Of a DNA stretch of 64,000 nucleotides, positions 1-64,000 are shown in pieces (position 1 is the first letter of the stretch; every line of letters begins with the position of its first letter). Position numbers and translations under genes: made by a program. Below the pieces are notes generated by a model. That model searched no databases and was not told the origin of the DNA. It saw nothing but the letters and a program-made list of their open reading frames with translations. Origin of the DNA: Hanstruepera ponticola (GTDB taxonomy: Bacteria > Bacteroidota > Bacteroidia > Flavobacteriales > Flavobacteriaceae); the NCBI RefSeq assembly GCF_012931685.1, contig NZ_JABANC010000001.1:744001-808000 (forward strand), written 5' to 3'.

Positions 1-637
1 CTTTTGCAATAGTATCTGGTTTACTTTCGCCTGTTAATGCTGCTGTGTTGAATGAACCTTTATCGGAAAGTAGAATACCATCTAAAGGGATTTTTTCTCC
101 AACACGTACTTGCACTTTTTCGCCAATTTCAACCGTTTCTGGACTTACAGACAAATAATCATTGTTGCGATATACCAGAGCTTCATTTGGTCTTACATCA
201 AGTAAGGCTTTTATATTTCCTTTTGCTCTGTTAACTGCTGCATTCTGGAATAATTCCCCAACTGCATAAAACAACATTACTGCAACACCTTCAGGATATT
301 CGCCAATAATAAAGGCTCCAATAGTGGCTATAGACATTAAAAAGAACTCTGTAAATACATCGCCTTTTTTAATACTTTCCCAACCTTCTTTTACAACAGG
401 AAGTCCAACTGGTAAATAAGCAATACCATACCATATAATGCGAATCCAATCCTTGAAAAAAGCAACATCAAAATAGTCTAACCCAATACCAATAATTAGC
501 ATTGTAAAACTTATAATTGCTGGTACATAGGCTTTAATTTGATTTGAATTACCACTATGATTGTGACCATCATTGTGACTATGTTCTTTTTCAGGATTAG
601 GCTTAATATCTCTTAAATTCAGCTTCTTTTTTTTCAT
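1..637 (-). CDS. heavy-metal P1B-type ATPase, 5' part only
   Basis: This is the N-terminal ~212 residues of a heavy-metal-translocating P-type ATPase that would pump Zn/Cd/Co-like ions out across the inner membrane at the cost of ATP; the gene runs off the left edge. Seen: a start ATG at 637, a basic N-terminus, a His-rich stretch (HSHNDGHNHSG), hydrophobic segments near residues 32-52, 60-80 and 92-128, and the actuator-domain motif TGES near the window edge. There is no N-terminal CxxC HMA domain; the His-rich tract may serve as the metal-collecting part (inference). The catalytic DKTGT and CPx motifs would lie outside. It is 58 bp downstream of the Fur-family gene and is probably the last gene of the metal operon seen here. 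Confidence 0.85.
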   Translation of the reverse strand, partial: MKKKKLNLRDIKPNPEKEHSHNDGHNHSGNSNQIKAYVPAIISFTMLIIGIGLDYFDVAFFKDWIRIIWYGIAYLPVGLPVVKEGWESIKKGDVFTEFFLMSIATIGAFIIGEYPEGVAVMLFYAVGELFQNAAVNRAKGNIKALLDVRPNEALVYRNNDYLSVSPETVEIGEKVQVRVGEKIPLDGILLSDKGSFNTAALTGESKPDTIAK

Positions 638-695
638 AATAAAATTTATCTCATCCAAAGATGATAATTTAATAAGTGCAATGGAAGTGCATTTG

Positions 696-1109
696 TTATC
701 TACTGCACTTATCACAAATACCTTTTACAACCAAGTTTACATTTTCCGAAACAAAGCCATCAGGTACTTTAATTTGAGGTATTTTATGGTCTGTTAAGCA
801 AATGGTTTCATTACAGTTATTGCAATGAAAATGCAAATGTAAATCGGTTTCAATCTCGCAATTACAGCCGTTTTCACATAATGCATATTTAGTGATTCCA
901 GTACCATCATCTATTTGATGCACAATATCCTTTTCCTCGAATGTTTTAATAGTTCTGTATAACGTCGTTCTATCTGCTTTTTCAAAAGCATTTTCTATAT
1001 CACTTAATGTTACTGCAATTTCTTTTTCTGCAAGAAACTTATAAATTAACAAACGCATTGCCGTAACACGTATATCTTTTGACTCTAATAATTTTTCTAT
1101 TGTTTGCAT
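696..1109 (-). CDS. Fur-family metal-responsive transcriptional regulator
   Basis: A 137-residue Fur-superfamily repressor, expected to bind DNA as a metal-loaded dimer and control the surrounding efflux genes. Seen: an N-terminal winged-helix region with the family-typical DRTTLYRTIKTFEE stretch near residues 46-59, then a metal/dimerisation half with HLHFHCNNC near residues 91-99 and a C-terminal CDKC, the two cysteine pairs of a structural zinc site. The gene starts 3 bp after the adaptor gene, so it is co-transcribed with the pump it probably regulates. Zur-like (zinc) sensing fits the context better than iron sensing, but the sequence alone does not settle the metal. Confidence 0.85.
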   Translation of the reverse strand: MQTIEKLLESKDIRVTAMRLLIYKFLAEKEIAVTLSDIENAFEKADRTTLYRTIKTFEEKDIVHQIDDGTGITKYALCENGCNCEIETDLHLHFHCNNCNETICLTDHKIPQIKVPDGFVSENVNLVVKGICDKCSR

Positions 1110-1112
1110 AAT

Positions 1113-2318
1113 TTAATGTTCGTGTTCTGCTTCGCCTTTTTTCATTTCTGCTATAAGATAATACGCATTATTATAAGCAAACTTTGTATTTGGCTTTATA
1201 TCTTCAGTAAATTGAATAGCTATCCAATTGCCATCTTTTGCTCCTAAAAGCACTTCAACTGGTTTAAAACTCCAATCTTCATTTTCTTTTTCTGCTGAAA
1301 ACACAAAAAATTTATCACCTTCTTTTACTATCGCACTTTCGGGCAACGCCATAGTTTCTGTATTTTCAGTTTGAATTTTACCTTGGATATACATTCCAGG
1401 AATTAAGTTACCTTTTTTGTTTTCAATCTCAGCATGTACATGTACTGCTTTAGGATTATCTTCAAATGTTTTACTAACGGAATATATTTCAGCTATTAAT
1501 TCTTCATCTTGTATTGTTTGTACATTAAAGGTTACTTTTTGACCTTTCTTAACTTTATACACATCTTTTTCAAACACCATTAAATCAGCATGAACATGAT
1601 GTGTATTTACAATTTCAAAGAGTTCGGTTTGTGGTTCAACATATTGTCCTGTTTTTACTTCTACCTTTTGCACATAGCCTTCAATTGGACTTCGTAAGGA
1701 AATACTTTGAGCAATTGTTCCATTTCGTACTGATGACGTATTTATGTTTAATAGTTTCAATTGCGCTTCCAATCCCTTAACCACAGCTTTAGAGGCTTCA
1801 TATTCTGCTTCAGCTTTTTGGTAATTTGCACCAGATCCAACTCCTGCATCATATAATTTTTGTTGACGCTCAAAGTTCTTCTTTAAAAAATTACTATTGC
1901 TAAAAGCATTCAAATAATCGGTTTGCATTTGGATAATATTTGGATGTGAAAGATAAGCTACCACTTGATCTTTGTTCACCTTATCGCCTTCAATCACTTT
2001 TATGGATACCACGTTTGCACCAACAACTGATGTTATTGCAGCTTCACTTTGTGGTGGCACTTCTAATGTGCCATTGGCTTCCACATAGCCACTCATATTA
2101 CGCAATGCAATTGTGTCTATCTTCATTTTTAAGGCTTCAAACTGTTGTTCTGAAAGCATCACTTCTTCGCCTTTGCTATGGTCATCGTTTTCTTCAATCT
2201 TTTGTTCTTCGTTATGGGAATGACCATCACCTTCTTTATGGCTTTCTTTATTTCCGCAAGCAACAACTAAAAATGAAACTGTTAGTAGTGCTAAAATTAT
2301 ATATCGTGTGTTTTTCAT
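1113..2318 (-). CDS. RND efflux periplasmic adaptor lipoprotein (CzcB/CusB type)
   Basis: A 401-residue membrane-fusion protein that bridges the inner-membrane RND pump and the outer-membrane channel for divalent metal export. Seen: a signal peptide ending in a lipobox (LVVAC, lipidated Cys at residue 21), a His/Glu-rich tract after it (residues ~26-52, including DGHSHNEE), the biotinyl-lipoyl-like hairpin halves around the helical region at residues ~130-200, beta-barrel strands after that, and a His-rich C-terminus (AEHEH). The His-rich tails suggest Zn/Co/Cd handling (inference). It starts 4 bp after the pump gene's stop and ends 3 bp before the Fur-family start, so all three are one transcription unit. 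Confidence 0.9.
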   Translation of the reverse strand: MKNTRYIILALLTVSFLVVACGNKESHKEGDGHSHNEEQKIEENDDHSKGEEVMLSEQQFEALKMKIDTIALRNMSGYVEANGTLEVPPQSEAAITSVVGANVVSIKVIEGDKVNKDQVVAYLSHPNIIQMQTDYLNAFSNSNFLKKNFERQQKLYDAGVGSGANYQKAEAEYEASKAVVKGLEAQLKLLNINTSSVRNGTIAQSISLRSPIEGYVQKVEVKTGQYVEPQTELFEIVNTHHVHADLMVFEKDVYKVKKGQKVTFNVQTIQDEELIAEIYSVSKTFEDNPKAVHVHAEIENKKGNLIPGMYIQGKIQTENTETMALPESAIVKEGDKFFVFSAEKENEDWSFKPVEVLLGAKDGNWIAIQFTEDIKPNTKFAYNNAYYLIAEMKKGEAEHEH

Positions 2319-2322
2319 TGTC

Positions 2323-5300
2323 TTATTGATTAAAATATTGTAGTTGAAATGTGCTTTCTAAATAATTTATTAATGCTTCTTGAGATTGTAATTCAGATTG
2401 AATAGCTTCTTTTATAAGTTGTGTAAACGCTGTGTAATCAATCTCTCCTTCTTTATAAGCAAACAAAGCACCAGTTTTTTGCTCTTTAATAAGTGGTAAT
2501 ACTTCATCCTTATAGAACAGCCAAGATGTTTTCCATTTTTGGTGATTTTCTTTGGCTTGATTAAATTTAGATTGCACTTCCTTTTGCTTGAACTGCATAT
2601 TTGATTCGGCAATTTGCCTATCAATTTTTGCAGTTCTAACTTGTGCTTTTGTTGTACCAGATAAAAACGGTATTGAAATACCAGCTTGATAGGTATAAAA
2701 CCCTGAATTTCCGTTTACTTTTTGCAAACCACCTTGAAGGTTTAACTTTGGTAAATTTTCAGCTTTGGCAGCTTTAAAGTTTGCTTCTGCCTCTGCGAGT
2801 TGAAGTTGAGAAACAGTATATAAAGGGTGTGCTTCTATACTAAAGGATTCTACATATATTTCGCTCTCTATATCAATTTCATCTGAAACCGTATAAAAAT
2901 CATCTGAAATCAACCACAAGTTTAATTGTTGTAAAGCAATAACATATTCGCTTTTTGATTGCAAAAATTTATTCTGAATCAGTAAGGCTTGATTTTTGGC
3001 TGCTGCATATTCCAGTTTAGAAATGGCTTCGACTTCATAATTTAAAGCAACTGCTTTTTCAAAGTTGGTATAGATGGAATCTAACTCTTTGTATAAATTA
3101 TAATTCCTTTTACTCTGTAAAGCATTTGCCCACGCTTTCTTTACTTCCAGTTCTAAATCTAATTCTGAAAGCTGAAACGCTTTTTGAGCTAACTGAATGC
3201 GTTGCTCCAGTAATTTTCTCTTTGGTGCTATACCAAATACATCAATATTTGATTGACCAACTCCAATAGTGGTGTAAATACCATTTCCGTTATTGATTTC
3301 TTCACCTCCCGTAAAAATTTGGGTAGTACCAAAATCGAAAGCAGTTCCTTTTAATTGTTGTTGCTTATCAATTTCGAGTTGTTGTTGTTTTAAACTTGGA
3401 TAGTTTTCTTTAGCCAATTTTACAGCTTCTTGCATCGAAATAATTGGTAACGAATCATTTATTTTTTGCGCATTTCCTGTTATTGGCAACAAAAACATAA
3501 AAGCCACCATAGCAGTAACTGTAATTACCTTTTTGTTAGCCCTAAAATTGAATGATTTGTTTTCTACCCAATGATATAATATAGGTAAAACGAATAATGT
3601 TAATAGTGTAGAGGTTAACAAACCACCAATTACAACGGTTGCTAAAGGTCGCTGAACTTCTGCACCAGCCGATGCTGAAATTGCCATAGGTAGAAAGCCT
3701 AAAACATCTGTAAAAGCAGTTAACATTATAGGTCTGATTCTTCGCTTTGTACCTTCTATAATTCTATCTTTTAGATTGGTAACTCCTTCTTCTTTTAACT
3801 CATTCAAACCACTAATCATTACTAATCCGTTTAATACTGCAACACCAAACAACACAATAAAACCAACACCTGCCGAAATACTAAAAGGCATATCACGCAA
3901 CCATAACGCTACAACACCTCCAATGGTTGCCATTGGGATTGCTATATAAATCATCAAGGTTTGTGGTAAGGATTTTAATGCAAAATAAATCAGTACAAAA
4001 ATGAGTAACAAGGCAATAGGAACAACAGTTTGTAAACGGTTACTGGCACGTTCTAAATTTTCAAAAGCACCACCATAACGAATGAAATAACCTGATGGTA
4101 GTTCTAATTGTGCATCTAATTTAGTTTTAATTTCTTCTACCAATGATTTTACATCACGACCTCTAACATTAACACCTACATAAGTTCTTCTGTTGGTATT
4201 GTCTCTACTGATTTGCATTGGACCAGCTTTGTAGCTAACATCCGCAATTTCACGTAATGGAATTTGAGTGCCAGAAGGTAGATTAATGTAGAGGTTTTGA
4301 ACATCTGTTATGTCTTTACGATTACGAGAACTTAACCTAACCACTAAATCAAACCGCTTTTCACCTTCAAAAATAACACCTGCTGTTCCACCTGCAAATG
4401 CTGATTGTACAATTTGGTTTAAGGTATTAATTTGAAGTCCGTATTGTGCCAATTTATTTCTATTATATGAAATGGTCATTTGCGGTAGGCCTGTTGTAGC
4501 TTCCGCTTTCATATCGCCAATACCTTCTGTACCAGCAATAATTTTAGATATTTCTTCTGCCTTTTGAGATAGCACCTCTATATCTTCACCATAAAGTTTA
4601 ATAGCAATGTCTTCACGAACACCTTCAAGCAGTTCATTAAATCGCATTTCAATAGGTTGTGTAAACTCATAGTTAACACCAGGAATTATTTCCACAGCTT
4701 CCTTCATTTTTTCAATGAGTTCGTCTTTTGTTTCAACGGTAGTCCATTCGCTTTTTGGCTTTAGAATTACAAAAACATCGGCTAAATCCATTGGCATTGG
4801 GTCTGTTGGAATTTCGGCAACACCAATTCGACTGACTATTTTTTCAACTTCTGGAAACTTTGCTTTTACAATTTGTTCAATTTTTGTAGTTGTTTCAATA
4901 GTTTCAGTAAGAGAACTACCTGGTTTTAAAATGGCGTGAAATGCAATGTCGCCCTCATCCAGTTGCGGTATAAATTCACCACCCATTCTTGTGAACATAA
5001 AGACTGTAATTCCGAATAGCACGACTGCAATACCAATAATCCATTTTCCTTTTTGCAATGCCTTTACCAATAAGGGTTGGTACTTATCCTCAACCCAATG
5101 CACAAATCTATCACCATACGAATTCTTATCGTTTTTTGGTGCTCGTAACACCAATGCAGACATCATTGGTACGTAGGTTAAACATAGCACCATTGCACCA
5201 ATCATCGCAAAAATAAAGGTCAATGCCATTGGTTTGAACATTTTCCCTTCAATACCTTCTAATGCTAATATTGGTAGAAATACAATTAGAATAATTAACT

Positions 5301-6657
5301 GACCAAAAAAGGCAGCATTCATCATTTTTTTTGAGGCATTTGCTGCTACACCATCACGTTCTTTGGAAGTCAATTTTTTCTTCTTATAGAGTTGGGAAGC
5401 AATTAGAAAAACGGTACTTTCTACAATAATTACAGCACCATCGACAATGATTCCGAAATCTATTGCTCCCAGGCTCATTAAGTTAGCCCAAACATCAAAA
5501 ACATTCATTAGTATAAATGCGAATAATAGTGATAATGGAATTGTTGAAGCAACGATTAAACCACCTCGCCAATTGCCTAATAAGAAAATAAGAACAAATA
5601 TCACTATTAATGCACCTTCAATGAGGTTGGTAGCAACCGTTGAAGTTGTTTCTGCTATTAATTTACTTCGGTCTAACAAAGGTTCGATAATCACCCCTTC
5701 TGGTAATGATTTTTCGATTTGAGCCATTCGTACTTTTACATTCTCAATAACATCGTTTGAATTAGCACCTTTAAGCATCATAACCAAACCACCAACTACT
5801 TCGCCTTCGCCATCTTGGGTTAAAGCACCATAACGAATAGCAGCACCAAATTGTACCGTAGCAATGTCGCCAACGGTAATTGGAATATTGTTTGTGTTTT
5901 TAACCGTAATCTTTTTAATATCCTCTAAACTACGTACCAAACCTTCTCCACGAATAAAATTGGCTTGATGGTTCTTTTCAATGTATGCTCCACCTGTGTT
6001 TTGATTGTTGGCTTCAAGTGCTTCAAAAACATCGGTAATTGTTAAACCAATAGCTTTTAGTTCGTTTGGGTCTACAGCAACTTCGTATTGTTTAATTTTT
6101 CCACCTATGGCGTTTACTTCAACAACACCTTCGACCATAGCCATTTGACGCTGTACAATCCAATCTTGCATTGTGCGCAAATCAGTAACCGAATATTTGT
6201 CTTTATACTCTGGTTTTACTTTAAGTGTGTATTGATAAATTTCTCCTAATCCAGAAGAGATAGGTCCCATAGCAGGTTCGCCAAAACCACTTGGGATTTG
6301 TTCTTTGACTTCGTTTAGTTTTTCAGCTACTAATTGACGCGGTAGATACGTTCCCATATCATCGTCAAAAACTATAGTAACCACAGATAAACCAAAACGA
6401 GAAATGGAACGGATTTCCTTTACATCAGGTAAGTTACTCATTGCGACTTCCACAGGGTAGGTTACAAATTGTTCAATGTCCTCTGTACCTAAATTGGGTG
6501 CTTGCGTAATGACTTGTACTTGATTATTGGTAATATCTGGAACAGCATCGATGGGCACTTGGGTCATACTCCAAATACCTGCTCCAACAATGGTAAGCGT
6601 TAGCAAACCAATAATGAATTTGTTATTGATTGAAAAATCAATGATTTTATTAATCAT
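2323..6657 (-). CDS. CzcA-type HME-RND metal pump fused to a TolC-like outer-membrane factor
   Basis: A 1444-residue proton-driven heavy-metal exporter. Residues 1 to ~1045 are a complete HME-RND transporter: first TM near 12-32, and the TM4 signature DFGIIVDGAVIIVE with acidic residues D400, D406 and E413, matching the D/D/E proton-relay positions of CzcA-class Zn/Co/Cd pumps. After the last TM helix a second signal-like hydrophobic segment (~1050-1070) leads into ~370 residues of helical outer-membrane-factor sequence (CzcC/TolC type) with two repeated coiled-coil halves. The RND-OMF fusion is known in Bacteroidota and leaves only the adaptor as a separate subunit. It starts ATG at 6657 and is the first gene of the efflux run. 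How the C-terminal part would be released to reach the outer membrane is not evident. Confidence 0.92.
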   Translation of the reverse strand: MINKIIDFSINNKFIIGLLTLTIVGAGIWSMTQVPIDAVPDITNNQVQVITQAPNLGTEDIEQFVTYPVEVAMSNLPDVKEIRSISRFGLSVVTIVFDDDMGTYLPRQLVAEKLNEVKEQIPSGFGEPAMGPISSGLGEIYQYTLKVKPEYKDKYSVTDLRTMQDWIVQRQMAMVEGVVEVNAIGGKIKQYEVAVDPNELKAIGLTITDVFEALEANNQNTGGAYIEKNHQANFIRGEGLVRSLEDIKKITVKNTNNIPITVGDIATVQFGAAIRYGALTQDGEGEVVGGLVMMLKGANSNDVIENVKVRMAQIEKSLPEGVIIEPLLDRSKLIAETTSTVATNLIEGALIVIFVLIFLLGNWRGGLIVASTIPLSLLFAFILMNVFDVWANLMSLGAIDFGIIVDGAVIIVESTVFLIASQLYKKKKLTSKERDGVAANASKKMMNAAFFGQLIILIVFLPILALEGIEGKMFKPMALTFIFAMIGAMVLCLTYVPMMSALVLRAPKNDKNSYGDRFVHWVEDKYQPLLVKALQKGKWIIGIAVVLFGITVFMFTRMGGEFIPQLDEGDIAFHAILKPGSSLTETIETTTKIEQIVKAKFPEVEKIVSRIGVAEIPTDPMPMDLADVFVILKPKSEWTTVETKDELIEKMKEAVEIIPGVNYEFTQPIEMRFNELLEGVREDIAIKLYGEDIEVLSQKAEEISKIIAGTEGIGDMKAEATTGLPQMTISYNRNKLAQYGLQINTLNQIVQSAFAGGTAGVIFEGEKRFDLVVRLSSRNRKDITDVQNLYINLPSGTQIPLREIADVSYKAGPMQISRDNTNRRTYVGVNVRGRDVKSLVEEIKTKLDAQLELPSGYFIRYGGAFENLERASNRLQTVVPIALLLIFVLIYFALKSLPQTLMIYIAIPMATIGGVVALWLRDMPFSISAGVGFIVLFGVAVLNGLVMISGLNELKEEGVTNLKDRIIEGTKRRIRPIMLTAFTDVLGFLPMAISASAGAEVQRPLATVVIGGLLTSTLLTLFVLPILYHWVENKSFNFRANKKVITVTAMVAFMFLLPITGNAQKINDSLPIISMQEAVKLAKENYPSLKQQQLEIDKQQQLKGTAFDFGTTQIFTGGEEINNGNGIYTTIGVGQSNIDVFGIAPKRKLLEQRIQLAQKAFQLSELDLELEVKKAWANALQSKRNYNLYKELDSIYTNFEKAVALNYEVEAISKLEYAAAKNQALLIQNKFLQSKSEYVIALQQLNLWLISDDFYTVSDEIDIESEIYVESFSIEAHPLYTVSQLQLAEAEANFKAAKAENLPKLNLQGGLQKVNGNSGFYTYQAGISIPFLSGTTKAQVRTAKIDRQIAESNMQFKQKEVQSKFNQAKENHQKWKTSWLFYKDEVLPLIKEQKTGALFAYKEGEIDYTAFTQLIKEAIQSELQSQEALINYLESTFQLQYFNQ

Positions 6658-6780
6658 AGAAAATGTTTTAATTCAGTTAAACTTTTCGGTACAATTCAGA
6701 TATAGAAAATAGAATTACACGAAATGAAAAGAACCATATAGGTTCAAAATTGGATATAGTTATCCTTTAAAAAAACTGAA

Positions 6781-7176
6781 TTATGCCCTTGGTGGCTGGA
6801 AAAGCGATTCCAAATATCTGGAAGTGAAGTTTACTTTATGTAAATTATACTGTTTTTTCTCTTCAAAATTTAGTCGATTGGTTAAAGCCAAAGTATTGTT
6901 GGCAATAATTAATACCAATGGGTGACAACATTGATTATGGGAATGAATAGGTGTATTTTCCTTATCTGGGCTATGATGATGCTCTTTATTTTGAGCATTA
7001 TTATCAATGTAATCTTCAACTACATATTCAAAGAAAGAGTCTCCATAAACTTTATGGTCTTGATAATGGGTAATAACGTTTGAAATTTCTTTAATTGACC
7101 CACAAAAGTCCATATCTATGCTAATCCCTTGAAAAAAGAGTAAAATAGACATTGATATGGAAACGAATATTTTCAT
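6781..7176 (-). CDS. small secreted His-rich protein, HYC_CC_PP-like
   Basis: A 131-residue protein of unknown activity, probably exported: residues 4-20 are hydrophobic. Seen: a Cys at residue 25 (MDFC), a His-rich loop near 66-82 (KEHHHSP, HSHNQ), a CC pair at 83-84 followed by HP, and a PP pair at 128-129 near the C-terminus. This spacing of C, CC and PP matches what I recall of the HYC_CC_PP family, small Bacteroidota proteins found next to metal-resistance genes; here the first motif is DFC rather than HYC. It lies 123 bp upstream of the CzcA fusion on the same strand. A periplasmic metal-binding or sensing role is inference. Confidence 0.6.
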   Translation of the reverse strand: MKIFVSISMSILLFFQGISIDMDFCGSIKEISNVITHYQDHKVYGDSFFEYVVEDYIDNNAQNKEHHHSPDKENTPIHSHNQCCHPLVLIIANNTLALTNRLNFEEKKQYNLHKVNFTSRYLESLFQPPRA

Positions 7177-7244
7177 ATACTATAGACAAATATAGAAATT
7201 ATTTAATGCAATGGTGTTGCAAATGATGTTGCAAAAGTATTATA

Positions 7245-8348
7245 CTACCACTTACCCATTTTAGAAAGTACTTTTTTATACTTGAGCATTTGTATATCAT
7301 CCTTACAATAAGGGTGTTCTAATAACTCTTTTAGCTTACCAATAAATTCTTTGGAAACAAATCCTTTTTTCTTTAAAATCTCAAATAGAATTAGAGCTTG
7401 TTCCGCTCTGTATTTAGCTTTTTTGACAAATTCCTCACCATTTTCTGGTTTTTCATAATGATTTTGAATATCGAAATGTTTATCAATATCGCCTTTATAA
7501 CCAATTATTAGTTTTTCTGCATTCTGTTGGGTTACTCCATTTGTAGTGAATACGTAGTCTCTATCTTGTGTAAGTCGATTAATTCTTGTTTGGCCATCTG
7601 CATAGTCATTGGGATGAATTTCTAAATAATGTGAGCGGTCTAATGGTAAAGTTATTACTGCTTTTGGGTCATATAACCCTTGAAAACGATTTGTTTCAAA
7701 ATGCCTGATGGATACAGGATTATCGCAAGTTATTAGAGGTGCATTCGCATCATTAATTTTTATAACATTAATAGTACAGTCATATTTATATTTTACAAAA
7801 TTCCCCCATTGTTCTAAATGGTTTACTAAAAAAACCGTTCTTGAACGTTCGTTATGTTCTTTTTTTACAGCTTCAATATCATCAATGTGAAACTTTATTT
7901 TTTCACCATATAAGTTCATTTTTATCATTCCTTCTTGATCTGCTGTATGAGCTGCTTTATTAAAAATTTGATTATTCATACTCCGTTGAAGATTTAAAAT
8001 TCTTGGTGTTCTAAAATATAGTGAGAGACAAACGTAGAGTATCTGTATTTTTTCTTCTTGGGTTACCGTTAAAGCTTTTTCATCAATAAGCAGGGAATAG
8101 ACTTTTTGAAATTCACTATCTACATTTTCAGCGTAATGTTTTTCTAAGGCGTATTTTACTTCATCTGATTCAGCAGGAATTGTATAAATGTTTTTTTCAA
8201 AACAAATATCTTTTGTGCTTATTTGCTCTAAAAGCATATCATTGTCCATTTTATAAACATCGACAAAATGATTTCTTTTTCTTCCTTCAACTGCAAAGTT
8301 CTTTAAATATGAACGTGGTATATAATGTTGCTTTATTGGATTTGACAT
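7245..8348 (-). CDS. DUF4238 domain protein, third gene of candidate defence operon
   Basis: A 367-residue soluble protein recognised as DUF4238 from its opening (QHYIPRSYLKNFA, residues 7-19) and the later ITCDNPVS motif near residue 205. The family's biochemical function is not established to my knowledge. No signal peptide or TM segment is seen. The C-terminal third is Lys/Glu-rich and predicted helical. The start ATG at 8348 lies 4 bp after the stop of the restriction-endonuclease-like gene, so it is almost certainly co-translated with it and with the helical-repeat gene before that. Its place in a mobile element, in a closed three-gene cassette, suggests a role in defence or in element maintenance (inference). 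Confidence 0.75.
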   Translation of the reverse strand: MSNPIKQHYIPRSYLKNFAVEGRKRNHFVDVYKMDNDMLLEQISTKDICFEKNIYTIPAESDEVKYALEKHYAENVDSEFQKVYSLLIDEKALTVTQEEKIQILYVCLSLYFRTPRILNLQRSMNNQIFNKAAHTADQEGMIKMNLYGEKIKFHIDDIEAVKKEHNERSRTVFLVNHLEQWGNFVKYKYDCTINVIKINDANAPLITCDNPVSIRHFETNRFQGLYDPKAVITLPLDRSHYLEIHPNDYADGQTRINRLTQDRDYVFTTNGVTQQNAEKLIIGYKGDIDKHFDIQNHYEKPENGEEFVKKAKYRAEQALILFEILKKKGFVSKEFIGKLKELLEHPYCKDDIQMLKYKKVLSKMGKW

Positions 8349-8352
8349 TATT

Positions 8353-10038
8353 CTATTCTTTTGTTGAGACTTCTTGTTTCATTAAAACTCGCCACGTTAA
8401 AGGAAAAGGTTGGCTTTTGTAGTGCCTACTTGCAACGTGAGCAACAATATCGAAACTATGTTTAAAAATTTTAAAGTCCTTTTCTGGTCCGAAGAGTTCC
8501 ATTTCTGATACCATTTCTTTTTTGTACTCTTCTACATTCTCGTATATTGTTACAGAATGTTTTAGTGTTCCTTCGCCACGACTATAATCCTGAACACATA
8601 TTTTATTTTCCATTTCTTCAAGTGGAAACCATATTTGTAAGTTCAAATCTGTAAAAAGTTCAGTTGTAATCTTTCGGACAAATTGATAGAGTTCTACTTC
8701 ATCAAAAATCAAGGCATATTCAGCCAAAATAGGAACAATCATTGAAGATTGAATTTCGCAATCTTCATCGCCATTATGAATATCCACCAGCTTATCATAA
8801 CTTTTTCTAAACAATGGGAAAAACTTATTTATTTTATATCTGTTATTAAAACCTAAAGTCATTTCAGAAATCCATTTTTTGGCTGGGTTAAAGTTTCTTG
8901 TAAAATTCAGTAAGTTGAGTGCTAATGCAATCTCAACACTATGTACATCGTATTCTGGATATTTTGAAGGTGGGTTGTTTTGAATAAATAGACCTAATGC
9001 GTTACTTATTGACACAGCACTTTTAAAATAAACGTCAGCTTGTTTTTTTTGCCCTTCATTATAATAGATTCTAAATTCTTGCATTTCGGTCAACCCTATG
9101 GTTGCTATAATTCCTATTTCTTCCCATACATTTAGACTGTATTCTAAACTATTTCTGCTGTATTTATAGATGCTGTGTTCAACCTTATAGTGTTCAACCA
9201 CTTTATTAAAATAGTTGACACCAATTGTCCGTTTTAAAAGATGAATTTTGTAAAACTCTTGCCTTACATAGTTTTTCTCTAAATGATTGCCTTCTTGCAT
9301 AAAGTGCCAGACGAGTAACAAGCATCTTTCACTTGCATAAATTGAAGGTTTTAAATTATTATTGTCCTGGGACCATTTGTATATAATGTTCAGGCATAAT
9401 CGCACCAGTCTTAACTTTTTTAAGATTTCTCTTTTTTGTTTGGGTTGCTTGTCTAAAATTTTTTGAATTAGCGTATAGAAATGTGATAAATCATAATCTG
9501 GTAAATCTAAAAATGCCAGAGACTTTCTTAATAATGATTGATATTCCTGTGGAAATAGTTTTTCGCTAACAAGATAGTCGTCAAGCATTGCGGTTATTTC
9601 TCCTGTTCCCCAAAAATCGTATTCAACAGCATCCGTAGTATTCTGTTCGATATACTGTGTCCAATCCACTAAAACATTTTGATTTATAACACCATTAGTG
9701 CAAACTATTATTTTTTTAGGAAGTTTTTTTAAACGATTAGTAAGTGAAGTTGGAATAAAAGTGTCAATAATTTGATTAAGAGTTGAACGTGTAGCGTTTA
9801 CATCGCCATCCCAAGTGGTTCTTGTTAGATTGCCTTGTTTTACAGCAAATAAAAACACCTTTTTAATACCATCTTCTGGATCTATACCCACAGCTGAAAT
9901 ATCCACACCCAATTGGCGACCTTTCATTGGTTTAGAAATAGTCGTGAATTTCATTCCAACTAACAAATCAGTCAGTAATGTATCTAACTCTTTATCTTCT
10001 TTTAAAAGATTAATGTATTCGCTCAATAAAAATCTCAT
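8353..10038 (-). CDS. restriction-endonuclease-like N-terminus plus helical C-terminus, function unknown
   Basis: A 561-residue protein that I do not recognise as a named family. Residues ~25-155 look like a PD-(D/E)XK nuclease-like fold: GVDIS (D46), then a hydrophobic strand ending FAVKQG (K67, Q68), then a strand KKIIVCTNG (~108-116) and the EYDFWGTGEITAML stretch (139-152) that often follows such cores in Mrr-like proteins. The residue two before the Lys is Ala, not Glu or Gln, so the active site may be altered or the Q68 may substitute. Residues ~160-561 are predicted alpha-helical, with many Leu/Lys/Tyr and no obvious NTPase motif. The start overlaps the previous gene's stop by ATGA, a sign of translational coupling. 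The DUF4238 gene follows after 4 bp. Confidence 0.6.
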   Translation of the reverse strand: MRFLLSEYINLLKEDKELDTLLTDLLVGMKFTTISKPMKGRQLGVDISAVGIDPEDGIKKVFLFAVKQGNLTRTTWDGDVNATRSTLNQIIDTFIPTSLTNRLKKLPKKIIVCTNGVINQNVLVDWTQYIEQNTTDAVEYDFWGTGEITAMLDDYLVSEKLFPQEYQSLLRKSLAFLDLPDYDLSHFYTLIQKILDKQPKQKREILKKLRLVRLCLNIIYKWSQDNNNLKPSIYASERCLLLVWHFMQEGNHLEKNYVRQEFYKIHLLKRTIGVNYFNKVVEHYKVEHSIYKYSRNSLEYSLNVWEEIGIIATIGLTEMQEFRIYYNEGQKKQADVYFKSAVSISNALGLFIQNNPPSKYPEYDVHSVEIALALNLLNFTRNFNPAKKWISEMTLGFNNRYKINKFFPLFRKSYDKLVDIHNGDEDCEIQSSMIVPILAEYALIFDEVELYQFVRKITTELFTDLNLQIWFPLEEMENKICVQDYSRGEGTLKHSVTIYENVEEYKKEMVSEMELFGPEKDFKIFKHSFDIVAHVASRHYKSQPFPLTWRVLMKQEVSTKE

Positions 10039-11615
10039 CCTCGTCTTTTAAAGTTTTGCCAATACAATCTTTCTTGTGCTTGACCGATTGGGTCGATAAA
10101 TTCGCCTCTTGGCATTTCGCCAGAATGAGAAATAAGTGCTGGTGTCATCTTTTCTGTGTATTCACCTCTATATTTTGTAAATATTGATTTACCTGCTCTA
10201 TAATTGATAGTTGGCAACGTATTGAAAAAAGATGGATTCTTTATTTCATTTTCTTTAAAAGATTTACTGAATTTTTTACCTTGAATTTTGTTGTAGTAAA
10301 TGAGTCTTTGTTCAGAAGGTGCAAACTCCTTTAAATTTTTTAAATCTGAATAAGCTTTATATTTATTTTCTCCTTCATCAATAATATCTTTTAATATCTT
10401 TTTAAGTTTGTTGTTGGCTGTTCTCTTCTTTAGGTTTAAAAATTCAATGGTTGAATAGTAATTGAAAATCAAATGGTTAATAAACAAATCAGCTAAAAAA
10501 ACAACAACCTCTTTATTATCTACTTTTTGTTCAAGTATAGAATATACCAAGGACAAAGAGGTGTCTTTATCATAAACATAGGCAAGTATTTTGTAGGTGA
10601 TATATTCAATATCGTAATCTGAAAAGTCTTTTATTAGAACTTCTGAAACCGTCAATCCTGATAAACCTCTCATATATCTGGTACTATTCATTTCAAAAAT
10701 GGCAATATGAAAATTAGGATTGTCTTTATTTAACCAATTTGTGTACAGCTTTTGAAATTCAGAATAAAAATCATCGCAAAGTGTGTTTAGTAAATGGCTG
10801 AAATATTTTATTTTTCTAGCATTTTCGGGACTCATATCAACCCAATCTGTTATAAAACCAACCACCAAACTTAAATTGGTTTTAGCTACATTTTCTAATC
10901 GATATGCCAATTGACTATATGCTCCAGCATGTTCTAAATTAATGTGAAGCAACAATGGAAGATATTTTTTTAAGAGGTGTATTTCGTTTTCTAAATCTAT
11001 ATTGTAATCCAAGAAGTAAATGAGCTCTAATTGAATTTCAATAGTCTTAATACTTGATAGCTTATCTATAATTCTATCTGCATTTTTTAATTCATTTCTT
11101 TTATTTCTTATAGTAAAGAAAACTGATGGCCATAATTCCTCTAGAGTTTCATTATTAATAATACTATTGAATTGTTTTTCAATCCAGCTTACAAATGTTT
11201 TTGGTGTTGTTTTCGCTATCAAGTCAATTTTAACGATAGATTTTATTCCTATTTCTTTTAAGCTTAGGTTATCATCTTCAATCAGCCGTTTAATCTCATC
11301 TATTGCAAACTTTTGGTCTGAATGATATAATCCAGATAGAATATCCATTAATGTAAAATACGAATCAGGATTATTCGTCTCAAGTGTTTTTAAATAAATT
11401 TCTTTGCCAAATGAAGCATCCTCTTTTGCTTCGCGAGTAATGGCTATTTGAAGATTTCTTACAGGATAGTTACTTTTTAAGTTTTTAAGCAATTCTGGTA
11501 GTGCCTTAACATAAAGGTCTATATCAATATTTTTAATATTGTCACAAAAGGTTCCATAATCTTGCCATCGATTGGAAGGCTCTTTATCGTCTAATAAGTC
11601 TTGTAGAAATTGCAA
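10035..11615 (-). CDS. helical-repeat protein, first gene of candidate defence operon
   Basis: A 526-residue protein with no family that I recognise. It reads as nearly all alpha-helix with regularly spaced Leu/Ile positions, in the manner of HEAT/ARM-type repeat scaffolds; there is no signal peptide, TM segment, P-loop or obvious catalytic motif. The C-terminal ~60 residues change character (FFNTLPTINYRAGKS, then Gly/Arg/Pro-rich to the end) and may be a separate binding tail. The start is read as TTG at 11615 because no ATG occurs in frame for about 90 codons and a stop lies a short way upstream; this start is uncertain. The stop overlaps the next gene's ATG as ATGA. A sensor or scaffold role is inference. 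Confidence 0.55.
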   Translation of the reverse strand: MQFLQDLLDDKEPSNRWQDYGTFCDNIKNIDIDLYVKALPELLKNLKSNYPVRNLQIAITREAKEDASFGKEIYLKTLETNNPDSYFTLMDILSGLYHSDQKFAIDEIKRLIEDDNLSLKEIGIKSIVKIDLIAKTTPKTFVSWIEKQFNSIINNETLEELWPSVFFTIRNKRNELKNADRIIDKLSSIKTIEIQLELIYFLDYNIDLENEIHLLKKYLPLLLHINLEHAGAYSQLAYRLENVAKTNLSLVVGFITDWVDMSPENARKIKYFSHLLNTLCDDFYSEFQKLYTNWLNKDNPNFHIAIFEMNSTRYMRGLSGLTVSEVLIKDFSDYDIEYITYKILAYVYDKDTSLSLVYSILEQKVDNKEVVVFLADLFINHLIFNYYSTIEFLNLKKRTANNKLKKILKDIIDEGENKYKAYSDLKNLKEFAPSEQRLIYYNKIQGKKFSKSFKENEIKNPSFFNTLPTINYRAGKSIFTKYRGEYTEKMTPALISHSGEMPRGEFIDPIGQAQERLYWQNFKRRG

Positions 11616-11720
11616 ATTAAAAGGGTTATAATTTTTTAAATTTATAACAAATTAGTTGATTTAATTAATTGGTAAGACAATTATTATGCAAGTATGTGTT
11701 TTAATTAAAATAGAATCTAT

Positions 11721-12158
11721 TTAAATATTTTTAATATTCATAATAAGATTACTTAAATCGTTAATACTATTCTTCAATTTCTCAATATCTCCTTTAGTTG
11801 CATGTAAAGAACTTGGATTAAATAGTTTCTTTAATCCATAAATAGTTGCATCGGCTGTTGCAGAACCTATTGCTGCATTACCTATTTCAGCAGCATTTAT
11901 AGTAGGTTTTAAGCTTTCTTGAAAAGCAGCTAATTTATCCTCTAATGATTGTATTTGTGATGACACGTTATCAGGTATCATTAATTGTCCGTTTTCTTCA
12001 ACTTCAACATCTTGTTTCTTGTAGTGACCTGATATATACTTGTAGTTATTTCTTTTATAACTTGCTTTTGTTTTACAACTTGGTGAGCAATACACATGAT
12101 TACTTCTTCGAGACTCAAATGTCTCATAACAATGTTTACAATTTCTTATTTTTTTCAT
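11721..12158 (-). CDS. zinc-ribbon protein of the mobile element
   Basis: A 145-residue protein of unknown function. Seen: an N-terminal zinc-binding motif CxxC-x13-CxxxC at C7, C10, C24 and C28, of the FCS/MYM-like kind (YCSPSC), then a basic linker, and a C-terminal half with a coiled-coil-like stretch near residues 69-83, an Ala/Gly-rich middle (~90-105) and a final helix rich in Ile/Leu/Asn. Similar short zinc-finger proteins are common among Bacteroidota integrated elements, so I take it as an element gene. It is separated by 54 bp from the ATPase gene upstream and by 105 bp from the defence-like operon downstream. Confidence 0.55.
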   Translation of the reverse strand: MKKIRNCKHCYETFESRRSNHVYCSPSCKTKASYKRNNYKYISGHYKKQDVEVEENGQLMIPDNVSSQIQSLEDKLAAFQESLKPTINAAEIGNAAIGSATADATIYGLKKLFNPSSLHATKGDIEKLKNSINDLSNLIMNIKNI

Positions 12159-12212
12159 GGTTTAGTGGTAGATTTGGTAATTAATACGTTAAATAAGGTT
12201 TAATTTAACCTT

Positions 12213-12944
12213 TTATCTTCTCATACTCTTTCCTGTAAATTCTATGATATTAAACATTTCGAAAAAGCGATCATGTGACCTACCTCCATATCTTTTTCCT
12301 AAATCTAATAATGTTTGTTCAATATTATTTTCAGGGTTAGTGTGATTACAAGTCACAAAAGTTCTATATTTTTTTTCATTTTGTATGAATAATATTTCTT
12401 CAATCACTTCACATTTTCCAAAATTATTTGCAGTCCTTTCGGAATTTATATCGTCAATAGATAATCCTGATCTAACAGTTTGGTTAATCATATAGCTCTT
12501 ATCTACTGATGTCAGACATACCTCATATTTATTAACTAATTCTTTAGCCCCAAAACTTGTAAATCGCAATGATGAATGCGATTTAAATATTTTTTCAAAA
12601 ACCTTAAAATAAGCTGTTTTACCAATTCCATAACCTCCAACTACCATTAACCCCTTTTTAAAGGATGGTTTACTTATATCTGTCTTTACATTGTTACAAG
12701 TAAAAAATGCATCATCATCTAAAAAATAGTAAAAAAGTGCTTTTATGTTATTTGTGTTTTGTTCAGTATCAATAAAACTCACACCAAACATGAGTTTAAA
12801 CTCGTAAAGGAATATGTTCCATAATTGTTTTTTGGTAAAAATTTCTTGTGTTGTTTTTATTTTTTTTTGACAATCATTATTAATATTTGGGTTTTTAATA
12901 AGATTAATTATATCATTAGATGTATGTGTTTGGTTAAGTCTCAT
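12213..12944 (-). CDS. DnaC-like P-loop ATPase of the mobile element
   Basis: A 243-residue AAA+-type ATPase. Seen: Walker A GGYGIGKT near residues 103-110, a likely Walker B region in the hydrophobic stretch near 182-188, a sensor-1-like VTCNHT, and a C-terminal GGRSHDRFFEMFNIIEF with the Arg pair expected of a helicase-loader-type arginine finger. This pattern fits DnaC/IstB-like ATPases encoded by phages and integrated elements, which load the replicative helicase on the element's origin. It lies 11 bp after the replication-initiator-like gene, consistent with a replication module. A transposition helper is the alternative, but no transposase is adjacent. Confidence 0.65.
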   Translation of the reverse strand: MRLNQTHTSNDIINLIKNPNINNDCQKKIKTTQEIFTKKQLWNIFLYEFKLMFGVSFIDTEQNTNNIKALFYYFLDDDAFFTCNNVKTDISKPSFKKGLMVVGGYGIGKTAYFKVFEKIFKSHSSLRFTSFGAKELVNKYEVCLTSVDKSYMINQTVRSGLSIDDINSERTANNFGKCEVIEEILFIQNEKKYRTFVTCNHTNPENNIEQTLLDLGKRYGGRSHDRFFEMFNIIEFTGKSMRR

Positions 12945-12955
12945 AATTTATTTGG

Positions 12956-13603
12956 TTATCTGTTAGTTAATACTTCAGCTTTAATATTATTAATCTCGTT
13001 TTTTGGTCTTTCATTGGCAACCCATTTTTCAAGGCGCTTTTTAATCTCAAAAAAACGCTGGCTTTCGAAACGCATTTTTTTGCCATTAGTGTCTAATTCG
13101 CTCCAGTAAGCAAAAAAATCTTCTAAAATTTTAATATTAAAATTAGAGTGAGTAAAAACCTTCTCTCTAAATATTTTTATTCTATTTTTTATATTATTAG
13201 TATTAGTTGTTGCTATTTGATTGTCATTTGTATGCGAAACCTTTGCTAATCGTTTGTCATTTGGTGTGCTATTTGACGTGTCATTTTGGTCAGCTACATA
13301 GACGCTTAAATTAGGAACATAAATTTTCGAGTAACTTGTAAAGGTTTCTAAAATAATATCGTTGGTAGATTTTAGCTTTTTAATTGCAGTTCTAACTTTA
13401 CTGATTGAAAGCCCCGTTTCAACTGCGAGTTTTTCATAAGATGTTATAAACTCACCTTTATTGATAACAATTCCACGCCACTTTTTTCGGCTGTAGTTGA
13501 CTTTCAATAAGCAATGCTGAAAAACTTTATAAGTATTTACATCCGTGTACCATTCCCAATCCATTATATCTCGATTGAGCATTATGAATCCATTATTTAT
13601 CAT
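12956..13603 (-). CDS. replication-initiator-like winged-helix protein
   Basis: A 215-residue protein with an N-terminal domain (DWEWYTDVNTYKVFQHCLL, near residues 15-34) and then the helix-turn-helix TSYEKLAVETGLSISKVRTAI near residues 48-69. This arrangement is common in phage and element proteins annotated as replication or DnaD-like proteins, where they bind origin DNA. The C-terminal half (from ~140) is basic and helical, ending in ALxN-type residues. The start at 13603 lies inside the 3' end of the HTH gene (11-bp overlap), so it is translationally coupled to it, and the DnaC-like gene follows by 11 bp. Confidence 0.55.
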   Translation of the reverse strand: MINNGFIMLNRDIMDWEWYTDVNTYKVFQHCLLKVNYSRKKWRGIVINKGEFITSYEKLAVETGLSISKVRTAIKKLKSTNDIILETFTSYSKIYVPNLSVYVADQNDTSNSTPNDKRLAKVSHTNDNQIATTNTNNIKNRIKIFREKVFTHSNFNIKILEDFFAYWSELDTNGKKMRFESQRFFEIKKRLEKWVANERPKNEINNIKAEVLTNR

Positions 13604-13892
13604 GAGAATCTTGTTTTATCAGTTTAGAAAATATTTCGCTTTTCTTATAGTAAACACGATTGCCCATTCGATAACTTGGAAGAATACCGCTCTTGTTCCA
13701 ATTATAAAGTGCTTGTTTGGAACATTTCAGCAAATCCATAGTTTCTTGAACAGTTAATAACTCTTCAGTATTTGTTTTAACTGATTCCTTTAATTGAGAA
13801 AACTCAACAAGAATTTTACGAAACTCGCCAACGAGATCATTTTTCAACTCATTTGGAGTAATTTGATAAATGTGTGTTTGAATGTTATTCAT
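13593..13892 (-). CDS. excisionase-type helix-turn-helix protein
   Basis: A 99-residue DNA-binding protein with a MerR/excisionase-like winged HTH at residues ~44-90: LLTVQETMDLLKCSKQ for the helices, then YNWNKSGILPSYRMGNRVYY for the wing. Proteins of this size and kind lie next to Bacteroidota element integrases and usually act as recombination directionality factors or as repressors of the excision operon. It is preceded by 97 bp of non-coding DNA with an 8-bp inverted repeat and a -7-like box, and it heads the run through the replication genes. Confidence 0.75.
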   Translation of the reverse strand: MNNIQTHIYQITPNELKNDLVGEFRKILVEFSQLKESVKTNTEELLTVQETMDLLKCSKQALYNWNKSGILPSYRMGNRVYYKKSEIFSKLIKQDSHDK

Positions 13893-13919
13893 TTGAGGCT
13901 ATTTGCTATTAACTGCCTG

Positions 13920-13927
13920 CAAAGTTA
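13920..13927 (-). promoter_or_regulatory. -7 box TAACTTTG for the excisionase/replication run
   Basis: On the minus strand the sequence TAACTTTG fits the Bacteroidota -7 consensus TAnnTTTG and lies 28 bp before the HTH gene's start. No good TTTG -33 element is seen at 19-20 bp upstream, so the site may need an activator such as the RteC-like protein encoded just before it (inference). Confidence 0.4.
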
Positions 13928-13957
13928 ACTACACATCTCTGTTTTTAAGAATATTAG

Positions 13958-13981
13958 GTGTATATGCCAGTATATATACAC
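13958..13981. promoter_or_regulatory. 8-bp inverted repeat, possible operator
   Basis: GTGTATAT (13958-13965) and ATATACAC (13974-13981) form a perfect 8-bp inverted repeat with an 8-base spacer. It lies between the RteC-like stop and the HTH gene, about 30 bp upstream of its -7 box. No T-run follows, so it is not an intrinsic terminator. Its position suits an operator or activator site. Confidence 0.4.
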
Positions 13982-13989
13982 TTGATTTT

Positions 13990-14769
13990 TCAGAGAGTAA
14001 AATTTACATCAGGTATGAAAAAATCCATTCTATCAAATTTTGCTTTAGCATCGGCATGTCTCTTATTTCCATTACTTAAATAAATCTCTAAAGTTTTTTC
14101 TGGATTATCAGCTTTTAAATCAAAAGCTTTTAATAAATCCCTTGAAAGTTTAGAACAATTAATTTCACCACGATGCCTATCAGCTTCCATATATCCTTTA
14201 TCTATTAGTTCTCTTATGATGATAGCTAAACTGGCAGGTCCTGCAACCCATTTCAAAGGCTTTGGTGGAGCATTTTCTTTAACTCTAAACAATTCAATAA
14301 ATGATTCTATAATTTTCTTCCTCTTTGTTAAATCACTTTGTAGGTTACTGAAAGCAGTAATGTGTGACATTAAGGAATAACAATACATCTTATGGTCAAT
14401 AAATCCTTCATTTTCCACAAACCCATCCTCAAGCTTAATCTCATTATACATTTCACCTCCTTCAAAGGACGCCTGCGCAAACTCTGTAAGTTCATCAATT
14501 TTAGTAACAATTTTCAAGTCCAATACCTTAAAGTATAGATCGGGATTATCACAATAATCATAGTGGTATTGTAAAAATTCTTTTACTTCTAAAATATCTA
14601 TTTCAAACAACAATTCCTTTGTAAAGTATTTTAGGTAAAAATCTTTAACCAGTTTAGGCTTATGATAATCATGATTTTGTAATTTATATTTTTCAGGAGT
14701 AAAACCTTTATCTTTTTTTCTTTCTAAATAGGAAACATTATCAATAGCGAAAGCATCGTTATAATTCAT
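13990..14769 (-). CDS. RteC-like regulatory protein of the mobile element
   Basis: A 259-residue protein encoded between the integrase and the excisionase-type gene. The C-terminal third (PLKWVAGPASLAIIIRELIDKGY, then a helical segment and an Arg/Lys-rich end) resembles the winged-helix part of RteC, the activator of excision genes in CTnDOT-type elements; the N-terminal two thirds are helical with many Tyr, Phe and Glu. The family call is by resemblance and position and is moderate. The start at 14769 is 14 bp after the integrase stop, so it is likely co-transcribed with the integrase. Confidence 0.5.
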   Translation of the reverse strand: MNYNDAFAIDNVSYLERKKDKGFTPEKYKLQNHDYHKPKLVKDFYLKYFTKELLFEIDILEVKEFLQYHYDYCDNPDLYFKVLDLKIVTKIDELTEFAQASFEGGEMYNEIKLEDGFVENEGFIDHKMYCYSLMSHITAFSNLQSDLTKRKKIIESFIELFRVKENAPPKPLKWVAGPASLAIIIRELIDKGYMEADRHRGEINCSKLSRDLLKAFDLKADNPEKTLEIYLSNGNKRHADAKAKFDRMDFFIPDVNFTL

Positions 14770-14783
14770 AAAATTTGGGTGGT

Positions 14784-16082
14784 TTAGTTATTAAAGAATG
14801 TACTGTCAGCAATTTTTACAGCTCTCTCTTGTGGGGTTATGCGTATGTATTTGTAAAATTCTCGTTCAGTTGAGTGTCCGCTAATTGCCATAATATCAAT
14901 TACAGGCATTTTGGACAAATAAGCATTGGTACAAAATGACCGTCTTGCAGTATGCGAGACTATGAGGTTGTGCTTGGGGACAGACTCGGATTCTTTTTTA
15001 CCTGATACGGTTTTGGTAATAGTTATTGACTCTGTGATTTTAGCTTTTCTTCCTGCTTTTTTGATATACTCATTAATATCAGGGTCATTTAACTTTCTTG
15101 GCGGATTACCATTGTGCCTTTTATTCATTATCGCTCTTACTCTGTGATGAATTGGGACGTACACTTTTTTATTAGTCTTTTGTTGGATAAACTCAAATAC
15201 TTCACGACCATCAAATGTTTTAATCTGTTCAGGCTTAATCCCATTATAATCAGAAACCCTCTGACCAGTATAGTAACCAATAAGAAAAATATCTCTTGCC
15301 AACTCCCAATAGGGTGTTTTTGACAAATCTACATTATAAAGCGCATCAATTTCTGTTTCCGTTAAGTATATTGAAACGGATTCCTCTGAAACACGTTTAA
15401 ACTCCCTGCTTTTATACTTCATATTACTATTACAGCCGTCCTCTGTTGCGCTGTTGAGTATAGCAATTAAATTTTTAATGTGCTTACCAATAGTATTTAC
15501 TGAATACCCTAATCCCTCCAAATAAGCAATAAATTTATAATAGAACTTCAGGTCGATATTTGCAAAGTCCAAATCATAGCTTTTATGTTTGTTAAACTCT
15601 TTCAGTCTGTTTACAGTTTGTTTATAAGCCCTTACAGTTATAGGTTTTAATTTAACTGCATTAATCACTTTGGATTGACTTTCTTTATTTGCAATATAAT
15701 CATCGGCATATTCGAAAAATGAGATAATTTTCTTTTTGCCCTCGCTATCTTCTTTCCTAATGATTTTTGCTAATAGAGATTTTAAAACAGCTTTATCTTG
15801 TTTATCATCTTCATCAAGTTCAGAAACGGCAGTAGTAAAATCGGACGAATACTTTAGTAAATCACTATTTACTTTTTCTCTATTGGTAATTGTAGAAACT
15901 GCTCTAATTCGTTGGTTAGAATTATCCCAATTTTTTGGTTTGACCTTATAGCCTGTAGCAAATTTAATACGGTTATTGCGTCCAAAACTATAGTCTAAAA
16001 AAATCGATGTTTCACCTTTGGAGCTAACATCCTTTAATCTATATTTAACCGTTCCTGAAGTTGATTGTATGGATTTATTCAT
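14784..16082 (-). CDS. tyrosine recombinase (integrase)
   Basis: A 432-residue site-specific recombinase that would integrate and excise the element. Seen: an N-terminal arm-binding domain (~10-60), a SAM-like core-binding domain (~120-225), and a catalytic domain with R275 (TGQRVSDY), the HTARRS box (H377, R380), H403 (SGHS) and the nucleophile Y412 (FYKYIRI). Length and layout fit the Bacteroidota Tn4555/CTnDOT-like integrases. It starts at ATG 16082, with a consensus promoter 70 bp upstream and the suspected attachment site about 170 bp upstream. The gene appears intact. Confidence 0.93.
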   Translation of the reverse strand: MNKSIQSTSGTVKYRLKDVSSKGETSIFLDYSFGRNNRIKFATGYKVKPKNWDNSNQRIRAVSTITNREKVNSDLLKYSSDFTTAVSELDEDDKQDKAVLKSLLAKIIRKEDSEGKKKIISFFEYADDYIANKESQSKVINAVKLKPITVRAYKQTVNRLKEFNKHKSYDLDFANIDLKFYYKFIAYLEGLGYSVNTIGKHIKNLIAILNSATEDGCNSNMKYKSREFKRVSEESVSIYLTETEIDALYNVDLSKTPYWELARDIFLIGYYTGQRVSDYNGIKPEQIKTFDGREVFEFIQQKTNKKVYVPIHHRVRAIMNKRHNGNPPRKLNDPDINEYIKKAGRKAKITESITITKTVSGKKESESVPKHNLIVSHTARRSFCTNAYLSKMPVIDIMAISGHSTEREFYKYIRITPQERAVKIADSTFFNN

Positions 16083-16151
16083 AAGTTATTTAAGCACGCT
16101 TTTTAAAAGGGACAACAATGGGGACAACATTATGTGTATTTGTTGTTAATT

Positions 16152-16182
16152 CAAAATTACTATAAATACTTAAATTTGCAAA
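16152..16182 (-). promoter_or_regulatory. integrase promoter, TTTG-N19-TAATTTTG
   Basis: On the minus strand TTTG (16182-16179) is followed after exactly 19 bases by TAATTTTG (16159-16152), an exact match to the Bacteroidota TTTG-N19-TAnnTTTG promoter. The start of transcription would be near 16145, giving a leader of about 60 bases before the integrase ATG. Confidence 0.65.
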
Positions 16183-16251
16183 TAATACTAGTAAATATAA
16201 GGGTTTTGAATAAAATGAGGTAAAATAGGTTAAAATAGAATACACTAAAAA

Positions 16252-16271
16252 GTGGTACAGGTGGGACCACC
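16252..16271. repeat. candidate attachment-site core (GC-rich, 20 bp)
   Basis: A 20-bp block with 13 G/C in otherwise very AT-rich DNA, bounded by GTGGT and ending in ACCAC plus C, an imperfect inverted repeat. It stands between the integrase gene and a plus-strand terminator 9 bp away, where the element meets housekeeping DNA. The matching copy at the left end of the element is not in the window, so this is a proposal. I could not fold it as a tRNA 3' end. Confidence 0.4.
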
Positions 16272-16280
16272 AGTAAAATC

Positions 16281-16307
16281 AAGCCTTTCAAATTTTTTGA
16301 AAGGCTT
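16281..16307 (+). terminator. intrinsic terminator at the element border
   Basis: A hairpin with arms AAGCCTTTCAAA and TTTGAAAGGCTT followed by a T-rich run on the plus strand. No plus-strand gene precedes it in the window, so it probably ended a chromosomal gene that the element now separates from its 3' end. Confidence 0.7.
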
Positions 16308-16457
16308 TGTTTTTTCTTCATATTCTATTTTTCCTTTTAAAAACCAAGTTCGTAAAAACATCGTATGTAATTTAGAATATGAAGGTAATTAACAACATTC
16401 CAACTACTTAAAAAAAACTGAAAATTATTTTTTTTGTTTTAGTTATTTAAAAAAACA

Positions 16458-16465
16458 TATATTTG
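16458..16465 (+). promoter_or_regulatory. -7 box TATATTTG upstream of the PID-CTERM gene
   Basis: TATATTTG matches the Bacteroidota -7 consensus; a TTTG lies 21 bases upstream (16433-16436), slightly wider than the usual 19-20. It would give a leader of about 120 bases for the small PID-CTERM gene. Confidence 0.35.
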
Positions 16466-16594
16466 AATTTCTAAATGCTATTTAAATTTTTTAACCATAT
16501 ACAAGTGTTTTTTGACGATTAATTTTGTTATTTAATATGGATATAAAGCATTTTTATTTTGTTAAATGCCTTTTTTTTATACATTTACGGACTG

Positions 16595-16786
16595 ATGAAA
16601 ATACAAAACAGTAAAATAGTTGCCTCAATCTTATTTTTATTAATAAGTTTTGTATGTGTTGCCCAAACGGGTCCACCACCACCGCAACCACCACCACCGC
16701 CTGGGCTTCCAATAGATGGAGGTGTAATTTTTGCTTTGATAGCAGGTTTGTTTTACGGAATCACAAGATTATTAAAATCAAAATAA
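16595..16786 (+). CDS. PID-CTERM small sorted membrane protein
   Basis: A 63-residue protein. I take the ATG at 16595 because it places a normal signal peptide (residues 1-23, ending VCVAQ) at the start; an in-frame ATG at 16559 [start text of the longer frame] would put 12 odd residues before it. After the signal comes a Pro-rich linker (27-36) and then LPIDGG, a hydrophobic segment (residues ~43-57) and a basic tail KSK. This PIDGG-TM-basic layout is the PID-CTERM sorting signal of Flavobacteria. The mature protein is little more than the linker, so the sorting signal seems to be most of the gene. Its role is unknown. Confidence 0.7.
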   Translation: MKIQNSKIVASILFLLISFVCVAQTGPPPPQPPPPPGLPIDGGVIFALIAGLFYGITRLLKSK

Positions 16787-16799
16787 GGAAATAACCAGA

Positions 16800-17390
16800 C
16801 TATTGGTTGTTTTCGAATAACTTCTTTACATATTTACCAACCACATCAAATTCTAAATTCACAACATTTCCAGGTTTAATATATTTGAAAGTAGTATTTA
16901 AGTATGTATACGGAATAATGGCAACACTAAACGAATTAGTTTTTGAATTAACTACCGTAAGGCTCACGCCATTAACAGTAATAGACCCTTTTTCAATTGT
17001 AATATTGTTGAGAGATTTGTCATAAGTAAAGGTGAAAATCCAACTACCATCAGATTCTTCTATGCTTTCGCAAATAGCAGTTTGGTCCACGTGACCTTGT
17101 ACAATATGGCCATCTAGTCTATCACCAAGTTTCATGGCGCGTTCTAAATTAACGGCACTTCCTTTTGATAGCGTATCAAGGTTTGTTTTTGCTAAAGTTT
17201 CATCAATTGCTGTAACAGTATATGTGTCATCTTTTATAGAAACAACGGTTAAACAAACGCCGTTATGCGCAACGCTTTGATCAATTTTAAGATCTGAAGT
17301 GATATTAGACGCAATGGTAATGTGAATATTTGATTGATCTTGCTTTAATTCTTTAACCTCTCCAATAGTTTCAATGATTCCTGTAAACAT
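16800..17390 (-). CDS. ribE: riboflavin synthase, alpha subunit
   Basis: A 196-residue enzyme that converts two 6,7-dimethyl-8-ribityllumazine molecules into riboflavin and a pyrimidine, the last step of riboflavin synthesis. Seen: the start motif MFTGIIETIGEV and the two-fold internal repeat typical of the trimeric enzyme, with NGVCLTVV in the first barrel (~residues 42-50) and NGVSLTVV in the second (~139-147). Length is normal. It is transcribed divergently from pdxA across a 60-bp gap containing -7-like boxes for both directions; both products belong to cofactor synthesis. Confidence 0.95.
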   Translation of the reverse strand: MFTGIIETIGEVKELKQDQSNIHITIASNITSDLKIDQSVAHNGVCLTVVSIKDDTYTVTAIDETLAKTNLDTLSKGSAVNLERAMKLGDRLDGHIVQGHVDQTAICESIEESDGSWIFTFTYDKSLNNITIEKGSITVNGVSLTVVNSKTNSFSVAIIPYTYLNTTFKYIKPGNVVNLEFDVVGKYVKKLFENNQ

Positions 17391-17407
17391 CTGTAAGAAT
17401 ATTTAGT

Positions 17408-17415
17408 TAAATTTG
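17408..17415 (+). promoter_or_regulatory. -7 box TAAATTTG for pdxA
   Basis: TAAATTTG fits the Bacteroidota -7 consensus and lies 35 bp before the pdxA ATG, predicting a leader of about 30 bases. No clear TTTG -33 element is seen. Confidence 0.4.
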
Positions 17416-17421
17416 TCTCAA

Positions 17422-17429
17422 CAAAATTA
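17422..17429 (-). promoter_or_regulatory. -7 box TAATTTTG for ribE
   Basis: On the minus strand TAATTTTG fits the -7 consensus and lies 31 bp before the riboflavin synthase ATG. It is back to back with the pdxA box; a -33 element at the usual distance is not evident. Confidence 0.4.
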
Positions 17430-17450
17430 CAAACTTAAGTTGCAAACTAA

Positions 17451-18497
17451 ATGAAGAAAGACGGAAATGTTATAGTTGGAATATCAATAGGTGATTTAAA
17501 TGGTATTGGTGGAGAAATTGTTTTAAAAACATTGGAGGACAATCGAACCTTGGATATTTTTACACCTGTTATTTTTGCATCGGTAAAAACAATATCTTTT
17601 TTAAAAAATCATTTCAACTTTGAGTTATCATTTAACGGAATCAATAAATTAAGTGATTTAGTACCCGGAAAAATAAATGTTTTTAACGCCTGGAATGAAA
17701 AAGTTGATATACACTTTGGCGAAGAAAACCCAAAAATGGGAGAGTTATCTATTAAATCACTTGAACAGGCTACAAAAGCTTTAAAAGATGACCAAATAGA
17801 TGTGTTGGTTACTGCTCCAATTAATAAGCATAACATACAGTCTGAAAAATTCAAGTTTCCTGGACACACAGATTTTTTGGCGAAAGAATTAGAAGGCGAT
17901 AGCTTGATGTTTATGGTGTCTAACGATTTGAGAGTGGGCTTGTTAACTGACCATGTGCCGGTCAAGGAGGTTTCAAACCATATTACAAAAGAATTAATTG
18001 ATAAAAAAATCAATACTATTTACAATACACTTCAAACCGATTTTAATATCAGAAGACCAAAAATTGCAGTTTTAGGCATCAATCCTCATACTGGTGATAA
18101 CGGTGTAATTGGAAAAGAAGACGATACGGTTTTAAGACCTGCTTTGAAAGAATTGGTTGAAAATGGTAAATTGGTTTATGGACCCTATGCAGCAGATAGC
18201 TTTTTTGGATCAGGAAATTACAAAAATTTTGATGCCATTGTTGCAGCCTATCATGACCAAGGCTTAATCCCTTTTAAAACACTGTCTTTTGGTAAGGGAG
18301 TAAATTATACTGCGGGTTTATCTAAAATTCGGACGTCGCCAGACCATGGAACAGCCTATGAAATTGCTGGAAAAGGCGAAGCAAACGAAAGTTCTTTTAA
18401 AGAAGCAATTTATTTAGCTATTCAGCTTTATAAAAACAGAAAAGAGAACAAATTGTTGAGTCAAAACCCTTTGAAAAAAGGACAAAAAAAGATATAA
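17451..18497 (+). CDS. pdxA: 4-hydroxythreonine-4-phosphate dehydrogenase
   Basis: A 348-residue NAD-dependent enzyme of the DXP-dependent pyridoxal phosphate pathway; it oxidises 4-phosphooxy-L-threonine, whose product feeds PdxJ. Seen: N-terminal GISIGDLNGIGGE, the three metal-ligand histidine motifs GHTDFLA, NPHTGDNG and AYHDQGLIPFK, and the C-terminal SPDHGTAYEIAG, all standard for PdxA. Length is normal for Bacteroidota. It is the first gene of a co-directed run with DUF177, rpmF, fabH, accB and accC, though a separate promoter stands before DUF177. Confidence 0.96.
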   Translation: MKKDGNVIVGISIGDLNGIGGEIVLKTLEDNRTLDIFTPVIFASVKTISFLKNHFNFELSFNGINKLSDLVPGKINVFNAWNEKVDIHFGEENPKMGELSIKSLEQATKALKDDQIDVLVTAPINKHNIQSEKFKFPGHTDFLAKELEGDSLMFMVSNDLRVGLLTDHVPVKEVSNHITKELIDKKINTIYNTLQTDFNIRRPKIAVLGINPHTGDNGVIGKEDDTVLRPALKELVENGKLVYGPYAADSFFGSGNYKNFDAIVAAYHDQGLIPFKTLSFGKGVNYTAGLSKIRTSPDHGTAYEIAGKGEANESSFKEAIYLAIQLYKNRKENKLLSQNPLKKGQKKI

Positions 18498-18540
18498 ACA
18501 AAAAAATGTTTATAAGTGGTTTAAGCTGAAAATTATTTTA

Positions 18541-18548
18541 TATATTTG
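18541..18548 (+). promoter_or_regulatory. -7 box TATATTTG for the DUF177-rpmF run
   Basis: TATATTTG, an exact match to TAnnTTTG, stands 22 bp before the DUF177 ATG at 18570, predicting a very short leader. The -33 region holds only a weak GGTTT. Confidence 0.5.
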
Positions 18549-18569
18549 CAGGCTCAAAATAGATGGAGA

Positions 18570-19112
18570 ATGAAGGAATTGAAAACATTTACAATACCTT
18601 TTGTAGGGCTAAAAGAAGGAAAACATCAATTTGAGTTTAAAATAGATAAAACGTTCTTTGATTTTTTTGATTATCAGGATTTTAACGATGCTTCAGTAGC
18701 AGTTAATCTAGAATTAAACAAAAAATCAACTTTGTTGGAATTAAATTTTAAAATTTCTGGTTATGTTAATGTTCATTGTGATGTAACAAACGAACCCTAC
18801 AATCAGGAAATTGAAAGTGATTTTGATTTGGTTGTGAAATTTGGAGAAGAATTTAATGATGAAGAAATTGATTTACTCGTTTTGCCACATGGTGCATATG
18901 AGGTAAACGTTCAACAGTATATCTATGAACTTATTGTTTTAGGCGTACCAAGAAAAAGACTCCACCCAGGAATTAAAGATGGCTCTATTGGCTCTGAAAT
19001 ACTTGATAAATTAGAAGAATTAAGCCCAAAGGCTGAAAAATTAAACGATTCTGCTTCAGAAGAAACAGACCCTCGTTGGAATACATTAAAGAAACTATTA
19101 ACGGATAAATAA
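18570..19112 (+). CDS. DUF177 (YceD-like) protein
   Basis: A 180-residue cytosolic protein of the DUF177/YceD family. The E. coli relative YceD and plant DUF177 proteins are linked with 23S rRNA handling, and the gene nearly always precedes rpmF, as here (7-bp gap). Seen: an N-terminal [14 protein letters not shown], a conserved middle with CDVTNEPY near residues 70-77, the family's acidic stretch ([14 protein letters not shown]), and a C-terminal [12 protein letters not shown] chose ATG 18570 because homologues begin with a few residues before IPFVGLK and because a -7 promoter box lies just upstream; an earlier TTG at 18546 is inside that box. Confidence 0.9.
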
Positions 19113-19119
19113 TAATAAA

Positions 19120-19323
19120 ATGGCACATCCTAAAAGAAAAATCTCGAAAACAAGAAGAGATAAAAGAAGAACACATTACAAAGCAACTGCTCCGCAAATT
19201 GCTACGTGTCCTACTACAGGAGAGGCGCACTTATATCACAGAGCGCACTGGCATGAAGGTAAACTATATTACAGAGGTCAAGTATTAATTGATAACTCTG
19301 AAGAGGTTGAAAATTTAGCATAG
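19120..19323 (+). CDS. rpmF: 50S ribosomal protein L32
   Basis: A 67-residue ribosomal protein of the large subunit. Seen: the basic N-terminus [17 protein letters not shown], the central motif ([16 protein letters not shown]) and the Bacteroidota-type C-terminal extension (YYRGQVLI). Only one Cys is present, so the zinc-site version of L32 is not encoded. It follows DUF177 by 7 bp and is closed by a strong terminator at 19345-19366. Confidence 0.97.
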
Positions 19324-19344
19324 TTGTTATGCATGCATATAATA

Positions 19345-19366
19345 AAACGCTCATTCATGAGCGTTT
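19345..19366 (+). terminator. intrinsic terminator after rpmF
   Basis: A hairpin with arms AAACGCTC and GAGCGTTT around ATTCAT, followed by eight T on the plus strand, 22 bp after the rpmF stop. It separates rpmF from fabH. Confidence 0.85.
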
Positions 19367-19499
19367 TTTTTATGATAAATTTTTATAGAACATAAAAACC
19401 ACTTAATTTGCATTAAATTAGACTGAAATTAGCTGATTTTGTCATTTTTTGTGCAGAATCAGTATTTTTTATACGATTTTAGTGAAATATTATAACGGT

Positions 19500-20495
19500 A
19501 TGAGTAAAATCTCAGCAGCCATTACAGCTGTAGGTGGCTATGTGCCAGAGTACGTATTGACCAATCAAATTCTTGAAACAATGGTTGATACAAATGATGA
19601 ATGGATAACTACAAGAACAGGTATTAAAGAAAGGCGCATATTAAAAGAAGACGGAAAAGGAACTTCTTTTCTTGCTATAAATGCTGCCAAAGACCTATTA
19701 AATAAAACAGGATTAGACCCAAAGGAAATAGATCTAGTAATTGTCGCGACAGCGTCACCAGACATGAAAGCTGCATCAACCGCTGCTTATACAGCCACTC
19801 AAATTGGAGCCACAAATGCCTTTTCTTTTGATTTAGAGGCTGCGTGTTCAAGCTTTTTATTCGGGATGTCAACAGCTTCTAGTTACATAGAGTCTGGAAA
19901 ATACAAGAAAATACTACTTATAGGTGCTGATAAAAACTCATCATTTATAAATTATAAAGACCGAGCAACCTGTATCATTTTTGGAGATGGTGCTGGCGCT
20001 GTTTTATTTGAACCGAATAATGAAGGTTTAGGGTTGCAAGATGAATATTTACGTAGTGATGGTTCTGGAAGAGAATTTTTACAAGCAACTTACGGAGGTT
20101 CATCTTACCCATCTACGCCTGAAGCTGTAGCAGAAGGGAAACACTATGTTTTTCAAGATGGTAAAACTGTATTTAAAAATGCAGTTTTTAACATGGCTGA
20201 TGTTGCCGAAAAAATAATGACAAGAAATAATTTGTCTAAAAGTGATGTTGCATGGCTAGTAGCTCATCAAGCCAATAAACGTATCATTGATGCCACTGCA
20301 AACAGAATGGGTTTGGATGAAAAAAAGGTCATGATGAATATTGAGAAATATGGCAATACCACATCTGCAACTCTACCATTGTTACTTAACGATTACGAAA
20401 CACAATTAAAAAAAGGAGATAACCTCATATTTGCTGCTTTTGGCGGTGGATTTACTTGGGGATCTATATATTTAAAATGGGCTTATAACTCCTAA
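19500..20495 (+). CDS. fabH: beta-ketoacyl-ACP synthase III
   Basis: A 331-residue condensing enzyme that starts fatty-acid synthesis by joining acetyl-CoA (or a branched primer) to malonyl-ACP. Seen: the catalytic Cys in EAACSSF, His in VAHQANKRI and Asn in YGNTTSAT, the FabH triad in the expected order, and GDGAGAVLF. I chose the ATG at 19500 because MSKISAAITAVGGYVPE is the normal FabH beginning; a longer frame from 19449 would add 17 unrelated residues. It is followed after 35 bp by accB and then accC, so initiation and malonyl-CoA supply are genetically linked. No plsX is present between rpmF and fabH. Confidence 0.96.
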   Translation: MSKISAAITAVGGYVPEYVLTNQILETMVDTNDEWITTRTGIKERRILKEDGKGTSFLAINAAKDLLNKTGLDPKEIDLVIVATASPDMKAASTAAYTATQIGATNAFSFDLEAACSSFLFGMSTASSYIESGKYKKILLIGADKNSSFINYKDRATCIIFGDGAGAVLFEPNNEGLGLQDEYLRSDGSGREFLQATYGGSSYPSTPEAVAEGKHYVFQDGKTVFKNAVFNMADVAEKIMTRNNLSKSDVAWLVAHQANKRIIDATANRMGLDEKKVMMNIEKYGNTTSATLPLLLNDYETQLKKGDNLIFAAFGGGFTWGSIYLKWAYNS

Positions 20496-20530
20496 CTAAC
20501 AACTAACAAATTCTAAAAAATTAAATTATT

Positions 20531-21025
20531 ATGGATTTAAAAGATATTCAAAATTTAATAAAATTTGTAGCAAAATCAGGCGCTAGCGAAGTTAAATTAG
20601 AAACTGATGATGTTAAAATTACAATCAAAACAGGAAGTGACGAAAAGGAATCAACCACATACGTTCAGCAAGTCCCAGTTAGTGCTCCAGTAGCTCAAGC
20701 ACCGGTGTCAGCTGCAACACCAGCTGCTCCTGCTCCAGCGCAAGCACCAGCTACTGAAACAACAGCCAGTTCAGATGATTCAAAATACATAACCATTAAA
20801 TCACCCATTATTGGAACGCTTTATCGCAAACCATCTCCAGACAAACCAGTGTTTGTTGAAGTTGGTCAAACCGTAAAAGAAGGTGATGTGCTTTGTATTA
20901 TTGAAGCAATGAAGTTATTTAACGAAATAGAATCTGAAGTTTCAGGTAAAATAGTTAAGGTTTTAGTTGATGACTCGTCTCCAGTAGAATTTGATCAACC
21001 ATTATTTTTAGTTGATCCATCATAA
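20531..21025 (+). CDS. accB: acetyl-CoA carboxylase biotin carboxyl carrier protein
   Basis: A 164-residue carrier whose biotin shuttles between AccC and the carboxyltransferase. Seen: an N-terminal helical domain (~1-40), an Ala/Pro-rich linker (~50-82), and the C-terminal biotinyl domain with the biotin-attachment motif EAMKLFNEI (Lys biotinylated) and [13 protein letters not shown] at its start. Length and order are normal. It is followed 108 bp later by accC; the gap carries an imperfect repeat of GGAATTTGAG/GGAATTAGAA type sequence and no terminator, so the two genes are probably co-transcribed. Confidence 0.96.
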
Positions 21026-21133
21026 CCAAATTAAAGATTCCAATTCTCATCTCAAAATTAGAATAATTGGGACTCAAAAATCCAATAGATGGAATTTGAG
21101 GCTTGGAATTAGAAATTTTTAAGACTGTAAGTT

Positions 21134-22486
21134 ATGTTTAAAAAAATATTAATTGCCAATAGAGGGGAAATTGCACTTCGTGTGATAAGAACCTGTAAAG
21201 AAATGGGCATTAAAACCGTAGCAATTTATTCTACTGCTGATGCCGAAAGCCTTCATGTGAAATTTGCTGATGAAGCCGTTTGTATAGGACCACCACCAAG
21301 TAGTGAATCCTATTTAAAAATGTCCAATGTAATAGCTGCTGCTGAAATAACAAATGCTGATGCTATTCATCCAGGTTATGGATTTTTGTCTGAAAACGCA
21401 AAATTTTCTAAAATTTGTGAAGAACACGGAATCAAATTTATTGGTGCTTCGGCAGAAATGATAGCCAAAATGGGAGACAAAGCTACAGCTAAAGCGACTA
21501 TGAAAGCAGCTGGCGTACCGTGTGTTCCTGGAAGCGATGGCATTATTGCTGATTTTGAAGAATGTGAAAAACTAGCCAAAGAAGTTGGTTACCCTGTAAT
21601 GCTAAAAGCAACAGCAGGAGGAGGTGGTAAAGGCATGCGAGCTGTATGGAAACCAGAAAAGCTTAAAGATGCTTGGGATTCAGCTAGACAAGAGTCTAAA
21701 GCTGCTTTTGGAAATGACGATATGTATATGGAAAAACTTATTGAAGAGCCACGACATATTGAAATTCAGGTAGTAGGAGATTCAACCGGAAAGGCATGTC
21801 ATTTATCTGAAAGAGATTGTTCCGTACAAAGAAGGCATCAAAAGTTAACAGAAGAAGTCCCATCTCCGTTTATGACAGATAAACTTCGAGATAAAATGGG
21901 TAAAGCAGCTGTAAAAGCAGCTGAATATATAAAGTATGAAGGAGCAGGAACCGTAGAGTTTCTTGTTGATAAGCATCGGAATTTCTACTTTATGGAAATG
22001 AATACACGTATTCAAGTTGAGCATCCAATCACAGAACAAGTTATTGATTTTGATTTGATTCGTGAGCAAATATTAGTCGCTGCTGGTGTTCCAATTTCAG
22101 GAAAAAATTACACACCTAATTTGCATTCAATTGAATGTAGAATTAATGCTGAAGATCCATTCAATGACTTTAGACCGTCACCAGGTAGAATAACAACCCT
22201 ACATGCGCCAGGCGGACATGGTGTTAGACTAGATACCCATGTTTACGCAGGTTATATGATTCCGCCTAATTACGATTCAATGATAGCTAAACTTATAACT
22301 ACGGCTCAAACAAGAGAAGAAGCTATTAATAAAATGAAACGTGCTTTAGATGAGTTTGTGATTGAAGGCATTAAAACAACAATACCTTTTCACCGTCAAT
22401 TAATGGAGCATCCTGATTATTTGGCAGGCAACTACACAACAAAATTTATGGAAGATTTTGTTATTAAAAAAACAGAAGAAGAATAA
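21134..22486 (+). CDS. accC: acetyl-CoA carboxylase biotin carboxylase subunit
   Basis: A 450-residue ATP-grasp enzyme that carboxylates the biotin of AccB. Seen: N-terminal [18 protein letters not shown], the Gly-rich ATP loop GGGGKGMR, the [13 protein letters not shown] segment, the metal-binding [11 protein letters not shown] motif and the C-terminal biotin-carboxylase domain (DSMIAKLI). Full length and intact. It closes the fabH-accB-accC run, with a terminator directly after the stop. Confidence 0.97.
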
Positions 22487-22491
22487 GATAG

Positions 22492-22513
22492 AAGCCTCTA
22501 AATTTAGAGGCTT
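22492..22513. terminator. bidirectional terminator after accC
   Basis: A perfect 11-bp inverted repeat (AAGCCTCTAAA / TTTAGAGGCTT) followed by T-run on the plus strand. It ends accC and also sits just past the stop of the convergent lipoprotein gene. Confidence 0.85.
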
Positions 22514-22515
22514 TT

Positions 22516-23043
22516 TTATAATTGAATAGTTTCAGAAATTGACTTTATGACTTGAGGAACGGCATCAATTTCAAAATCAAATTTTAAATTGTAAAGATTT
22601 TGACTCAATTTTGTAATTAGAAGATTCCCTTTTTCTATTTCATAATATCCTGTTTGACCTCTACAAAAACAAAGCCGAGCAAATATGGCTTTCGTGGCTT
22701 TAAGTCCTGAATCTTTGATATTTGTTGTTAAATTATTTGGGTCTAATTTTAAATATATTTTTTCTATATAATGGCTGTCTTGAGTATCAGGAATGTCATT
22801 GCGTTTATACTCAAATACAACAACAATTTCTTTTGAATCAATGATTTCTGGATATAATTGACCAGTACTATCATAATTTAGGGAAAGTGATTTATTAGTT
22901 AGAACTTCAAATTTGCAAATTCCATCTTCAGGACAATATGTTTGGGATATGGATGGGTGGGATTTTTCAGATATTGAACTTTTCTGACCAACACAGCAAG
23001 AAAACACTAGTACATAACAAACAGCAATAATCAAATTTCTCAT
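22516..23043 (-). CDS. hypothetical lipoprotein
   Basis: A 175-residue protein of unknown function. Seen: a hydrophobic signal at residues 3-15 ending in a lipobox (VFSCC, Cys at 16 or 17), a Ser-rich linker, then a beta-rich soluble domain with CPEDGICKFEVL near residues 37-48, a pair of Cys that could bond with CFC near 133. No family is recognised. It is convergent with accC and divergent from the metalloprotease gene. Confidence 0.65.
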   Translation of the reverse strand: MRNLIIAVCYVLVFSCCVGQKSSISEKSHPSISQTYCPEDGICKFEVLTNKSLSLNYDSTGQLYPEIIDSKEIVVVFEYKRNDIPDTQDSHYIEKIYLKLDPNNLTTNIKDSGLKATKAIFARLCFCRGQTGYYEIEKGNLLITKLSQNLYNLKFDFEIDAVPQVIKSISETIQL

Positions 23044-23081
23044 ATGTCAAATATAATTCTTTTTATTATTGAGTATATTTC

Positions 23082-23113
23082 TTTGCTATTTTGATTTTAA
23101 GGTCTTAATTTTA
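23082..23113 (+). promoter_or_regulatory. promoter of the metalloprotease gene, TTTG-N20-TAATTTTA
   Basis: TTTG (23082-23085) and TAATTTTA (23106-23113) are 20 bases apart and fit the Bacteroidota promoter in all but the last base of the -7 box. The start codon is about 33 bp downstream. Confidence 0.4.
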
Positions 23114-23145
23114 TGAGATTAAATAATTAAAAACACATTTTCGCT

Positions 23146-26100
23146 ATGAGAAATTATTACGCAAAGTTAACTTTCTTTCTAGCTTTAGTATTTACAATTT
23201 CTGCTTTTTCTCAAAATAGGCAGTCGGTTTGGACTAAAGTAACCAAAAACCAAGCAGAGAGCAATGATTTGGTTTTTAGAAAATCAACTCCTGAAAAAGC
23301 TAATTTTTACCAATTAGATATTACAGAATTCAAACAGCAATTACAAAACGCACCGCAAAGAGATAGGTTTTTAGAAGACTCAAATGTGCTGGTTGATTTC
23401 CCTAATACTGATGGTACATTTGAAACTTTTAAAGTTTATGAGGCTTCTGTAATGGCTGCCGAACTTCAATCTCAATATTCAGATATAAGATCCTATGTTG
23501 GTCAAAGTGTTGAAAACCCAGAAACTTTAATCCGTTTCAGTGTTACACCTCAAGGATTGCATACAATGACGTTATCCTCTGAAACAGGAACTCAATTTAT
23601 AGATCCATATACCAGAGATTCTAATGCTTACATTGTTTATGCAAAAAGAGATTTACCATTTGGAAACAGAAGCTTTGTTTGTGAGGTGGACGACGAGGGA
23701 TTGATAGCTGAAGATTTGGATATTGACGTTATGGCTCAAAGAAATGCCAACGACGGTAAAATGAGGACTTTTAGATTAGCCCTTGCTTGTACTATTGAAT
23801 ATGCAAGTTTTCATTGGACAGCTGCAGGTTTAACTGCCGCAGATTCAGTAGCTGATAGAAAAGACGCTGTTTTGGCCGCTATGGTAGTGACTATGACAAG
23901 AGTTAATGGCGTATATGAGAAAGAACTTTCAATTACCATGACTTTGGTACCAAATAATTTAAACATTATATACATTGTTTCTGATTCATTTGATAATAAT
24001 AATGCAGGAACATTAATAAACCAAAGTCAAACAGTTATTGATGGTGCTATAGGCTCCGCAAATTATGATATAGGACACACATTTAGCACCGGAGGTGGAG
24101 GTTTAGCTCAATTGAATTCTCCTTGTGTTAACGGAAGTAAAGCGCGCGGTATTACAGGTTTACCACAACCAGTTGGTGATGCCTATGATATTGATTTTGT
24201 GTGTCATGAAATGGGTCATCAATATGGAGGTCCTCACACATTTAATGGAAGTACTGGAAATTGTTCAGGTTCTAATAGATCACCATCAAACGCATATGAA
24301 CCTGGTAGTGGTACCACTATTATGGCTTATGCAGGAATATGTGCACCTCAAAATGTTCAAGGCAATAGTGATGCTTATTTTCATCAAATAAGCTTACAAA
24401 GAATTTGGGCAAATGTTTCTGCTGGAAATAGTCAATGTGGTGTACAAACTGATACTGGAAATACAGCTCCAACAGCCGACGCAGGAGCTTCATACACTGT
24501 TCCAATATCAACACCTTACATGCTAACAGCTTCTTCTACAGATGGAGAATCTACTGATACGCATACTTACACTTGGGAACAATGGGATTTAGGTCCAGCT
24601 GGAGCTCCAACCGAGACAACAGCGACAGGCCCTTTAGTTCGATCTTTTGAAGGGACAACAAATCCTACAAGATATATTCCTAATATACCTGATTTATTGC
24701 AGTCAGGTGGTTCAACCGATTGGGAAAAATTGGTTTCTATATCTAGAGCCATTAATTTTAGAGTTACAGTTAGAGATAATGACCCTCGAGGAGGTCAAAC
24801 AGCTACTGATATTATGACAGTTACAACTTCAACTTCATCAGGACCTTTTGCTGTAACATCACAAAGTACGCCAGTAACTTGGTCTGCAGGTAATACAGAA
24901 ACAATAACGTGGAATGTTGCTGGAACAAATGCTGGAGCAGTTAACACACCTAATGTTGATATATTATTATCCACAGACGGCGGAATGACTTTTGATACCG
25001 TTCTTGCATCTGCTGTTCCTAATAATGGATCTGCTGATATTATTGTTCCTGATGTTTTAGCTGAAGATTGTTTAGTGATGGTAAAAGGAAGTGGAAATAT
25101 CTTTTTCAATATTAATACCTCGAGAATAGCTATAGGTTACAATATTACAGCAGGTGATGTGTGTGAAACTTACACATTTAATCTTAATCAAACGCTAGGT
25201 ACTAATGCTACTGCATTTGAGCAATTTGGAGTTAATATACCTGACAGTGGTACAATTACAGATGTTAATTTCAAGTATGATATAACGACACCGAATATTG
25301 GGCAATTACATATGGCAATTGTTAGTGCAGGTGGTACTAGAGCCTATGCACACAATGCAAATGGTCAATGTGCCTCTGGAGCTAATATGCAAGTTGTTTG
25401 GGATAGTGAAGCTGCAGGAGAAGTAGTTTGTGGTCAAGACCCAACTACAGGTACTGCTTTACCAGCGCCTGGAGTTGGAGAACCATTAAGTGCTATTTAT
25501 GGTGAAGAAATGAATGGGACTTGGGTATTAATGGCTGCCAATATTGGAGCCACTAATATGGTATTTAATTTTGCTGATGTCGAAATCTGTACTTCAGGTT
25601 TTGTTGCGGTACTTGCTCCAGAAAGAATTACGCAGACAACTGTTGAAGTAGATGTGCTGTCTTCAGCAACTATTGATGACACTCATTTAGTTGTCGCTAG
25701 TCCAAACACACCTAACCCATCTGATATTGAGTTTACGCTTACCGTTTTACCTACGGAAGGAACAGTCTATCTGAATGGTGCGGCTTTAGGAATTAATGAC
25801 ACATTTACTCAAGCTGATGTGAATTCAGGAAATGTTACTTACACAACAACTTCATCTGTGGATACGACTGATGGATTTAGAGTTGATGTAGATGACAACA
25901 ATGACGGAACACTGCCTAATTTGCTAGTTAATATTCAAGTTATTGATGGGTTAAGTGTTGATGAGTTTAGCTTTGACGTATTTAATGTTTACCCTAACCC
26001 AACTAGTGGTGAGGTTACTGTAATGCTTAGTTCTTATGAAGATGTTAGCGTTTCTTTATTTGATATTCAAGGTAGAAAAGTTTATAATAACTACTTTGAA

Positions 26101-26214
26101 AATACAACAACTTTCAACAGAACAATTGATTTAAGTTCAGCTTCAACGGGGATTTATATGTTGCAAGTAACTAGTGGTTCAAAAACCGCTACGAAAAAAT
26201 TAATAATTCGATAG
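23146..26214 (+). CDS. secreted reprolysin-like zinc metalloprotease with T9SS sorting domain
   Basis: A 1022-residue secreted multidomain protease. Seen in order: a signal peptide (~1-22, ending AFSQ); a propeptide-like region to ~200; a metzincin catalytic domain with HEMGHQYGGPH (H354, E355, H358, H364) and a Met-turn near TIMAYAG; a PKD/Ig-like segment (~445-560); a second beta-sandwich (~570-675); a proprotein-convertase P-like domain (~685-830); a CSPG/cadherin-like repeat (~855-945); and the T9SS type A C-terminal domain (FNVYPNPTSGEV to KKLIIR). It would cross the outer membrane by the type IX system and act outside the cell. The substrate is unknown; protein degradation for nutrition is a guess. 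A terminator follows. Confidence 0.9.
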   Translation: MRNYYAKLTFFLALVFTISAFSQNRQSVWTKVTKNQAESNDLVFRKSTPEKANFYQLDITEFKQQLQNAPQRDRFLEDSNVLVDFPNTDGTFETFKVYEASVMAAELQSQYSDIRSYVGQSVENPETLIRFSVTPQGLHTMTLSSETGTQFIDPYTRDSNAYIVYAKRDLPFGNRSFVCEVDDEGLIAEDLDIDVMAQRNANDGKMRTFRLALACTIEYASFHWTAAGLTAADSVADRKDAVLAAMVVTMTRVNGVYEKELSITMTLVPNNLNIIYIVSDSFDNNNAGTLINQSQTVIDGAIGSANYDIGHTFSTGGGGLAQLNSPCVNGSKARGITGLPQPVGDAYDIDFVCHEMGHQYGGPHTFNGSTGNCSGSNRSPSNAYEPGSGTTIMAYAGICAPQNVQGNSDAYFHQISLQRIWANVSAGNSQCGVQTDTGNTAPTADAGASYTVPISTPYMLTASSTDGESTDTHTYTWEQWDLGPAGAPTETTATGPLVRSFEGTTNPTRYIPNIPDLLQSGGSTDWEKLVSISRAINFRVTVRDNDPRGGQTATDIMTVTTSTSSGPFAVTSQSTPVTWSAGNTETITWNVAGTNAGAVNTPNVDILLSTDGGMTFDTVLASAVPNNGSADIIVPDVLAEDCLVMVKGSGNIFFNINTSRIAIGYNITAGDVCETYTFNLNQTLGTNATAFEQFGVNIPDSGTITDVNFKYDITTPNIGQLHMAIVSAGGTRAYAHNANGQCASGANMQVVWDSEAAGEVVCGQDPTTGTALPAPGVGEPLSAIYGEEMNGTWVLMAANIGATNMVFNFADVEICTSGFVAVLAPERITQTTVEVDVLSSATIDDTHLVVASPNTPNPSDIEFTLTVLPTEGTVYLNGAALGINDTFTQADVNSGNVTYTTTSSVDTTDGFRVDVDDNNDGTLPNLLVNIQVIDGLSVDEFSFDVFNVYPNPTSGEVTVMLSSYEDVSVSLFDIQGRKVYNNYFENTTTFNRTIDLSSASTGIYMLQVTSGSKTATKKLIIR

Positions 26215-26231
26215 AATTTATAATATTCATA

Positions 26232-26258
26232 AAAAAGCTCCTTTTAAGGAGCTTTTTT
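26232..26258 (+). terminator. intrinsic terminator after the metalloprotease gene
   Basis: Arms AAAAAGCTCCTT and AAGGAGCTTTTT form a strong hairpin with a T-run on the plus strand, starting 18 bp after the stop codon. Confidence 0.85.
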
Positions 26259-26286
26259 TGTATTGTTGAATTTTAATTATTGTTAC

Positions 26287-27402
26287 ATGAACTTATCATA
26301 TTGGGAAATAAAAACATGGTTTAGTAATGTTGATTATACGGTAGTTGGCAGCGGAATAGTGGGTTTAAGCTGTGCGATTCAATTAAAGTATAAATATCCC
26401 AAAGCAAATGTGTTAGTATTAGAGCGCGGTGTATTGCCTCAAGGCGCAAGTACTAAAAATGCTGGTTTTGCCTGTTTTGGAAGCTTGAGTGAAATTCTTG
26501 ACGACCTTAAAACACACACAGAAGAAGAGGTTTTTAAAATTGTTAAAAAGCGAAAGGAAGGTTTAGACTTATTACGTAAAAATTTGTCAGACTCAAATAT
26601 TGACTTTAAGCAATTTGGTGGTTTTGAATTATTCAACTGCGATGATAATGAGTTATTTGAAGAATGCTTATCTCATAAAGAAACAATTAACAAGCTATTA
26701 AAACCAATTTTTAAGGAATCTGTTTATAGTATTAAATCAAATATTTTTGAATTTAAGAATATCAAACCAAAGTATCTATTAAACCAGTTTGAAGGCCAGA
26801 TTGATACTGGTAAAATGATGCAGGCATTACTCTCTAAAGCACAATCTAATGGAATTAGAATTTTAAATAGTATAACAGTTGAAGATTTTGTATGCACAAA
26901 TACTCACGTTGAAATTAAAACCAACTACTTTAATTTCAAAACTAATAAATTATGCATCACAACAAACGGATTTGCCAAACAGTTGTTAGATGAAGAAGTC
27001 AAACCCGCTAGAGCTCAAGTTTTAATAACTAAACCTATTGACAAGCTCCATATTAAAGGAACTTTTCATTTAGACAGAGGTTATTATTACTTTAGAAATA
27101 TAGATAACAGAGTATTATTTGGAGGTGGTAGAAATTTAGACTTTAAAGGAGAAGAAACAACTGATATGATTGAAACAAAACGGATTCAGGATAAACTTGA
27201 AGACCTATTAAAAACGGTTATATTACCTGATAAACCATTCGAAGTAGATTATCGTTGGAGCGGAATCATGGGTATTGGTAATCAAAAAAAACCTATTGTA
27301 AAACAGGTTAGCAATCACGTTTATTGTGGTGTTAGATTAGGAGGTATGGGAGTTGCAATAGGAAGTTCCGTTGGTGTTGATTTAGCGAATTTACTAGATT
27401 AA
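26287..27402 (+). CDS. FAD-dependent oxidoreductase, DAO family
   Basis: A 371-residue flavoenzyme. Seen: the Rossmann dinucleotide motif VVGSGIVGLSCAIQL near residues 20-34, GASTKNAGFACFGS (a flavin-proximal loop common in D-amino-acid-oxidase-like enzymes) near 60-73, and a C-terminal GVRLGGMGVAIGSSVG that closes the FAD site. The substrate cannot be told; glycine/D-amino-acid or related amine oxidation fits the family. ATG 26287 is chosen since the longer frame from 26263 adds eight residues within the terminator tail. Two bases separate its stop from the transglycosylase start, so they form an operon. Confidence 0.85.
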   Translation: MNLSYWEIKTWFSNVDYTVVGSGIVGLSCAIQLKYKYPKANVLVLERGVLPQGASTKNAGFACFGSLSEILDDLKTHTEEEVFKIVKKRKEGLDLLRKNLSDSNIDFKQFGGFELFNCDDNELFEECLSHKETINKLLKPIFKESVYSIKSNIFEFKNIKPKYLLNQFEGQIDTGKMMQALLSKAQSNGIRILNSITVEDFVCTNTHVEIKTNYFNFKTNKLCITTNGFAKQLLDEEVKPARAQVLITKPIDKLHIKGTFHLDRGYYYFRNIDNRVLFGGGRNLDFKGEETTDMIETKRIQDKLEDLLKTVILPDKPFEVDYRWSGIMGIGNQKKPIVKQVSNHVYCGVRLGGMGVAIGSSVGVDLANLLD

Positions 27403-27404
27403 AA

Positions 27405-28100
27405 ATGCGAAAAATAATTAGATTCTTTTGGCGACTTTTTTTAGGACTGATTTTATTTTCTTTATTTCTGGTCTTTCTCTATAAATGGGTTCCTGTTAAA
27501 TTAACTCCTTTAATGGTTATTAGAAGCATTGAAAGTTATCAGAACGGAAGTGAAATTAGAATCAATCATAATTGGGAACCGATAGAGAACATATCCAAAA
27601 ACTTACAATTAGCAGTTATTTGCAGTGAAGATCAAAATTTTTTAATTCATAACGGCTTTGATCTGAAGGCCATAGAAAAAGCTATAGAAAACAATAAAAA
27701 AGGTAAGCGTGTAAAAGGAGGCAGCACCATAAGCCAACAAACAGCTAAAAATGTATTTTTATGGCCAGAACGTAGTTGGTTAAGAAAAGGCTTAGAAGTG
27801 TATTTTACATTTTTGATTGAACATATTTGGGGTAAAGAGCGTATAATGGAAGTTTATTTAAACAGTATTGAAATGGGTAATAGTATTTATGGAGCAGAGG
27901 CAGCATCTCAATATTGGTTTAAAAAGTCAACATCAAAATTATCACCGTCAGAAGCAGCCAGTATTGCTGCTATTCTACCTAACCCTAGAAAATACAAGGC
28001 ACGACCGGCTTCAAATTATATTCAAAGTAGAGTTAATTGGATTGTTAAACAAATGGGGTATTTTGGAAAACTTAATTATGAAATAGCCCATGTCAAGTAG
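27405..28100 (+). CDS. mtgA: monofunctional peptidoglycan glycosyltransferase
   Basis: A 231-residue inner-membrane GT51 enzyme that polymerises lipid II into glycan strands without a transpeptidase domain. Seen: one N-terminal TM helix (~8-28), the catalytic-Glu motif SEDQNFLIHNGFD near residues 74-86, the KGGSTISQQTAKN motif (~103-115) and the ERIMEVYLNSIEMG motif with the second Glu (~145-158). Length is typical of MtgA. Overlaps the start of the GreA-like gene by 11 bp. Confidence 0.93.
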   Translation: MRKIIRFFWRLFLGLILFSLFLVFLYKWVPVKLTPLMVIRSIESYQNGSEIRINHNWEPIENISKNLQLAVICSEDQNFLIHNGFDLKAIEKAIENNKKGKRVKGGSTISQQTAKNVFLWPERSWLRKGLEVYFTFLIEHIWGKERIMEVYLNSIEMGNSIYGAEAASQYWFKKSTSKLSPSEAASIAAILPNPRKYKARPASNYIQSRVNWIVKQMGYFGKLNYEIAHVK

Positions 28101-28551
28101 TTTAGAAATAAAAGTAAAATTATTTGAACAATGTTATAGGTTTTGTCAAGACAGATTAAAGATTGTCCTATCCCAAATAGAAGATACAAACAAAGCTTTA
28201 ACCACAGAAACTAAAAGTAGTGCAGGTGATAAGCATGAAACTGGGCGAGCTATGTTACAAATAGAGCGCGAAAAACTAGGAAAACAATTAGCCGAACTAG
28301 AGAAACAGCAAGAAATCCTCTCTAAAATTCAAACGGATAAAATTTCTATAAATATTAGTTTAGGGAGTATTGTTCATACAACGCAATCAAATTATTTTAT
28401 AGCAATTAGCGCAGGAAAATTACAAGTTAATGATGTGGTGTTTTATGGAATTTCCTCACAAACGCCTATTGGTAAATTGCTGCTAGGCAAAACAGTAGGC
28501 AGCGAAGTTGAATTCAATAACCTAAAATTTTTAATTGAGAAGGTTAGTTAG
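28090..28551 (+). CDS. GreA/GreB-like protein
   Basis: A 153-residue protein with a Gre-factor outline: an N-terminal coiled coil (~1-80, Lys/Glu/Gln-rich) and a C-terminal FKBP-like domain ending SQTPIGKLLLGKTVGSEVEF, the usual GreA/B signature. True GreA rescues backtracked RNA polymerase by inserting the acidic tip of the coiled coil into the secondary channel; here the tip region reads ETKSSAGDKHETG, with acidic residues but not the usual DNAEY-type layout, so activity may differ. It is a second, divergent Gre relative rather than clearly the housekeeping GreA. It is encoded overlapping mtgA. Confidence 0.6.
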   Translation: MSSSLEIKVKLFEQCYRFCQDRLKIVLSQIEDTNKALTTETKSSAGDKHETGRAMLQIEREKLGKQLAELEKQQEILSKIQTDKISINISLGSIVHTTQSNYFIAISAGKLQVNDVVFYGISSQTPIGKLLLGKTVGSEVEFNNLKFLIEKVS

Positions 28552-29458
28552 TTTCTTTAATGAAAACACAATCATTTATACCTAAAGTTTCGTGATGCTG
28601 AAAGTAGACCTTATTTTCGTTGTAGTTGGCTTCAATTAAATAATAATCGCCTTTAAAATAACAATTTGCTACTACTACTTCAATATCAGAGTTGTCGACA
28701 ACTTGTAATTGATGTGCATAAATAATCCCATAGGGCTCAATAACACTATATTCTCCAAAAAATGCAGCTATTAATGGCAATTTTGGGTTTCTGTATAGTT
28801 CTTCTGGTTTTTCAGTTGCAATCACTCTTGAGTCATGGAGTGCTATTATGTTATCAGCGTATCCTAAAACATCTTCCTTATCATGTGTTGCAACTATGCA
28901 TGTTATTTGTTTTTGTTTTAAATATTTGAAAAGCCGTCGTCTTAATTGGTGCTTTTTAAAATTATCGATATGACTAAACGGTTCGTCTAATAAAATTAAT
29001 TCAGGGTCTTTAGCCAATGCTTTGGCTAGTGCAACGCGTTGTTTTTGCCCACCACTTAACAAATTTGCTTTTGTCTTATCAAAATCTGTTAACTCTACGA
29101 CTTCTAGTAGTTCTAAAATGCGCTCTTCTTTTTGTTCAGGAAAGAAATTAGATAGGTAATGGCCAATGTTTTCAGCAACACTAATAAAAGGCATTAACTC
29201 AAATTCTTGAGCCACGTATTTCATAAAGTCATAACCAATAACAAGATTGTATTTAGGACCTAATATTTCGGTTTCTCCCCAAAAAATTTGACCTTCATCT
29301 AAATCATACGTACCATATATAAGTTTCAACAATGTACTTTTTCCAGAGCCACTTTCACCAATGATAGATACATGCTCTCCTTTTTGTATCGATAAATTAA
29401 GGTTGCGCAGAACAGGTTTTGTTTGATAACTAAAAGTTATTTTCTTTATTTGAAGCAT
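28544..29458 (-). CDS. ABC transporter ATP-binding protein with C-terminal TOBE-like region
   Basis: A 304-residue ABC ATPase. Seen: Walker A GESGSGKST (~35-43), signature LSGGQKQRVALAKALA, Walker B LILLDEPFSHID, the switch His in VATHDKED, and a C-terminal ~70-residue beta-rich extension after AFFGEYSV that resembles the regulatory TOBE part of PotA/FbpC-like importers. No permease or binding-protein gene is adjacent, so the partner must be elsewhere. ATG 29458 is chosen: MLQIKKITFSY is a normal ABC beginning, and the preceding in-frame start at 29476 adds six residues. Convergent with the GreA-like gene (8-bp overlap of ends). Confidence 0.85.
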   Translation of the reverse strand: MLQIKKITFSYQTKPVLRNLNLSIQKGEHVSIIGESGSGKSTLLKLIYGTYDLDEGQIFWGETEILGPKYNLVIGYDFMKYVAQEFELMPFISVAENIGHYLSNFFPEQKEERILELLEVVELTDFDKTKANLLSGGQKQRVALAKALAKDPELILLDEPFSHIDNFKKHQLRRRLFKYLKQKQITCIVATHDKEDVLGYADNIIALHDSRVIATEKPEELYRNPKLPLIAAFFGEYSVIEPYGIIYAHQLQVVDNSDIEVVVANCYFKGDYYLIEANYNENKVYFQHHETLGINDCVFIKETN

Positions 29459-29476
29459 GGGACAAAAATAAAGCAA

Positions 29477-29511
29477 AAAAAATTCGCTCGATGTTAGAGC
29501 GAATTTTTTTT
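29477..29511 (-). terminator. terminator between the CRTAC1-type gene and the ABC gene
   Basis: AAATTCGCTC and GAGCGAATTT form a 10-bp stem, flanked by runs of A and T so that a U-run follows on the minus strand. It ends transcription of the CRTAC1-type gene 20 bp after its stop. Confidence 0.8.
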
Positions 29512-29530
29512 TAACTTGAAATTTAAGTAA

Positions 29531-31546
29531 TTATTCCTTTATAAATTTTCTTGTGACAACTCTACCTTCATTTTCTATTCTTAAAACGTAGAAACCACTA
29601 TTTAAAGTTGAAACGTTAAGCGAATTCCCTTCTAATTTTGCATTTAAAACACGCTTACCATTAATATCAATAACGGTAGCTACTCTATTAATTAAGCCTG
29701 CTTGAGATTCAAAGTTTATAATCTCTTTTGCAGGATTAGGATAAATAACTAAATCTGATATTTCATGGTCTTCAACAGATAATGATTCGCCCTCTATGAT
29801 AACTGTACTTTCATTAATAGGAGGGTTTTGAATGTTATCTATAATGCCTGATGGCCAATAAACAATAATATTTTCAATTGTGTCTTCAGTTCCTAATCCA
29901 AAATGGGTATTTAGGGAACTCATGTAACGAAATCCTTCACCACTGCGAACATCCCTAATTTGCACTCCTGAAGCAGTGTGAACTTCAACACGTGCGCCAA
30001 TGCCATTGATATTACTATCAGTTCCAACTGTAGTTATTTTAGTCCAATTATTATCATTGCCTTCATTTCTGTAAAAGGTACTTCCATTAAAAGCATCAAT
30101 AAAACCATCATTATCTAAATCACCAAAAGATCCGTTTGATAGTTGGTTGGTATAAACTGTGAATGTCATATCACCATTACCAAACAAGATATTGCCATTT
30201 GATGCAATATCTAAGTTTCCATCATTGTCAAAATCGTAAGTAGCATTTTCAATTCCAGTAGCAGTTAGTGTACTTACACCAGAAGATGCCGTAACGTTTT
30301 CAAAAATACCATTATTGTTACGCATTAGTTTATGAGATCCAGAACTTGCTCCAACAAAAACATCCATATCACCATCATTGTCAAAATCGCCCCAAGCAGA
30401 AGACCAAGTTTGTAAAGGATCAGCTAAACCAATTGCAGATGCATTTTCAACAAAAGTACCATCACCATTATTAGTATGCATTTCGTTAATATTAATAGTC
30501 GTAGACCCACCTCGACATTTAGCTATAAACAAGTCAATATCTCGATCATTATCATAGTCTATCCAAATGGAACCATAATTTCCACCACCAGCTATGTCTC
30601 CTAAACCACCTTGATTAAAGGTTAAATTCCCACTACCATCATTAATGTAAAAAACATTGGGATCAATATCATGACAAACAAAAGCATCTAAATGTCCGTC
30701 ATTATTGATATCGACAAAATTTGAACGTTGAGAAAACACATATTCTGTACCAGAAAACTCTGTAAACGTAAAATCACCATTTGAACGCATGAAAGTTACA
30801 CCACTTCCACTACCATATAATAAGTCAGTAAATCCATCTGCATTATAATCTCCAGCTGCTAAACTCCAACCTGGTGTGAAATCGGCGTTTGATGTCGTAA
30901 TATTGGTTTCTGTGAATCCACCAGATCCATTTTGTAAATGAATATTAACATTAGTGGCAGTTATACTCACAATGTCATCTAGATAATCACCATTCATATC
31001 AACGACTGCCCTACTAGAACCTGTAACGCTTATGTTACTAGTTGCAAACGTAACAGGTGCAGGATCTGGACCTGGAGGAGGATCGCCCTCATAAATCTCA
31101 AAATCAAATCCATTGGCACTCCATTTATCATCAAATACAATGTAATATGTCTGACCACCAACAACATCTAGTGAAGCAATTGACAAATAACCATTACCAA
31201 TATCGCCACTATCATCATCACCTCCTTCACAAACCAATGCGCCACAATTACCACTGTAAATATGTACACGCGTATCACCTCCTGAATTTTGAGATAATTC
31301 AGTAGTGACAGTCATATAAGTGTCTTCAGAAGGAATGTACCTATACCATTCACCAGCGGTAACATTGTTTCCGTTACCAACACAAAATTCAGGAGGCATT
31401 TCGCTACCATTTATAGCGTCAACAGTATATAGACCAGGACCGGTTATAGGTGTATCAGCATCAGCTTCTGCACAGGTATCTGAATTAGTTTGCGAATAGT
31501 TAAGCAGGGTAGAAAGTAGGGTGACTAGGAGTAATATTTTTTTCAT
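29531..31546 (-). CDS. secreted CRTAC1-type VCBS-repeat protein with T9SS sorting domain (copy 2)
   Basis: A 671-residue extracellular protein. Seen: a signal peptide (MKKILLLVTLL, ending NYSQ); an N-terminal beta domain with Cys pairs (~30-160); many FG-GAP/VCBS repeats with calcium-binding loops such as DYNADGFTD, DINNDGHLD, DYDNDRDID, DFDNDGDMD and DFDNDGNLD (~185-480), expected to form a beta-propeller; an ASPIC/UnbV domain (NGIGARVEV through FGLGTED, ~500-600); and a T9SS type A C-terminal domain (VIYPNPAKEI to KFIKE). ATG 31546 is used because the signal peptide starts there; an upstream in-frame start at 31669 adds 41 residues that look non-coding. It is a tandem paralogue of the next gene. 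Function unknown; surface binding is likely. Confidence 0.85.
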   Translation of the reverse strand: MKKILLLVTLLSTLLNYSQTNSDTCAEADADTPITGPGLYTVDAINGSEMPPEFCVGNGNNVTAGEWYRYIPSEDTYMTVTTELSQNSGGDTRVHIYSGNCGALVCEGGDDDSGDIGNGYLSIASLDVVGGQTYYIVFDDKWSANGFDFEIYEGDPPPGPDPAPVTFATSNISVTGSSRAVVDMNGDYLDDIVSITATNVNIHLQNGSGGFTETNITTSNADFTPGWSLAAGDYNADGFTDLLYGSGSGVTFMRSNGDFTFTEFSGTEYVFSQRSNFVDINNDGHLDAFVCHDIDPNVFYINDGSGNLTFNQGGLGDIAGGGNYGSIWIDYDNDRDIDLFIAKCRGGSTTININEMHTNNGDGTFVENASAIGLADPLQTWSSAWGDFDNDGDMDVFVGASSGSHKLMRNNNGIFENVTASSGVSTLTATGIENATYDFDNDGNLDIASNGNILFGNGDMTFTVYTNQLSNGSFGDLDNDGFIDAFNGSTFYRNEGNDNNWTKITTVGTDSNINGIGARVEVHTASGVQIRDVRSGEGFRYMSSLNTHFGLGTEDTIENIIVYWPSGIIDNIQNPPINESTVIIEGESLSVEDHEISDLVIYPNPAKEIINFESQAGLINRVATVIDINGKRVLNAKLEGNSLNVSTLNSGFYVLRIENEGRVVTRKFIKE

Positions 31547-31643
31547 ATTCGCTATTAATTTGATTAACACTTCTTTAGAAAAGTCCCCTAAAATACTAAA
31601 TTTTATTAAACCATTGAAGATAAACAAGATATTAATTAAAATC

Positions 31644-31679
31644 AAAAAAGACTCATATGTTTTAAACATGAGTCTTTTT
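31644..31679 (-). terminator. terminator between the two CRTAC1-type genes
   Basis: AAAAAGACTCAT and ATGAGTCTTTTT form a long stem around a TATGTTTTAAAC loop, with a U-run on the minus strand, 22 bp after the stop of the upstream paralogue. It indicates that the two paralogues are separate transcripts. Confidence 0.75.
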
Positions 31680-31700
31680 GAATTAACATATTTGTTAAAA

Positions 31701-33782
31701 TTAAATCTTAATAATTTTTTTCACTACTTGTTTACCATTTGATTCTAGTCGTAAAAAATATGTGCCCGAAGATAAACCAGAAACATTTATTGTGTTATTA
31801 ACAATAAAACCATTTAACACACGCTTTCCGTTTATATCAAAAATAGTTGCCACTCTATCTGACAAATCATCATTCGTTTTAATTGAGAGGATATTGTTAA
31901 CAGGATTAGGATATATAATCATTTCAGAAATAGATTGATCAACTACACTTAAAGGGAAGTCACCTTCTGTAATAGTTAGTGATTGGTTAATTGCAGGATT
32001 ATCAATTTGATCAATAAACCCTGATGGCCATCTAACAATAATTTTAGTAATAGAGGTATCAGTGCCTAAACCAACGTGAGTATTTAAACTGCTCATAAAA
32101 GCAAATCCTTCGCCACTACGTACATCTCTTATTTGCGTCCCAGAATTTGTATAAACTTCAACACGAGCTCCTATACCATTTCCATTGCTTGTAGTTCCAA
32201 CAGTATGAATTTTAATCCAGTTATTCACTGTACCATCATTCATATAAATAGTTCCAACACCATTATTTTGTGTAACAGCATCAATAAACCCATCATCATT
32301 AAGGTCTCCAAAAGAACCGTTGACATATGGAATAATATTTTCTATGGAATAGAAAGTTAAATCACCATTTCCAAAAAGAATATTTCCGTTAGAGACAATA
32401 TCAAGGTTTCCATCATTGTCAAAGTCAAAAGCTAAATTTTCGTGACCTGTAGTTGTCAGATCTGTAACGTGAGAGCCAACGGTAACATTTGTAAAAACAC
32501 CTGATGTATTTACATCATTTCTCATTAGTTTATGAGTACCTGTACTAGCACCAACAAAAACATCCATATCACCATCATTATCAAAATCTCCCCAAGCTGA
32601 TGACCAAGTTTGCATAGGGTCATCAAGACCAAGTGAGGCTGCAACTTCTGTATAAGTGCCATCACCATTATTTCTTAACATTTGATTTTTTCTCCGCTCT
32701 GTTTCACCACCACATTTTGCAATAAACATGTCTAAATCACCGTCATTATCATAATCTATCCAAATTGAGCCGTAATTTCCACCAGAAGCATAATCACCTA
32801 GACCACCCTGGTTAAATATTAAATTCCCGGACCCATCATTAATATAAAATACGTTTGGAGCTACATCATGGCAAACAAAAGCATCTAGATGACCATCATT
32901 ATTTATATCAGCGAAATTAGACCGTTGCGAAAAGACATCTTCAGATCCTGAAGATTCTATAAAGCTTGTTACATCATCAAATGGATTCCCATTATTTAAG
33001 TTAGATGAATTTATTTCTGCTTTCATAAAAGTCACACCACTACCATTCCCATAAACTAAATCAGTATAACCATTTTTATCATAATCTGCTGCGGCCAAAC
33101 TCCAAGAAGGGGTGAAATCAGCATCAGGAGTGTCTATGTTTATGTTAGTAAAGTTACCAGAAGTATTTTGAAATTGCACATTTATTTCAGATGACGTATA
33201 AGTTCCAACGGTCACTATATCATCAAGAAAATCACCATTCATATCAACAACAGCCCATTTTATTTGGTTTATACCTAATGAGGTGAAGTTTTGAGTTGTG
33301 AATGAGATAGGTGAGGGTTGAGGAGGTGCAATATTGTTAATCTCTAGACAAAAAGCAACATCCGACAAGGCTGTTCCTTCAAAGTCATAAATTTGAATGA
33401 TTAGTTCATCACCTAATTCCCAACCACTTACAGTTTCATTAGCAAAAGTATCAGTGCAGTCATAATGAATAGTTCCATTTGCATTCCACACAGTTATTCC
33501 AGGGTTACCAGGAGCTTGTGATGAGAATGAAAGCCCTAAAGATGTAGCTGTCCAAGTAAAAAATTGATCTAATCCAGATGTACTGCAATTGCCTTGTAGT
33601 TCACTATCCGTCGTTCCATCTGTTGAAAAAGGCAGAACAAAAGTTGGCGTATCACAACCTGTTCCTTCAGGAGAAGGAGTAATTGGAATAGCGCCGCCAA
33701 TAACATCATTACTAGGTTGTGCAAAAGTTTGAGTTATTACAAAGCAACCAATGATTATTGAAAAAAGTAATTTAGTTTTCAT
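31701..33782 (-). CDS. secreted CRTAC1-type VCBS-repeat protein with T9SS sorting domain (copy 1)
   Basis: A 693-residue extracellular protein with the same layout as its neighbour: signal peptide (ending QTFAQ), a distinct N-terminal beta domain (~25-150) with CDTP and NCSTSG, VCBS/FG-GAP repeats (DYDKNGYTD, DINNDGHLD, DYDNDGDLD, DFDNDGDMD, DFDNDGNLD), an ASPIC/UnbV domain and a T9SS C-terminal domain (IIYPNPVNNI to KKIIKI). The repeat and ASPIC parts are nearly identical to the neighbour over long stretches, while the N-terminal domains differ, pointing to tandem duplication followed by N-terminal divergence. ATG 33782 starts the signal peptide and lies 16 bp after the cytochrome gene's stop, so it is probably co-transcribed with it. 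Confidence 0.85.
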   Translation of the reverse strand: MKTKLLFSIIIGCFVITQTFAQPSNDVIGGAIPITPSPEGTGCDTPTFVLPFSTDGTTDSELQGNCSTSGLDQFFTWTATSLGLSFSSQAPGNPGITVWNANGTIHYDCTDTFANETVSGWELGDELIIQIYDFEGTALSDVAFCLEINNIAPPQPSPISFTTQNFTSLGINQIKWAVVDMNGDFLDDIVTVGTYTSSEINVQFQNTSGNFTNINIDTPDADFTPSWSLAAADYDKNGYTDLVYGNGSGVTFMKAEINSSNLNNGNPFDDVTSFIESSGSEDVFSQRSNFADINNDGHLDAFVCHDVAPNVFYINDGSGNLIFNQGGLGDYASGGNYGSIWIDYDNDGDLDMFIAKCGGETERRKNQMLRNNGDGTYTEVAASLGLDDPMQTWSSAWGDFDNDGDMDVFVGASTGTHKLMRNDVNTSGVFTNVTVGSHVTDLTTTGHENLAFDFDNDGNLDIVSNGNILFGNGDLTFYSIENIIPYVNGSFGDLNDDGFIDAVTQNNGVGTIYMNDGTVNNWIKIHTVGTTSNGNGIGARVEVYTNSGTQIRDVRSGEGFAFMSSLNTHVGLGTDTSITKIIVRWPSGFIDQIDNPAINQSLTITEGDFPLSVVDQSISEMIIYPNPVNNILSIKTNDDLSDRVATIFDINGKRVLNGFIVNNTINVSGLSSGTYFLRLESNGKQVVKKIIKI

Positions 33783-33798
33783 AGTTTTTATGTTAATA

Positions 33799-35169
33799 TT
33801 ATTCACATCTGTCAGGTAAAGAATTCATCCATTCACGGATTAGTTCAACACCCTCTATGTGCTGTAAGGTTCTGCCAAGAAGCGGCATTCTATATTGTTC
33901 TTCAATGGAGCTTATTCGGAACATAACGACAGAAGCGTCTGCATCTCCAGGATTCATTATAAATGGGTAATCGTTTCCAATGTTGGTATCTGGTTCGACA
34001 CATACACCCATATTGGTTAAGTCGTCATTAGTGTTGTAAGCAAATCGCATAGGTCTGTATTCACAATAACTTTGTTCAGCATGACAATGCGCACAGTTTA
34101 TGTCAATATAAGAGCGAACCCTTAAATCAATTGGTTCATTAGGATCGTCCCAAGAGACTGTAGTTTCAATTTCATTAGGATATGAATCTTCTAAATATCC
34201 AAAATCTGCCCATTTAGCCATTTGATTCATGACACCTGAATTATAAGGGTAATCTTTATTAAGATTCTGCGGTTTTGGTCCAATTGCTTGAGGTTCCCCA
34301 AACTTATTATGACAGGTAAAGCATTCTGCACGAGACGGAATTCGGTAATTAACACTTTTAGTTTCTGAATCTTCAATCCAATCGAAACTAACAAAACTTC
34401 CATCATTTGTAAAAGTTGCTTCTGTTTGGTTATCATTCCAGACGTATTTTGCAAACTCCCACCCTTCATCTGTCATGTACATTATTCGAGTTTCAATAAT
34501 TTTGGTTACATTTTCTGGGAGCACATTGTCATAGTAAAAGTTCTTTATCAAAAAGGATCCAACGGGAAAATTTAAGGATGAATAATCATTTTCGTAACTG
34601 GCTTTAGAGCCGTTTGGCATCCAAACAAAACGTTTTTTATGAGCGTAATCACTAAAAAGTGCAGAATTTATATCGTAAGGAATAACACCATAAACAGGGT
34701 TTAAATCTTTTAAATCACCTTCAAAAAAATTGTATTCAGAGAGGGTGCTATAAGGAAAAGCTGTTGGGTCATAATTTACAGGAGTCACTGGGCGAACCAA
34801 TACCGTTACAGTTCCTGTTGCACAATTTTGGTTGTCGTTACATATAGTATATTCAAAGACATCATTCCCAGAAAATAAGCCATTGGGAGTATATAAAATA
34901 CTATCATCACTAGGGTTGTTGGGTGTGTTATTTGTGAGGACTTCAATTGTTGCGTTTGTTGATGATGATATGGTAAGCACACCATTATTCGGAATATTTA
35001 TATCATTAGCAAGTACATCTATTTCTACAAAAGTATTTTGAAACACTTCACTAGAATCTGAATTAGCCTGTATTACCAAAGGTGAATAATTTGAATCATC
35101 ATCACTACAAGAAAAATAAACTAAAACTAGCCCAACGATGCATAAAGATTTCAAGTAATTTTTCATCAT
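33799..35169 (-). CDS. lipoprotein with Ig-like domain and diheme cytochrome c region (SO2930-like)
   Basis: A 456-residue protein anchored as a lipoprotein (signal ending VYFSC, Cys ~21), followed by an acidic linker (SDDDSN), an Ig/cadherin-like domain (~30-125, LANDINIPNNG) and a ~330-residue domain with ALFSDYAHKKRFVWMP and two heme-c sites, CFTCH and CAHCH. This resembles the SO2930/HNE_0200-type diheme cytochrome family that I recall, of unknown electron partners. No methionine-rich distal-ligand motif is certain. Cytochrome maturation outside the inner membrane would be required. The start is ATG 35169 (a second ATG follows at 35166). It heads the run into the CRTAC1-type gene. Confidence 0.75.
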   Translation of the reverse strand: MMKNYLKSLCIVGLVLVYFSCSDDDSNYSPLVIQANSDSSEVFQNTFVEIDVLANDINIPNNGVLTISSSTNATIEVLTNNTPNNPSDDSILYTPNGLFSGNDVFEYTICNDNQNCATGTVTVLVRPVTPVNYDPTAFPYSTLSEYNFFEGDLKDLNPVYGVIPYDINSALFSDYAHKKRFVWMPNGSKASYENDYSSLNFPVGSFLIKNFYYDNVLPENVTKIIETRIMYMTDEGWEFAKYVWNDNQTEATFTNDGSFVSFDWIEDSETKSVNYRIPSRAECFTCHNKFGEPQAIGPKPQNLNKDYPYNSGVMNQMAKWADFGYLEDSYPNEIETTVSWDDPNEPIDLRVRSYIDINCAHCHAEQSYCEYRPMRFAYNTNDDLTNMGVCVEPDTNIGNDYPFIMNPGDADASVVMFRISSIEEQYRMPLLGRTLQHIEGVELIREWMNSLPDRCE

Positions 35170-35361
35170 GTATGGTAAAAATTTGGATAGTAAATATAAA
35201 TACAAAGGTAAAATCTTTATAATTAATTAGTTGTAATACGCTTTTTATCAGACAAGAAGGCTCAAAAAAATAAGCGCTTGTCCATTATCCTTTAAAACCC
35301 TTGACGACTTCTAATAACTAAACAGTTAAACAACAAAAAACCCTACTTAACTAAATAAAAA

Positions 35362-36351
35362 TTAAATCAAGCTGTTATTCAATAAATATTCAGCAATTTG
35401 AACCGTATTTGTAGCAGCCCCTTTTCGTAAATTATCACTTACAATCCACATGTTTAGAGAGTTGGGTTGTGATTCATCACGTCTAATTCTGCCTACAAAA
35501 ACATCATCTTTCCCATTGGCATAAATGGGCATAGGATAGGTGTTTGTGTTTGTATTATCTTGGACAATAACACCAGGTGTATTTTGTAAGATTTGTCTAA
35601 CTGTATTTAAGTCAAAATCATTTTCAAAAGCTATATTCACTGATTCACTATGACCACCTGCTGTTGGAATTCTCACAGCCGTTGCTGTTACAGCAATTGT
35701 TTTATCGTCGAGAATTTTTTGAGTTTCACGAACTAATTTCATCTCCTCTTTGGTATAGCCGTTGTCTTCAAAAATGTCACAATGCGGCAGGGCATTTTGA
35801 TGAATTGGATATGGATAGGCCATTTCCCCTGAAACACCAGCCAATTCATTCTCTAACTGCTTAACAGCTTTTAAACCTGTTCCAGAAATAGATTGATAAG
35901 TTGAAACAACAATACGCTTGATTTTGTACTTTTTATGAAGAGGCGCCAAAGCCATTACCATTTGTATGGTTGAGCAATTTGGATTTGCAATTATTTTATC
36001 AGATTTCGTTAATGTTTTGGCGTTGATTTCTGGAACTATGAGTTTTTTATCCTGATCCATACGCCAAGCGGAAGAATTATCTATTACTGTTGTGCCAGCT
36101 TCTGCAAATTTAGGAGCCCATTCTAAAGAAGTACTACCGCCTGCAGAAAATAAAGCTATTTGTGGTTTTAATGACACAGCAGTTTTTAGTCCGACAACCG
36201 TGAGTATTTTTCCTTTAAAAGGAATTTGTTTCCCAACCGATTTTTCTGATGCTACAAGAATTAATTCTGTTATTGGAAAATCACGCTCCTCAAGAACCTT
36301 TAACATAACTTCGCCAACCATTCCAGTGGCGCCCACAACTGCTATTTTCAT
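35362..36351 (-). CDS. asd: aspartate-semialdehyde dehydrogenase
   Basis: A 329-residue NADPH-dependent enzyme that reduces aspartyl phosphate to the semialdehyde, the branch point for lysine/diaminopimelate, threonine and methionine. Seen: the Rossmann motif VVGATGMVGE at the N-terminus, the catalytic Cys in NPNCSTIQ (~residue 130), and the substrate-binding region with RIPTAGGHSES (~230-240) . I use ATG 36351 since MKIAVVGATGMVG is the canonical start; the earlier start at 36420 adds 23 residues and lies in the terminator of mscL. Runs of 155 bp without genes separate it from the cytochrome gene. Confidence 0.95.
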   Translation of the reverse strand: MKIAVVGATGMVGEVMLKVLEERDFPITELILVASEKSVGKQIPFKGKILTVVGLKTAVSLKPQIALFSAGGSTSLEWAPKFAEAGTTVIDNSSAWRMDQDKKLIVPEINAKTLTKSDKIIANPNCSTIQMVMALAPLHKKYKIKRIVVSTYQSISGTGLKAVKQLENELAGVSGEMAYPYPIHQNALPHCDIFEDNGYTKEEMKLVRETQKILDDKTIAVTATAVRIPTAGGHSESVNIAFENDFDLNTVRQILQNTPGVIVQDNTNTNTYPMPIYANGKDDVFVGRIRRDESQPNSLNMWIVSDNLRKGAATNTVQIAEYLLNNSLI

Positions 36352-36412
36352 ATGATTTAATTTGTTACAAAAGTAGCAATAATCAAAGATTGAATTTAAA
36401 AAAAGTATAAAA

Positions 36413-36441
36413 AAAACCACTTCGCTTCAGGAAGTGGTTTA
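36413..36441 (-). terminator. terminator after mscL
   Basis: AACCACTTC and GAAGTGGTT form a perfect 9-bp stem with loop CTGAAGC, followed on the minus strand by a long U-run. It lies 35 bp after the mscL stop and separates it from asd. Confidence 0.85.
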
Positions 36442-36475
36442 GGGTTAAAATTATGTATTGTAGCGGTGTGCTAAC

Positions 36476-36877
36476 TTACTTTTTTAACGAGTCTCTGATT
36501 TCTTTTAATAAATCGATTTCAGATGGTCCTGCAGGTTCTTCTGGAGCTGGCTCTTCTTTCTTTTTCATTTTATTCACAGCTTTTACAATCATGAACATAA
36601 CAAAAGCCACGATAATAAAATCAATCACATTAGTTACAAAAGCACCCCAAAGTACAGCAACTTCACCTTCTGCAACACCTTCTGCATTAACAGTGCCTTC
36701 GGTAATAATGTATTTGAGGTCTTTGAAATCTGCATTGAAAATCAAACCAATTAATGGAGATACGATTCCTCCGGTAAAGGCTGTAACTACTTCTTTGAAA
36801 GCAGCACCCATTACAAAACCTACTGCAATGTCAACAAGGTTTCCCTTCATTGCAAATTCCTTAAATTCTTTTAGCAT
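36476..36877 (-). CDS. mscL: large-conductance mechanosensitive channel
   Basis: A 133-residue inner-membrane channel that opens under membrane tension to release solutes on osmotic down-shock. Seen: the N-terminal amphipathic helix MLKEFKEFAMKGN, TM1 with the gate GFVMGAAF (~20-28), a periplasmic loop, TM2 (~75-98) and a charged C-terminal helix after a Pro/Glu-rich stretch (EEPAPEEPAGP). Length is normal. It lies between alr and asd, closed by its own terminator. Confidence 0.96.
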   Translation of the reverse strand: MLKEFKEFAMKGNLVDIAVGFVMGAAFKEVVTAFTGGIVSPLIGLIFNADFKDLKYIITEGTVNAEGVAEGEVAVLWGAFVTNVIDFIIVAFVMFMIVKAVNKMKKKEEPAPEEPAGPSEIDLLKEIRDSLKK

Positions 36878-36949
36878 TTTAATAGTTTTTAGTTAATGTT
36901 CTGATTTCTAATTTAGAAAAAAGTTTTTAAAAATAAGATATGCAATTAG

Positions 36950-38056
36950 CTATTTTAAATAAACACGCTTAATACGCTGTGAAATTGCGGTAATTATTTC
37001 ATAAGAAATACTGTTAACTGTTTTTGAAAACTCAACAGCAGTTGGTGATTTGCCAAAAACAACAACCTCATCACCTTCTTGACAATCAATTTCAGTGACA
37101 TCAACCATAATCATATCCATACAAACATTGCCTAAAATAAATGCAGGTTGATTATTAATAGTTACGAATCCTCTCCCATTGCCATATTGTCTGCCTATAC
37201 CATCGGCATGACCAATAGGTATAGTCGCTGATCGTAGATTTTTAGTTGCTTTAAAAGCTCGGTTGTATCCAACGCTCTCACCAGATTCAATACTATGAAT
37301 TTGAGAAACCACAGATTTTAAAGTTGCTACAGGTTTAAAATTAGAATCTTCTTTTTCAGAATTTCCAAAGCCATAAAGACCTATCCCTGATCGAACCATA
37401 TCTAGATGAGCTTCAGGATAATTTAAAATTCCCGAGGTATTGCACATATGATAAATAGGCTGATAATTTAACTTGGGTGCTATTTTTGAAACAATTGAGT
37501 CAAAACTTTTAATCTGATTGTTTGTGTATGTTTTTTCGTTTAAGTCCTCGCTGGCACCAAGATGAGAGAAGACAGATTTTATTTTTATGGATTCTGTTGT
37601 ACCAATTTTTGACATAACTGTTTCAACATCATTTGCATTGAAACCTATTCTGTTTAGACCTGTATTAAACTTGAGGTGAATAGGGTAATTATTCTGGCTT
37701 TCCTCTTCTGAAGTGTTTATAAAAGCATTTAAAATCTTGTGGCTATAAATACTGGGCTCCAAACAACGTTCAATTATAGTTTTAAAATTTATGGGCTGTG
37801 GATGTAGCACCAAAATAGGCGTTTTTATGCCTGCATCACGCAGAGCGACACCCTCATAGGTGTAAGCAACAGCAAAATAATCAACTTTTAATTCTTCAAG
37901 ATATTTAGCAATTTCATTGGCATCACTTCCATATGCAAATGCCTTAACCACTGCGAGTAGTTTGGTGTTAGATTGTAATTTAGATTTTAAGAAATTAAAA
38001 TTGTGTTTTAAAGCCTTTAAATCTATTTCAAGAATGGTTTCATGCACTTTTCCCAT
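36950..38056 (-). CDS. alr: alanine racemase
   Basis: A 368-residue PLP enzyme that makes D-alanine for peptidoglycan. Seen: the PLP-lysine motif [11 protein letters not shown] (~residues 35-45; most relatives have KADAYGHG, so the sequence after Lys is variant), the catalytic Tyr in SVGYNRAF (~260-267) and [13 protein letters not shown] (~303-315). The start ATG overlaps the tdk 3' end by 17 bp, so the genes are translationally linked. Length is normal. Confidence 0.94.
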
Positions 38057-38696
38057 TCGCTTTATCTGTATTGGAATCTATTTCTTCAGCATCGTTAACC
38101 TTCATATTACGAACCTTATCTCGAAGCATGGATTTATAGAATGCCGCGCGACTTAATGGTTCGTACTCATCAACTTCACCCAACAAAACTAAATCGTCAC
38201 TTTTAGCTTTTCGGTAGCTATACTGTGCTAGATTTCCTGTTTTAGTGCAAATGGCATGTACTTTCGTCACATATTCTGCAGTAGCCATAAGGTTAGGCAT
38301 GGGACCAAACGGATTACCCTTAAAATCCATATCTAAACCCGCTACAATGACACGTACACCTTTGTTGGCTAAATCATTACAGACGCGAACAATTTCATCA
38401 TCAAAGAACTGTGCTTCATCAATACCAACCACATCACAACCATCAGCTAAAATAGGAATGTTAGCTGCTGCAGGAACTGGCGTAGAACGGATCTCGTTAG
38501 CGTCATGAGACACAACCATGTCTTCATCATACCTTACATCTACAGCAGGTTTGAAGATTTCCACTTTTTGTCTTGCAAATTGGGCGCGTTTAAGCCTGCG
38601 AATCAATTCTTCGGTTTTGCCAGAGAACATAGAACCACAAATGACCTCAATCCATCCAAATTGTTCTTTATGATTTACTGTATTTTCGAGAAACAT
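38040..38696 (-). CDS. tdk: thymidine kinase
   Basis: A 218-residue type II thymidine kinase of the salvage pathway (thymidine to dTMP). Seen: P-loop [11 protein letters not shown] (~21-31), DEAQFFDD (Walker B-like, ~94-101) and the C-terminal lasso region with [21 protein letters not shown]. In many type II kinases this lasso carries CxxC pairs that bind zinc; here only one Cys (in AICTKTG) is left, so the structural zinc site appears lost or replaced. The 5' region has no gene for ~100 bp. It overlaps alr. Confidence 0.95.
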
Positions 38697-38800
38697 TTTG
38701 TAATTTTAACACTAAAACAAAGCAATCCTTCGTTTTGTATAAAGGTGGCGTAAATTTATTAAAAATCAAAAGCATAAATTCGTTTTAAATATAAAAAGTT

Positions 38801-39532
38801 ATGAAGAAGAAATTGGAAGCTGAATTAATGAGTATTGCACATAAAATACTTAAACTAAAAGGCCAAGATGATATTGAAAAAATGCACAGTGAAGTAGCAG
38901 CTCTTTATGAAAAACTAACTGTATTGAAATTTGCCAAAGAGAATTTAGAAGATGATTTGCCAACTATTGGAAATGATTCTTCATTTTTTGATATGCTAGA
39001 TGTGGCCTTTAACAACAAAGTAAGTGACAATATAGAGTTTGAAGACAAGGTTTATATTAACCTTGATGAATCTGAACATGAAGAAATTATGGAACCTGCG
39101 ATAGAAAAAATAAAAGACATGGTTGCTCAAATGCCTCAAGAAGCTCAAGCTGTGGATGCCATATTTGAAAAAGCGGGAACAACTACCAAGGTCCATAAAA
39201 GTAATTTGGATGAACTGACTGCCGACTTCATTGAGGAACCTATTTTTGAACCTGTAAAAAAATCTGAAAAACAGGCACCAAAGTCTCTAAATGATAGACT
39301 TAAAAAAGGTATTACTATTGGTCTTAATGATAAAATTGCTTTTATAAAGCATTTGTTTGAAGGCAAAAGTGAAGATTATGATCGTGTACTTTCACAAATA
39401 AATACAAAAAGTACATTTGAAGATTCAAAAACGTTTATTCAAAATATGGTTAAGCCTGATTACAACAACTGGGAGGGCAAAGAGAATTATGAATTACGTT
39501 TTATGGAAATTATTGAAAGTAAGTTCATTTAA
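38801..39532 (+). CDS. hypothetical coiled-coil protein
   Basis: A 243-residue cytosolic protein that I cannot assign. It opens with a Lys/Glu-rich helical region (MKKKLEAELMSIAHKILKLK) that looks like a coiled coil through residue ~55, a central acidic segment (~60-115, many Asp/Glu), a linker with EEPIFEPVKK, and a C-terminal domain (~165-243) with DRLKKGITIGLNDKIAFIKHLFEG, which looks conserved. No signal or membrane segment. The stop codon shares one base with the rsmI start (ATG overlap, TAATG), so it is likely in an operon with rsmI. It resembles short Flavobacteria-only conserved proteins. Confidence 0.7.
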   Translation: MKKKLEAELMSIAHKILKLKGQDDIEKMHSEVAALYEKLTVLKFAKENLEDDLPTIGNDSSFFDMLDVAFNNKVSDNIEFEDKVYINLDESEHEEIMEPAIEKIKDMVAQMPQEAQAVDAIFEKAGTTTKVHKSNLDELTADFIEEPIFEPVKKSEKQAPKSLNDRLKKGITIGLNDKIAFIKHLFEGKSEDYDRVLSQINTKSTFEDSKTFIQNMVKPDYNNWEGKENYELRFMEIIESKFI

Positions 39533-40203
39533 TGAGTAAGCTCTATATCGTTCCCACACCCATAGGAAATTTACAAGACATGACTTTTAGAGCTATAGAA
39601 GTTTTAAGGGAAGTCGATTTAATTTTAGCTGAAGATACCCGAACATCGGGCAAGCTCCTTAAGCACTTTGAAATTAATACGCCTTCGCAATCACATCACA
39701 TGCACAACGAGCATAAAACAGTTGAAGGGTTAATTAATAAATTAAAAAGCGGTATAAGTATAGCCTTGATAAGTGATGCTGGCACACCAGCCATTTCCGA
39801 TCCTGGTTTTTTATTAACGCGCGCTTGTATTGAAAACAATATTGAAGTAGATTGTTTACCAGGCGCAACAGCATTTGTTCCAGCGCTAGTAAACAGCGGA
39901 TTGCCTAATGACAAATTTGTGTTCGAAGGCTTTTTACCAGTTAAAAAAGGACGGCAAACCCGATTAAAATTACTTGCTGAAGAAACTAGAACGATGATTT
40001 TTTACGAAAGTCCGCATAAACTTCTAAAAACACTCACTAATTTTTGCGAGTATTTTGGTGAAAACAGACCTGTTTCGGTGTCACGCGAACTCACCAAACT
40101 CTATGAAGAAACCATTCGCGGAACTGCCAAAGAGGTTTTAGATTATTATACCAATAAACCACCAAAAGGTGAAATTGTGATTGTGGTTGGTGGAAAAAAG
40201 TAA
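39532..40203 (+). CDS. rsmI: 16S rRNA 2'-O-ribose C1402 methyltransferase
   Basis: A 223-residue SAM-dependent enzyme that methylates the ribose of C1402 in 16S rRNA. Seen: N-terminal YIVPTPIGNLQDMTFRAIEVL, AEDTRTSGKLL, ISDAGTPAISDPG (the SAM-binding loop) and the ENRPVSVSRELTKL motif near residue 183. It lacks the C-terminal extension of E. coli RsmI, as is common in this phylum. Directly coupled to the preceding hypothetical gene through an ATG/TAA overlap. Confidence 0.95.
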   Translation: MSKLYIVPTPIGNLQDMTFRAIEVLREVDLILAEDTRTSGKLLKHFEINTPSQSHHMHNEHKTVEGLINKLKSGISIALISDAGTPAISDPGFLLTRACIENNIEVDCLPGATAFVPALVNSGLPNDKFVFEGFLPVKKGRQTRLKLLAEETRTMIFYESPHKLLKTLTNFCEYFGENRPVSVSRELTKLYEETIRGTAKEVLDYYTNKPPKGEIVIVVGGKK

Positions 40204-40207
40204 TTAT

Positions 40208-40645
40208 ATGAAAAGGTTTATTGCTTTAATATTGATTTTGATTTCTTGTAAAGGCACTCAATTAGACAATGAACCTAAATCTCAAAAAGTTGATTTTTTT
40301 AAGGAGATCAATGCTAAAGTATACAAAATTGATTCGATTAGAGATTACTATGTGATTTACGCTTCCAACGAAAGAATAAATTATAAGATAATATCAAAAA
40401 AGGTAAATGAACAATTTTGTGAGGAATTAAAAGAGAACTCATTTTATAATTTTAAAGTAAAAAGTCTTTTTTTAGAAAAAATAAAATTAGGAAATGATTC
40501 GGATTCACTACAAGCTATAAATTATTTAGATATTACTAGATGTGTTGTAAAAGTAGATACAGAATTTTGTACAGAGCCAGGCGTAATTGACATATGCGAA
40601 TCACCAAATATGCTGGGTTTATGCTATAGGAAAATAGCTAATTAA
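40208..40645 (+). CDS. hypothetical lipoprotein
   Basis: A 145-residue protein of unknown role. Seen: a hydrophobic signal (MKRFIALILILISC) with a lipobox Cys at residue 14, then a small soluble domain with two C-terminal Cys clusters (TRCVVKVDTEFC and IDICESP...GLCY) that could form disulfides. The ATG 40208 is used because the signal begins there. It follows rsmI by four bases. Confidence 0.7.
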   Translation: MKRFIALILILISCKGTQLDNEPKSQKVDFFKEINAKVYKIDSIRDYYVIYASNERINYKIISKKVNEQFCEELKENSFYNFKVKSLFLEKIKLGNDSDSLQAINYLDITRCVVKVDTEFCTEPGVIDICESPNMLGLCYRKIAN

Positions 40646-40650
40646 TCTTT

Positions 40651-41256
40651 TTGTTAAAAGTGAAGAGTCTATTAAATGACATAAAACACTGCAGCATCTG
40701 CAAAGACCATTTACCATTAGGTCCAAGACCTGTTGTTTCTGCCGATATAAATTCTAAAATTGTAATTGTTGGTCAAGCTCCGGGAACCAAAGTTCATGCT
40801 TCTGGGTTTCCTTGGGATGATGCCAGTGGCAAGCAATTACGAAACTGGCTGGAGGTTACAAACGAACAGTTTTACAATCCTAAACATTTTGCCATAATAC
40901 CTATGGGATTCTGTTATCCAGGTAAAGGAAAAACAGGCGATTTACCACCGAGACCAGAATGTGCGCCGCAATGGCACCAACCCTTATTTGATATGATGCA
41001 GAAGGTTGAATTAGTACTTTTAATTGGGATGTATGCACAACGTTACTATTTAAAAGAGCAGGCTAAAAGCACCTTAACCGAAACAGTTAAAAATTACAAA
41101 GACTATTTACCAAATTATTTACCCTTACCGCATCCAAGCCCTCGAAACCGATTTTGGCTTACCAAGAACCCTTGGTTTGAGGTTGAAGTTTTGCCAGATT
41201 TGAGAAACAGAATTAAAGGAATAATACAACCCACCTATTCCGGAAGAAATATCTAA
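40651..41256 (+). CDS. uracil-DNA glycosylase family protein
   Basis: A 201-residue protein of the UDG superfamily. Seen: N-terminal CSICKDHLPLGPRP, the glycosylase active-site loop IVGQAPGTKVHASGFPWDDASGKQL (~36-60, with GQAPG as the water-activating motif), and a C-terminal LPHPSPRNRFW motif (the leucine-loop region, ~159-169). This matches family 4/5-like or UdgX-related enzymes that excise uracil from DNA; only two N-terminal Cys are seen, so an Fe-S cluster is unlikely. The start is TTG at 40651 or GTG at 40660; no ATG precedes the conserved part. It is co-directed with the previous gene. Confidence 0.88.
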   Translation: MLKVKSLLNDIKHCSICKDHLPLGPRPVVSADINSKIVIVGQAPGTKVHASGFPWDDASGKQLRNWLEVTNEQFYNPKHFAIIPMGFCYPGKGKTGDLPPRPECAPQWHQPLFDMMQKVELVLLIGMYAQRYYLKEQAKSTLTETVKNYKDYLPNYLPLPHPSPRNRFWLTKNPWFEVEVLPDLRNRIKGIIQPTYSGRNI

Positions 41257-41261
41257 TAATT

Positions 41262-41423
41262 TTATAAAGATCCAGTAAATTTTACTAACTCATTATTGAA
41301 GAATACTAGGAGTAAACAAAACGTTATAACAACAAAAACAACTAGCAAGGCAAGGCAAATTACAACCTTTAGAAGGTATTTGCCTTTCAATTTAGTTAAT
41401 ATATTCATGTCAATGTTTATCAT
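41262..41423 (-). CDS. predicted small single-pass membrane protein
   Basis: A 53-residue open frame from ATG 41423 (an inner ATG at 41408 also fits). It has a short charged N-terminus (LTKLKGKYLLK), one long hydrophobic helix (~residues 20-42, Val/Leu-rich) and a short tail. The codon content and an uninterrupted helix suggest a real small membrane protein, but no homologue is known to me and there is no independent support. It is in the gap downstream of the UDG-family gene on the opposite strand. Confidence 0.35.
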   Translation of the reverse strand: MINIDMNILTKLKGKYLLKVVICLALLVVFVVITFCLLLVFFNNELVKFTGSL

Positions 41424-41710
41424 TTAAATAAAACAGAGTTTTACACGTATGAATTTAATCTAAAATTGATTAAAAACATTTTAATTTTAGTTATTGGTGT
41501 AAACATAAACACTACCTTTTCTTTAAACAGGACAGTAAATTCATCCCTTTGATTGTATACTATAATTGTATAAAATTATAAAAGGAAGATTTAGAATACA
41601 CGTAGTTAGTGGGGTTTATAAAAAATAAAACCCTACTATTTCTAGCAAGGTTTGTCTATATTCTAACAGCGAAGCGGTCTTATGTCTTGATTCTATTCTC
41701 TAAAAAATGT
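41424..41710. other. 287-bp non-coding stretch
   Basis: I see no open frame. A hairpin at 41607-41638 has arms TAGTGGGGTTT and AAACCCTACTA with one G-T pair on the plus strand, but no T-run follows, so it is not a clear terminator. The rest is AT-rich and featureless. Confidence 0.5.
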
Positions 41711-42313
41711 TTAATACTGCGAACCATCATGTTTCCCAGATTCCCAACCATGTTTTCCTAAATACTGATTTCCACTTTCCACCGCACCTTCTTCAATAGA
41801 TGTTCCCATAGAATCGTTCCAACGGTTCAGATATCCAAACAATGAAATAACACCCAACATTTCAACAATTTCACCTTCATTCCAATGTTCGTATAAGCGT
41901 TTTTTAATGGTTTCATTAACAGCATTTGGTACTTGACTGGCAGCCAAACTAAAATCGAGGGCAGCACGTTCGGCATCACTAAAAGCAGGATGGGTTCTGT
42001 ATTCCCAAATATTATCTAATTGTTCTTGTTCTGCACCATAGCGTTCAGCAGCACGAATGGCATGCGCTTGACAATACCTACAACCTGTTGCATTACTACT
42101 TACCCAAGCAATCATACGTTTTAAGGCAGATGTCACACGACCTTCGTTGGCCATAACCGCTTTGTTGAGGTTTATAAAGGCTTTTGAAATCGCTGGTCTG
42201 CGTTGCATGGTCAATACCGAATTTGGGCAAAATCCCAGGGTCTCATTAAAGAATTCTGCTAATTCTTTGGTTTCTAAATCATGTTCGGCTGATAATGGTG
42301 TTACTAATGGCAT
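41711..42313 (-). CDS. carboxymuconolactone decarboxylase family (AhpD-like) protein
   Basis: A 200-residue protein of the CMD/peroxidase-related family. Seen: the redox CxxC-x3-H motif in CRYCQAHAI (~77-85), preceded by a conserved helix, and the family's LDFSLAASQVPNAVN region. In AhpD-like proteins the two Cys cycle in peroxide reduction; here this is inference from the motif. It starts 77 bp from the divergent OsmC gene, a pairing that suggests shared response to organic peroxides. Confidence 0.85.
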   Translation of the reverse strand: MPLVTPLSAEHDLETKELAEFFNETLGFCPNSVLTMQRRPAISKAFINLNKAVMANEGRVTSALKRMIAWVSSNATGCRYCQAHAIRAAERYGAEQEQLDNIWEYRTHPAFSDAERAALDFSLAASQVPNAVNETIKKRLYEHWNEGEIVEMLGVISLFGYLNRWNDSMGTSIEEGAVESGNQYLGKHGWESGKHDGSQY

Positions 42314-42390
42314 AGTCTATTTTTTATTGGTATTTTTGAAAGAACAATTCAACATTTTTATTTATCACAATAAACGAAAAATCTACAGCA

Positions 42391-42816
42391 ATGGCAACAA
42401 ATAAAGTCACAACACATTGGAAAGGGAATATGCAATTTGAATCAGACAATCCGAATGGGAAAACGGTTTTAATGGACACGAGTCCCGAACATGGTGGACA
42501 TAATTCCGGTTTGTCACCAAAAGCTATGATGCTCTCGGCTTTGGCTGGTTGTTCGGGCTTGGATGTGGTATCAATTTTAGATAAAATGAAGGTAAAACTA
42601 GCCGATTTTAGAATGGATACTTATGGCGAATTAACCGAGGAGCATCCAAAATATTATCATACAGTTACAGTTGAGTATCATTTTTATGGTGATAATTTAG
42701 ACGAAAATAAAATTCAAAAAGCGGTTGATTTATCCATTGAAAAATACTGTGGCGTTATGGAAATGTTTAGAAAGTTTGCAGACGTGAAGACGTCAATCCA
42801 TTATCATAATAAGTAA
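42391..42816 (+). CDS. OsmC family peroxide-handling protein
   Basis: A 141-residue OsmC-fold protein, thiol-dependent reductase of organic hydroperoxides in characterised relatives. Seen: GLSPKAMMLSALAGCSGLDVVSIL (~40-63), with the Cys in GCSG as the peroxidatic one, and a second Cys in EKYCGVM near residue 122, the pair expected in OsmC/YhfA-like proteins. Length is normal. It diverges from the CMD-family gene. Confidence 0.9.
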   Translation: MATNKVTTHWKGNMQFESDNPNGKTVLMDTSPEHGGHNSGLSPKAMMLSALAGCSGLDVVSILDKMKVKLADFRMDTYGELTEEHPKYYHTVTVEYHFYGDNLDENKIQKAVDLSIEKYCGVMEMFRKFADVKTSIHYHNK

Positions 42817-42826
42817 TTAACTATTA

Positions 42827-42910
42827 TGTCAGGTCGAGCGGAGTCGAGACCTTGTGAAAAAGTAGCGAACACAAATTATATTGAGATGTTTCGACAAGCT
42901 CAGCATGACA
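42827..42910. repeat. inverted repeat of the GTCGAGC(G/T)GAGTCGA type
   Basis: Two arms (42827-42850 and 42888-42910) are imperfect inverted copies: one reads TGTCAGGTCGAGCGGAGTC onward, and the other, read on the minus strand, TGTCATGCTGAGCTTGTCGA. They are separated by about 37 bp. The same core, CTCGAGCGGAGTCGAG, recurs inside recJ (44456-44483). I recall similar short repeats spread through Flavobacteria genomes, but copy number here cannot be counted from this window. Confidence 0.55.
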
Positions 42911-42927
42911 CTTAAGATTTAAAAAAT

Positions 42928-44628
42928 ATGCGCTGGACGCTAAAACCAAAACCAGATCCAAAAAAACTAAAAGACCTTCAAGCAGCATTGCAAGTTGATG
43001 AGATTGTTGCAACATTGTTATTACAACGGGGCATCGAAACGTATGAAGATGCCAAAACCTTTTTTCGCCCAAGTTTAAACGATTTGCATGATCCGTTCTT
43101 AATGCAAGACATGGATAAAGCTGTTAAACGCATTGAAACAGCAATTGCTGAAGGCGAAAATATTTTGGTTTATGGCGATTACGATGTAGATGGAACGACG
43201 TCAGTTGCCTTAATGAGCTCCTATTTAAAAGCACAAACCGAAAATGTTGCCACCTATATTCCAGATCGTTATGATGAAGGCTATGGTGTGTCGTTTAAAA
43301 GTATCGATTTTGCAGAGGATAACGGATTTTCATTAATTGTTGCTTTGGATTGTGGTGTTAAAGCCGTTGACAAGGTAACTTATGCCAAAGAAAAAGGTAT
43401 CGATTTTATTATTTGTGACCATCATAGACCAGGCAACAAATTACCTAATGCTATAGCCATTTTAGACCCTAAACGTGAGGATTGCGAGTATCCTTTTAAA
43501 GAATTATGTGGCTGTGGCGTTGGGTTTAAACTTATTCAAGCATTGGCTTCAAAACAAGGTCAGACAGTTGAAGATTTAGCCGAATATTTAGATTTGGTAG
43601 CCACGGCTATTGGTGCTGATATTGTACCAATTACTGGAGAAAATCGTGCTTTAGCTTATTTTGGTTTACAAGTGATTAATACCAATCCACGACCTGGCAT
43701 AAAAGCCATAATAGCAGAAGTTAAAAAGGAAGAACTTTCCATTACAGATGTGGTTTTTATTGTGGCTCCACGAATAAATGCAGCAGGACGCATGAAACAT
43801 GGTAATCATGCGGTAACCTTGTTGACTGAAACCGATTTTAATCAAGCTGTAGAATATGCTGTTGAAATAGATACTTTTAATACCGATAGACGTGAAACAG
43901 ATAAACGCATTACAGAAGAAGCTCTTAAACAAATTGAAGAACAAAAAGAACAGGAACGTTTTACTACTGTTGTTTACCATGAAACTTGGCATAAAGGTGT
44001 TATTGGTATTGTGGCTTCTAGATTGATAGAAACCTATTACAGACCAACTTTGGTTTTTACAAAAAGTGGTGATAAACTAGCAGCTTCTGCACGTTCGGTT
44101 TCTGGTTTTGATGTGTATAATGCTTTAGAGGCGTGTAGTGAACATATAGAGCAATTTGGAGGCCATAAATATGCTGCAGGATTAACACTCAAAGAGGAAA
44201 ATTACGAAGCCTTTAAACAAGCATTTGAAGATGTGGTTTCAAAAACGATTGACACGAAATTATTGACACCAGAAATAAAAGTTGATTTGAATATTAATCT
44301 CTATCAGGTTGATGATAAATTATTGCGTATTATTAAACAATTTGCACCATTTGGACCAGGCAATATGACACCTGTTTTTATGAGTGAAAATTTATGTGAT
44401 ACAGGCTACGGAAAATGTGTGGGTGAAGATGAATCCCATTTAAGATTAACGGTTATGTCACCTCGAGCGGAGTCGAGAGGTCAAAAAATTGTAGCTATTG
44501 GTTTTGGACTTGGATTTAAATATGATTTGATTTCGGATAGAAAACCGTTTAAAGCAGTTTATACCATTGACGAAAATCATTGGAATGGAACCGTATCCCT
44601 TCAATTGAAATTACGTGATTTAAAATAA
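42928..44628 (+). CDS. recJ: single-stranded-DNA-specific exonuclease RecJ
   Basis: A 566-residue DHH-family 5'-3' exonuclease for recombination and mismatch repair. Seen: YGDYDVDGTTSVAL (motif I, ~73-86), LDCGVK (~138), DHHRPG (~156), GRMKHGN (~290) and the DHHA1 motif GGHKYAAGL (~410). All catalytic Asp/His positions are present. Near the C-terminus the sequence SPRAESRGQK (~511-520) is encoded by a palindromic repeat (44456-44483) also present outside the gene, inserted in frame in the OB-like domain; the protein otherwise looks complete. Start ATG 42928, following the repeat at 42827-42910. Confidence 0.95.
   Translation: MRWTLKPKPDPKKLKDLQAALQVDEIVATLLLQRGIETYEDAKTFFRPSLNDLHDPFLMQDMDKAVKRIETAIAEGENILVYGDYDVDGTTSVALMSSYLKAQTENVATYIPDRYDEGYGVSFKSIDFAEDNGFSLIVALDCGVKAVDKVTYAKEKGIDFIICDHHRPGNKLPNAIAILDPKREDCEYPFKELCGCGVGFKLIQALASKQGQTVEDLAEYLDLVATAIGADIVPITGENRALAYFGLQVINTNPRPGIKAIIAEVKKEELSITDVVFIVAPRINAAGRMKHGNHAVTLLTETDFNQAVEYAVEIDTFNTDRRETDKRITEEALKQIEEQKEQERFTTVVYHETWHKGVIGIVASRLIETYYRPTLVFTKSGDKLAASARSVSGFDVYNALEACSEHIEQFGGHKYAAGLTLKEENYEAFKQAFEDVVSKTIDTKLLTPEIKVDLNINLYQVDDKLLRIIKQFAPFGPGNMTPVFMSENLCDTGYGKCVGEDESHLRLTVMSPRAESRGQKIVAIGFGLGFKYDLISDRKPFKAVYTIDENHWNGTVSLQLKLRDLK
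44456..44483. repeat. palindromic repeat inside recJ
   Basis: TGTCACCTCGAGCGGAGTC continuing to GAGAGGTCA forms a hairpin (CTCGA/TCGAG stem, CC/GG outer part with a bulge) and lies in the recJ frame, encoding the extra SPRAESRG. It shares CGAGCGGAGTCGAG with the intergenic repeat 1.6 kb upstream. Confidence 0.6.
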
Positions 44629-45722
44629 TGAATAAACGGGTTTTTATACTAGTTATCATGTGCTTTCAACTCGCCATGTCACAAAATTTGGTTTTAAACC
44701 CCAGTTTTGAAGAATATAAAACATGTCCATCGTTAATTGGAGGGTTTAATCATAATGTTTTGGATTGGAACACACCAAACATTGGTACTACCGATTATTT
44801 TAATTCATGTAGTAAAGAGATTGGTAATATTAACTTTTTTGGAAATCAAAAAGCCAGAACAGGAAAAGGCTATGGTGGCATGTATGCAATGGCTCCTGAA
44901 AATTATAAAGAATATGTTCAAGGTGAACTATCAAATACTTTGACTGCTGAAAAAAAATACACATTTACTTTTTACATCAGTTTAGCAGAAAATTGTAGTC
45001 ATGCTATTCGAGATTTAGGCGTTTTGTTTTTGAAAGAGCCTCTAAAGGAAAATTCAGATAAATATATAAACCTAAATAAGGTTTTAAACACAAAGCAAAA
45101 CAGTCATTTTGTGCTAATAAATAGTCAGGATTATTACTCTGAAAAAGTAGGATGGGAACAAGTAACTTTTGAATATATAGCGAAAGGATTTGAATCCTAT
45201 TTTATCATTGGAAACTTTGATAAGAATAGTAAAATATCCAAGATAAAAGTTCATAATTCAAAAGATCCAGACGCATCGTATTACTATATAGATGATGTAA
45301 GCGTCGAGCCTTTTGAAACGGAAAAACAAGCTAGTATTGAATCCAATTTAATTTCGGAAAACCAAGAATTAGAGAATGATAAAGTTTATACGCTTCAAAA
45401 CGTCCTATTTGATTTTGACAAACATAATTTGATCGCATCTTCAAAAGCCGAATTAACCCAACTATACAATTACCTTAACGCTAACAAGCGCTTACAAATT
45501 GAAATTTATGGACACACCGATGATGTTGGCACTCAAAAACGTAATGATGAACTATCGTTGTTACGAGCCAAAGAAGTCGCTTTATATTTAATTTCAAAAG
45601 GCTTAAGACCAGAACGCATTACTGCCACAGGCTATGGTAATAAATTTCCAGTAGCCAACAATGATACTGAAGCAGGACGTGCTTTAAATAGGCGTGTTGA
45701 GTTCAAATTAATATTTAAATAA
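44628..45722 (+). CDS. OmpA family outer-membrane protein
   Basis: A 364-residue protein. Seen: a signal peptide (~1-18, ending AMSQ), a jelly-roll-like N-terminal domain (~19-215; NLVLNPSFEEYKTCP opens it, a usual start for carbohydrate-binding-like modules), a linker, and a C-terminal OmpA domain (~250-364) with NVLFDFDKHNL, YGHTDDVGTQ and ALNRRVEFKL for peptidoglycan binding. The start ATG overlaps the recJ stop by one base (TAATG). A cell-envelope anchor with a sugar-binding domain is suggested by the layout. Confidence 0.85.
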   Translation: MNKRVFILVIMCFQLAMSQNLVLNPSFEEYKTCPSLIGGFNHNVLDWNTPNIGTTDYFNSCSKEIGNINFFGNQKARTGKGYGGMYAMAPENYKEYVQGELSNTLTAEKKYTFTFYISLAENCSHAIRDLGVLFLKEPLKENSDKYINLNKVLNTKQNSHFVLINSQDYYSEKVGWEQVTFEYIAKGFESYFIIGNFDKNSKISKIKVHNSKDPDASYYYIDDVSVEPFETEKQASIESNLISENQELENDKVYTLQNVLFDFDKHNLIASSKAELTQLYNYLNANKRLQIEIYGHTDDVGTQKRNDELSLLRAKEVALYLISKGLRPERITATGYGNKFPVANNDTEAGRALNRRVEFKLIFK

Positions 45723-45725
45723 TCT

Positions 45726-46997
45726 ATGCAGAAGAATGACCCGTATGCTGCGCTACGCATTAAAGAATTCAACATTTTTTTGATTTTGCGTTTTGCCTTG
45801 GTTTTGGCCTGGTCTATGCAATTTGTAGTCATAGAATGGCAAGTCTATGCCTTAACTGAAGATCCTTTGGCACTTGGTATAATTGGTCTTTGTGAGTTTT
45901 TACCCGCGTTTTTATTAGCACCTTTTGCTGGACATATTGTCGATAAAAAAGAAAAACGAAATTTATTCATGCGCTGTATTGCATTGTTTTCATTAATAAG
46001 TTTTGGTCTGTTTTGGTTGACATCAGAAACCATTGAAACCTCATGGAGTACTAAAGCTATTTTATATGGTATTTATAGCTTGGTATTTTTTGGAGGTGTA
46101 TTGCGATCTTTTTTTGGTCCAACTATTTTTTCGTTGATTGCGTTATTGGTACCTAAAAGAGTTTATCCTAATGCTGCAACATGGAGTAGTAGTACATGGA
46201 AAGGTGCCAATGTTTTTGGAGCACTTTTAGCAGGTTTTTTAATTGCGTGGATAGGGGTTCACATGACGTTGGGTATTATATTTTTATTGGTTCTTTTAGC
46301 CTTGTTTTTGGTTTTTCAAATAAAACAGAAACCTATTTTAAACAAAGAAATTTATGAATCTGTAAGAGATAGTTTAGAGGCCGGAATACGGTTTGTATTT
46401 AATGACAAGGTTATTTTAGGAGCACTAACTTTAGATATGATAGCCGTATTATTTGGTGGTGCTGTAGCTATTTTTGCCGTATTTGCAAAAGATATTTTAG
46501 ATGCTGGACCTAAAGGTTTCGGGATGTTAAATGCAGCGCTTTCCTCTGGAAGCATTATTACTATGTTGGCAACAACCTATATTCCCATAACCAAGAATAC
46601 CGGAAAGAAATTACTGATATCGGTTTTTGGTTTTGGCATATGCATGATAATTTTTGGAGCATCAAAACTGATGTGGTTAAGCATATTGGCCTTATTCTTT
46701 TCAGGTGTTTTTGATGGTATTTCTATGGTGGTACGTCAAACGATTTTACAACTGAAAACACCTGACGATATGAGAGGTCGTGTAGGCGCTGTTAATTCTA
46801 TGTTTGTTGGATCGTCAAATGAACTTGGCGCATTGGAGAGCGGCATTGCTGCCAGAATATTTGGTGCACCATTAGCAGTGATGTTAGGTGGTACGGTTAC
46901 GTTAGTAGTTGTAGCTATTATGGGTGTAAAAAATAAGCCATTGAGAGAACTAGACTTGACAAGAGATATAGAGGAGCATGAAAAAGAAGATAATTAA
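45726..46997 (+). CDS. MFS transporter
   Basis: A 423-residue 12-TM major facilitator. Seen: helices spread through the protein, the loop 2-3 motif GHIVDKKEKRN (~67-77; corresponds to the G-x3-D-R/K-x-G-R/K-R signature in altered form), and a repeated GxxDGISMVVRQT stretch in the second half (~333-345). The substrate cannot be told; the family it resembles includes enterobactin- and drug-type exporters. It ends four bases into the convergent lpxH 3' end. Confidence 0.85.
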   Translation: MQKNDPYAALRIKEFNIFLILRFALVLAWSMQFVVIEWQVYALTEDPLALGIIGLCEFLPAFLLAPFAGHIVDKKEKRNLFMRCIALFSLISFGLFWLTSETIETSWSTKAILYGIYSLVFFGGVLRSFFGPTIFSLIALLVPKRVYPNAATWSSSTWKGANVFGALLAGFLIAWIGVHMTLGIIFLLVLLALFLVFQIKQKPILNKEIYESVRDSLEAGIRFVFNDKVILGALTLDMIAVLFGGAVAIFAVFAKDILDAGPKGFGMLNAALSSGSIITMLATTYIPITKNTGKKLLISVFGFGICMIIFGASKLMWLSILALFFSGVFDGISMVVRQTILQLKTPDDMRGRVGAVNSMFVGSSNELGALESGIAARIFGAPLAVMLGGTVTLVVVAIMGVKNKPLRELDLTRDIEEHEKEDN

Positions 46998-47746
46998 AAT
47001 TTTTTTAACTCAAAATTCTCACCATCAAAAACACCATAGGTATAGTAATTTATCCAGTCACCAAGATTGATGTATTTAGATGTTTGATTGAGGTCAATTT
47101 CCATCGGTAAATGTCTGTGACCAAACACAAAAAAATCGTAATGTTTGTCTTCTAACTTGCGTTTACAGTATTGCACCAACCACTCGTTGTCCTCACCTAA
47201 AAACTTGGCATCTTCGTCACCAGATATCAGCTTGTTTTTTACACTCATATATTGAGCAAGCTTCACACCCAAATCGGGATGCAACCATCTGAATAGCCAC
47301 TTGCTAAACGGATTGGTAAAAACCTTTTTCATGCGTTTATACCCTTTGTCACCAGGCCCTAAACCATCGCCATGACCAATTAAAAAGGTTTTGTTGTTAA
47401 AGGTGTATTCTTGAGGTTTATGATAAACAGGAATGTTAAGTTCTTCTTCAAAATACCCATTCATCCATAAATCATGATTGCCCACAAAGTAATAAACAGG
47501 AATGCCAGAATCACTTATTTCAGCTAGTTTACCTAATGTTCTAGTAAATCCTTTTGGAACCACAGTTTTATACTCGAACCAAAAATCGAATAAATCACCC
47601 ATCAAGAAAATAGCTGCAGCATCTTTTTTTATCGCATCCAACCAAGCAACAAATTTGAGCTCACGAGGTCGTGAGGCCTCTTGTGTTGGCGCACCTAAAT
47701 GATTATCTGATGCGAAGTATATTTTTTTTCCTTTGGGAATATTCAT
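46994..47746 (-). CDS. lpxH: UDP-2,3-diacylglucosamine diphosphatase
   Basis: A 250-residue metallophosphatase for the fourth step of lipid A synthesis. Seen: the calcineurin-like metal motifs SDNHLG (in the D-x-H position, with Asn between), GDLFDFWFEY, GNHDLWM, GHGDGLG and FGHRHLP, in order. The Asn variant in the first motif is common in Bacteroidota relatives. It is convergent with the MFS gene. Confidence 0.9.
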   Translation of the reverse strand: MNIPKGKKIYFASDNHLGAPTQEASRPRELKFVAWLDAIKKDAAAIFLMGDLFDFWFEYKTVVPKGFTRTLGKLAEISDSGIPVYYFVGNHDLWMNGYFEEELNIPVYHKPQEYTFNNKTFLIGHGDGLGPGDKGYKRMKKVFTNPFSKWLFRWLHPDLGVKLAQYMSVKNKLISGDEDAKFLGEDNEWLVQYCKRKLEDKHYDFFVFGHRHLPMEIDLNQTSKYINLGDWINYYTYGVFDGENFELKKF

Positions 47747-47827
47747 TAAGTAAATATAAATAAAATAGCCACGAATACACGAATGATTATTTGCAAAAGC
47801 GTGCTAACTGATAACTGCGACTGTTAG

Positions 47828-48277
47828 CTAATTATCAGACGCATACCATTCCGCAAAACTGGTTTCGGTTTCCTGCAGTTTTAGTGAGTGCAAATTAATG
47901 TGGTTAGGTAAATGTTGCTTAATCTTTTGAGCAAAGTCAATCACCATCATTTCACTTGTTGGTTGGTAATTAACCAACAGCACATTATGGCCTCTATCCT
48001 CAAGTTCTTTTGCCAACTCGACATGAGGCGTATTCTTGTTAAAAACTGTTGCATGGTCAAATATATCTACAATTTCAGCTTTTACAATTTTTTTTAAATC
48101 TCCAAAGTCTATAACCATGCCATGTTTAACATGTGAGGCATCATCTATAGGTTTTCCAATAACTGTAACCGATAATTTATAACTGTGCCCATGAACATTT
48201 TTACATTTGCCATCATAGCCATACAAAGCATGTCCAGTTTCAAAAGAGAATTGTTTGGTAATTCGAATAGTACCCAT
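47828..48277 (-). CDS. queD: 6-carboxytetrahydropterin synthase
   Basis: A 149-residue enzyme that turns 7,8-dihydroneopterin triphosphate into 6-carboxy-tetrahydropterin in queuosine synthesis. Seen: the zinc histidines in FETGHALYGYDGKCKNVHGHSY, the catalytic Cys in KCKNVHG, and DHATVFN near residue 70. ATG 48277 is chosen (MGTIRITKQFSFETGHAL is the normal start); the longer frame from 48292 begins with TTG. Length is normal for QueD. Confidence 0.9.
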   Translation of the reverse strand: MGTIRITKQFSFETGHALYGYDGKCKNVHGHSYKLSVTVIGKPIDDASHVKHGMVIDFGDLKKIVKAEIVDIFDHATVFNKNTPHVELAKELEDRGHNVLLVNYQPTSEMMVIDFAQKIKQHLPNHINLHSLKLQETETSFAEWYASDN

Positions 48278-48367
48278 AATCTTGTTTTTCAATGCAAATA
48301 TAATTGTTTTGTAAAAGCAATAGGTTTTTAGACTACATTTGCGAGCTTTTTAAAAATTTAGTTAGCA

Positions 48368-49009
48368 ATGAATCAGTTGTTTGAAGAAATTTCTTTTGTA
48401 GAAAACCCTCAATTTGAGGGCATTATAGGTGATATATTATTACGTAAATACAGTATTGTTGAGAATTTTTTTTCAGATGAAGAGGTCTGTATTTTGAGAC
48501 AATCCTTATTAAAGAAACACGAAGAAAACACTTTTAAGAAGGCCGCTATTGGTAATCGCGTGAATGAAACCATTGTAAAATCTATTCGCGGTGATGTGAT
48601 TTTATGGATGGATGAGCAACGAGCTGATGATTCAGAACGATTGTTTTTTAATAAAATAAACAACTTGGTCGATTATTTAAACAAGACTTGCTTTTTGGGA
48701 ATTTTACATAAAGAGTTTCATTATGCCTTATACCCTGAAGGGACATTTTATAAACGACATCTAGATACGTTTCAAAATGATGACAGACGAAAATTGTCCT
48801 TTGTTTGTTATTTAAATGAAGATGGCTGGTCACCTGAAAACGGAGGCGAACTGGTATTATACCTAAATAATGACGGACAGGAAACTGAAAAGGTTGTTTA
48901 TCCATTTCCAGGGCGCGTTGTTATTTTTGAAAGTCAGATTTTAGAACACGAAGTTAAACCCGTTAATACAGAACGGCTGAGTATTACAGGATGGCTAAAA
49001 ACCAGATAA
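48368..49009 (+). CDS. 2-oxoglutarate/Fe(II)-dependent oxygenase family protein
   Basis: A 213-residue dioxygenase of the prolyl-hydroxylase-like 2OG-Fe(II) fold. Seen: iron ligands in YKRHLDTF (HxD, ~132-139), distal His in ILEHEVKP (~193-200) and Arg in RLSITGWL, the 2OG-binding Arg. The middle NEDGWSPENGGELVLY is typical of bacterial P4H-like (PKHD) enzymes. The substrate is unknown. No signal peptide. It is divergent from queD. Confidence 0.85.
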   Translation: MNQLFEEISFVENPQFEGIIGDILLRKYSIVENFFSDEEVCILRQSLLKKHEENTFKKAAIGNRVNETIVKSIRGDVILWMDEQRADDSERLFFNKINNLVDYLNKTCFLGILHKEFHYALYPEGTFYKRHLDTFQNDDRRKLSFVCYLNEDGWSPENGGELVLYLNNDGQETEKVVYPFPGRVVIFESQILEHEVKPVNTERLSITGWLKTR

Positions 49010-49010
49010 T

Positions 49011-49091
49011 CTAACGACGTTTGTTTCTGTTATACACGTAAATAATAATTAGTACTACGGCCAGTATTAAAAAAAGCATATTGCCTCCCAT
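49011..49091 (-). CDS. predicted 26-residue membrane peptide
   Basis: A 26-residue frame from ATG 49091: a short start, one hydrophobic helix (~residues 5-18) and a basic tail (NRNKRR). It begins 2 bp after the stop of the 58-residue gene, on the same strand, so the two look like a small co-translated pair. The size makes the call uncertain; I know no family. Confidence 0.3.
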   Translation of the reverse strand: MGGNMLFLILAVVLIIIYVYNRNKRR

Positions 49092-49093
49092 AA

Positions 49094-49270
49094 TTATTCT
49101 TTGTTAAGTTTGTTTTTGTTATATCTATATATAGCATAGGCTGCAACTACAAGTAGTACGAATGGCAACATGGAACCAATAAAAACACCTATTTCATAAG
49201 AGTTATCAGGTGCATCTTTTATTTTCTCTTCAATATTAACCTGTTGAAGCCTATTTATTAATACAATCAT
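49094..49270 (-). CDS. predicted small membrane protein
   Basis: A 58-residue frame from ATG 49270 with an amphipathic N-terminus (RLQQVNIEEKIKDAP), one hydrophobic helix (~residues 29-47) and a basic tail (RYNKNKLNKE). The layout is that of a real single-pass protein. It lies 23 bp downstream of the MATE gene's stop on the same strand, so it is probably in the MATE/GNAT transcription unit. Confidence 0.45.
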   Translation of the reverse strand: MIVLINRLQQVNIEEKIKDAPDNSYEIGVFIGSMLPFVLLVVAAYAIYRYNKNKLNKE

Positions 49271-49293
49271 AATGAGATATTAGTAAATCAAAT

Positions 49294-50628
49294 TTAGCCT
49301 TTTTGTGATAGCGGCAAAAATTCTTTTCTAAATTTTATAATGAGCGGAAGACCTCTAGCAATAATCCAGAAAGTAAATGCAATAAAAATGGCGTAAAGTT
49401 TATAGTCAAGTGAATCCAGCCAAAACAGAATAGGAACAAAAACTAAAAAGGTTGAAAATATCAATACATTTCTTAAGGTTTTCATTTTCCCTAAACCTTT
49501 AAACATACCATCAAAAATAAAAGCTAATGCACATAAAGGCTGCATGGCTAAAACCATCCAAAACACCTTGTAAAATTCGTTTAATACAGCTTCATCTTTA
49601 GTAAAAACAGTGCCTATGGGATAATAAACTAAAGCACCTACAATGGCCATTGCAGCACCTACAATGATACCGTATTTAATAAGTTGGTTACTTAAGGTAA
49701 TCAGTTTACTATAATCTTTGGCGCCATATAATTTACCAGAAAGGATGTTTCCGGCACTGGCATAGCCATCAATTATAAAAGCGCCTAAAAACCATAAATT
49801 TATGGCTATTGTATAAGCTGCAATATATTCTTTGCCATAGCTTGTTGAAAAGGCACTGGCGTAATACAACGTCACATTAAGCGCTAAAGTTCTAATAAAC
49901 AGATTTGCAATCATGAGTAGAAATCTCTTAATTTCAATATTAAAAGGCAAACTAAAACGTAAAGGAATAGTCGTTTTTGTTAGTAAATAATAGGCTGAAA
50001 CCAATGCCATTAACAGTTGCGCAATAACACTAGCATAAGCAGCTCCTTTAATATTCATGGCAGGAATAAAGCCTTCAATGCCAAATACCAAAACAAAATC
50101 TAAAACAATATTTGCTGTGGCGCCAACAATAGCAATTATCATAGGATAAAACGTGTTTTGAAGCCCTCTAAAGGTTCCAAAAACAGCAATGGTGAATAAA
50201 GTAAAAGGAAAACCAAATACACGAATCCTATAATAATCTACGCTATAATTCAAAATCATGTCTGAAGCATTGTAGAGCTTGAAGATGGATTCAGCAAGTG
50301 GATAAGTAATTAAAATTATAAGGATGCTTAATGATGTAATTATAAAAATGGCTTGGGCAGGAAGGTCTTTAACCTTGTCCAAACTATTGGCGCCAACATA
50401 CTGTGAAACTATAGATGAAATGGCACTTCGTGTTTGTCCTAAAACCCAAATAAGCATGGAAATAAAAGCACCTACTATTCCAACGGCTGCTAAAGATTCG
50501 GTAGCATCAACAGGCATATTGCCAACAATGGCTGTATCAGTAATTGATAAAATAGGCTCTGACACTCCCGAGATTAGTGCAGGTATGGCTAATTTGTTTA
50601 TATGTTTTAAGGTTATTGGTGCGCTCAC
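49294..50628 (-). CDS. MATE family efflux transporter
   Basis: A 444-residue 12-TM multidrug/toxin extruder. Seen: helices in two six-TM halves, N-terminal LAIPALISGVSEPILSITDTAIVG (~12-35, the family's opening), TRSAISSIVSQYVGA (~66-80), and the second-half motif ALAFIFDGMFKGLG (~371-384). It would export organic cations by Na+ or H+ exchange; the coupling ion is not evident. The start ATG overlaps the GNAT stop (ATGA), so they are coupled. Confidence 0.9.
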   Translation of the reverse strand: MSAPITLKHINKLAIPALISGVSEPILSITDTAIVGNMPVDATESLAAVGIVGAFISMLIWVLGQTRSAISSIVSQYVGANSLDKVKDLPAQAIFIITSLSILIILITYPLAESIFKLYNASDMILNYSVDYYRIRVFGFPFTLFTIAVFGTFRGLQNTFYPMIIAIVGATANIVLDFVLVFGIEGFIPAMNIKGAAYASVIAQLLMALVSAYYLLTKTTIPLRFSLPFNIEIKRFLLMIANLFIRTLALNVTLYYASAFSTSYGKEYIAAYTIAINLWFLGAFIIDGYASAGNILSGKLYGAKDYSKLITLSNQLIKYGIIVGAAMAIVGALVYYPIGTVFTKDEAVLNEFYKVFWMVLAMQPLCALAFIFDGMFKGLGKMKTLRNVLIFSTFLVFVPILFWLDSLDYKLYAIFIAFTFWIIARGLPLIIKFRKEFLPLSQKG

Positions 50629-51125
50629 AGAACTAGTTCATAACAATAAAAAGGGTCTTGACTTTGATTATGAAAATAAACAGAACCTAATTTTTTATAA
50701 CCACGAAGTTCGTAAAACTTTTGGTTTCTTTTATTCTTTGAAAACGTATCTAATCTTATAGATGTATAGTTGTTCTTTATGGCAAATTCTTCTGCAAAGT
50801 CCATAAGTTTTTGAGCGTATCCTTGCCCTTGATAATCAGGATGAACAGCGAGTCTGTGGATATATATATTATTACTGTTGGTTGTGAGCCACTTTATGGG
50901 AATGTATTCAGAATCCATATGGGTTGAGATAGTGATGGCTCCAATGAGATTCTTATCTACTTCCAAAGCGTACAATTCGCCCATTTTAGCATCATTTACG
51001 AAAGCTGACTTATTTGGATAAAACTCATTCCACTGAAAAATATTTTGATTGATCATGAATTGGGCACAAGCTTTGGTGATTTCCAAAATAGAATCAATAT
51101 CAGCAATAGTTCCTTTTCGAATCAT
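50625..51125 (-). CDS. GNAT family N-acetyltransferase
   Basis: A 166-residue acetyltransferase. Seen: the acetyl-CoA-binding motif VHPDYQGQGYAQKLMDFAEEFA (~95-116; Q/RxxGxG/A form), a central strand and the IRLDTFSKNKRNQKFYELRGYK region near residue 127. The substrate is unknown. It is coupled to the MATE gene through a four-base overlap, an arrangement that could pair drug modification and export (inference). Confidence 0.88.
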   Translation of the reverse strand: MIRKGTIADIDSILEITKACAQFMINQNIFQWNEFYPNKSAFVNDAKMGELYALEVDKNLIGAITISTHMDSEYIPIKWLTTNSNNIYIHRLAVHPDYQGQGYAQKLMDFAEEFAIKNNYTSIRLDTFSKNKRNQKFYELRGYKKLGSVYFHNQSQDPFYCYELVL

Positions 51126-51182
51126 ATTTAATGTTTACTTTTGCAAAAATTTCTTGTAAATTTAGTTTTTAAATTATTGATT

Positions 51183-51980
51183 ATGAAGAATATTTTAGTT
51201 CCTGTTGGATCATCTAAAAATGCGGTAAGCCATTTGCAATATGCTGTTGATTTTGCTAAAGTATTTGGCGCAAAAATATATGTTGTTCAGATATATAATG
51301 TTTACACCAAAGCAGGAACTATGATAAAAGTTGATCATATTTTAGAGCGGGAAAGTCTTGATTTTTTGCACAGTCATGTGAAGAAAGTGAATACTAAAGA
51401 TGTCGAGGTAATTGTAAAAACTTTTAAAGGAAAACTTATTGACACGTTAGAATTGGTTTGCCAATCATTGGATATTGATTTAATCATGATAGAACCTAGA
51501 ACCAATTCAGTAAACGAAGAGGTGTATTTAGGTAAAACCTCTGGAAAGATTATAAAACAGACCAACATTCCAGCTTTAATTGTTCCTGAAGGCTTAAAAT
51601 TCAAACCCATTATTTATATATTAATGGCTTTAAAATCGGCCGTGATTAGAAAAGAAAATGCCTTAAAACCATTAATTTCTATAAAAGACCAGTTTAAATC
51701 TATTGTGAATTTACTTTTGGTAAAAACTCCTTTTTACAATGAAGGTGATTTTGATGTAAATCCTGAATTGGCGAAATTAATTACCAATACCACAAAAAGC
51801 GAGAACGCAACAACATTTCAAGGTGTATTAGAACACTACAAAGATAATGATCCAGACTTATTGTGTGTTGTAAGACGAAAGCGAGGGTTTTTTACTAAAC
51901 TTTGGGAGAATAATACTATATTGAAAAAAGATTTTTATAGTTCGACATTGCCAGTTTTAGTGTTGAGTGGAATAAAATAA
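51183..51980 (+). CDS. universal stress protein family, two-half protein
   Basis: A 265-residue protein with a Usp fold: N-terminal MKNILVPVGSSKNAVSHLQYAVDFAK, then a strand-helix pattern ending in IIKQTNIPALIVPEG (~120-136), which normally closes a Usp domain. The second half repeats a similar but weaker Usp outline, ending TLPVLVLSGIK. No ATP-binding G-x2-G-x9-G(S/T) is obvious. ATG 51183 is used; the frame also extends upstream to 51141. Its 3' end is three bases before tRNA-Ala. Confidence 0.8.
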   Translation: MKNILVPVGSSKNAVSHLQYAVDFAKVFGAKIYVVQIYNVYTKAGTMIKVDHILERESLDFLHSHVKKVNTKDVEVIVKTFKGKLIDTLELVCQSLDIDLIMIEPRTNSVNEEVYLGKTSGKIIKQTNIPALIVPEGLKFKPIIYILMALKSAVIRKENALKPLISIKDQFKSIVNLLLVKTPFYNEGDFDVNPELAKLITNTTKSENATTFQGVLEHYKDNDPDLLCVVRRKRGFFTKLWENNTILKKDFYSSTLPVLVLSGIK

Positions 51981-51983
51981 TCT

Positions 51984-52057
51984 GGGGCATTAGCTCAGTT
52001 GGCTAGAGCGCTACGCTGGCAGCGTAGAGGTCATCGGTTCGAATCCGATATGCTCCA
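51984..52057 (+). tRNA. tRNA-Ala (GGC)
   Basis: A 74-nt tRNA with acceptor stem GGGGCAT/ATGCTCC (one G-T pair), D arm (GCTCAGTTGGCTAGAGC), anticodon stem CTACG/CGTAG around CTGGCAG (anticodon GGC, alanine), and T arm TCGGTTCGAATCCGA. The CCA end is not encoded. The 3' end is repeated at 52204-52221. Confidence 0.97.
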
Positions 52058-52059
52058 CA
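52042..52059. repeat. 18-bp direct repeat, copy 1 (tRNA 3' end)
   Basis: AATCCGATATGCTCCACA, covering the T-arm and acceptor 3' strand of tRNA-Ala, recurs exactly at 52204-52221. The pair frames a 144-bp cassette; see the finding. Confidence 0.8.
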
Positions 52060-52203
52060 TCAAGCAGAAAATACCACACGAATGTGTGGTATTGTTGTTT
52101 TCGAGAAAAGCGAAAATAGTTTTTAGTTCTTATCGAAAACGACAATATCCTTTTTTAAGAAAATTTTCTATTTGCAGTATTGAAGCTCTCGGAAAACTTT
52201 GCT
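52060..52203. other. 144-bp cassette between duplicated tRNA ends
   Basis: Non-coding cassette flanked by the two 18-bp repeats. It starts with a terminator-like hairpin (52070-52093) and then carries palindromic TTTTCGAG/GCGAAAA and TATCGAAAACGA stretches, without a convincing gene; a short frame read through it joins the tRNA and looks spurious. I recall very similar strings (for example GAAGCTCTCGGAAAAC) after tRNA genes in other Flavobacteria. Confidence 0.5.
52070..52093 (+). terminator. hairpin after tRNA-Ala
   Basis: AATACCACAC and GTGTGGTATT form a perfect 10-bp stem with a GAAT loop, 12 bp after the tRNA, with a weakly T-rich tail. It is probably the tRNA terminator. Confidence 0.6.
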
Positions 52204-52221
52204 AATCCGATATGCTCCACA
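52204..52221. repeat. 18-bp direct repeat, copy 2 (tRNA 3'-end duplicate)
   Basis: An exact copy of the tRNA-Ala 3' end, 162 bp downstream of the first, without any 5' tRNA part. Confidence 0.8.
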
Positions 52222-52246
52222 AAACCGTTCTGAAAAGAACGGTTTT
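52221..52246 (+). terminator. terminator after the tRNA cassette
   Basis: AAAACCGTTC and GAACGGTTTT pair around TGAAAA, with a T-run on the plus strand. It ends the tRNA-side transcript and faces the end of the convergent nuclease-like gene. Confidence 0.8.
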
Positions 52247-52780
52247 TTATTTTAGTTGATTTTTTAAATCCGTTATTGAGTTAACATTATTTAAATCCTT
52301 ATTATCAATTTCATACAAATCTGCGAAGGTTGTAAATGTGGTTTTATCAAAACGTGTTCTGACACTACCTTTAGGATAAAAACGTCTTTTTGCCACAAAA
52401 TCTTCTTTTGAAATCCAACCACAAACGGTCAGGACCTGTTTGATTTTGTGATAGCTACAAAAAATATAAATATCGGTATCAAAATAATCTTGAAGTTTTA
52501 AAAAATTATTAGTGTAACCAGATTTTACGGCAGTAGTTCTTCCCATAGTTTTTACATCAATAGTTTTGTCAGCAAATACCAAGTCAACGCCTTCATCAAA
52601 ACCTGAAGAACCATCAACATATCCCTTGCCGAAGAAATCCATCACAACAGATTGGCCAATTATGCCAGTAAGTTGTTGTTCTTTAGTCCCATTTGCCACA
52701 AAGCGTTTTCCAAAATCATGTTTTGAAACCATGACTTTGCAATGCTCAATTAATTTTGGATCAACAGAAACCGTAAACAT
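52247..52780 (-). CDS. small PD-(D/E)XK-like nuclease, function unknown
   Basis: A 177-residue protein. Seen: a PD-(D/E)XK-like pattern: helix with Q43 (GIIGQSVVMDFF), D66 in FDEGVDLVFADK, and D75-V-K77 in TIDVKTMGR, i.e. an acidic residue, then D-x-K on the next strand. This is what is expected of a minimal restriction-type nuclease core; a later IYIFCSY strand and a helix follow. It starts 6 bp after the AddB-like gene and is therefore probably co-transcribed with it. Substrate and partner are unknown; a DNA-repair or restriction role is inference. Confidence 0.6.
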   Translation of the reverse strand: MFTVSVDPKLIEHCKVMVSKHDFGKRFVANGTKEQQLTGIIGQSVVMDFFGKGYVDGSSGFDEGVDLVFADKTIDVKTMGRTTAVKSGYTNNFLKLQDYFDTDIYIFCSYHKIKQVLTVCGWISKEDFVAKRRFYPKGSVRTRFDKTTFTTFADLYEIDNKDLNNVNSITDLKNQLK

Positions 52781-52786
52781 AATTAG

Positions 52787-55549
52787 TTATTTAATTTCTT
52801 TCTCCAGAAACGGAATATCTGGATTACAGATTTCAATGATTAGGTTTTTCAATTCATTGTAAAAATCACTTAAAAGCTCCTCGTTCAAGGACTCAATCTT
52901 TTTAGCGTAAGCTCCAGGCTTATCTTTTTTTGCAAACTTTAAGAAGCCTTCATTTAAATTTTTAAATGAAATGACACCCACTTCAATAGGCTCACTGAAT
53001 CTATTAAAAACATCCATCATTAAGGCATATGACAAAACCTGAAACGATTTGCTATACTTGTCATAATCTGAAGTGATATCTTCCCAGTTAATAATCTCAA
53101 GTTTGCTTTTATCTACTTTACCTGATTTATAATCAATAATTCTAACGACTCCATTTCTTTTATCAACACGATCTACAGTCCCTTTTAAAAATATGGGAAA
53201 GTGTAATTCTGGTATATCTAACTCCAAACGATTTTCTAGTTCAACTGCAATGATTTCAATAGTGTTGCCATTTTTTAAATCTGTAGTCTCTAAATCCAAA
53301 AAGTTGTTAATATATCTTTTGGCTATTTCAAAAATAATGAGGTTTTTGCCTTTTGAAATATCCCCTTCCTTATAAACTTCTTTGAAATATTTTGTAACTG
53401 TTCTATCAACATTGGATTTCATTGAATCGATATTCTCGACTGTTATATTTTTACCTACAAAAGGTTCATAGAATTCTTCTAGGGTATTGTGTATAATAGT
53501 TCCTAGTGTATTTGCTGCAACAGTCTCTTCAATATCATCTTGTTCTTTGATTTTTAAAACTTTTTGAAAGTAAAAATCAATAGGATTTCTAACGTAACTA
53601 GTAAGAGCTGAAGGGGAAAACCCTTTTGCTGCATAGGTTTCTATACTTTTAAGAACAGAATCTGTTTTAGGAATTTCAATTAGAGGGTTTTCTGTTTTTG
53701 GGACTTTAGGAACAACTGTTTTGTGATTAATTTCGTGAATATCTTCTAGTTCCAGTTGGGTAATAAACCTGCTTTTCTCACCGCCTGAAAGCGCATCAAC
53801 TTCGGTATTATAAAGAACAAATACTTTTTTTGCTCGCTGTATTAGTCTGTAAAAATGATAGGCATATACTGCATCTTTTTCCTTATAGGTAGGCAGTTGA
53901 TTTTCGATTTTTACATCAAAAGGAATAAAGGAGTTTTGAGTTTTCCCTGAAGGTAATATGCCTTCGTTAACAGATGAAATAATAACTGTTTCAAAATCTA
54001 GAACACGAGACTCGAGCATACCCATAACCTGTAATCCTTCTAGAGGCTCACCCTTGAAGTCCAAGGTTTCAGAATTCAGTAGTTCAGTATATACACTATA
54101 AAGAGATGAAACAGAATTTAAAAAAGCGTATTGTGAGTTTAATTGAGTAAGCTCGTTAAAAAGTGAGTTAAAATGAAATAAGTATTCTAATGATAGTATA
54201 TTTTCCTTTTTATTAGGGGTAAGAGCATTTTTTATTTTTAGTATCAAAGATTGACATTGTTCCAAAGCCTTGGATACATTATTATCCCAGTTGGCAAACA
54301 AAGTTTCAAATAGTAGTTTATGTGTTGGGCTTACTTTAATTAAATTGGCTATTGAGATGTAAATTAAGTTATTTGTTTTTATTGTTTTAGTGATCTTGTT
54401 TAGTTGGTTTTCATCATCAATTTGCAATAAAGGTGTTATAAATGCATGTGATAATATATTTAATACATCTTTATAGTAGAAAGAAGAAGATGGGTTTTTA
54501 TGAATTAAAAATAAATGCTGAAATAGGGTTGCTAACGGAATTGTTTTTAAAGGTAATCCCATAGTAATGTTTAAAGCTGTTAAGTGCTTAGGTATAGAAT
54601 TTAAAACAGGAATTAAAAGCGATTCGTCACCAAGAACCAACGCGGTTTTATCAAGCGTATGATTGTTCGCTTTTAAGTTATTTAATATGGTACCAATATA
54701 TTTTGATTGCCCCACATTTTTTGGTACGCCTATCACGTTAATTTCTTTTGCTTTGGAATAATGGTTAGATACCCAATTAAAAGGATTCTTTTTAAAGTAT
54801 TTCCAATTGTCATAGTACTTGGTTACAAATAGACTCGCATCGTGGTTTTTTGCATTAAAAAAAACCTCATCTATATCCCAATATATTTTTGCTAGATTGT
54901 TTTGTAGTAGCTCTTGAATAATGGTTTCTTCAGCGGTGTTTAGGGCATTAAAACCTAAAAACACATGCATTTTTGAAGATGTATTTTCTATGTAATTTTG
55001 AACGTTTTCCAAAGCCTCCCTGTAAATAAGCCCTTGATAACCGAAGCCTTTGTTGATAAGGTGATTTGTAAACTGTTTGTAGTAAACCTTGAGTCGTTTC
55101 CAAAAGTCTAAATAATTACTTACAAGTCTAGTGGGATTCTCATTTAATGACCAATGATTTATTTCCTGTATAGCAGATAGATAATCAAAAATGGATTCCT
55201 CAGGGATTAAATAGCGATCAATTTCATTGAAATCCTGAATGAGTATTTGTGCCCATTTAGAGAATGTCTCAAAATTATCTTGTTTATTACTAGGTGTTAG
55301 CTCTTTATAAACTAAATAAAACTCAAACAGTAGCTCTACATTGTTAATGGATTGCAATTGAGATAGTTCCTCGACAAATGCTTCAATGCTAAAAATTTCA
55401 GGTGAAAATACAGGTTGTTCAGTAATTTTAGAAAGTTCATGTCTAAAGAAAACGCCTGCACGTTTACTGGGTAGTACAATAATTAAATTTGATAAATCTG
55501 TTTTTGATTTTTTTAAATCCTGTAAAACATCACTAATAAATGTAGTCAT
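52787..55549 (-). CDS. AddB-like PD-(D/E)XK nuclease/helicase subunit
   Basis: A 920-residue protein resembling the AddB-type subunit of AddAB recombination machines: an N-terminal inactivated helicase-like region (~1-550; opening FISDVLQDLKKSK and IVLPSKRAGVFF), a middle segment with SGGEKSRFI, and a C-terminal RecB-type nuclease domain with YEPFVGKN, then KGTVDRVDKRNGVVRIIDYKSGKV (~805-830; D, D-Y-K motif). Walker A is not seen where an active helicase would have it; AddB of Bacteroidota often keeps only the nuclease. It is read toward the small PD-(D/E)XK gene (6-bp gap). The AddA-like partner is 2.8 kb away at 58327-61464. Confidence 0.8.
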   Translation of the reverse strand: MTTFISDVLQDLKKSKTDLSNLIIVLPSKRAGVFFRHELSKITEQPVFSPEIFSIEAFVEELSQLQSINNVELLFEFYLVYKELTPSNKQDNFETFSKWAQILIQDFNEIDRYLIPEESIFDYLSAIQEINHWSLNENPTRLVSNYLDFWKRLKVYYKQFTNHLINKGFGYQGLIYREALENVQNYIENTSSKMHVFLGFNALNTAEETIIQELLQNNLAKIYWDIDEVFFNAKNHDASLFVTKYYDNWKYFKKNPFNWVSNHYSKAKEINVIGVPKNVGQSKYIGTILNNLKANNHTLDKTALVLGDESLLIPVLNSIPKHLTALNITMGLPLKTIPLATLFQHLFLIHKNPSSSFYYKDVLNILSHAFITPLLQIDDENQLNKITKTIKTNNLIYISIANLIKVSPTHKLLFETLFANWDNNVSKALEQCQSLILKIKNALTPNKKENILSLEYLFHFNSLFNELTQLNSQYAFLNSVSSLYSVYTELLNSETLDFKGEPLEGLQVMGMLESRVLDFETVIISSVNEGILPSGKTQNSFIPFDVKIENQLPTYKEKDAVYAYHFYRLIQRAKKVFVLYNTEVDALSGGEKSRFITQLELEDIHEINHKTVVPKVPKTENPLIEIPKTDSVLKSIETYAAKGFSPSALTSYVRNPIDFYFQKVLKIKEQDDIEETVAANTLGTIIHNTLEEFYEPFVGKNITVENIDSMKSNVDRTVTKYFKEVYKEGDISKGKNLIIFEIAKRYINNFLDLETTDLKNGNTIEIIAVELENRLELDIPELHFPIFLKGTVDRVDKRNGVVRIIDYKSGKVDKSKLEIINWEDITSDYDKYSKSFQVLSYALMMDVFNRFSEPIEVGVISFKNLNEGFLKFAKKDKPGAYAKKIESLNEELLSDFYNELKNLIIEICNPDIPFLEKEIK

Positions 55550-55561
55550 ATTATAAAAATA

Positions 55562-55590
55562 AAAAACGCCTCGAATATCGAGGCGTTTTT
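55562..55590 (-). terminator. terminator after the TSP3 OmpA gene
   Basis: AAAAACGCCTCG and CGAGGCGTTTTT form a 12-bp stem with a U-run on the minus strand, 30 bp after the ompA stop and just before the AddB-like gene. Confidence 0.85.
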
Positions 55591-55619
55591 CTATATAATT
55601 AGTGAAAAAATCTAATTAA

Positions 55620-56984
55620 TTACTTAATTAAGTTAATTTCAACTCTTCTGTTGTTTGCTCTACCAGCTCTAGTTTTGTTAGAATCAATTGGTCTTGACTC
55701 ACCATAACCAGCATGCTCTAATCTACTTGAAGCAATACCGTTAGTGATTAAGTAATTCATAACCGAACTAGCTCTTTCTTGAGATAATTTTTGGTTTAAT
55801 GACTCACTACCTACACTGTCAGTATGACCATCAATTGAGAATCTAGCATTAGGATATTCTTTTAAGATATCAATAATGTTTTGTAAAACTTCTTCAGATT
55901 GAGATTTGATAGTTGATTTTCCAGTATCAAATAAGATAGTTTTAGCATAAGCGTTTAATGCTTTTTTAACAGCTTCAGTAACTTCTGGGCAACCATTGTT
56001 TGCTACAGTACCTACTAAATCTGGACACTGGTCGTCTTTATCAACAACACCGTCACCATCTCTATCTGGCCAAGGGCAACCATTGTTAGCAGCAGGACCA
56101 GCTTCATTTGGACACTCATCATCTTTATCAGCAATACCATCACCATCAGCATCTGGACATCCATTTAATTCTTTTGGACCAGCTTCAGTTGGACAAGCAT
56201 CATCTTTATCAGCAATACCATCACCATCAGAATCAGGACATCCGTTAAATTCGGCAGGACCAGCTTCTTGAGGACAAGAATCTTTTCCATCCTCAATACC
56301 GTCACCATCAGAATCAGGACAACCATTAAATTCAGCTAAACCAAATTCTTCTGGACAAGCATCGTCTTTGTCATAAATGCCATCGCCATCAGTATCTTTA
56401 CCACCAAACTTAACAGTTACACCAGCAGTATGTTGGAAATGTGTATCTAAATAATCCTCGAATGCATGTTTGTATGAAGATTGAACTGTAAAGCCAATGT
56501 GCTCTGTCATCCAAAAGTTAATACCAAATGTACCGTTTAAAGTACCTGCACCAATATTGTCAACCCATGTGTAACCACCACCAACACCTAAATAAGGGTC
56601 AATGCAAGTAGAGCCAATCAAATCAGCAAAACTATATTTTACAATACCGTCTAATCCGAAATAAGTTACTTCGTCAAATCTGTTACGGTCGTCACCAAAT
56701 TTATCTATTTTGTTGATTGACGCTGTTGCTCCTACAGAAAACCCGCTGTTTATGTAACGAGCTGCTGATACGGATGATAATGAAGGTAAGATATTGTAAT
56801 GATCTTTTGCGTTAAAGTATTCATCAAAATAACCTCCAAGGGGAGCGTCTTCACCAGTTGGATAAAAATCAACCGCATTTATACCAAAACTGATAGCCCA
56901 TGGGTTGTCCTCATCTTGTGCGTAAGTATTGCTTAAACCTAAAATAAGCAACATAGCGAACAATAATCTGCTAAGATTTTTCAT
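55620..56984 (-). CDS. OmpA family protein with thrombospondin type 3 repeats
   Basis: A 454-residue outer-membrane protein. Seen: a signal peptide ending TYAQ, an N-terminal beta-barrel part (~25-190), five calcium-binding TSP type 3 repeats ([45 protein letters not shown]; unit ~27 residues, 81 bp) and a C-terminal OmpA peptidoglycan-binding domain ([26 protein letters not shown]). This is the major OmpA-like architecture of Flavobacteria. The start ATG 56984 is used, since [12 protein letters not shown] begins the signal; an in-frame TTG at 56990 would add two residues. Directly upstream of the AddB-like gene but with its own terminator. Confidence 0.93.
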
Positions 56985-57110
56985 ATTCAAAAATTTAATT
57001 TTTAAGTGTTAATTGTAAGCAAAAGTAAGTTGTTAAATATTATTAACAAAGACAAATATAGAAAAATATTGGATAATTAACCTAAAATGTCATTGTTTGT
57101 CCTAAAAAAT

Positions 57111-58304
57111 TTAAATAATTTCGAGTGTTTTTCCAACTTTTATAAAAGCAGAAACAGCTTTATCCAAATGTTCTTTTTCATGAGCAGCAGATAATTGCAC
57201 TCTAATACGTGCTTTTTCTTTGGGTACTACTGGATAAAAGAAACCTATAACATATATACCTTCTTCCAATAACATATTTGCCATTGTTTGCGATAATTTG
57301 GCATCATATAACATGATTGGAACTATAGCTGAATCACCATCAACTATATCAAAACCTGCTTTTTTTATTTCGTTTTTAAAATAACTAGTATTCCATTCTA
57401 ACTTATCTCTTAAGGTTGTATCATTTTTTAGCATATCAAACACCTTTATTGAAGCCCCTACTATTGCAGGTGCTAGAGAATTAGAGAAGAGATATGGTCT
57501 TGAACGTTGTCTTAAAATATCAATTATTTCCTTTTTTCCTGTTGTATAACCACCCATGGCTCCACCCAGTGCTTTCCCAAGAGTGCCTGTAATGATATCT
57601 ATTCTACCCATAACCTTTTTTTCCTCAAGTGTTCCACGACCTGTTTCTCCAATAAAACCAGCTGCATGACACTCATCAATCATGACCATGGCATCGTACT
57701 TGTCTGCGAGATCACAAATTTTATCTAAAGGTGCTACTAAACCATCCATAGAAAATACACCGTCTGTTACAATAATTTTAAACCTGGCGTCATTTTCATT
57801 TGCTGCTATTAGTTGTTTTTCTAAATCAGCCATATCATTATTTGCATAACGGTACCTAGCCGCTTTACACAGGCGAACGCCGTCAATGATTGAAGCATGG
57901 TTTAATGAATCTGAAATAATGGCATCTTCGGGACCTAAAAGAGGCTCAAACACACCGCCATTTGCATCAAATGCTGCTGCGTAAAGAATGGTGTCTTCAG
58001 TGTTATAAAAGTCAGCAATTTTTTCCTCCAGTTCTTTATGTATGTCTTGTGTTCCACAAATAAATCTAACTGATGACATGCCAAAACCATGAGTATCCAT
58101 AACATCTTTTGCAGCTTGAACTACTTCTGGATGAGAAGAGAGTCCTAAATAGTTGTTGGCACAGAAATTTAAAACGGTTTCTCCTGTATTCAAGGTTATT
58201 TCGGCTCCTTGAGCAGACGTTATTATGCGTTCTGTTTTATATAGGCCATTATCTTTAATGGTTTGAATTTCTTTTTTTAAATGATCTTGAATGTTTCCGT
58301 ACAT
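57111..58304 (-). CDS. kbl: glycine C-acetyltransferase (2-amino-3-ketobutyrate CoA ligase)
   Basis: A 397-residue PLP enzyme of threonine breakdown: 2-amino-3-ketobutyrate + CoA gives glycine + acetyl-CoA. Seen: [15 protein letters not shown], the PLP-binding [23 protein letters not shown], and the Schiff-base Lys in [15 protein letters not shown]. Full length with normal start. It is located between the OmpA gene and the AddA-like gene, on the same strand; a threonine dehydrogenase gene is not seen in the window. Confidence 0.94.
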
Positions 58305-58326
58305 AGTTTTTGTATTAGATGCAAAT

Positions 58327-61300
58327 TTAAAATTCTTTTACATGAATTCCATCATTTATATAAATGAGTATTTTCTTAATAATGTTAAAAGTCATTTTTG
58401 ATAAGGTAACTTCGTAATTTTCAAGTTGTATTTCATGTTTTTTGTTTTCTAATCCAGATTTGTAATCAATAATTACAGCATCGTTGTTTGGAAAAACGAC
58501 TAATCGGTCAGGTCTTATAATTTCACCATTTGGTGAAACAATATCTCGCTCTATATAAATGTTGTTTTGTCCATTAAAATATTCATTCAATTGCGGATGA
58601 GATACTAATTCTTCAATAATAGCCCTTAAATGACTTGCTTGGTTCTTGTCAATCTTGTATTCCATTGAAAATTGGCTGAACGCATATGCAATGTCGTCTT
58701 TGGTTTTTATCAAAGCCATAATATCATGGACTAAATTTCCTTTTTCAATGGCCTCTTTTTGGGACGTGTCCCATAAATATCCAGCATTTGTTATTATCTT
58801 GATATTGTTATCTTTTCTATCAACACTTGTGAACTCATGCAGTTCAATCATGTTGTCTTGATGACTTTCCTTGCGATAATCTCTCGTTTTTTTTCCAAAT
58901 GAATAGTTTAAAGTTTGGTCATCCCAAATGTTTTGTTGTTGCAAATAGTTTATAAAAAAACCTGAAAAAGTATTGTTGTTTACAACACCTTTTGAACTAA
59001 TATCTTTTTTTGAAATAATATAAAGTTGTTCAATTGGTCTTGTTAAGGCAACGTACAATAAGTTTGCATTGTCAAGCTCTAAATCCGATTGATGTTTATT
59101 AAATATTTCCATACCATTTTCACCAAAATTCTCAAAGGAACTCGTGTAGTTTAGTAAGGCATACGAAAAACCATTAAAAACTTCTGGGTTTAATGGGAAC
59201 CACTCTTGAGGATTAACCTCTCTATAAATATTGAGTTCAGCAAATGGGAAAATAACAACAGGAAACTCCAATCCCTTTGATTTGTGAATGGTCATGATTT
59301 GAACAGCATCATAACCTTCTGGAGCAACAATACTTAAACGACCAGAATGGGTGTCAAAATAATCAATAAAACTTTGTATGTCAGCGTTCTGCTTATTAGT
59401 AAATTCCAAAACAACATCCATAAAGTATTGTACATAGGCATTGGATTCTTTCACCAAATTAAAGTCTCTCACTATAGTTTCAACTAGATCATATAATGAT
59501 AATTGGAGTAATTCTTCATACTTAATAACGTAGCCATGCTGCTCAAAACTTTTGAAGAGTTGATTTAAATTTAAGTCTATATGGGTTTTTAAATAGTTGT
59601 GTTTGTTTTCTATATTGAAAATAGCTGTAAGCTCAATTAGAACATGAGCTTTTACTTCAAGATTTTGTGGCTCTATTAATAACTTTAATATATTATTTAT
59701 AAAACGCACCTGTACAGAATTGCTTAACAGTAAGGTCTCTGATGACATGATATTTATGCCTGAAGCACTTAAAAATTCGGCAATAGCAATACCTTCTTTT
59801 TTCTTTCTAACAAGAACGCAAATATCATTCATTGAAAACCCTTGGTCCATACAATCCAAAATAGTTTCATATACTTTTTGTGAATATACATGAGCCTTAT
59901 CATCATCATTCTCAAAATCTAAAAAATTCAATTCAACAAAACCATTACTTGAGTTCTCAATATCTTGCCTGGAGCTTTTGTAAAGCATTTTGTGTGAATT
60001 CTTATTGAAAAGTGTTTCAGATAAATAATTAAAAAAGCTATTGTTGAAATCTATAATATTCTTAAAACTTCTAAAATTTGATTCAAGGGGTTTAATTTTG
60101 GCTTCTAGGTGAAACGGATTTTTAGTCTTATTAAACAAATCAATAAACTGCTCGGCTTTACCGCCACGCCATCTATAAATTGCTTGTTTGGCATCGCCCA
60201 CCAGCATTGCACTTCCATTTTCAGAAGATAGCGCATTATCAATTAAGGGTATTAAGTTTTTCCATTGCAATACAGATGTGTCTTGAAACTCGTCAATGAA
60301 ATAATGTTTGAACCGTTCACCAAACCGTTCATAAATAAAAGGTGTGGGCTGGTCTTTTATTTCATTACTTATTAAGGTATTGAATTCCGAAATTAGAATA
60401 ACGTTTTTCTCGTCTTTAATAGTGGTAAGTTCTTTTTGAATCTCATTTAAAACAGATAATGGCGTTATATTTCTGTAAAGCGCTTGCAAGAATTTATGAT
60501 GAAAAACCAAATCTTTGGTTTCATTAAAAAATGCGGCAAGTTGAACTTGAATAGCTTCAATAGTAGATGCCACGTCTGTTGAAACACGTGCTGGATAAAT
60601 TTTATTTCCTTCAATAAGATCCATTTGCCAATTTGAGTCAAATGATACTTGAAAATTTTTATTTTGAAGATTTATAAAATGCCGTGGTAGTGATTTTCTA
60701 TTAAAATCATCATGTTCTAGACCAGACTCCGCAATCAATGTCAATGCGTTGCTTGCAATTGAGATGATACCATTCTCTGTGGTTATTAAATCGTTCTTTA
60801 TGCTATTTTTTAAAGTTTTAAAATCTTCAAGTGTTTTATCTCTCAATGTTTGTAGAAAGGGAATATCGTTTTCATTCACCAGTAATTTGGAGATAGCATA
60901 CAAATCTTTTGAAATGTCCCAACTCTTATCGTCATCAGCTTTTTCCAAGGCGTAATCTACTAGAACCGTTGTGAGTTCTTTCTTAGTTCCTGCTTTGGAT
61001 ATAAGTCTATCTACTGCTTCAGTCAACAAAGAGTCTGTATCGAGTTCAACCTCAAAATTCAATGGTAACTTTAAATCGTAGGCAAACGTTCTAATAAGTT
61101 TATGTGTAAATCCATCAATAGTTGAAATATCAAAAGCAGCATAGTTGTGAATAATAGCATCTAAAATTTGAGAACTTTTTTGGATTAAGGTTGCTTCAGA
61201 AAGATTTAGTTCTTTACAAATTTGATGAAACATGGGGCTTTTTTCAGAATCGGAAGAATAATTCTTGAAGGTTATTAGTGAATCAATAACCCTTGATTTC

Positions 61301-61464
61301 ATCTCGCCAGCAGCTTTATTAGTAAAGGTTATGGCTAAAATATTTTTAAACACCGTTGGGCTTTTTGAGTTAAAAAGAATCTTTAAATACTCTTTAACAA
61401 GGGTAAAAGTTTTTCCGCTTCCAGCAGAAGCATTATAAATTAAAAAAGAACTGCTTTCAGTCAT
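58327..61464 (-). CDS. AddA-like UvrD-type helicase/nuclease
   Basis: A 1045-residue SF1 helicase of the AddA/RecB kind. Seen: Walker [14 protein letters not shown] (~11-23), [16 protein letters not shown] (motif Ia), DEFQDTS (motif II, ~400), [14 protein letters not shown] (motif III), LESNFRS (motif IV), [15 protein letters not shown] (motif V/VI region, ~735) and [10 protein letters not shown], followed by a C-terminal RecB-type nuclease with RPDRLVV and IIDYKSG (~1005). It would load and unwind DNA ends and, with the AddB-like protein, form an AddAB-type end-processing complex. The two subunit genes are separated by kbl and ompA, an unusual order. The start ATG is at 61464, with no gene upstream for 120 bp. 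Confidence 0.9.
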
Positions 61465-61543
61465 TGAGCTAAATTTAACACAAGATAAAAACTATCAATG
61501 ATTTGATAGGTATTTATTATTTTTTATTGCGTTTGATAATCCG

Positions 61544-61551
61544 TAAATTTG
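61544..61551 (+). promoter_or_regulatory. -7 box TAAATTTG for the superoxide dismutase gene
   Basis: TAAATTTG fits the -7 consensus and lies 36 bp before the sod start; a -33 TTTG at the right distance is replaced by TTTT. The region also holds the AddA-like gene's divergent start. Confidence 0.45.
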
Positions 61552-61587
61552 AGGGAAATTAATATAAACACTTAAAATAAAAATATT

Positions 61588-62196
61588 ATGGCTTTTGAAT
61601 TACCAAAATTAAAATATGCATATGATGCTCTTGAGCCTCACATTGATGCTCGCACAATGGAAATACATCACTCAAAGCACCATAACGGTTATACTACAAA
61701 ATTAAATGCTGCTATTGAGGGAACTGATTTAGAAGGAAAAACAATTGATAATATCCTTATTAATTTAGACATGGATAACATGGCAGTAAGAAACAATGGT
61801 GGTGGATTTTACAACCATTCATTATTTTGGGAAGTTATGAATCCTAATGACAAAGGTTATCTTTCAGGAGATTTGAAAGATGCTATTGAAGCTGAATTTG
61901 GATCAAAAGATGCTTTTGTTGATGCATTTAGTAAAGCTGCAGCCACACAATTTGGATCTGGTTGGGCTTGGCTTTGTGTTCATAAAGGTGGTAAAGTTGA
62001 CGTCTGCTCAACGCCAAATCAAGACAATCCATTAATGCCTGGCGTAGGCTGTGGAGGTACACCAATTTTAGGTCTAGATGTTTGGGAGCACGCTTATTAC
62101 CTAAATTATCAAAATAGAAGGCCTGATTATATTGATGCTTTTTTCAAAGTGATTAATTGGAATGAGGTTGAAAGAAGATATGCTGAAGCAAAATAA
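61588..62196 (+). CDS. superoxide dismutase, Fe/Mn type (probably Mn)
   Basis: A 202-residue cytosolic enzyme that dismutates superoxide. Seen: metal ligands H27 (MEIHHSKHH), His in FYNHSLFW (~residue 77), Asp in LDVWEHAYY and its His. The [11 protein letters not shown] sequence and NQDNPLMPG point to the manganese form, judging by the usual residue differences; metal use is an inference. Length is normal. Divergent from the AddA-like gene. Confidence 0.93.
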
Positions 62197-62216
62197 TTAG
62201 TAAAGAATTACTATGT

Positions 62217-62240
62217 AAAGCGGACCTATTGGGTTCGCTT
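62217..62240 (+). terminator. terminator after the superoxide dismutase gene
   Basis: AAGCGGACC and GGTTCGCTT pair around TATT (one G-T pair), followed by seven T on the plus strand, 21 bp after the stop. Confidence 0.8.
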
Positions 62241-62306
62241 TTTTTATTTATATGGTAAATAGATTTTCTACTCATTAATTTTCCGCTTTGGTTGGAATTG
62301 GAAATG

Positions 62307-62377
62307 AAAAAAGGTGAACAGAAGTTCACCTTTTTTGCCCCAAATCTACCATAAACTTAACCTACTTATGTTATGGT
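62307..62377 (-). ncRNA. candidate ~71-nt small RNA, copy 1
   Basis: On the minus strand a TATATTTG -7 box (62389-62382) is followed at the correct distance by a conserved block starting ACCATAAC and ending AGATTTGGGGC, and then by an intrinsic terminator (AAGGTGAAC/GTTCACCTT, U-run). The block can fold as ACCAT/ATGGT with an inner AAC/GTT. The second copy (62504-62576) has the same parts in the same spacing. No open reading frame is present. It may belong to a known Rfam family such as Flavo-1; I cannot test that here. Confidence 0.5.
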
Positions 62378-62381
62378 GAAG

Positions 62382-62389
62382 CAAATATA
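62382..62389 (-). promoter_or_regulatory. -7 box TATATTTG of small-RNA copy 1
   Basis: TATATTTG on the minus strand, exact to consensus, five bases upstream of the ACCATAAC start of the conserved block. Confidence 0.5.
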
Positions 62390-62503
62390 ACATTGCTTAT
62401 TCCTAAACTTAAAAATTATTAGATAAACGACTTATAAATTAGGCTAAAATAAACTAAATGAGAAATTTAGTTATTGAATGATTGTTTAAAATCGGAGAAA
62501 AAT

Positions 62504-62576
62504 AAAAAAAGCCGAACCTAAGTTCAGCTTTTTTTGCCCCAAATCTACCATGAACTTAACCTACTTATGTTATGGT
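62504..62576 (-). ncRNA. candidate ~73-nt small RNA, copy 2
   Basis: Same block as copy 1 (one base differs: GTTC versus GTTT before ATGGT), with its own terminator stem AAGCUGAAC/GUUCGGCUU. In this copy one stem pair is U-G on the minus strand but would be C-A on the plus strand, so the stem is intact only for a minus-strand RNA. The -7-like TACATTAG (62588-62581) sits at the same offset as in copy 1. It lies between the purF-like gene's 3' end and copy 1. Confidence 0.5.
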
Positions 62577-62580
62577 GGTA

Positions 62581-62588
62581 CTAATGTA
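62581..62588 (-). promoter_or_regulatory. -7-like box TACATTAG of small-RNA copy 2
   Basis: At the same offset as TATATTTG in copy 1; two of the six consensus bases differ in quality (TAnnTTaG), so it may be weaker. Confidence 0.35.
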
Positions 62589-62685
62589 ATTTTTATTTAT
62601 TTAGAATTTGATATAAAATAGATGAAATGCATTTATTTTAGCTAAAACGCACATTTTTTCAGATAAAATGCACATTTTCAATATT

Positions 62686-64000
62686 TTAATAGGCTCTCTC
62701 CTTATTGCCTTCATAAAAATTAATGAAGGCTCTATTCACAACACGATTTCCACCAACGGTTGGATAATTTCCGGTAAAATACCAGTCGCCTAAATTTTTT
62801 GGACATGCATTGTGCAAATTCTCTATTGATTGGAATATAGTTTCAACTTGAGCATTCACGTTTTCATCAGAAATTAGTTCAGCTATTTTATTTGAAATTT
62901 CATCGGCTGTAAATTCAGCATATAAATCTTTAACAAAATTACGAACTTCTTTATCTTCTAAATTTACTTGTGCTTTACATTTATCATAAACCTCCTGAAC
63001 CAAATGATATTTGTTATGCTCTTCGAGTAATTCAAGCATAGCTCTAAACGCAATAAGATCCTCCAATCGTGCCATATCAATACCGTAACAATCAGGATAA
63101 CGTATTTGAGGAGCAGAAGAAACTACAACAATCTTTTTTGGATGCAAGCGATCCATCATTTTAATAATACTTTTCTTGAGCGTTGTTCCTCTAACAATAC
63201 TGTCGTCAATAATTACAAGGTTGTCAGTGGGTTTAATCACACCATAAGTTACATCATAAACGTGTGCAACTAAATCATCACGGCTACTATCTTCAGTTAT
63301 GAATGTTCGTAGTTTGACATCCTTAATGGCTATTTTTTCAATTCGGGGTCTTTCAGAAAGAATATCAGTAACTGTCTCTGCGGATAGACCACCTTTACCA
63401 TCGAGGATTGCCTGCGTTTTCTTTTGATTTAAATGTTCTTCAACGGTTTCAATCATACCAAAAAAAGATGTCTCAGCTGTGTTAGGTATGTATGAAAACA
63501 CAGTGTTTTTAGTATCATTATTGATAGATTCCAAAACCTTTGGCATTAGTAATTTGCCTAATTCCTTGCGTTCTTGATATATTTCAGCATCACTACCTCG
63601 TGAAAAATAAATACGTTCAAAGGAACAAGCCTTTCGCTCTAAAGGCTCTATGATTTTTTTTATAGAAACTTCGCCAGATTTTTTGGTTATAATCGCATGA
63701 CCAGGATCTAGTTCTTTGACATCATCAAAATCAACGTTAAAAACGGTTTGAATTACAGGTCGTTCAGAAGCTACTACTACTACCTCTTCATCTTTGTAAT
63801 AATAGGCAGGTCTAATTCCTGCAGGATCACGTAAAACGAAAGAATCGCCATGACCTAACAAACCAGCCATAGCATAACCACCATCCCAGTTTTTAGAAGC
63901 CTTTTTCAATATTTTGGCTACATTTAGTCTTTCGGCAATTAATGGTGAACACTCACTTTTACTATAGCCTTCTTTTTTTAATTTTTTATAAATTTTAGAA
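62686..64000 (-). CDS. amidophosphoribosyltransferase-like protein, 3' part only
   Basis: The C-terminal ~437 residues of a class-II-type glutamine PRPP amidotransferase that makes phosphoribosylamine, the first step of purine synthesis; the start lies beyond the right edge and the frame is open to the edge. Seen: GYAMAGLLGHGDSFVLRDPAGIRPA from the glutamine amidotransferase domain, the PRPP-binding VIIDDSIVRGTTLKKSII loop (~residues 220-240 of this part), SSAPQIRYPDCYGIDM, and a C-terminal extension. The active-site Cys would be outside. An internal TTG at 63909 is not the start. Often a second, Bacteroidota-specific amidotransferase relative of PurF; the pathway call is confident, the exact paralogue is not. 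Confidence 0.85.
   Translation of the reverse strand, partial: SKIYKKLKKEGYSKSECSPLIAERLNVAKILKKASKNWDGGYAMAGLLGHGDSFVLRDPAGIRPAYYYKDEEVVVVASERPVIQTVFNVDFDDVKELDPGHAIITKKSGEVSIKKIIEPLERKACSFERIYFSRGSDAEIYQERKELGKLLMPKVLESINNDTKNTVFSYIPNTAETSFFGMIETVEEHLNQKKTQAILDGKGGLSAETVTDILSERPRIEKIAIKDVKLRTFITEDSSRDDLVAHVYDVTYGVIKPTDNLVIIDDSIVRGTTLKKSIIKMMDRLHPKKIVVVSSAPQIRYPDCYGIDMARLEDLIAFRAMLELLEEHNKYHLVQEVYDKCKAQVNLEDKEVRNFVKDLYAEFTADEISNKIAELISDENVNAQVETIFQSIENLHNACPKNLGDWYFTGNYPTVGGNRVVNRAFINFYEGNKERAY

What the first reader, a model, noticed from the sequence alone, without database searches (positions are those of the whole stretch)
62305..62590. Two tandem copies of a putative small RNA between sod and the purF-like gene
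A ~48-bp block is repeated ~200 bp apart. Each copy has a -7-like box at the same offset upstream and its own terminator downstream, all on the minus strand. The terminator stems differ in sequence but both fold; in copy 2 one pair is G-U on the minus strand but C-A on the other, which singles out the minus strand. Conservation of the block between different stems suggests that the block, not the terminator, is under selection. No protein can be read from it.
Basis: partly seen in the sequence, partly recalled or inferred. Interest (0 to 1): 0.7.

Follow-up and report, generated by a model that had tools for sequence, protein, structure and literature searches.

The report
Tandem small RNAs of Flavobacteriaceae
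Two tandem copies of a small RNA of about 72 nucleotides lie between purF and sod; nearly the same RNA is found across the bacterial family Flavobacteriaceae, and it is complementary to the start regions of messages for a surface lipoprotein and two tiny proteins, so it probably holds down their translation.

Summary
Each copy (62307-62377, 62504-62576, minus strand) has a TAnnTTTG-type box 4 nt before its 5' end, a 41-nt core with a hairpin, and its own terminator. The own genome has four copies. A core model matches 241 of 299 Flavobacteriaceae genomes, with no convincing match outside the family; most loci lie between purF and sod. In 252 distinct copies the terminator stems hold 87 G-U and 0 A-C cells, which fixes the strand. 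No Rfam family matches.

Weak model hits proved to be leaders of genes on the other strand. Leaders of 23 CAP-lipoprotein genes pair with the core better than with any of 150 shuffled cores; four from genomes without the RNA do not. A 41-42-aa protein and a 40-aa protein have similar leaders, but were found by complementarity. Best reading: a multicopy trans-acting antisense RNA covering start codons, like FopS in design but not in sequence, in genomes without Hfq (0 of 7).

The parts
62307..62377 (-). Copy 1 of the small RNA (downstream copy), about 71 nt: 5' end at 62377 (inferred), core, terminator arms 62324-62336 and 62307-62319
   Evidence: Sequence; fold z -3.8
62504..62576 (-). Copy 2 of the small RNA (upstream copy), about 73 nt: 5' end at 62576 (inferred), core, terminator arms 62522-62535 and 62504-62517
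   Evidence: Sequence; fold z -3.5
62382..62389 (-). Promoter box TATATTTG of copy 1
   Evidence: position profile of 315 copies
62581..62588 (-). Promoter box TACATTAG of copy 2
   Evidence: position profile of 315 copies
62417..62449 (-). Two half-sites upstream of copy 1 (TTTATCTAATA and TTTTAGCCTAATT), about 21 bp apart; binding protein unknown
   Evidence: Positional enrichment in 361 upstream regions
62616..62668 (-). Three half-site-like repeats upstream of copy 2 at about 21-bp pitch (TTTCATCTATT, TTTTAGCTAAA, TTTTATCTGAA)
   Evidence: Direct repeat D4; upstream sequence and positional enrichment; the third repeat was read by eye
12167..12177 (-). Candidate target site in the window: CCAAATCTACC, an exact 11-nt complement of the core, 8 nt before the ATG of the ORF at 11721-12158
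   Evidence: single case, could be chance (11-mer matches overall not in excess)

Best explanation
The two copies are genes of a multicopy, trans-acting antisense small RNA of about 72 nt that is widespread in Flavobacteriaceae. Each copy is transcribed from its own TAnnTTTG promoter, probably with help of a regulator binding half-sites near -69 and -49, and ends at its own intrinsic terminator. The core offers two pairing blocks: the hairpin loop AUAAGUAGGUUAAG and the stretch UGGUAGAUUUGGGG after it. Target mRNAs have short leaders of the form CCAAAUCUA-n-ACCUACUU-AUG that pair with both blocks across or just before the start codon. The RNA most likely blocks ribosome loading and so lowers translation of a CAP-domain lipoprotein, a 41-42-aa protein with several sites, a 40-aa protein and, in this genome, at least two secreted proteins. 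Supported by comparative sequence: RNA strand, promoter box, terminator, conservation, complementarity of the CAP leaders. Inferred: expression, pairing in the cell, repression rather than activation, the upstream regulator, and the other targets.
For: Model of the core matches 241 of 299 family genomes, 194 of 236 genera. Strand: 87 G-U against 0 A-C cells in 252 distinct copies. Promoter box at a fixed place in 315 copies; half-site starts 97 of 361 at -49 and 34 of 361 at -69, shuffled control mean 0.7. CAP leaders: 26 loci in genomes with the RNA and 4 in genomes without it from one PF00188 search, leaders read; for 23 of the 26 (3 nominating loci left out) the real core gives an energy difference of -10.75 kcal/mol against 150 other start regions, 150 shuffled cores -3.45 (sd 1.12), none as low; z-scores of 21 leaders with the RNA against 4 without, p = 1.6e-4. 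41-42-aa protein leaders in 14 genomes and 40-aa protein leaders in 4 genera, both found by complementarity.
Against: No expression or pairing data. Genome sample: 377 start regions show little excess of strong duplexes over a reversed core, and 11-mer complements are not in excess (15, two of them the arrays themselves, against 13.4 for shuffles). The leader pattern is only about twofold above its reversed control in 30 genomes with the RNA (42 against 22; nested matches counted twice). Several CAP leaders are weak (G072 z -0.4, G063a -1.0, G005 0.1, -1.6 and -0.6). Leaders of related genomes are not independent. Energies ignore folding within each RNA. Covariation between RNA and target is not clear.
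Confidence: 0.76

Rival explanations
1. A small RNA that works mainly by binding a protein (a decoy, like CsrB or 6S RNA); its core is conserved for protein contact, and the complementary leaders are incidental or pair only secondarily.
For: The core is almost invariant over its whole length, more than many pairing RNAs need; multiple copies raise dose; no broad excess of complementary starts in the genome sample.
Against: CAP leaders are complementary, not similar, to the core, and only in genomes with the RNA among those examined. No RRM_1 protein in the own genome and no Hfq in 7 genomes, though an unknown protein remains possible.
Confidence: 0.15
2. The leaders act in the other direction: the 41-42-aa protein message with several sites is chiefly a sponge that soaks up the RNA, and the RNA regulates another, unseen set of messages.
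For: Two or more sites in the leader and first codons of that message (three in the own genome, -26, -30 and -43 kcal/mol); site-plus-terminator 3' ends in two genus genomes.
Against: CAP and 40-aa protein leaders have one joint site at the start codon, the usual place for repression. The message encodes a conserved protein.
Confidence: 0.06
3. Not an independent RNA: a repeated element, or a 3' UTR of purF with terminators, duplicated without function of the block.
For: Several copies per genome, some away from purF and sod; in 166 of 193 locus entries a purF match lies upstream on the same strand.
Against: Each copy has its own promoter box and terminator, the core is kept while flanks change, and solo copies elsewhere keep the same layout. 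No match in viral contigs, phages or plasmids at the sensitivity used.
Confidence: 0.03

Closest known systems
FopS sRNA family (with GibS), Bacteroides thetaiotaomicron (PMC11697453; abstract and passages seen)
   Same: Multicopy paralogous sRNAs of about 65-70 nt in Bacteroidota, each with a promoter; pair with translation start regions; the paper reports repression.
   Different: No significant sequence similarity of the cores (1817 of 5000 shuffles score as high). FopS is bound by the RRM protein RbpB; no RRM_1 protein in the own genome. FopS targets SusC-type transporters; no common complementary leader seen in the 30 own SusC/TonB-receptor-like loci read.
Rfp18 and the other Rfp RNAs of Flavobacterium psychrophilum (PMC9723704; abstract and passages seen)
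   Same: sRNAs of the same bacterial family; some Rfp RNAs are conserved in other species.
   Different: Rfp18 is described with a third stem-loop as pairing region and metalloprotease targets; ours has two stem-loops and other predicted targets. The Rfp sequences are in supplements that were not open, so identity with one of them cannot be excluded.
Rfam families Flavo-1 and 6S-Flavo (names recalled)
   Same: RNAs of flavobacteria.
   Different: No match at the gathering score in the window; neither is among the 28 sub-threshold matches in 62150-62750.
LhrC (Listeria), Qrr (Vibrio) multicopy sRNAs (named in PMC11697453; details recalled)
   Same: Several near-identical copies of a base-pairing sRNA in one genome.
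   Different: Unrelated hosts; no sequence comparison made; Qrr and others use Hfq (recalled), which was not found here.

Membership tests
Trans-acting base-pairing sRNA (general kind) | Own promoter | tested here: met
   TAnnTTTG-type box at fixed distance in a profile of 315 copies; by sequence only
Trans-acting base-pairing sRNA (general kind) | Own intrinsic terminator | tested here: met
   250 of 252 distinct copies have a stem of at least 5 pairs before the U-run
Trans-acting base-pairing sRNA (general kind) | Complementarity to unlinked mRNAs, beyond chance and conserved | tested here: met
   CAP leaders, 23 loci, 0 of 150 shuffled cores as good; some loci weak
Trans-acting base-pairing sRNA (general kind) | Expressed as a short transcript | not testable with these tools
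   No RNA data
Trans-acting base-pairing sRNA (general kind) | Changes target expression through pairing | not testable with these tools
   Needs mutants
Hfq-dependent sRNA | Hfq in the genome | tested here: not met
   PF17209: 0 of 7 genomes at E 0.001; found in 5 of 14 control genomes
FopS/GibS | R1/R1' seed sequence | tested here: not met
   Best local alignment with the published R1' consensus reached by 1817 of 5000 shuffles
FopS/GibS | Binding by RRM protein RbpB | tested here: not met
   RRM_1 (PF00076): 0 in the own genome; found in 2 of 14 control genomes, one a Bacteroides. Other genomes not tested
FopS/GibS | Targets are SusC-type transporter start regions | tested here: inconclusive
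   30 own SusC/TonB-receptor-like loci read by eye, no common site; one possible site in L224
FopS/GibS | Multicopy, about 65-75 nt | tested here: met
   Four copies in the own genome; up to seven in one family genome
Any Rfam 15 family, including Flavo-1 | Gathering score reached | tested here: not met
   Only a tRNA in the window
Rfp18 (F. psychrophilum) | Sequence identity or homology | not testable with these tools
   Sequence only in supplements that were not open

The most novel reading that the evidence does not exclude
A family-wide RNA regulon without Hfq, and in this genome without an RRM protein: one almost unchanging small RNA, kept in tandem between purF and sod across Flavobacteriaceae, matched by messages whose short leaders are near-complete complements of its core. 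One of them, encoding a 41-42-aa protein and holding several sites, may serve as sponge or feedback arm as well as target.
Probability: 0.35. Interest if true: 0.82.

Novelty: new member of a known kind. Interest (0 to 1): 0.68.

Why it matters
Flavobacteriaceae are important degraders of organic matter in sea and fresh water (general knowledge), and few of their small RNAs have a tested function in the papers I saw. A small RNA this conserved, at a fixed place, with a recognisable promoter and concrete predicted targets, makes RNA-based control in the family directly testable. It could be annotated in most family genomes, since Rfam 15 has no model that matches it. The two tiny target proteins would be new genes to study.

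Tried and rejected
SusC-type targets as in FopS: no common complementary leader in the 30 own loci read by eye. Global scan of 377 start regions in 464 kb of the own genome: 198 below -16 kcal/mol for the real core, 181 for the reversed core, 75-171 for five shuffled cores, so no clear excess; 11-mer scan no excess. Homology to FopS: not significant. Covariation of RNA and target: Flavobacterium copies read ATTAGTAGG and three CAP leaders there have the matching CTACTAA (gain about 3.6 kcal/mol), but the four 40-aa protein leaders from genera with ATAAGTAGG prefer the Flavobacterium form too, and G131 goes the other way; I do not claim it. The two weak matches outside the family (G855, G621) show no promoter box or terminator and look like chance. 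Spread by phage or plasmid: no match. Literature: six searches of the open library; nothing in their listings or in the passages I read describes this RNA. Papers opened, abstract and/or passages only: PMC9723704, PMC11697453, PMC5395568, PMC9331221 (one passage). Subscription papers and supplements were not open.

Full report
WHAT IS THERE. On the minus strand, between a purF-like gene (62686 to the window end, minus) and sod (61588-62196, plus), two RNA-like units follow each other at 199-bp pitch. Copy 2 (62504-62576) is upstream in transcription, copy 1 (62307-62377) downstream. Each has a TAnnTTTG-type box exactly 4 nt before ACC, a 41-nt core, 6-7 A, a stem and a U-run. Both fold better than all 200 shuffles.

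OWN GENOME AND GENUS. The core occurs four times in the own genome: twice here, once on contig C2 and once on C9, with different terminator stems. A core pattern matches 5 of 5 genus genomes. Contigs of two genus genomes have the lengths of contigs of Hanstruepera flava NBU2984 and of an unnamed bin, so the window probably belongs to the genus of H. flava (inference).

DISTRIBUTION. A covariance model of the core (R1, from the four own copies) matches 241 of 299 Flavobacteriaceae genomes, 194 of 236 genera. Of 39 family genomes searched again with laxer filters, 27 match and 12 do not; those 12 had no match before either. In an order-wide sample 32 of 246 match, all 32 in the family. In a class-wide sample 12 of 395 match: 10 in the family and 2 weak ones (E 0.0009 and 0.0024) without promoter box or terminator. 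Both wide searches used stricter filters that lose weak matches. No match in viral contigs, phages or plasmids.

CONSERVATION AND PLACE. Of 358 core occurrences in the loci then held (overlapping loci not removed), 228 had no mismatch in the two scored blocks and 63 had one. Of 193 locus-strand entries (also overlapping, flanks limited), 145 have purF upstream on the same strand and convergent sod downstream, 21 purF only, 13 sod and recB-like only, 14 neither. Deduplicated loci with 400 nt on both sides hold 1 copy (55), 2 (77), 3 (15), 4 (1) or 5 (4), median pitch 216.5; G005 has six matches and G227 seven. In two-copy arrays the upstream copy has C at the variable position in 64 of 68 and the downstream copy T in 57 of 68, which suggests two old lineages.

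RNA EVIDENCE. Of 252 distinct copies, 250 have a stem of at least 5 pairs beyond outer A-U pairs, with 114 different stems. With G-U and A-C scored alike, the stems hold 87 G-U and no A-C cells, so the array strand is the RNA. The first 32 nt fold below -2 kcal/mol in 251 of 252; some changed 5' arms re-pair in a shifted register (ACCTGAAC and ACCAGAAC forms, by inspection).

PROMOTER. The profile of 315 copies shows T and A at -11/-10 (0.90 each) and TT at -7/-6 (0.98, 0.91), with no conserved TTTG near -33. The F. psychrophilum sigma-A consensus is TAnnTTTG at -12 to -5 (passage of PMC9723704). Half-sites TTTnnYCWAAA (one mismatch allowed) start at -49 in 97 and at -69 in 34 of 361 upstream regions; shuffled control 0.7 per position on average, at most 3. 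An activator is inferred; its identity is unknown.

HOW THE TARGETS CAME OUT. Several of the weakest R1 matches are not RNA genes. Read on the other strand they are leaders ending at a start codon, for example TTGCCCCACATCTACTTTAAACTTAATTTACTAACATT-ATG before a CAP-domain lipoprotein gene in a Flavobacterium-type genome. A PF00188 search in 32 genomes (24 with the RNA, 8 without) gave 30 loci: 26 in 22 genomes with the RNA and 4 in 3 genomes without it. Many leaders in genomes with the RNA share CCAAATC(TA)-n-ACCTACTT-ATG or parts of it. The own CAP gene has CCCAAATCTAAATAACCTAACA-ATG, with a further ACCTACTT in codons 3-6. In G005, G036 and G060, which have another RNA subtype, two CCTACTT sites stand in place of the joint site, but the duplex energy is not exceptional (z 0.1, -1.9, -1.8). 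The four leaders of genomes without the RNA show no comparable site.

STATISTICS. For 23 CAP start regions (26 less the 3 nominating loci of G407 and G412) the real core gives a mean energy 10.75 kcal/mol below that of 150 other start regions of the own genome; 150 dinucleotide-shuffled cores give 3.45 (sd 1.12), none as low. Leaders of one genus are related, so these are not 23 independent cases. z-scores against shuffled leaders: 21 with the RNA against 4 without, Mann-Whitney p = 1.6e-4; the two G005 paralogues left out there score -1.6 and -0.6. Energies are RNAduplex values without folding inside either RNA.

OTHER TARGETS. A 41-42-aa protein ending KK(L/V/I)FML has two or more sites in its leader and first codons; such leaders were seen in 14 genomes including the own one (in G179 recognised from its coding sequence only). 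A 40-aa signal-peptide-like protein (MKNxKR...SK) has AAATCTA-n-CCTACT-n-ATGA in four genera. In the own genome an LRR protein with a secretion tail and a large secreted protein have such starts, -37 and -29 kcal/mol. All of these were found by complementarity, so their energies only describe them. The pattern search behind some of them gave 42 matches against 22 for the reversed control in 30 genomes with the RNA (nested matches counted twice), and 9 against 11 in 12 genomes without it, two of these 12 judged by stricter filters only.

MECHANISM. The most economical reading is a trans-acting antisense RNA that covers the start codon. The loop block pairs with ACCUACUUAU(G), the 3' block with CCAAAUCUA, and the middle of the core bulges out when the leader is short (duplexes). 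No Hfq was found in 7 genomes and no RRM_1 protein in the own genome, so it needs no such chaperone or uses an unknown one. Near-invariance of the core fits pairing over most of its length with several messages, but would also fit a protein contact. Repression is inferred from geometry.

COMPARISON. In design it is closest to FopS of Bacteroides (abstract and passages of PMC11697453), but core sequence, partner protein and targets differ as far as tested. Identity with one of the Rfp RNAs of F. psychrophilum (abstract and passages of PMC9723704) cannot be excluded. I rate it as a new family of a known kind.

Noticed in passing
L361:1419-1541 (own contig C6 near 597222); also L329, L328, L336, L274, L350, L349, L355, L356: A 41-42-aa protein ending KK(L/V/I)FML with no Pfam match (two members scanned) and several core-complementary sites in its leader and first codons.
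   Followed up: partly
L378:675-794, L379:733-852, L380:1282-1401, L353:1385-1504: A 40-aa signal-peptide-like protein (MKNxKR...SK) in four genera, with a core-complementary leader; no Pfam match for the one scanned.
   Followed up: partly
L390 and L391, minus strand near 1382-1402 (G004:C2 and G001:C2): Downstream of a gene ending in a secretion-tail-like sequence, a core-complementary stretch directly before a terminator in two genus genomes; possible sponge, weak score (R1 E about 0.3-0.4).
   Followed up: partly
L001 (own contig C2:22634) and L004 (own contig C9:73208): Solo copies away from purF and sod with differing upstream regions; their own regulation may differ.
   Followed up: partly
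L334 (G044:C1:3210343): A core-complementary stretch about 60 nt before the start of gldL (GldL_N, Pfam) in one genome; R1 E 0.075, may be chance.
   Followed up: no
window 11721-12158 (minus): 145-aa protein without a Pfam family above its cut-off; its leader has an exact 11-nt complement of the core 8 nt before the ATG and gave the strongest duplex of 377 start regions scanned.
   Followed up: partly
G006, G014, G027, G029, G037, G051, G068, G008, G123, G135, G178, G185: Family genomes in which the RNA was not found even with laxer filters; whether it was lost or replaced there was not examined.
   Followed up: no
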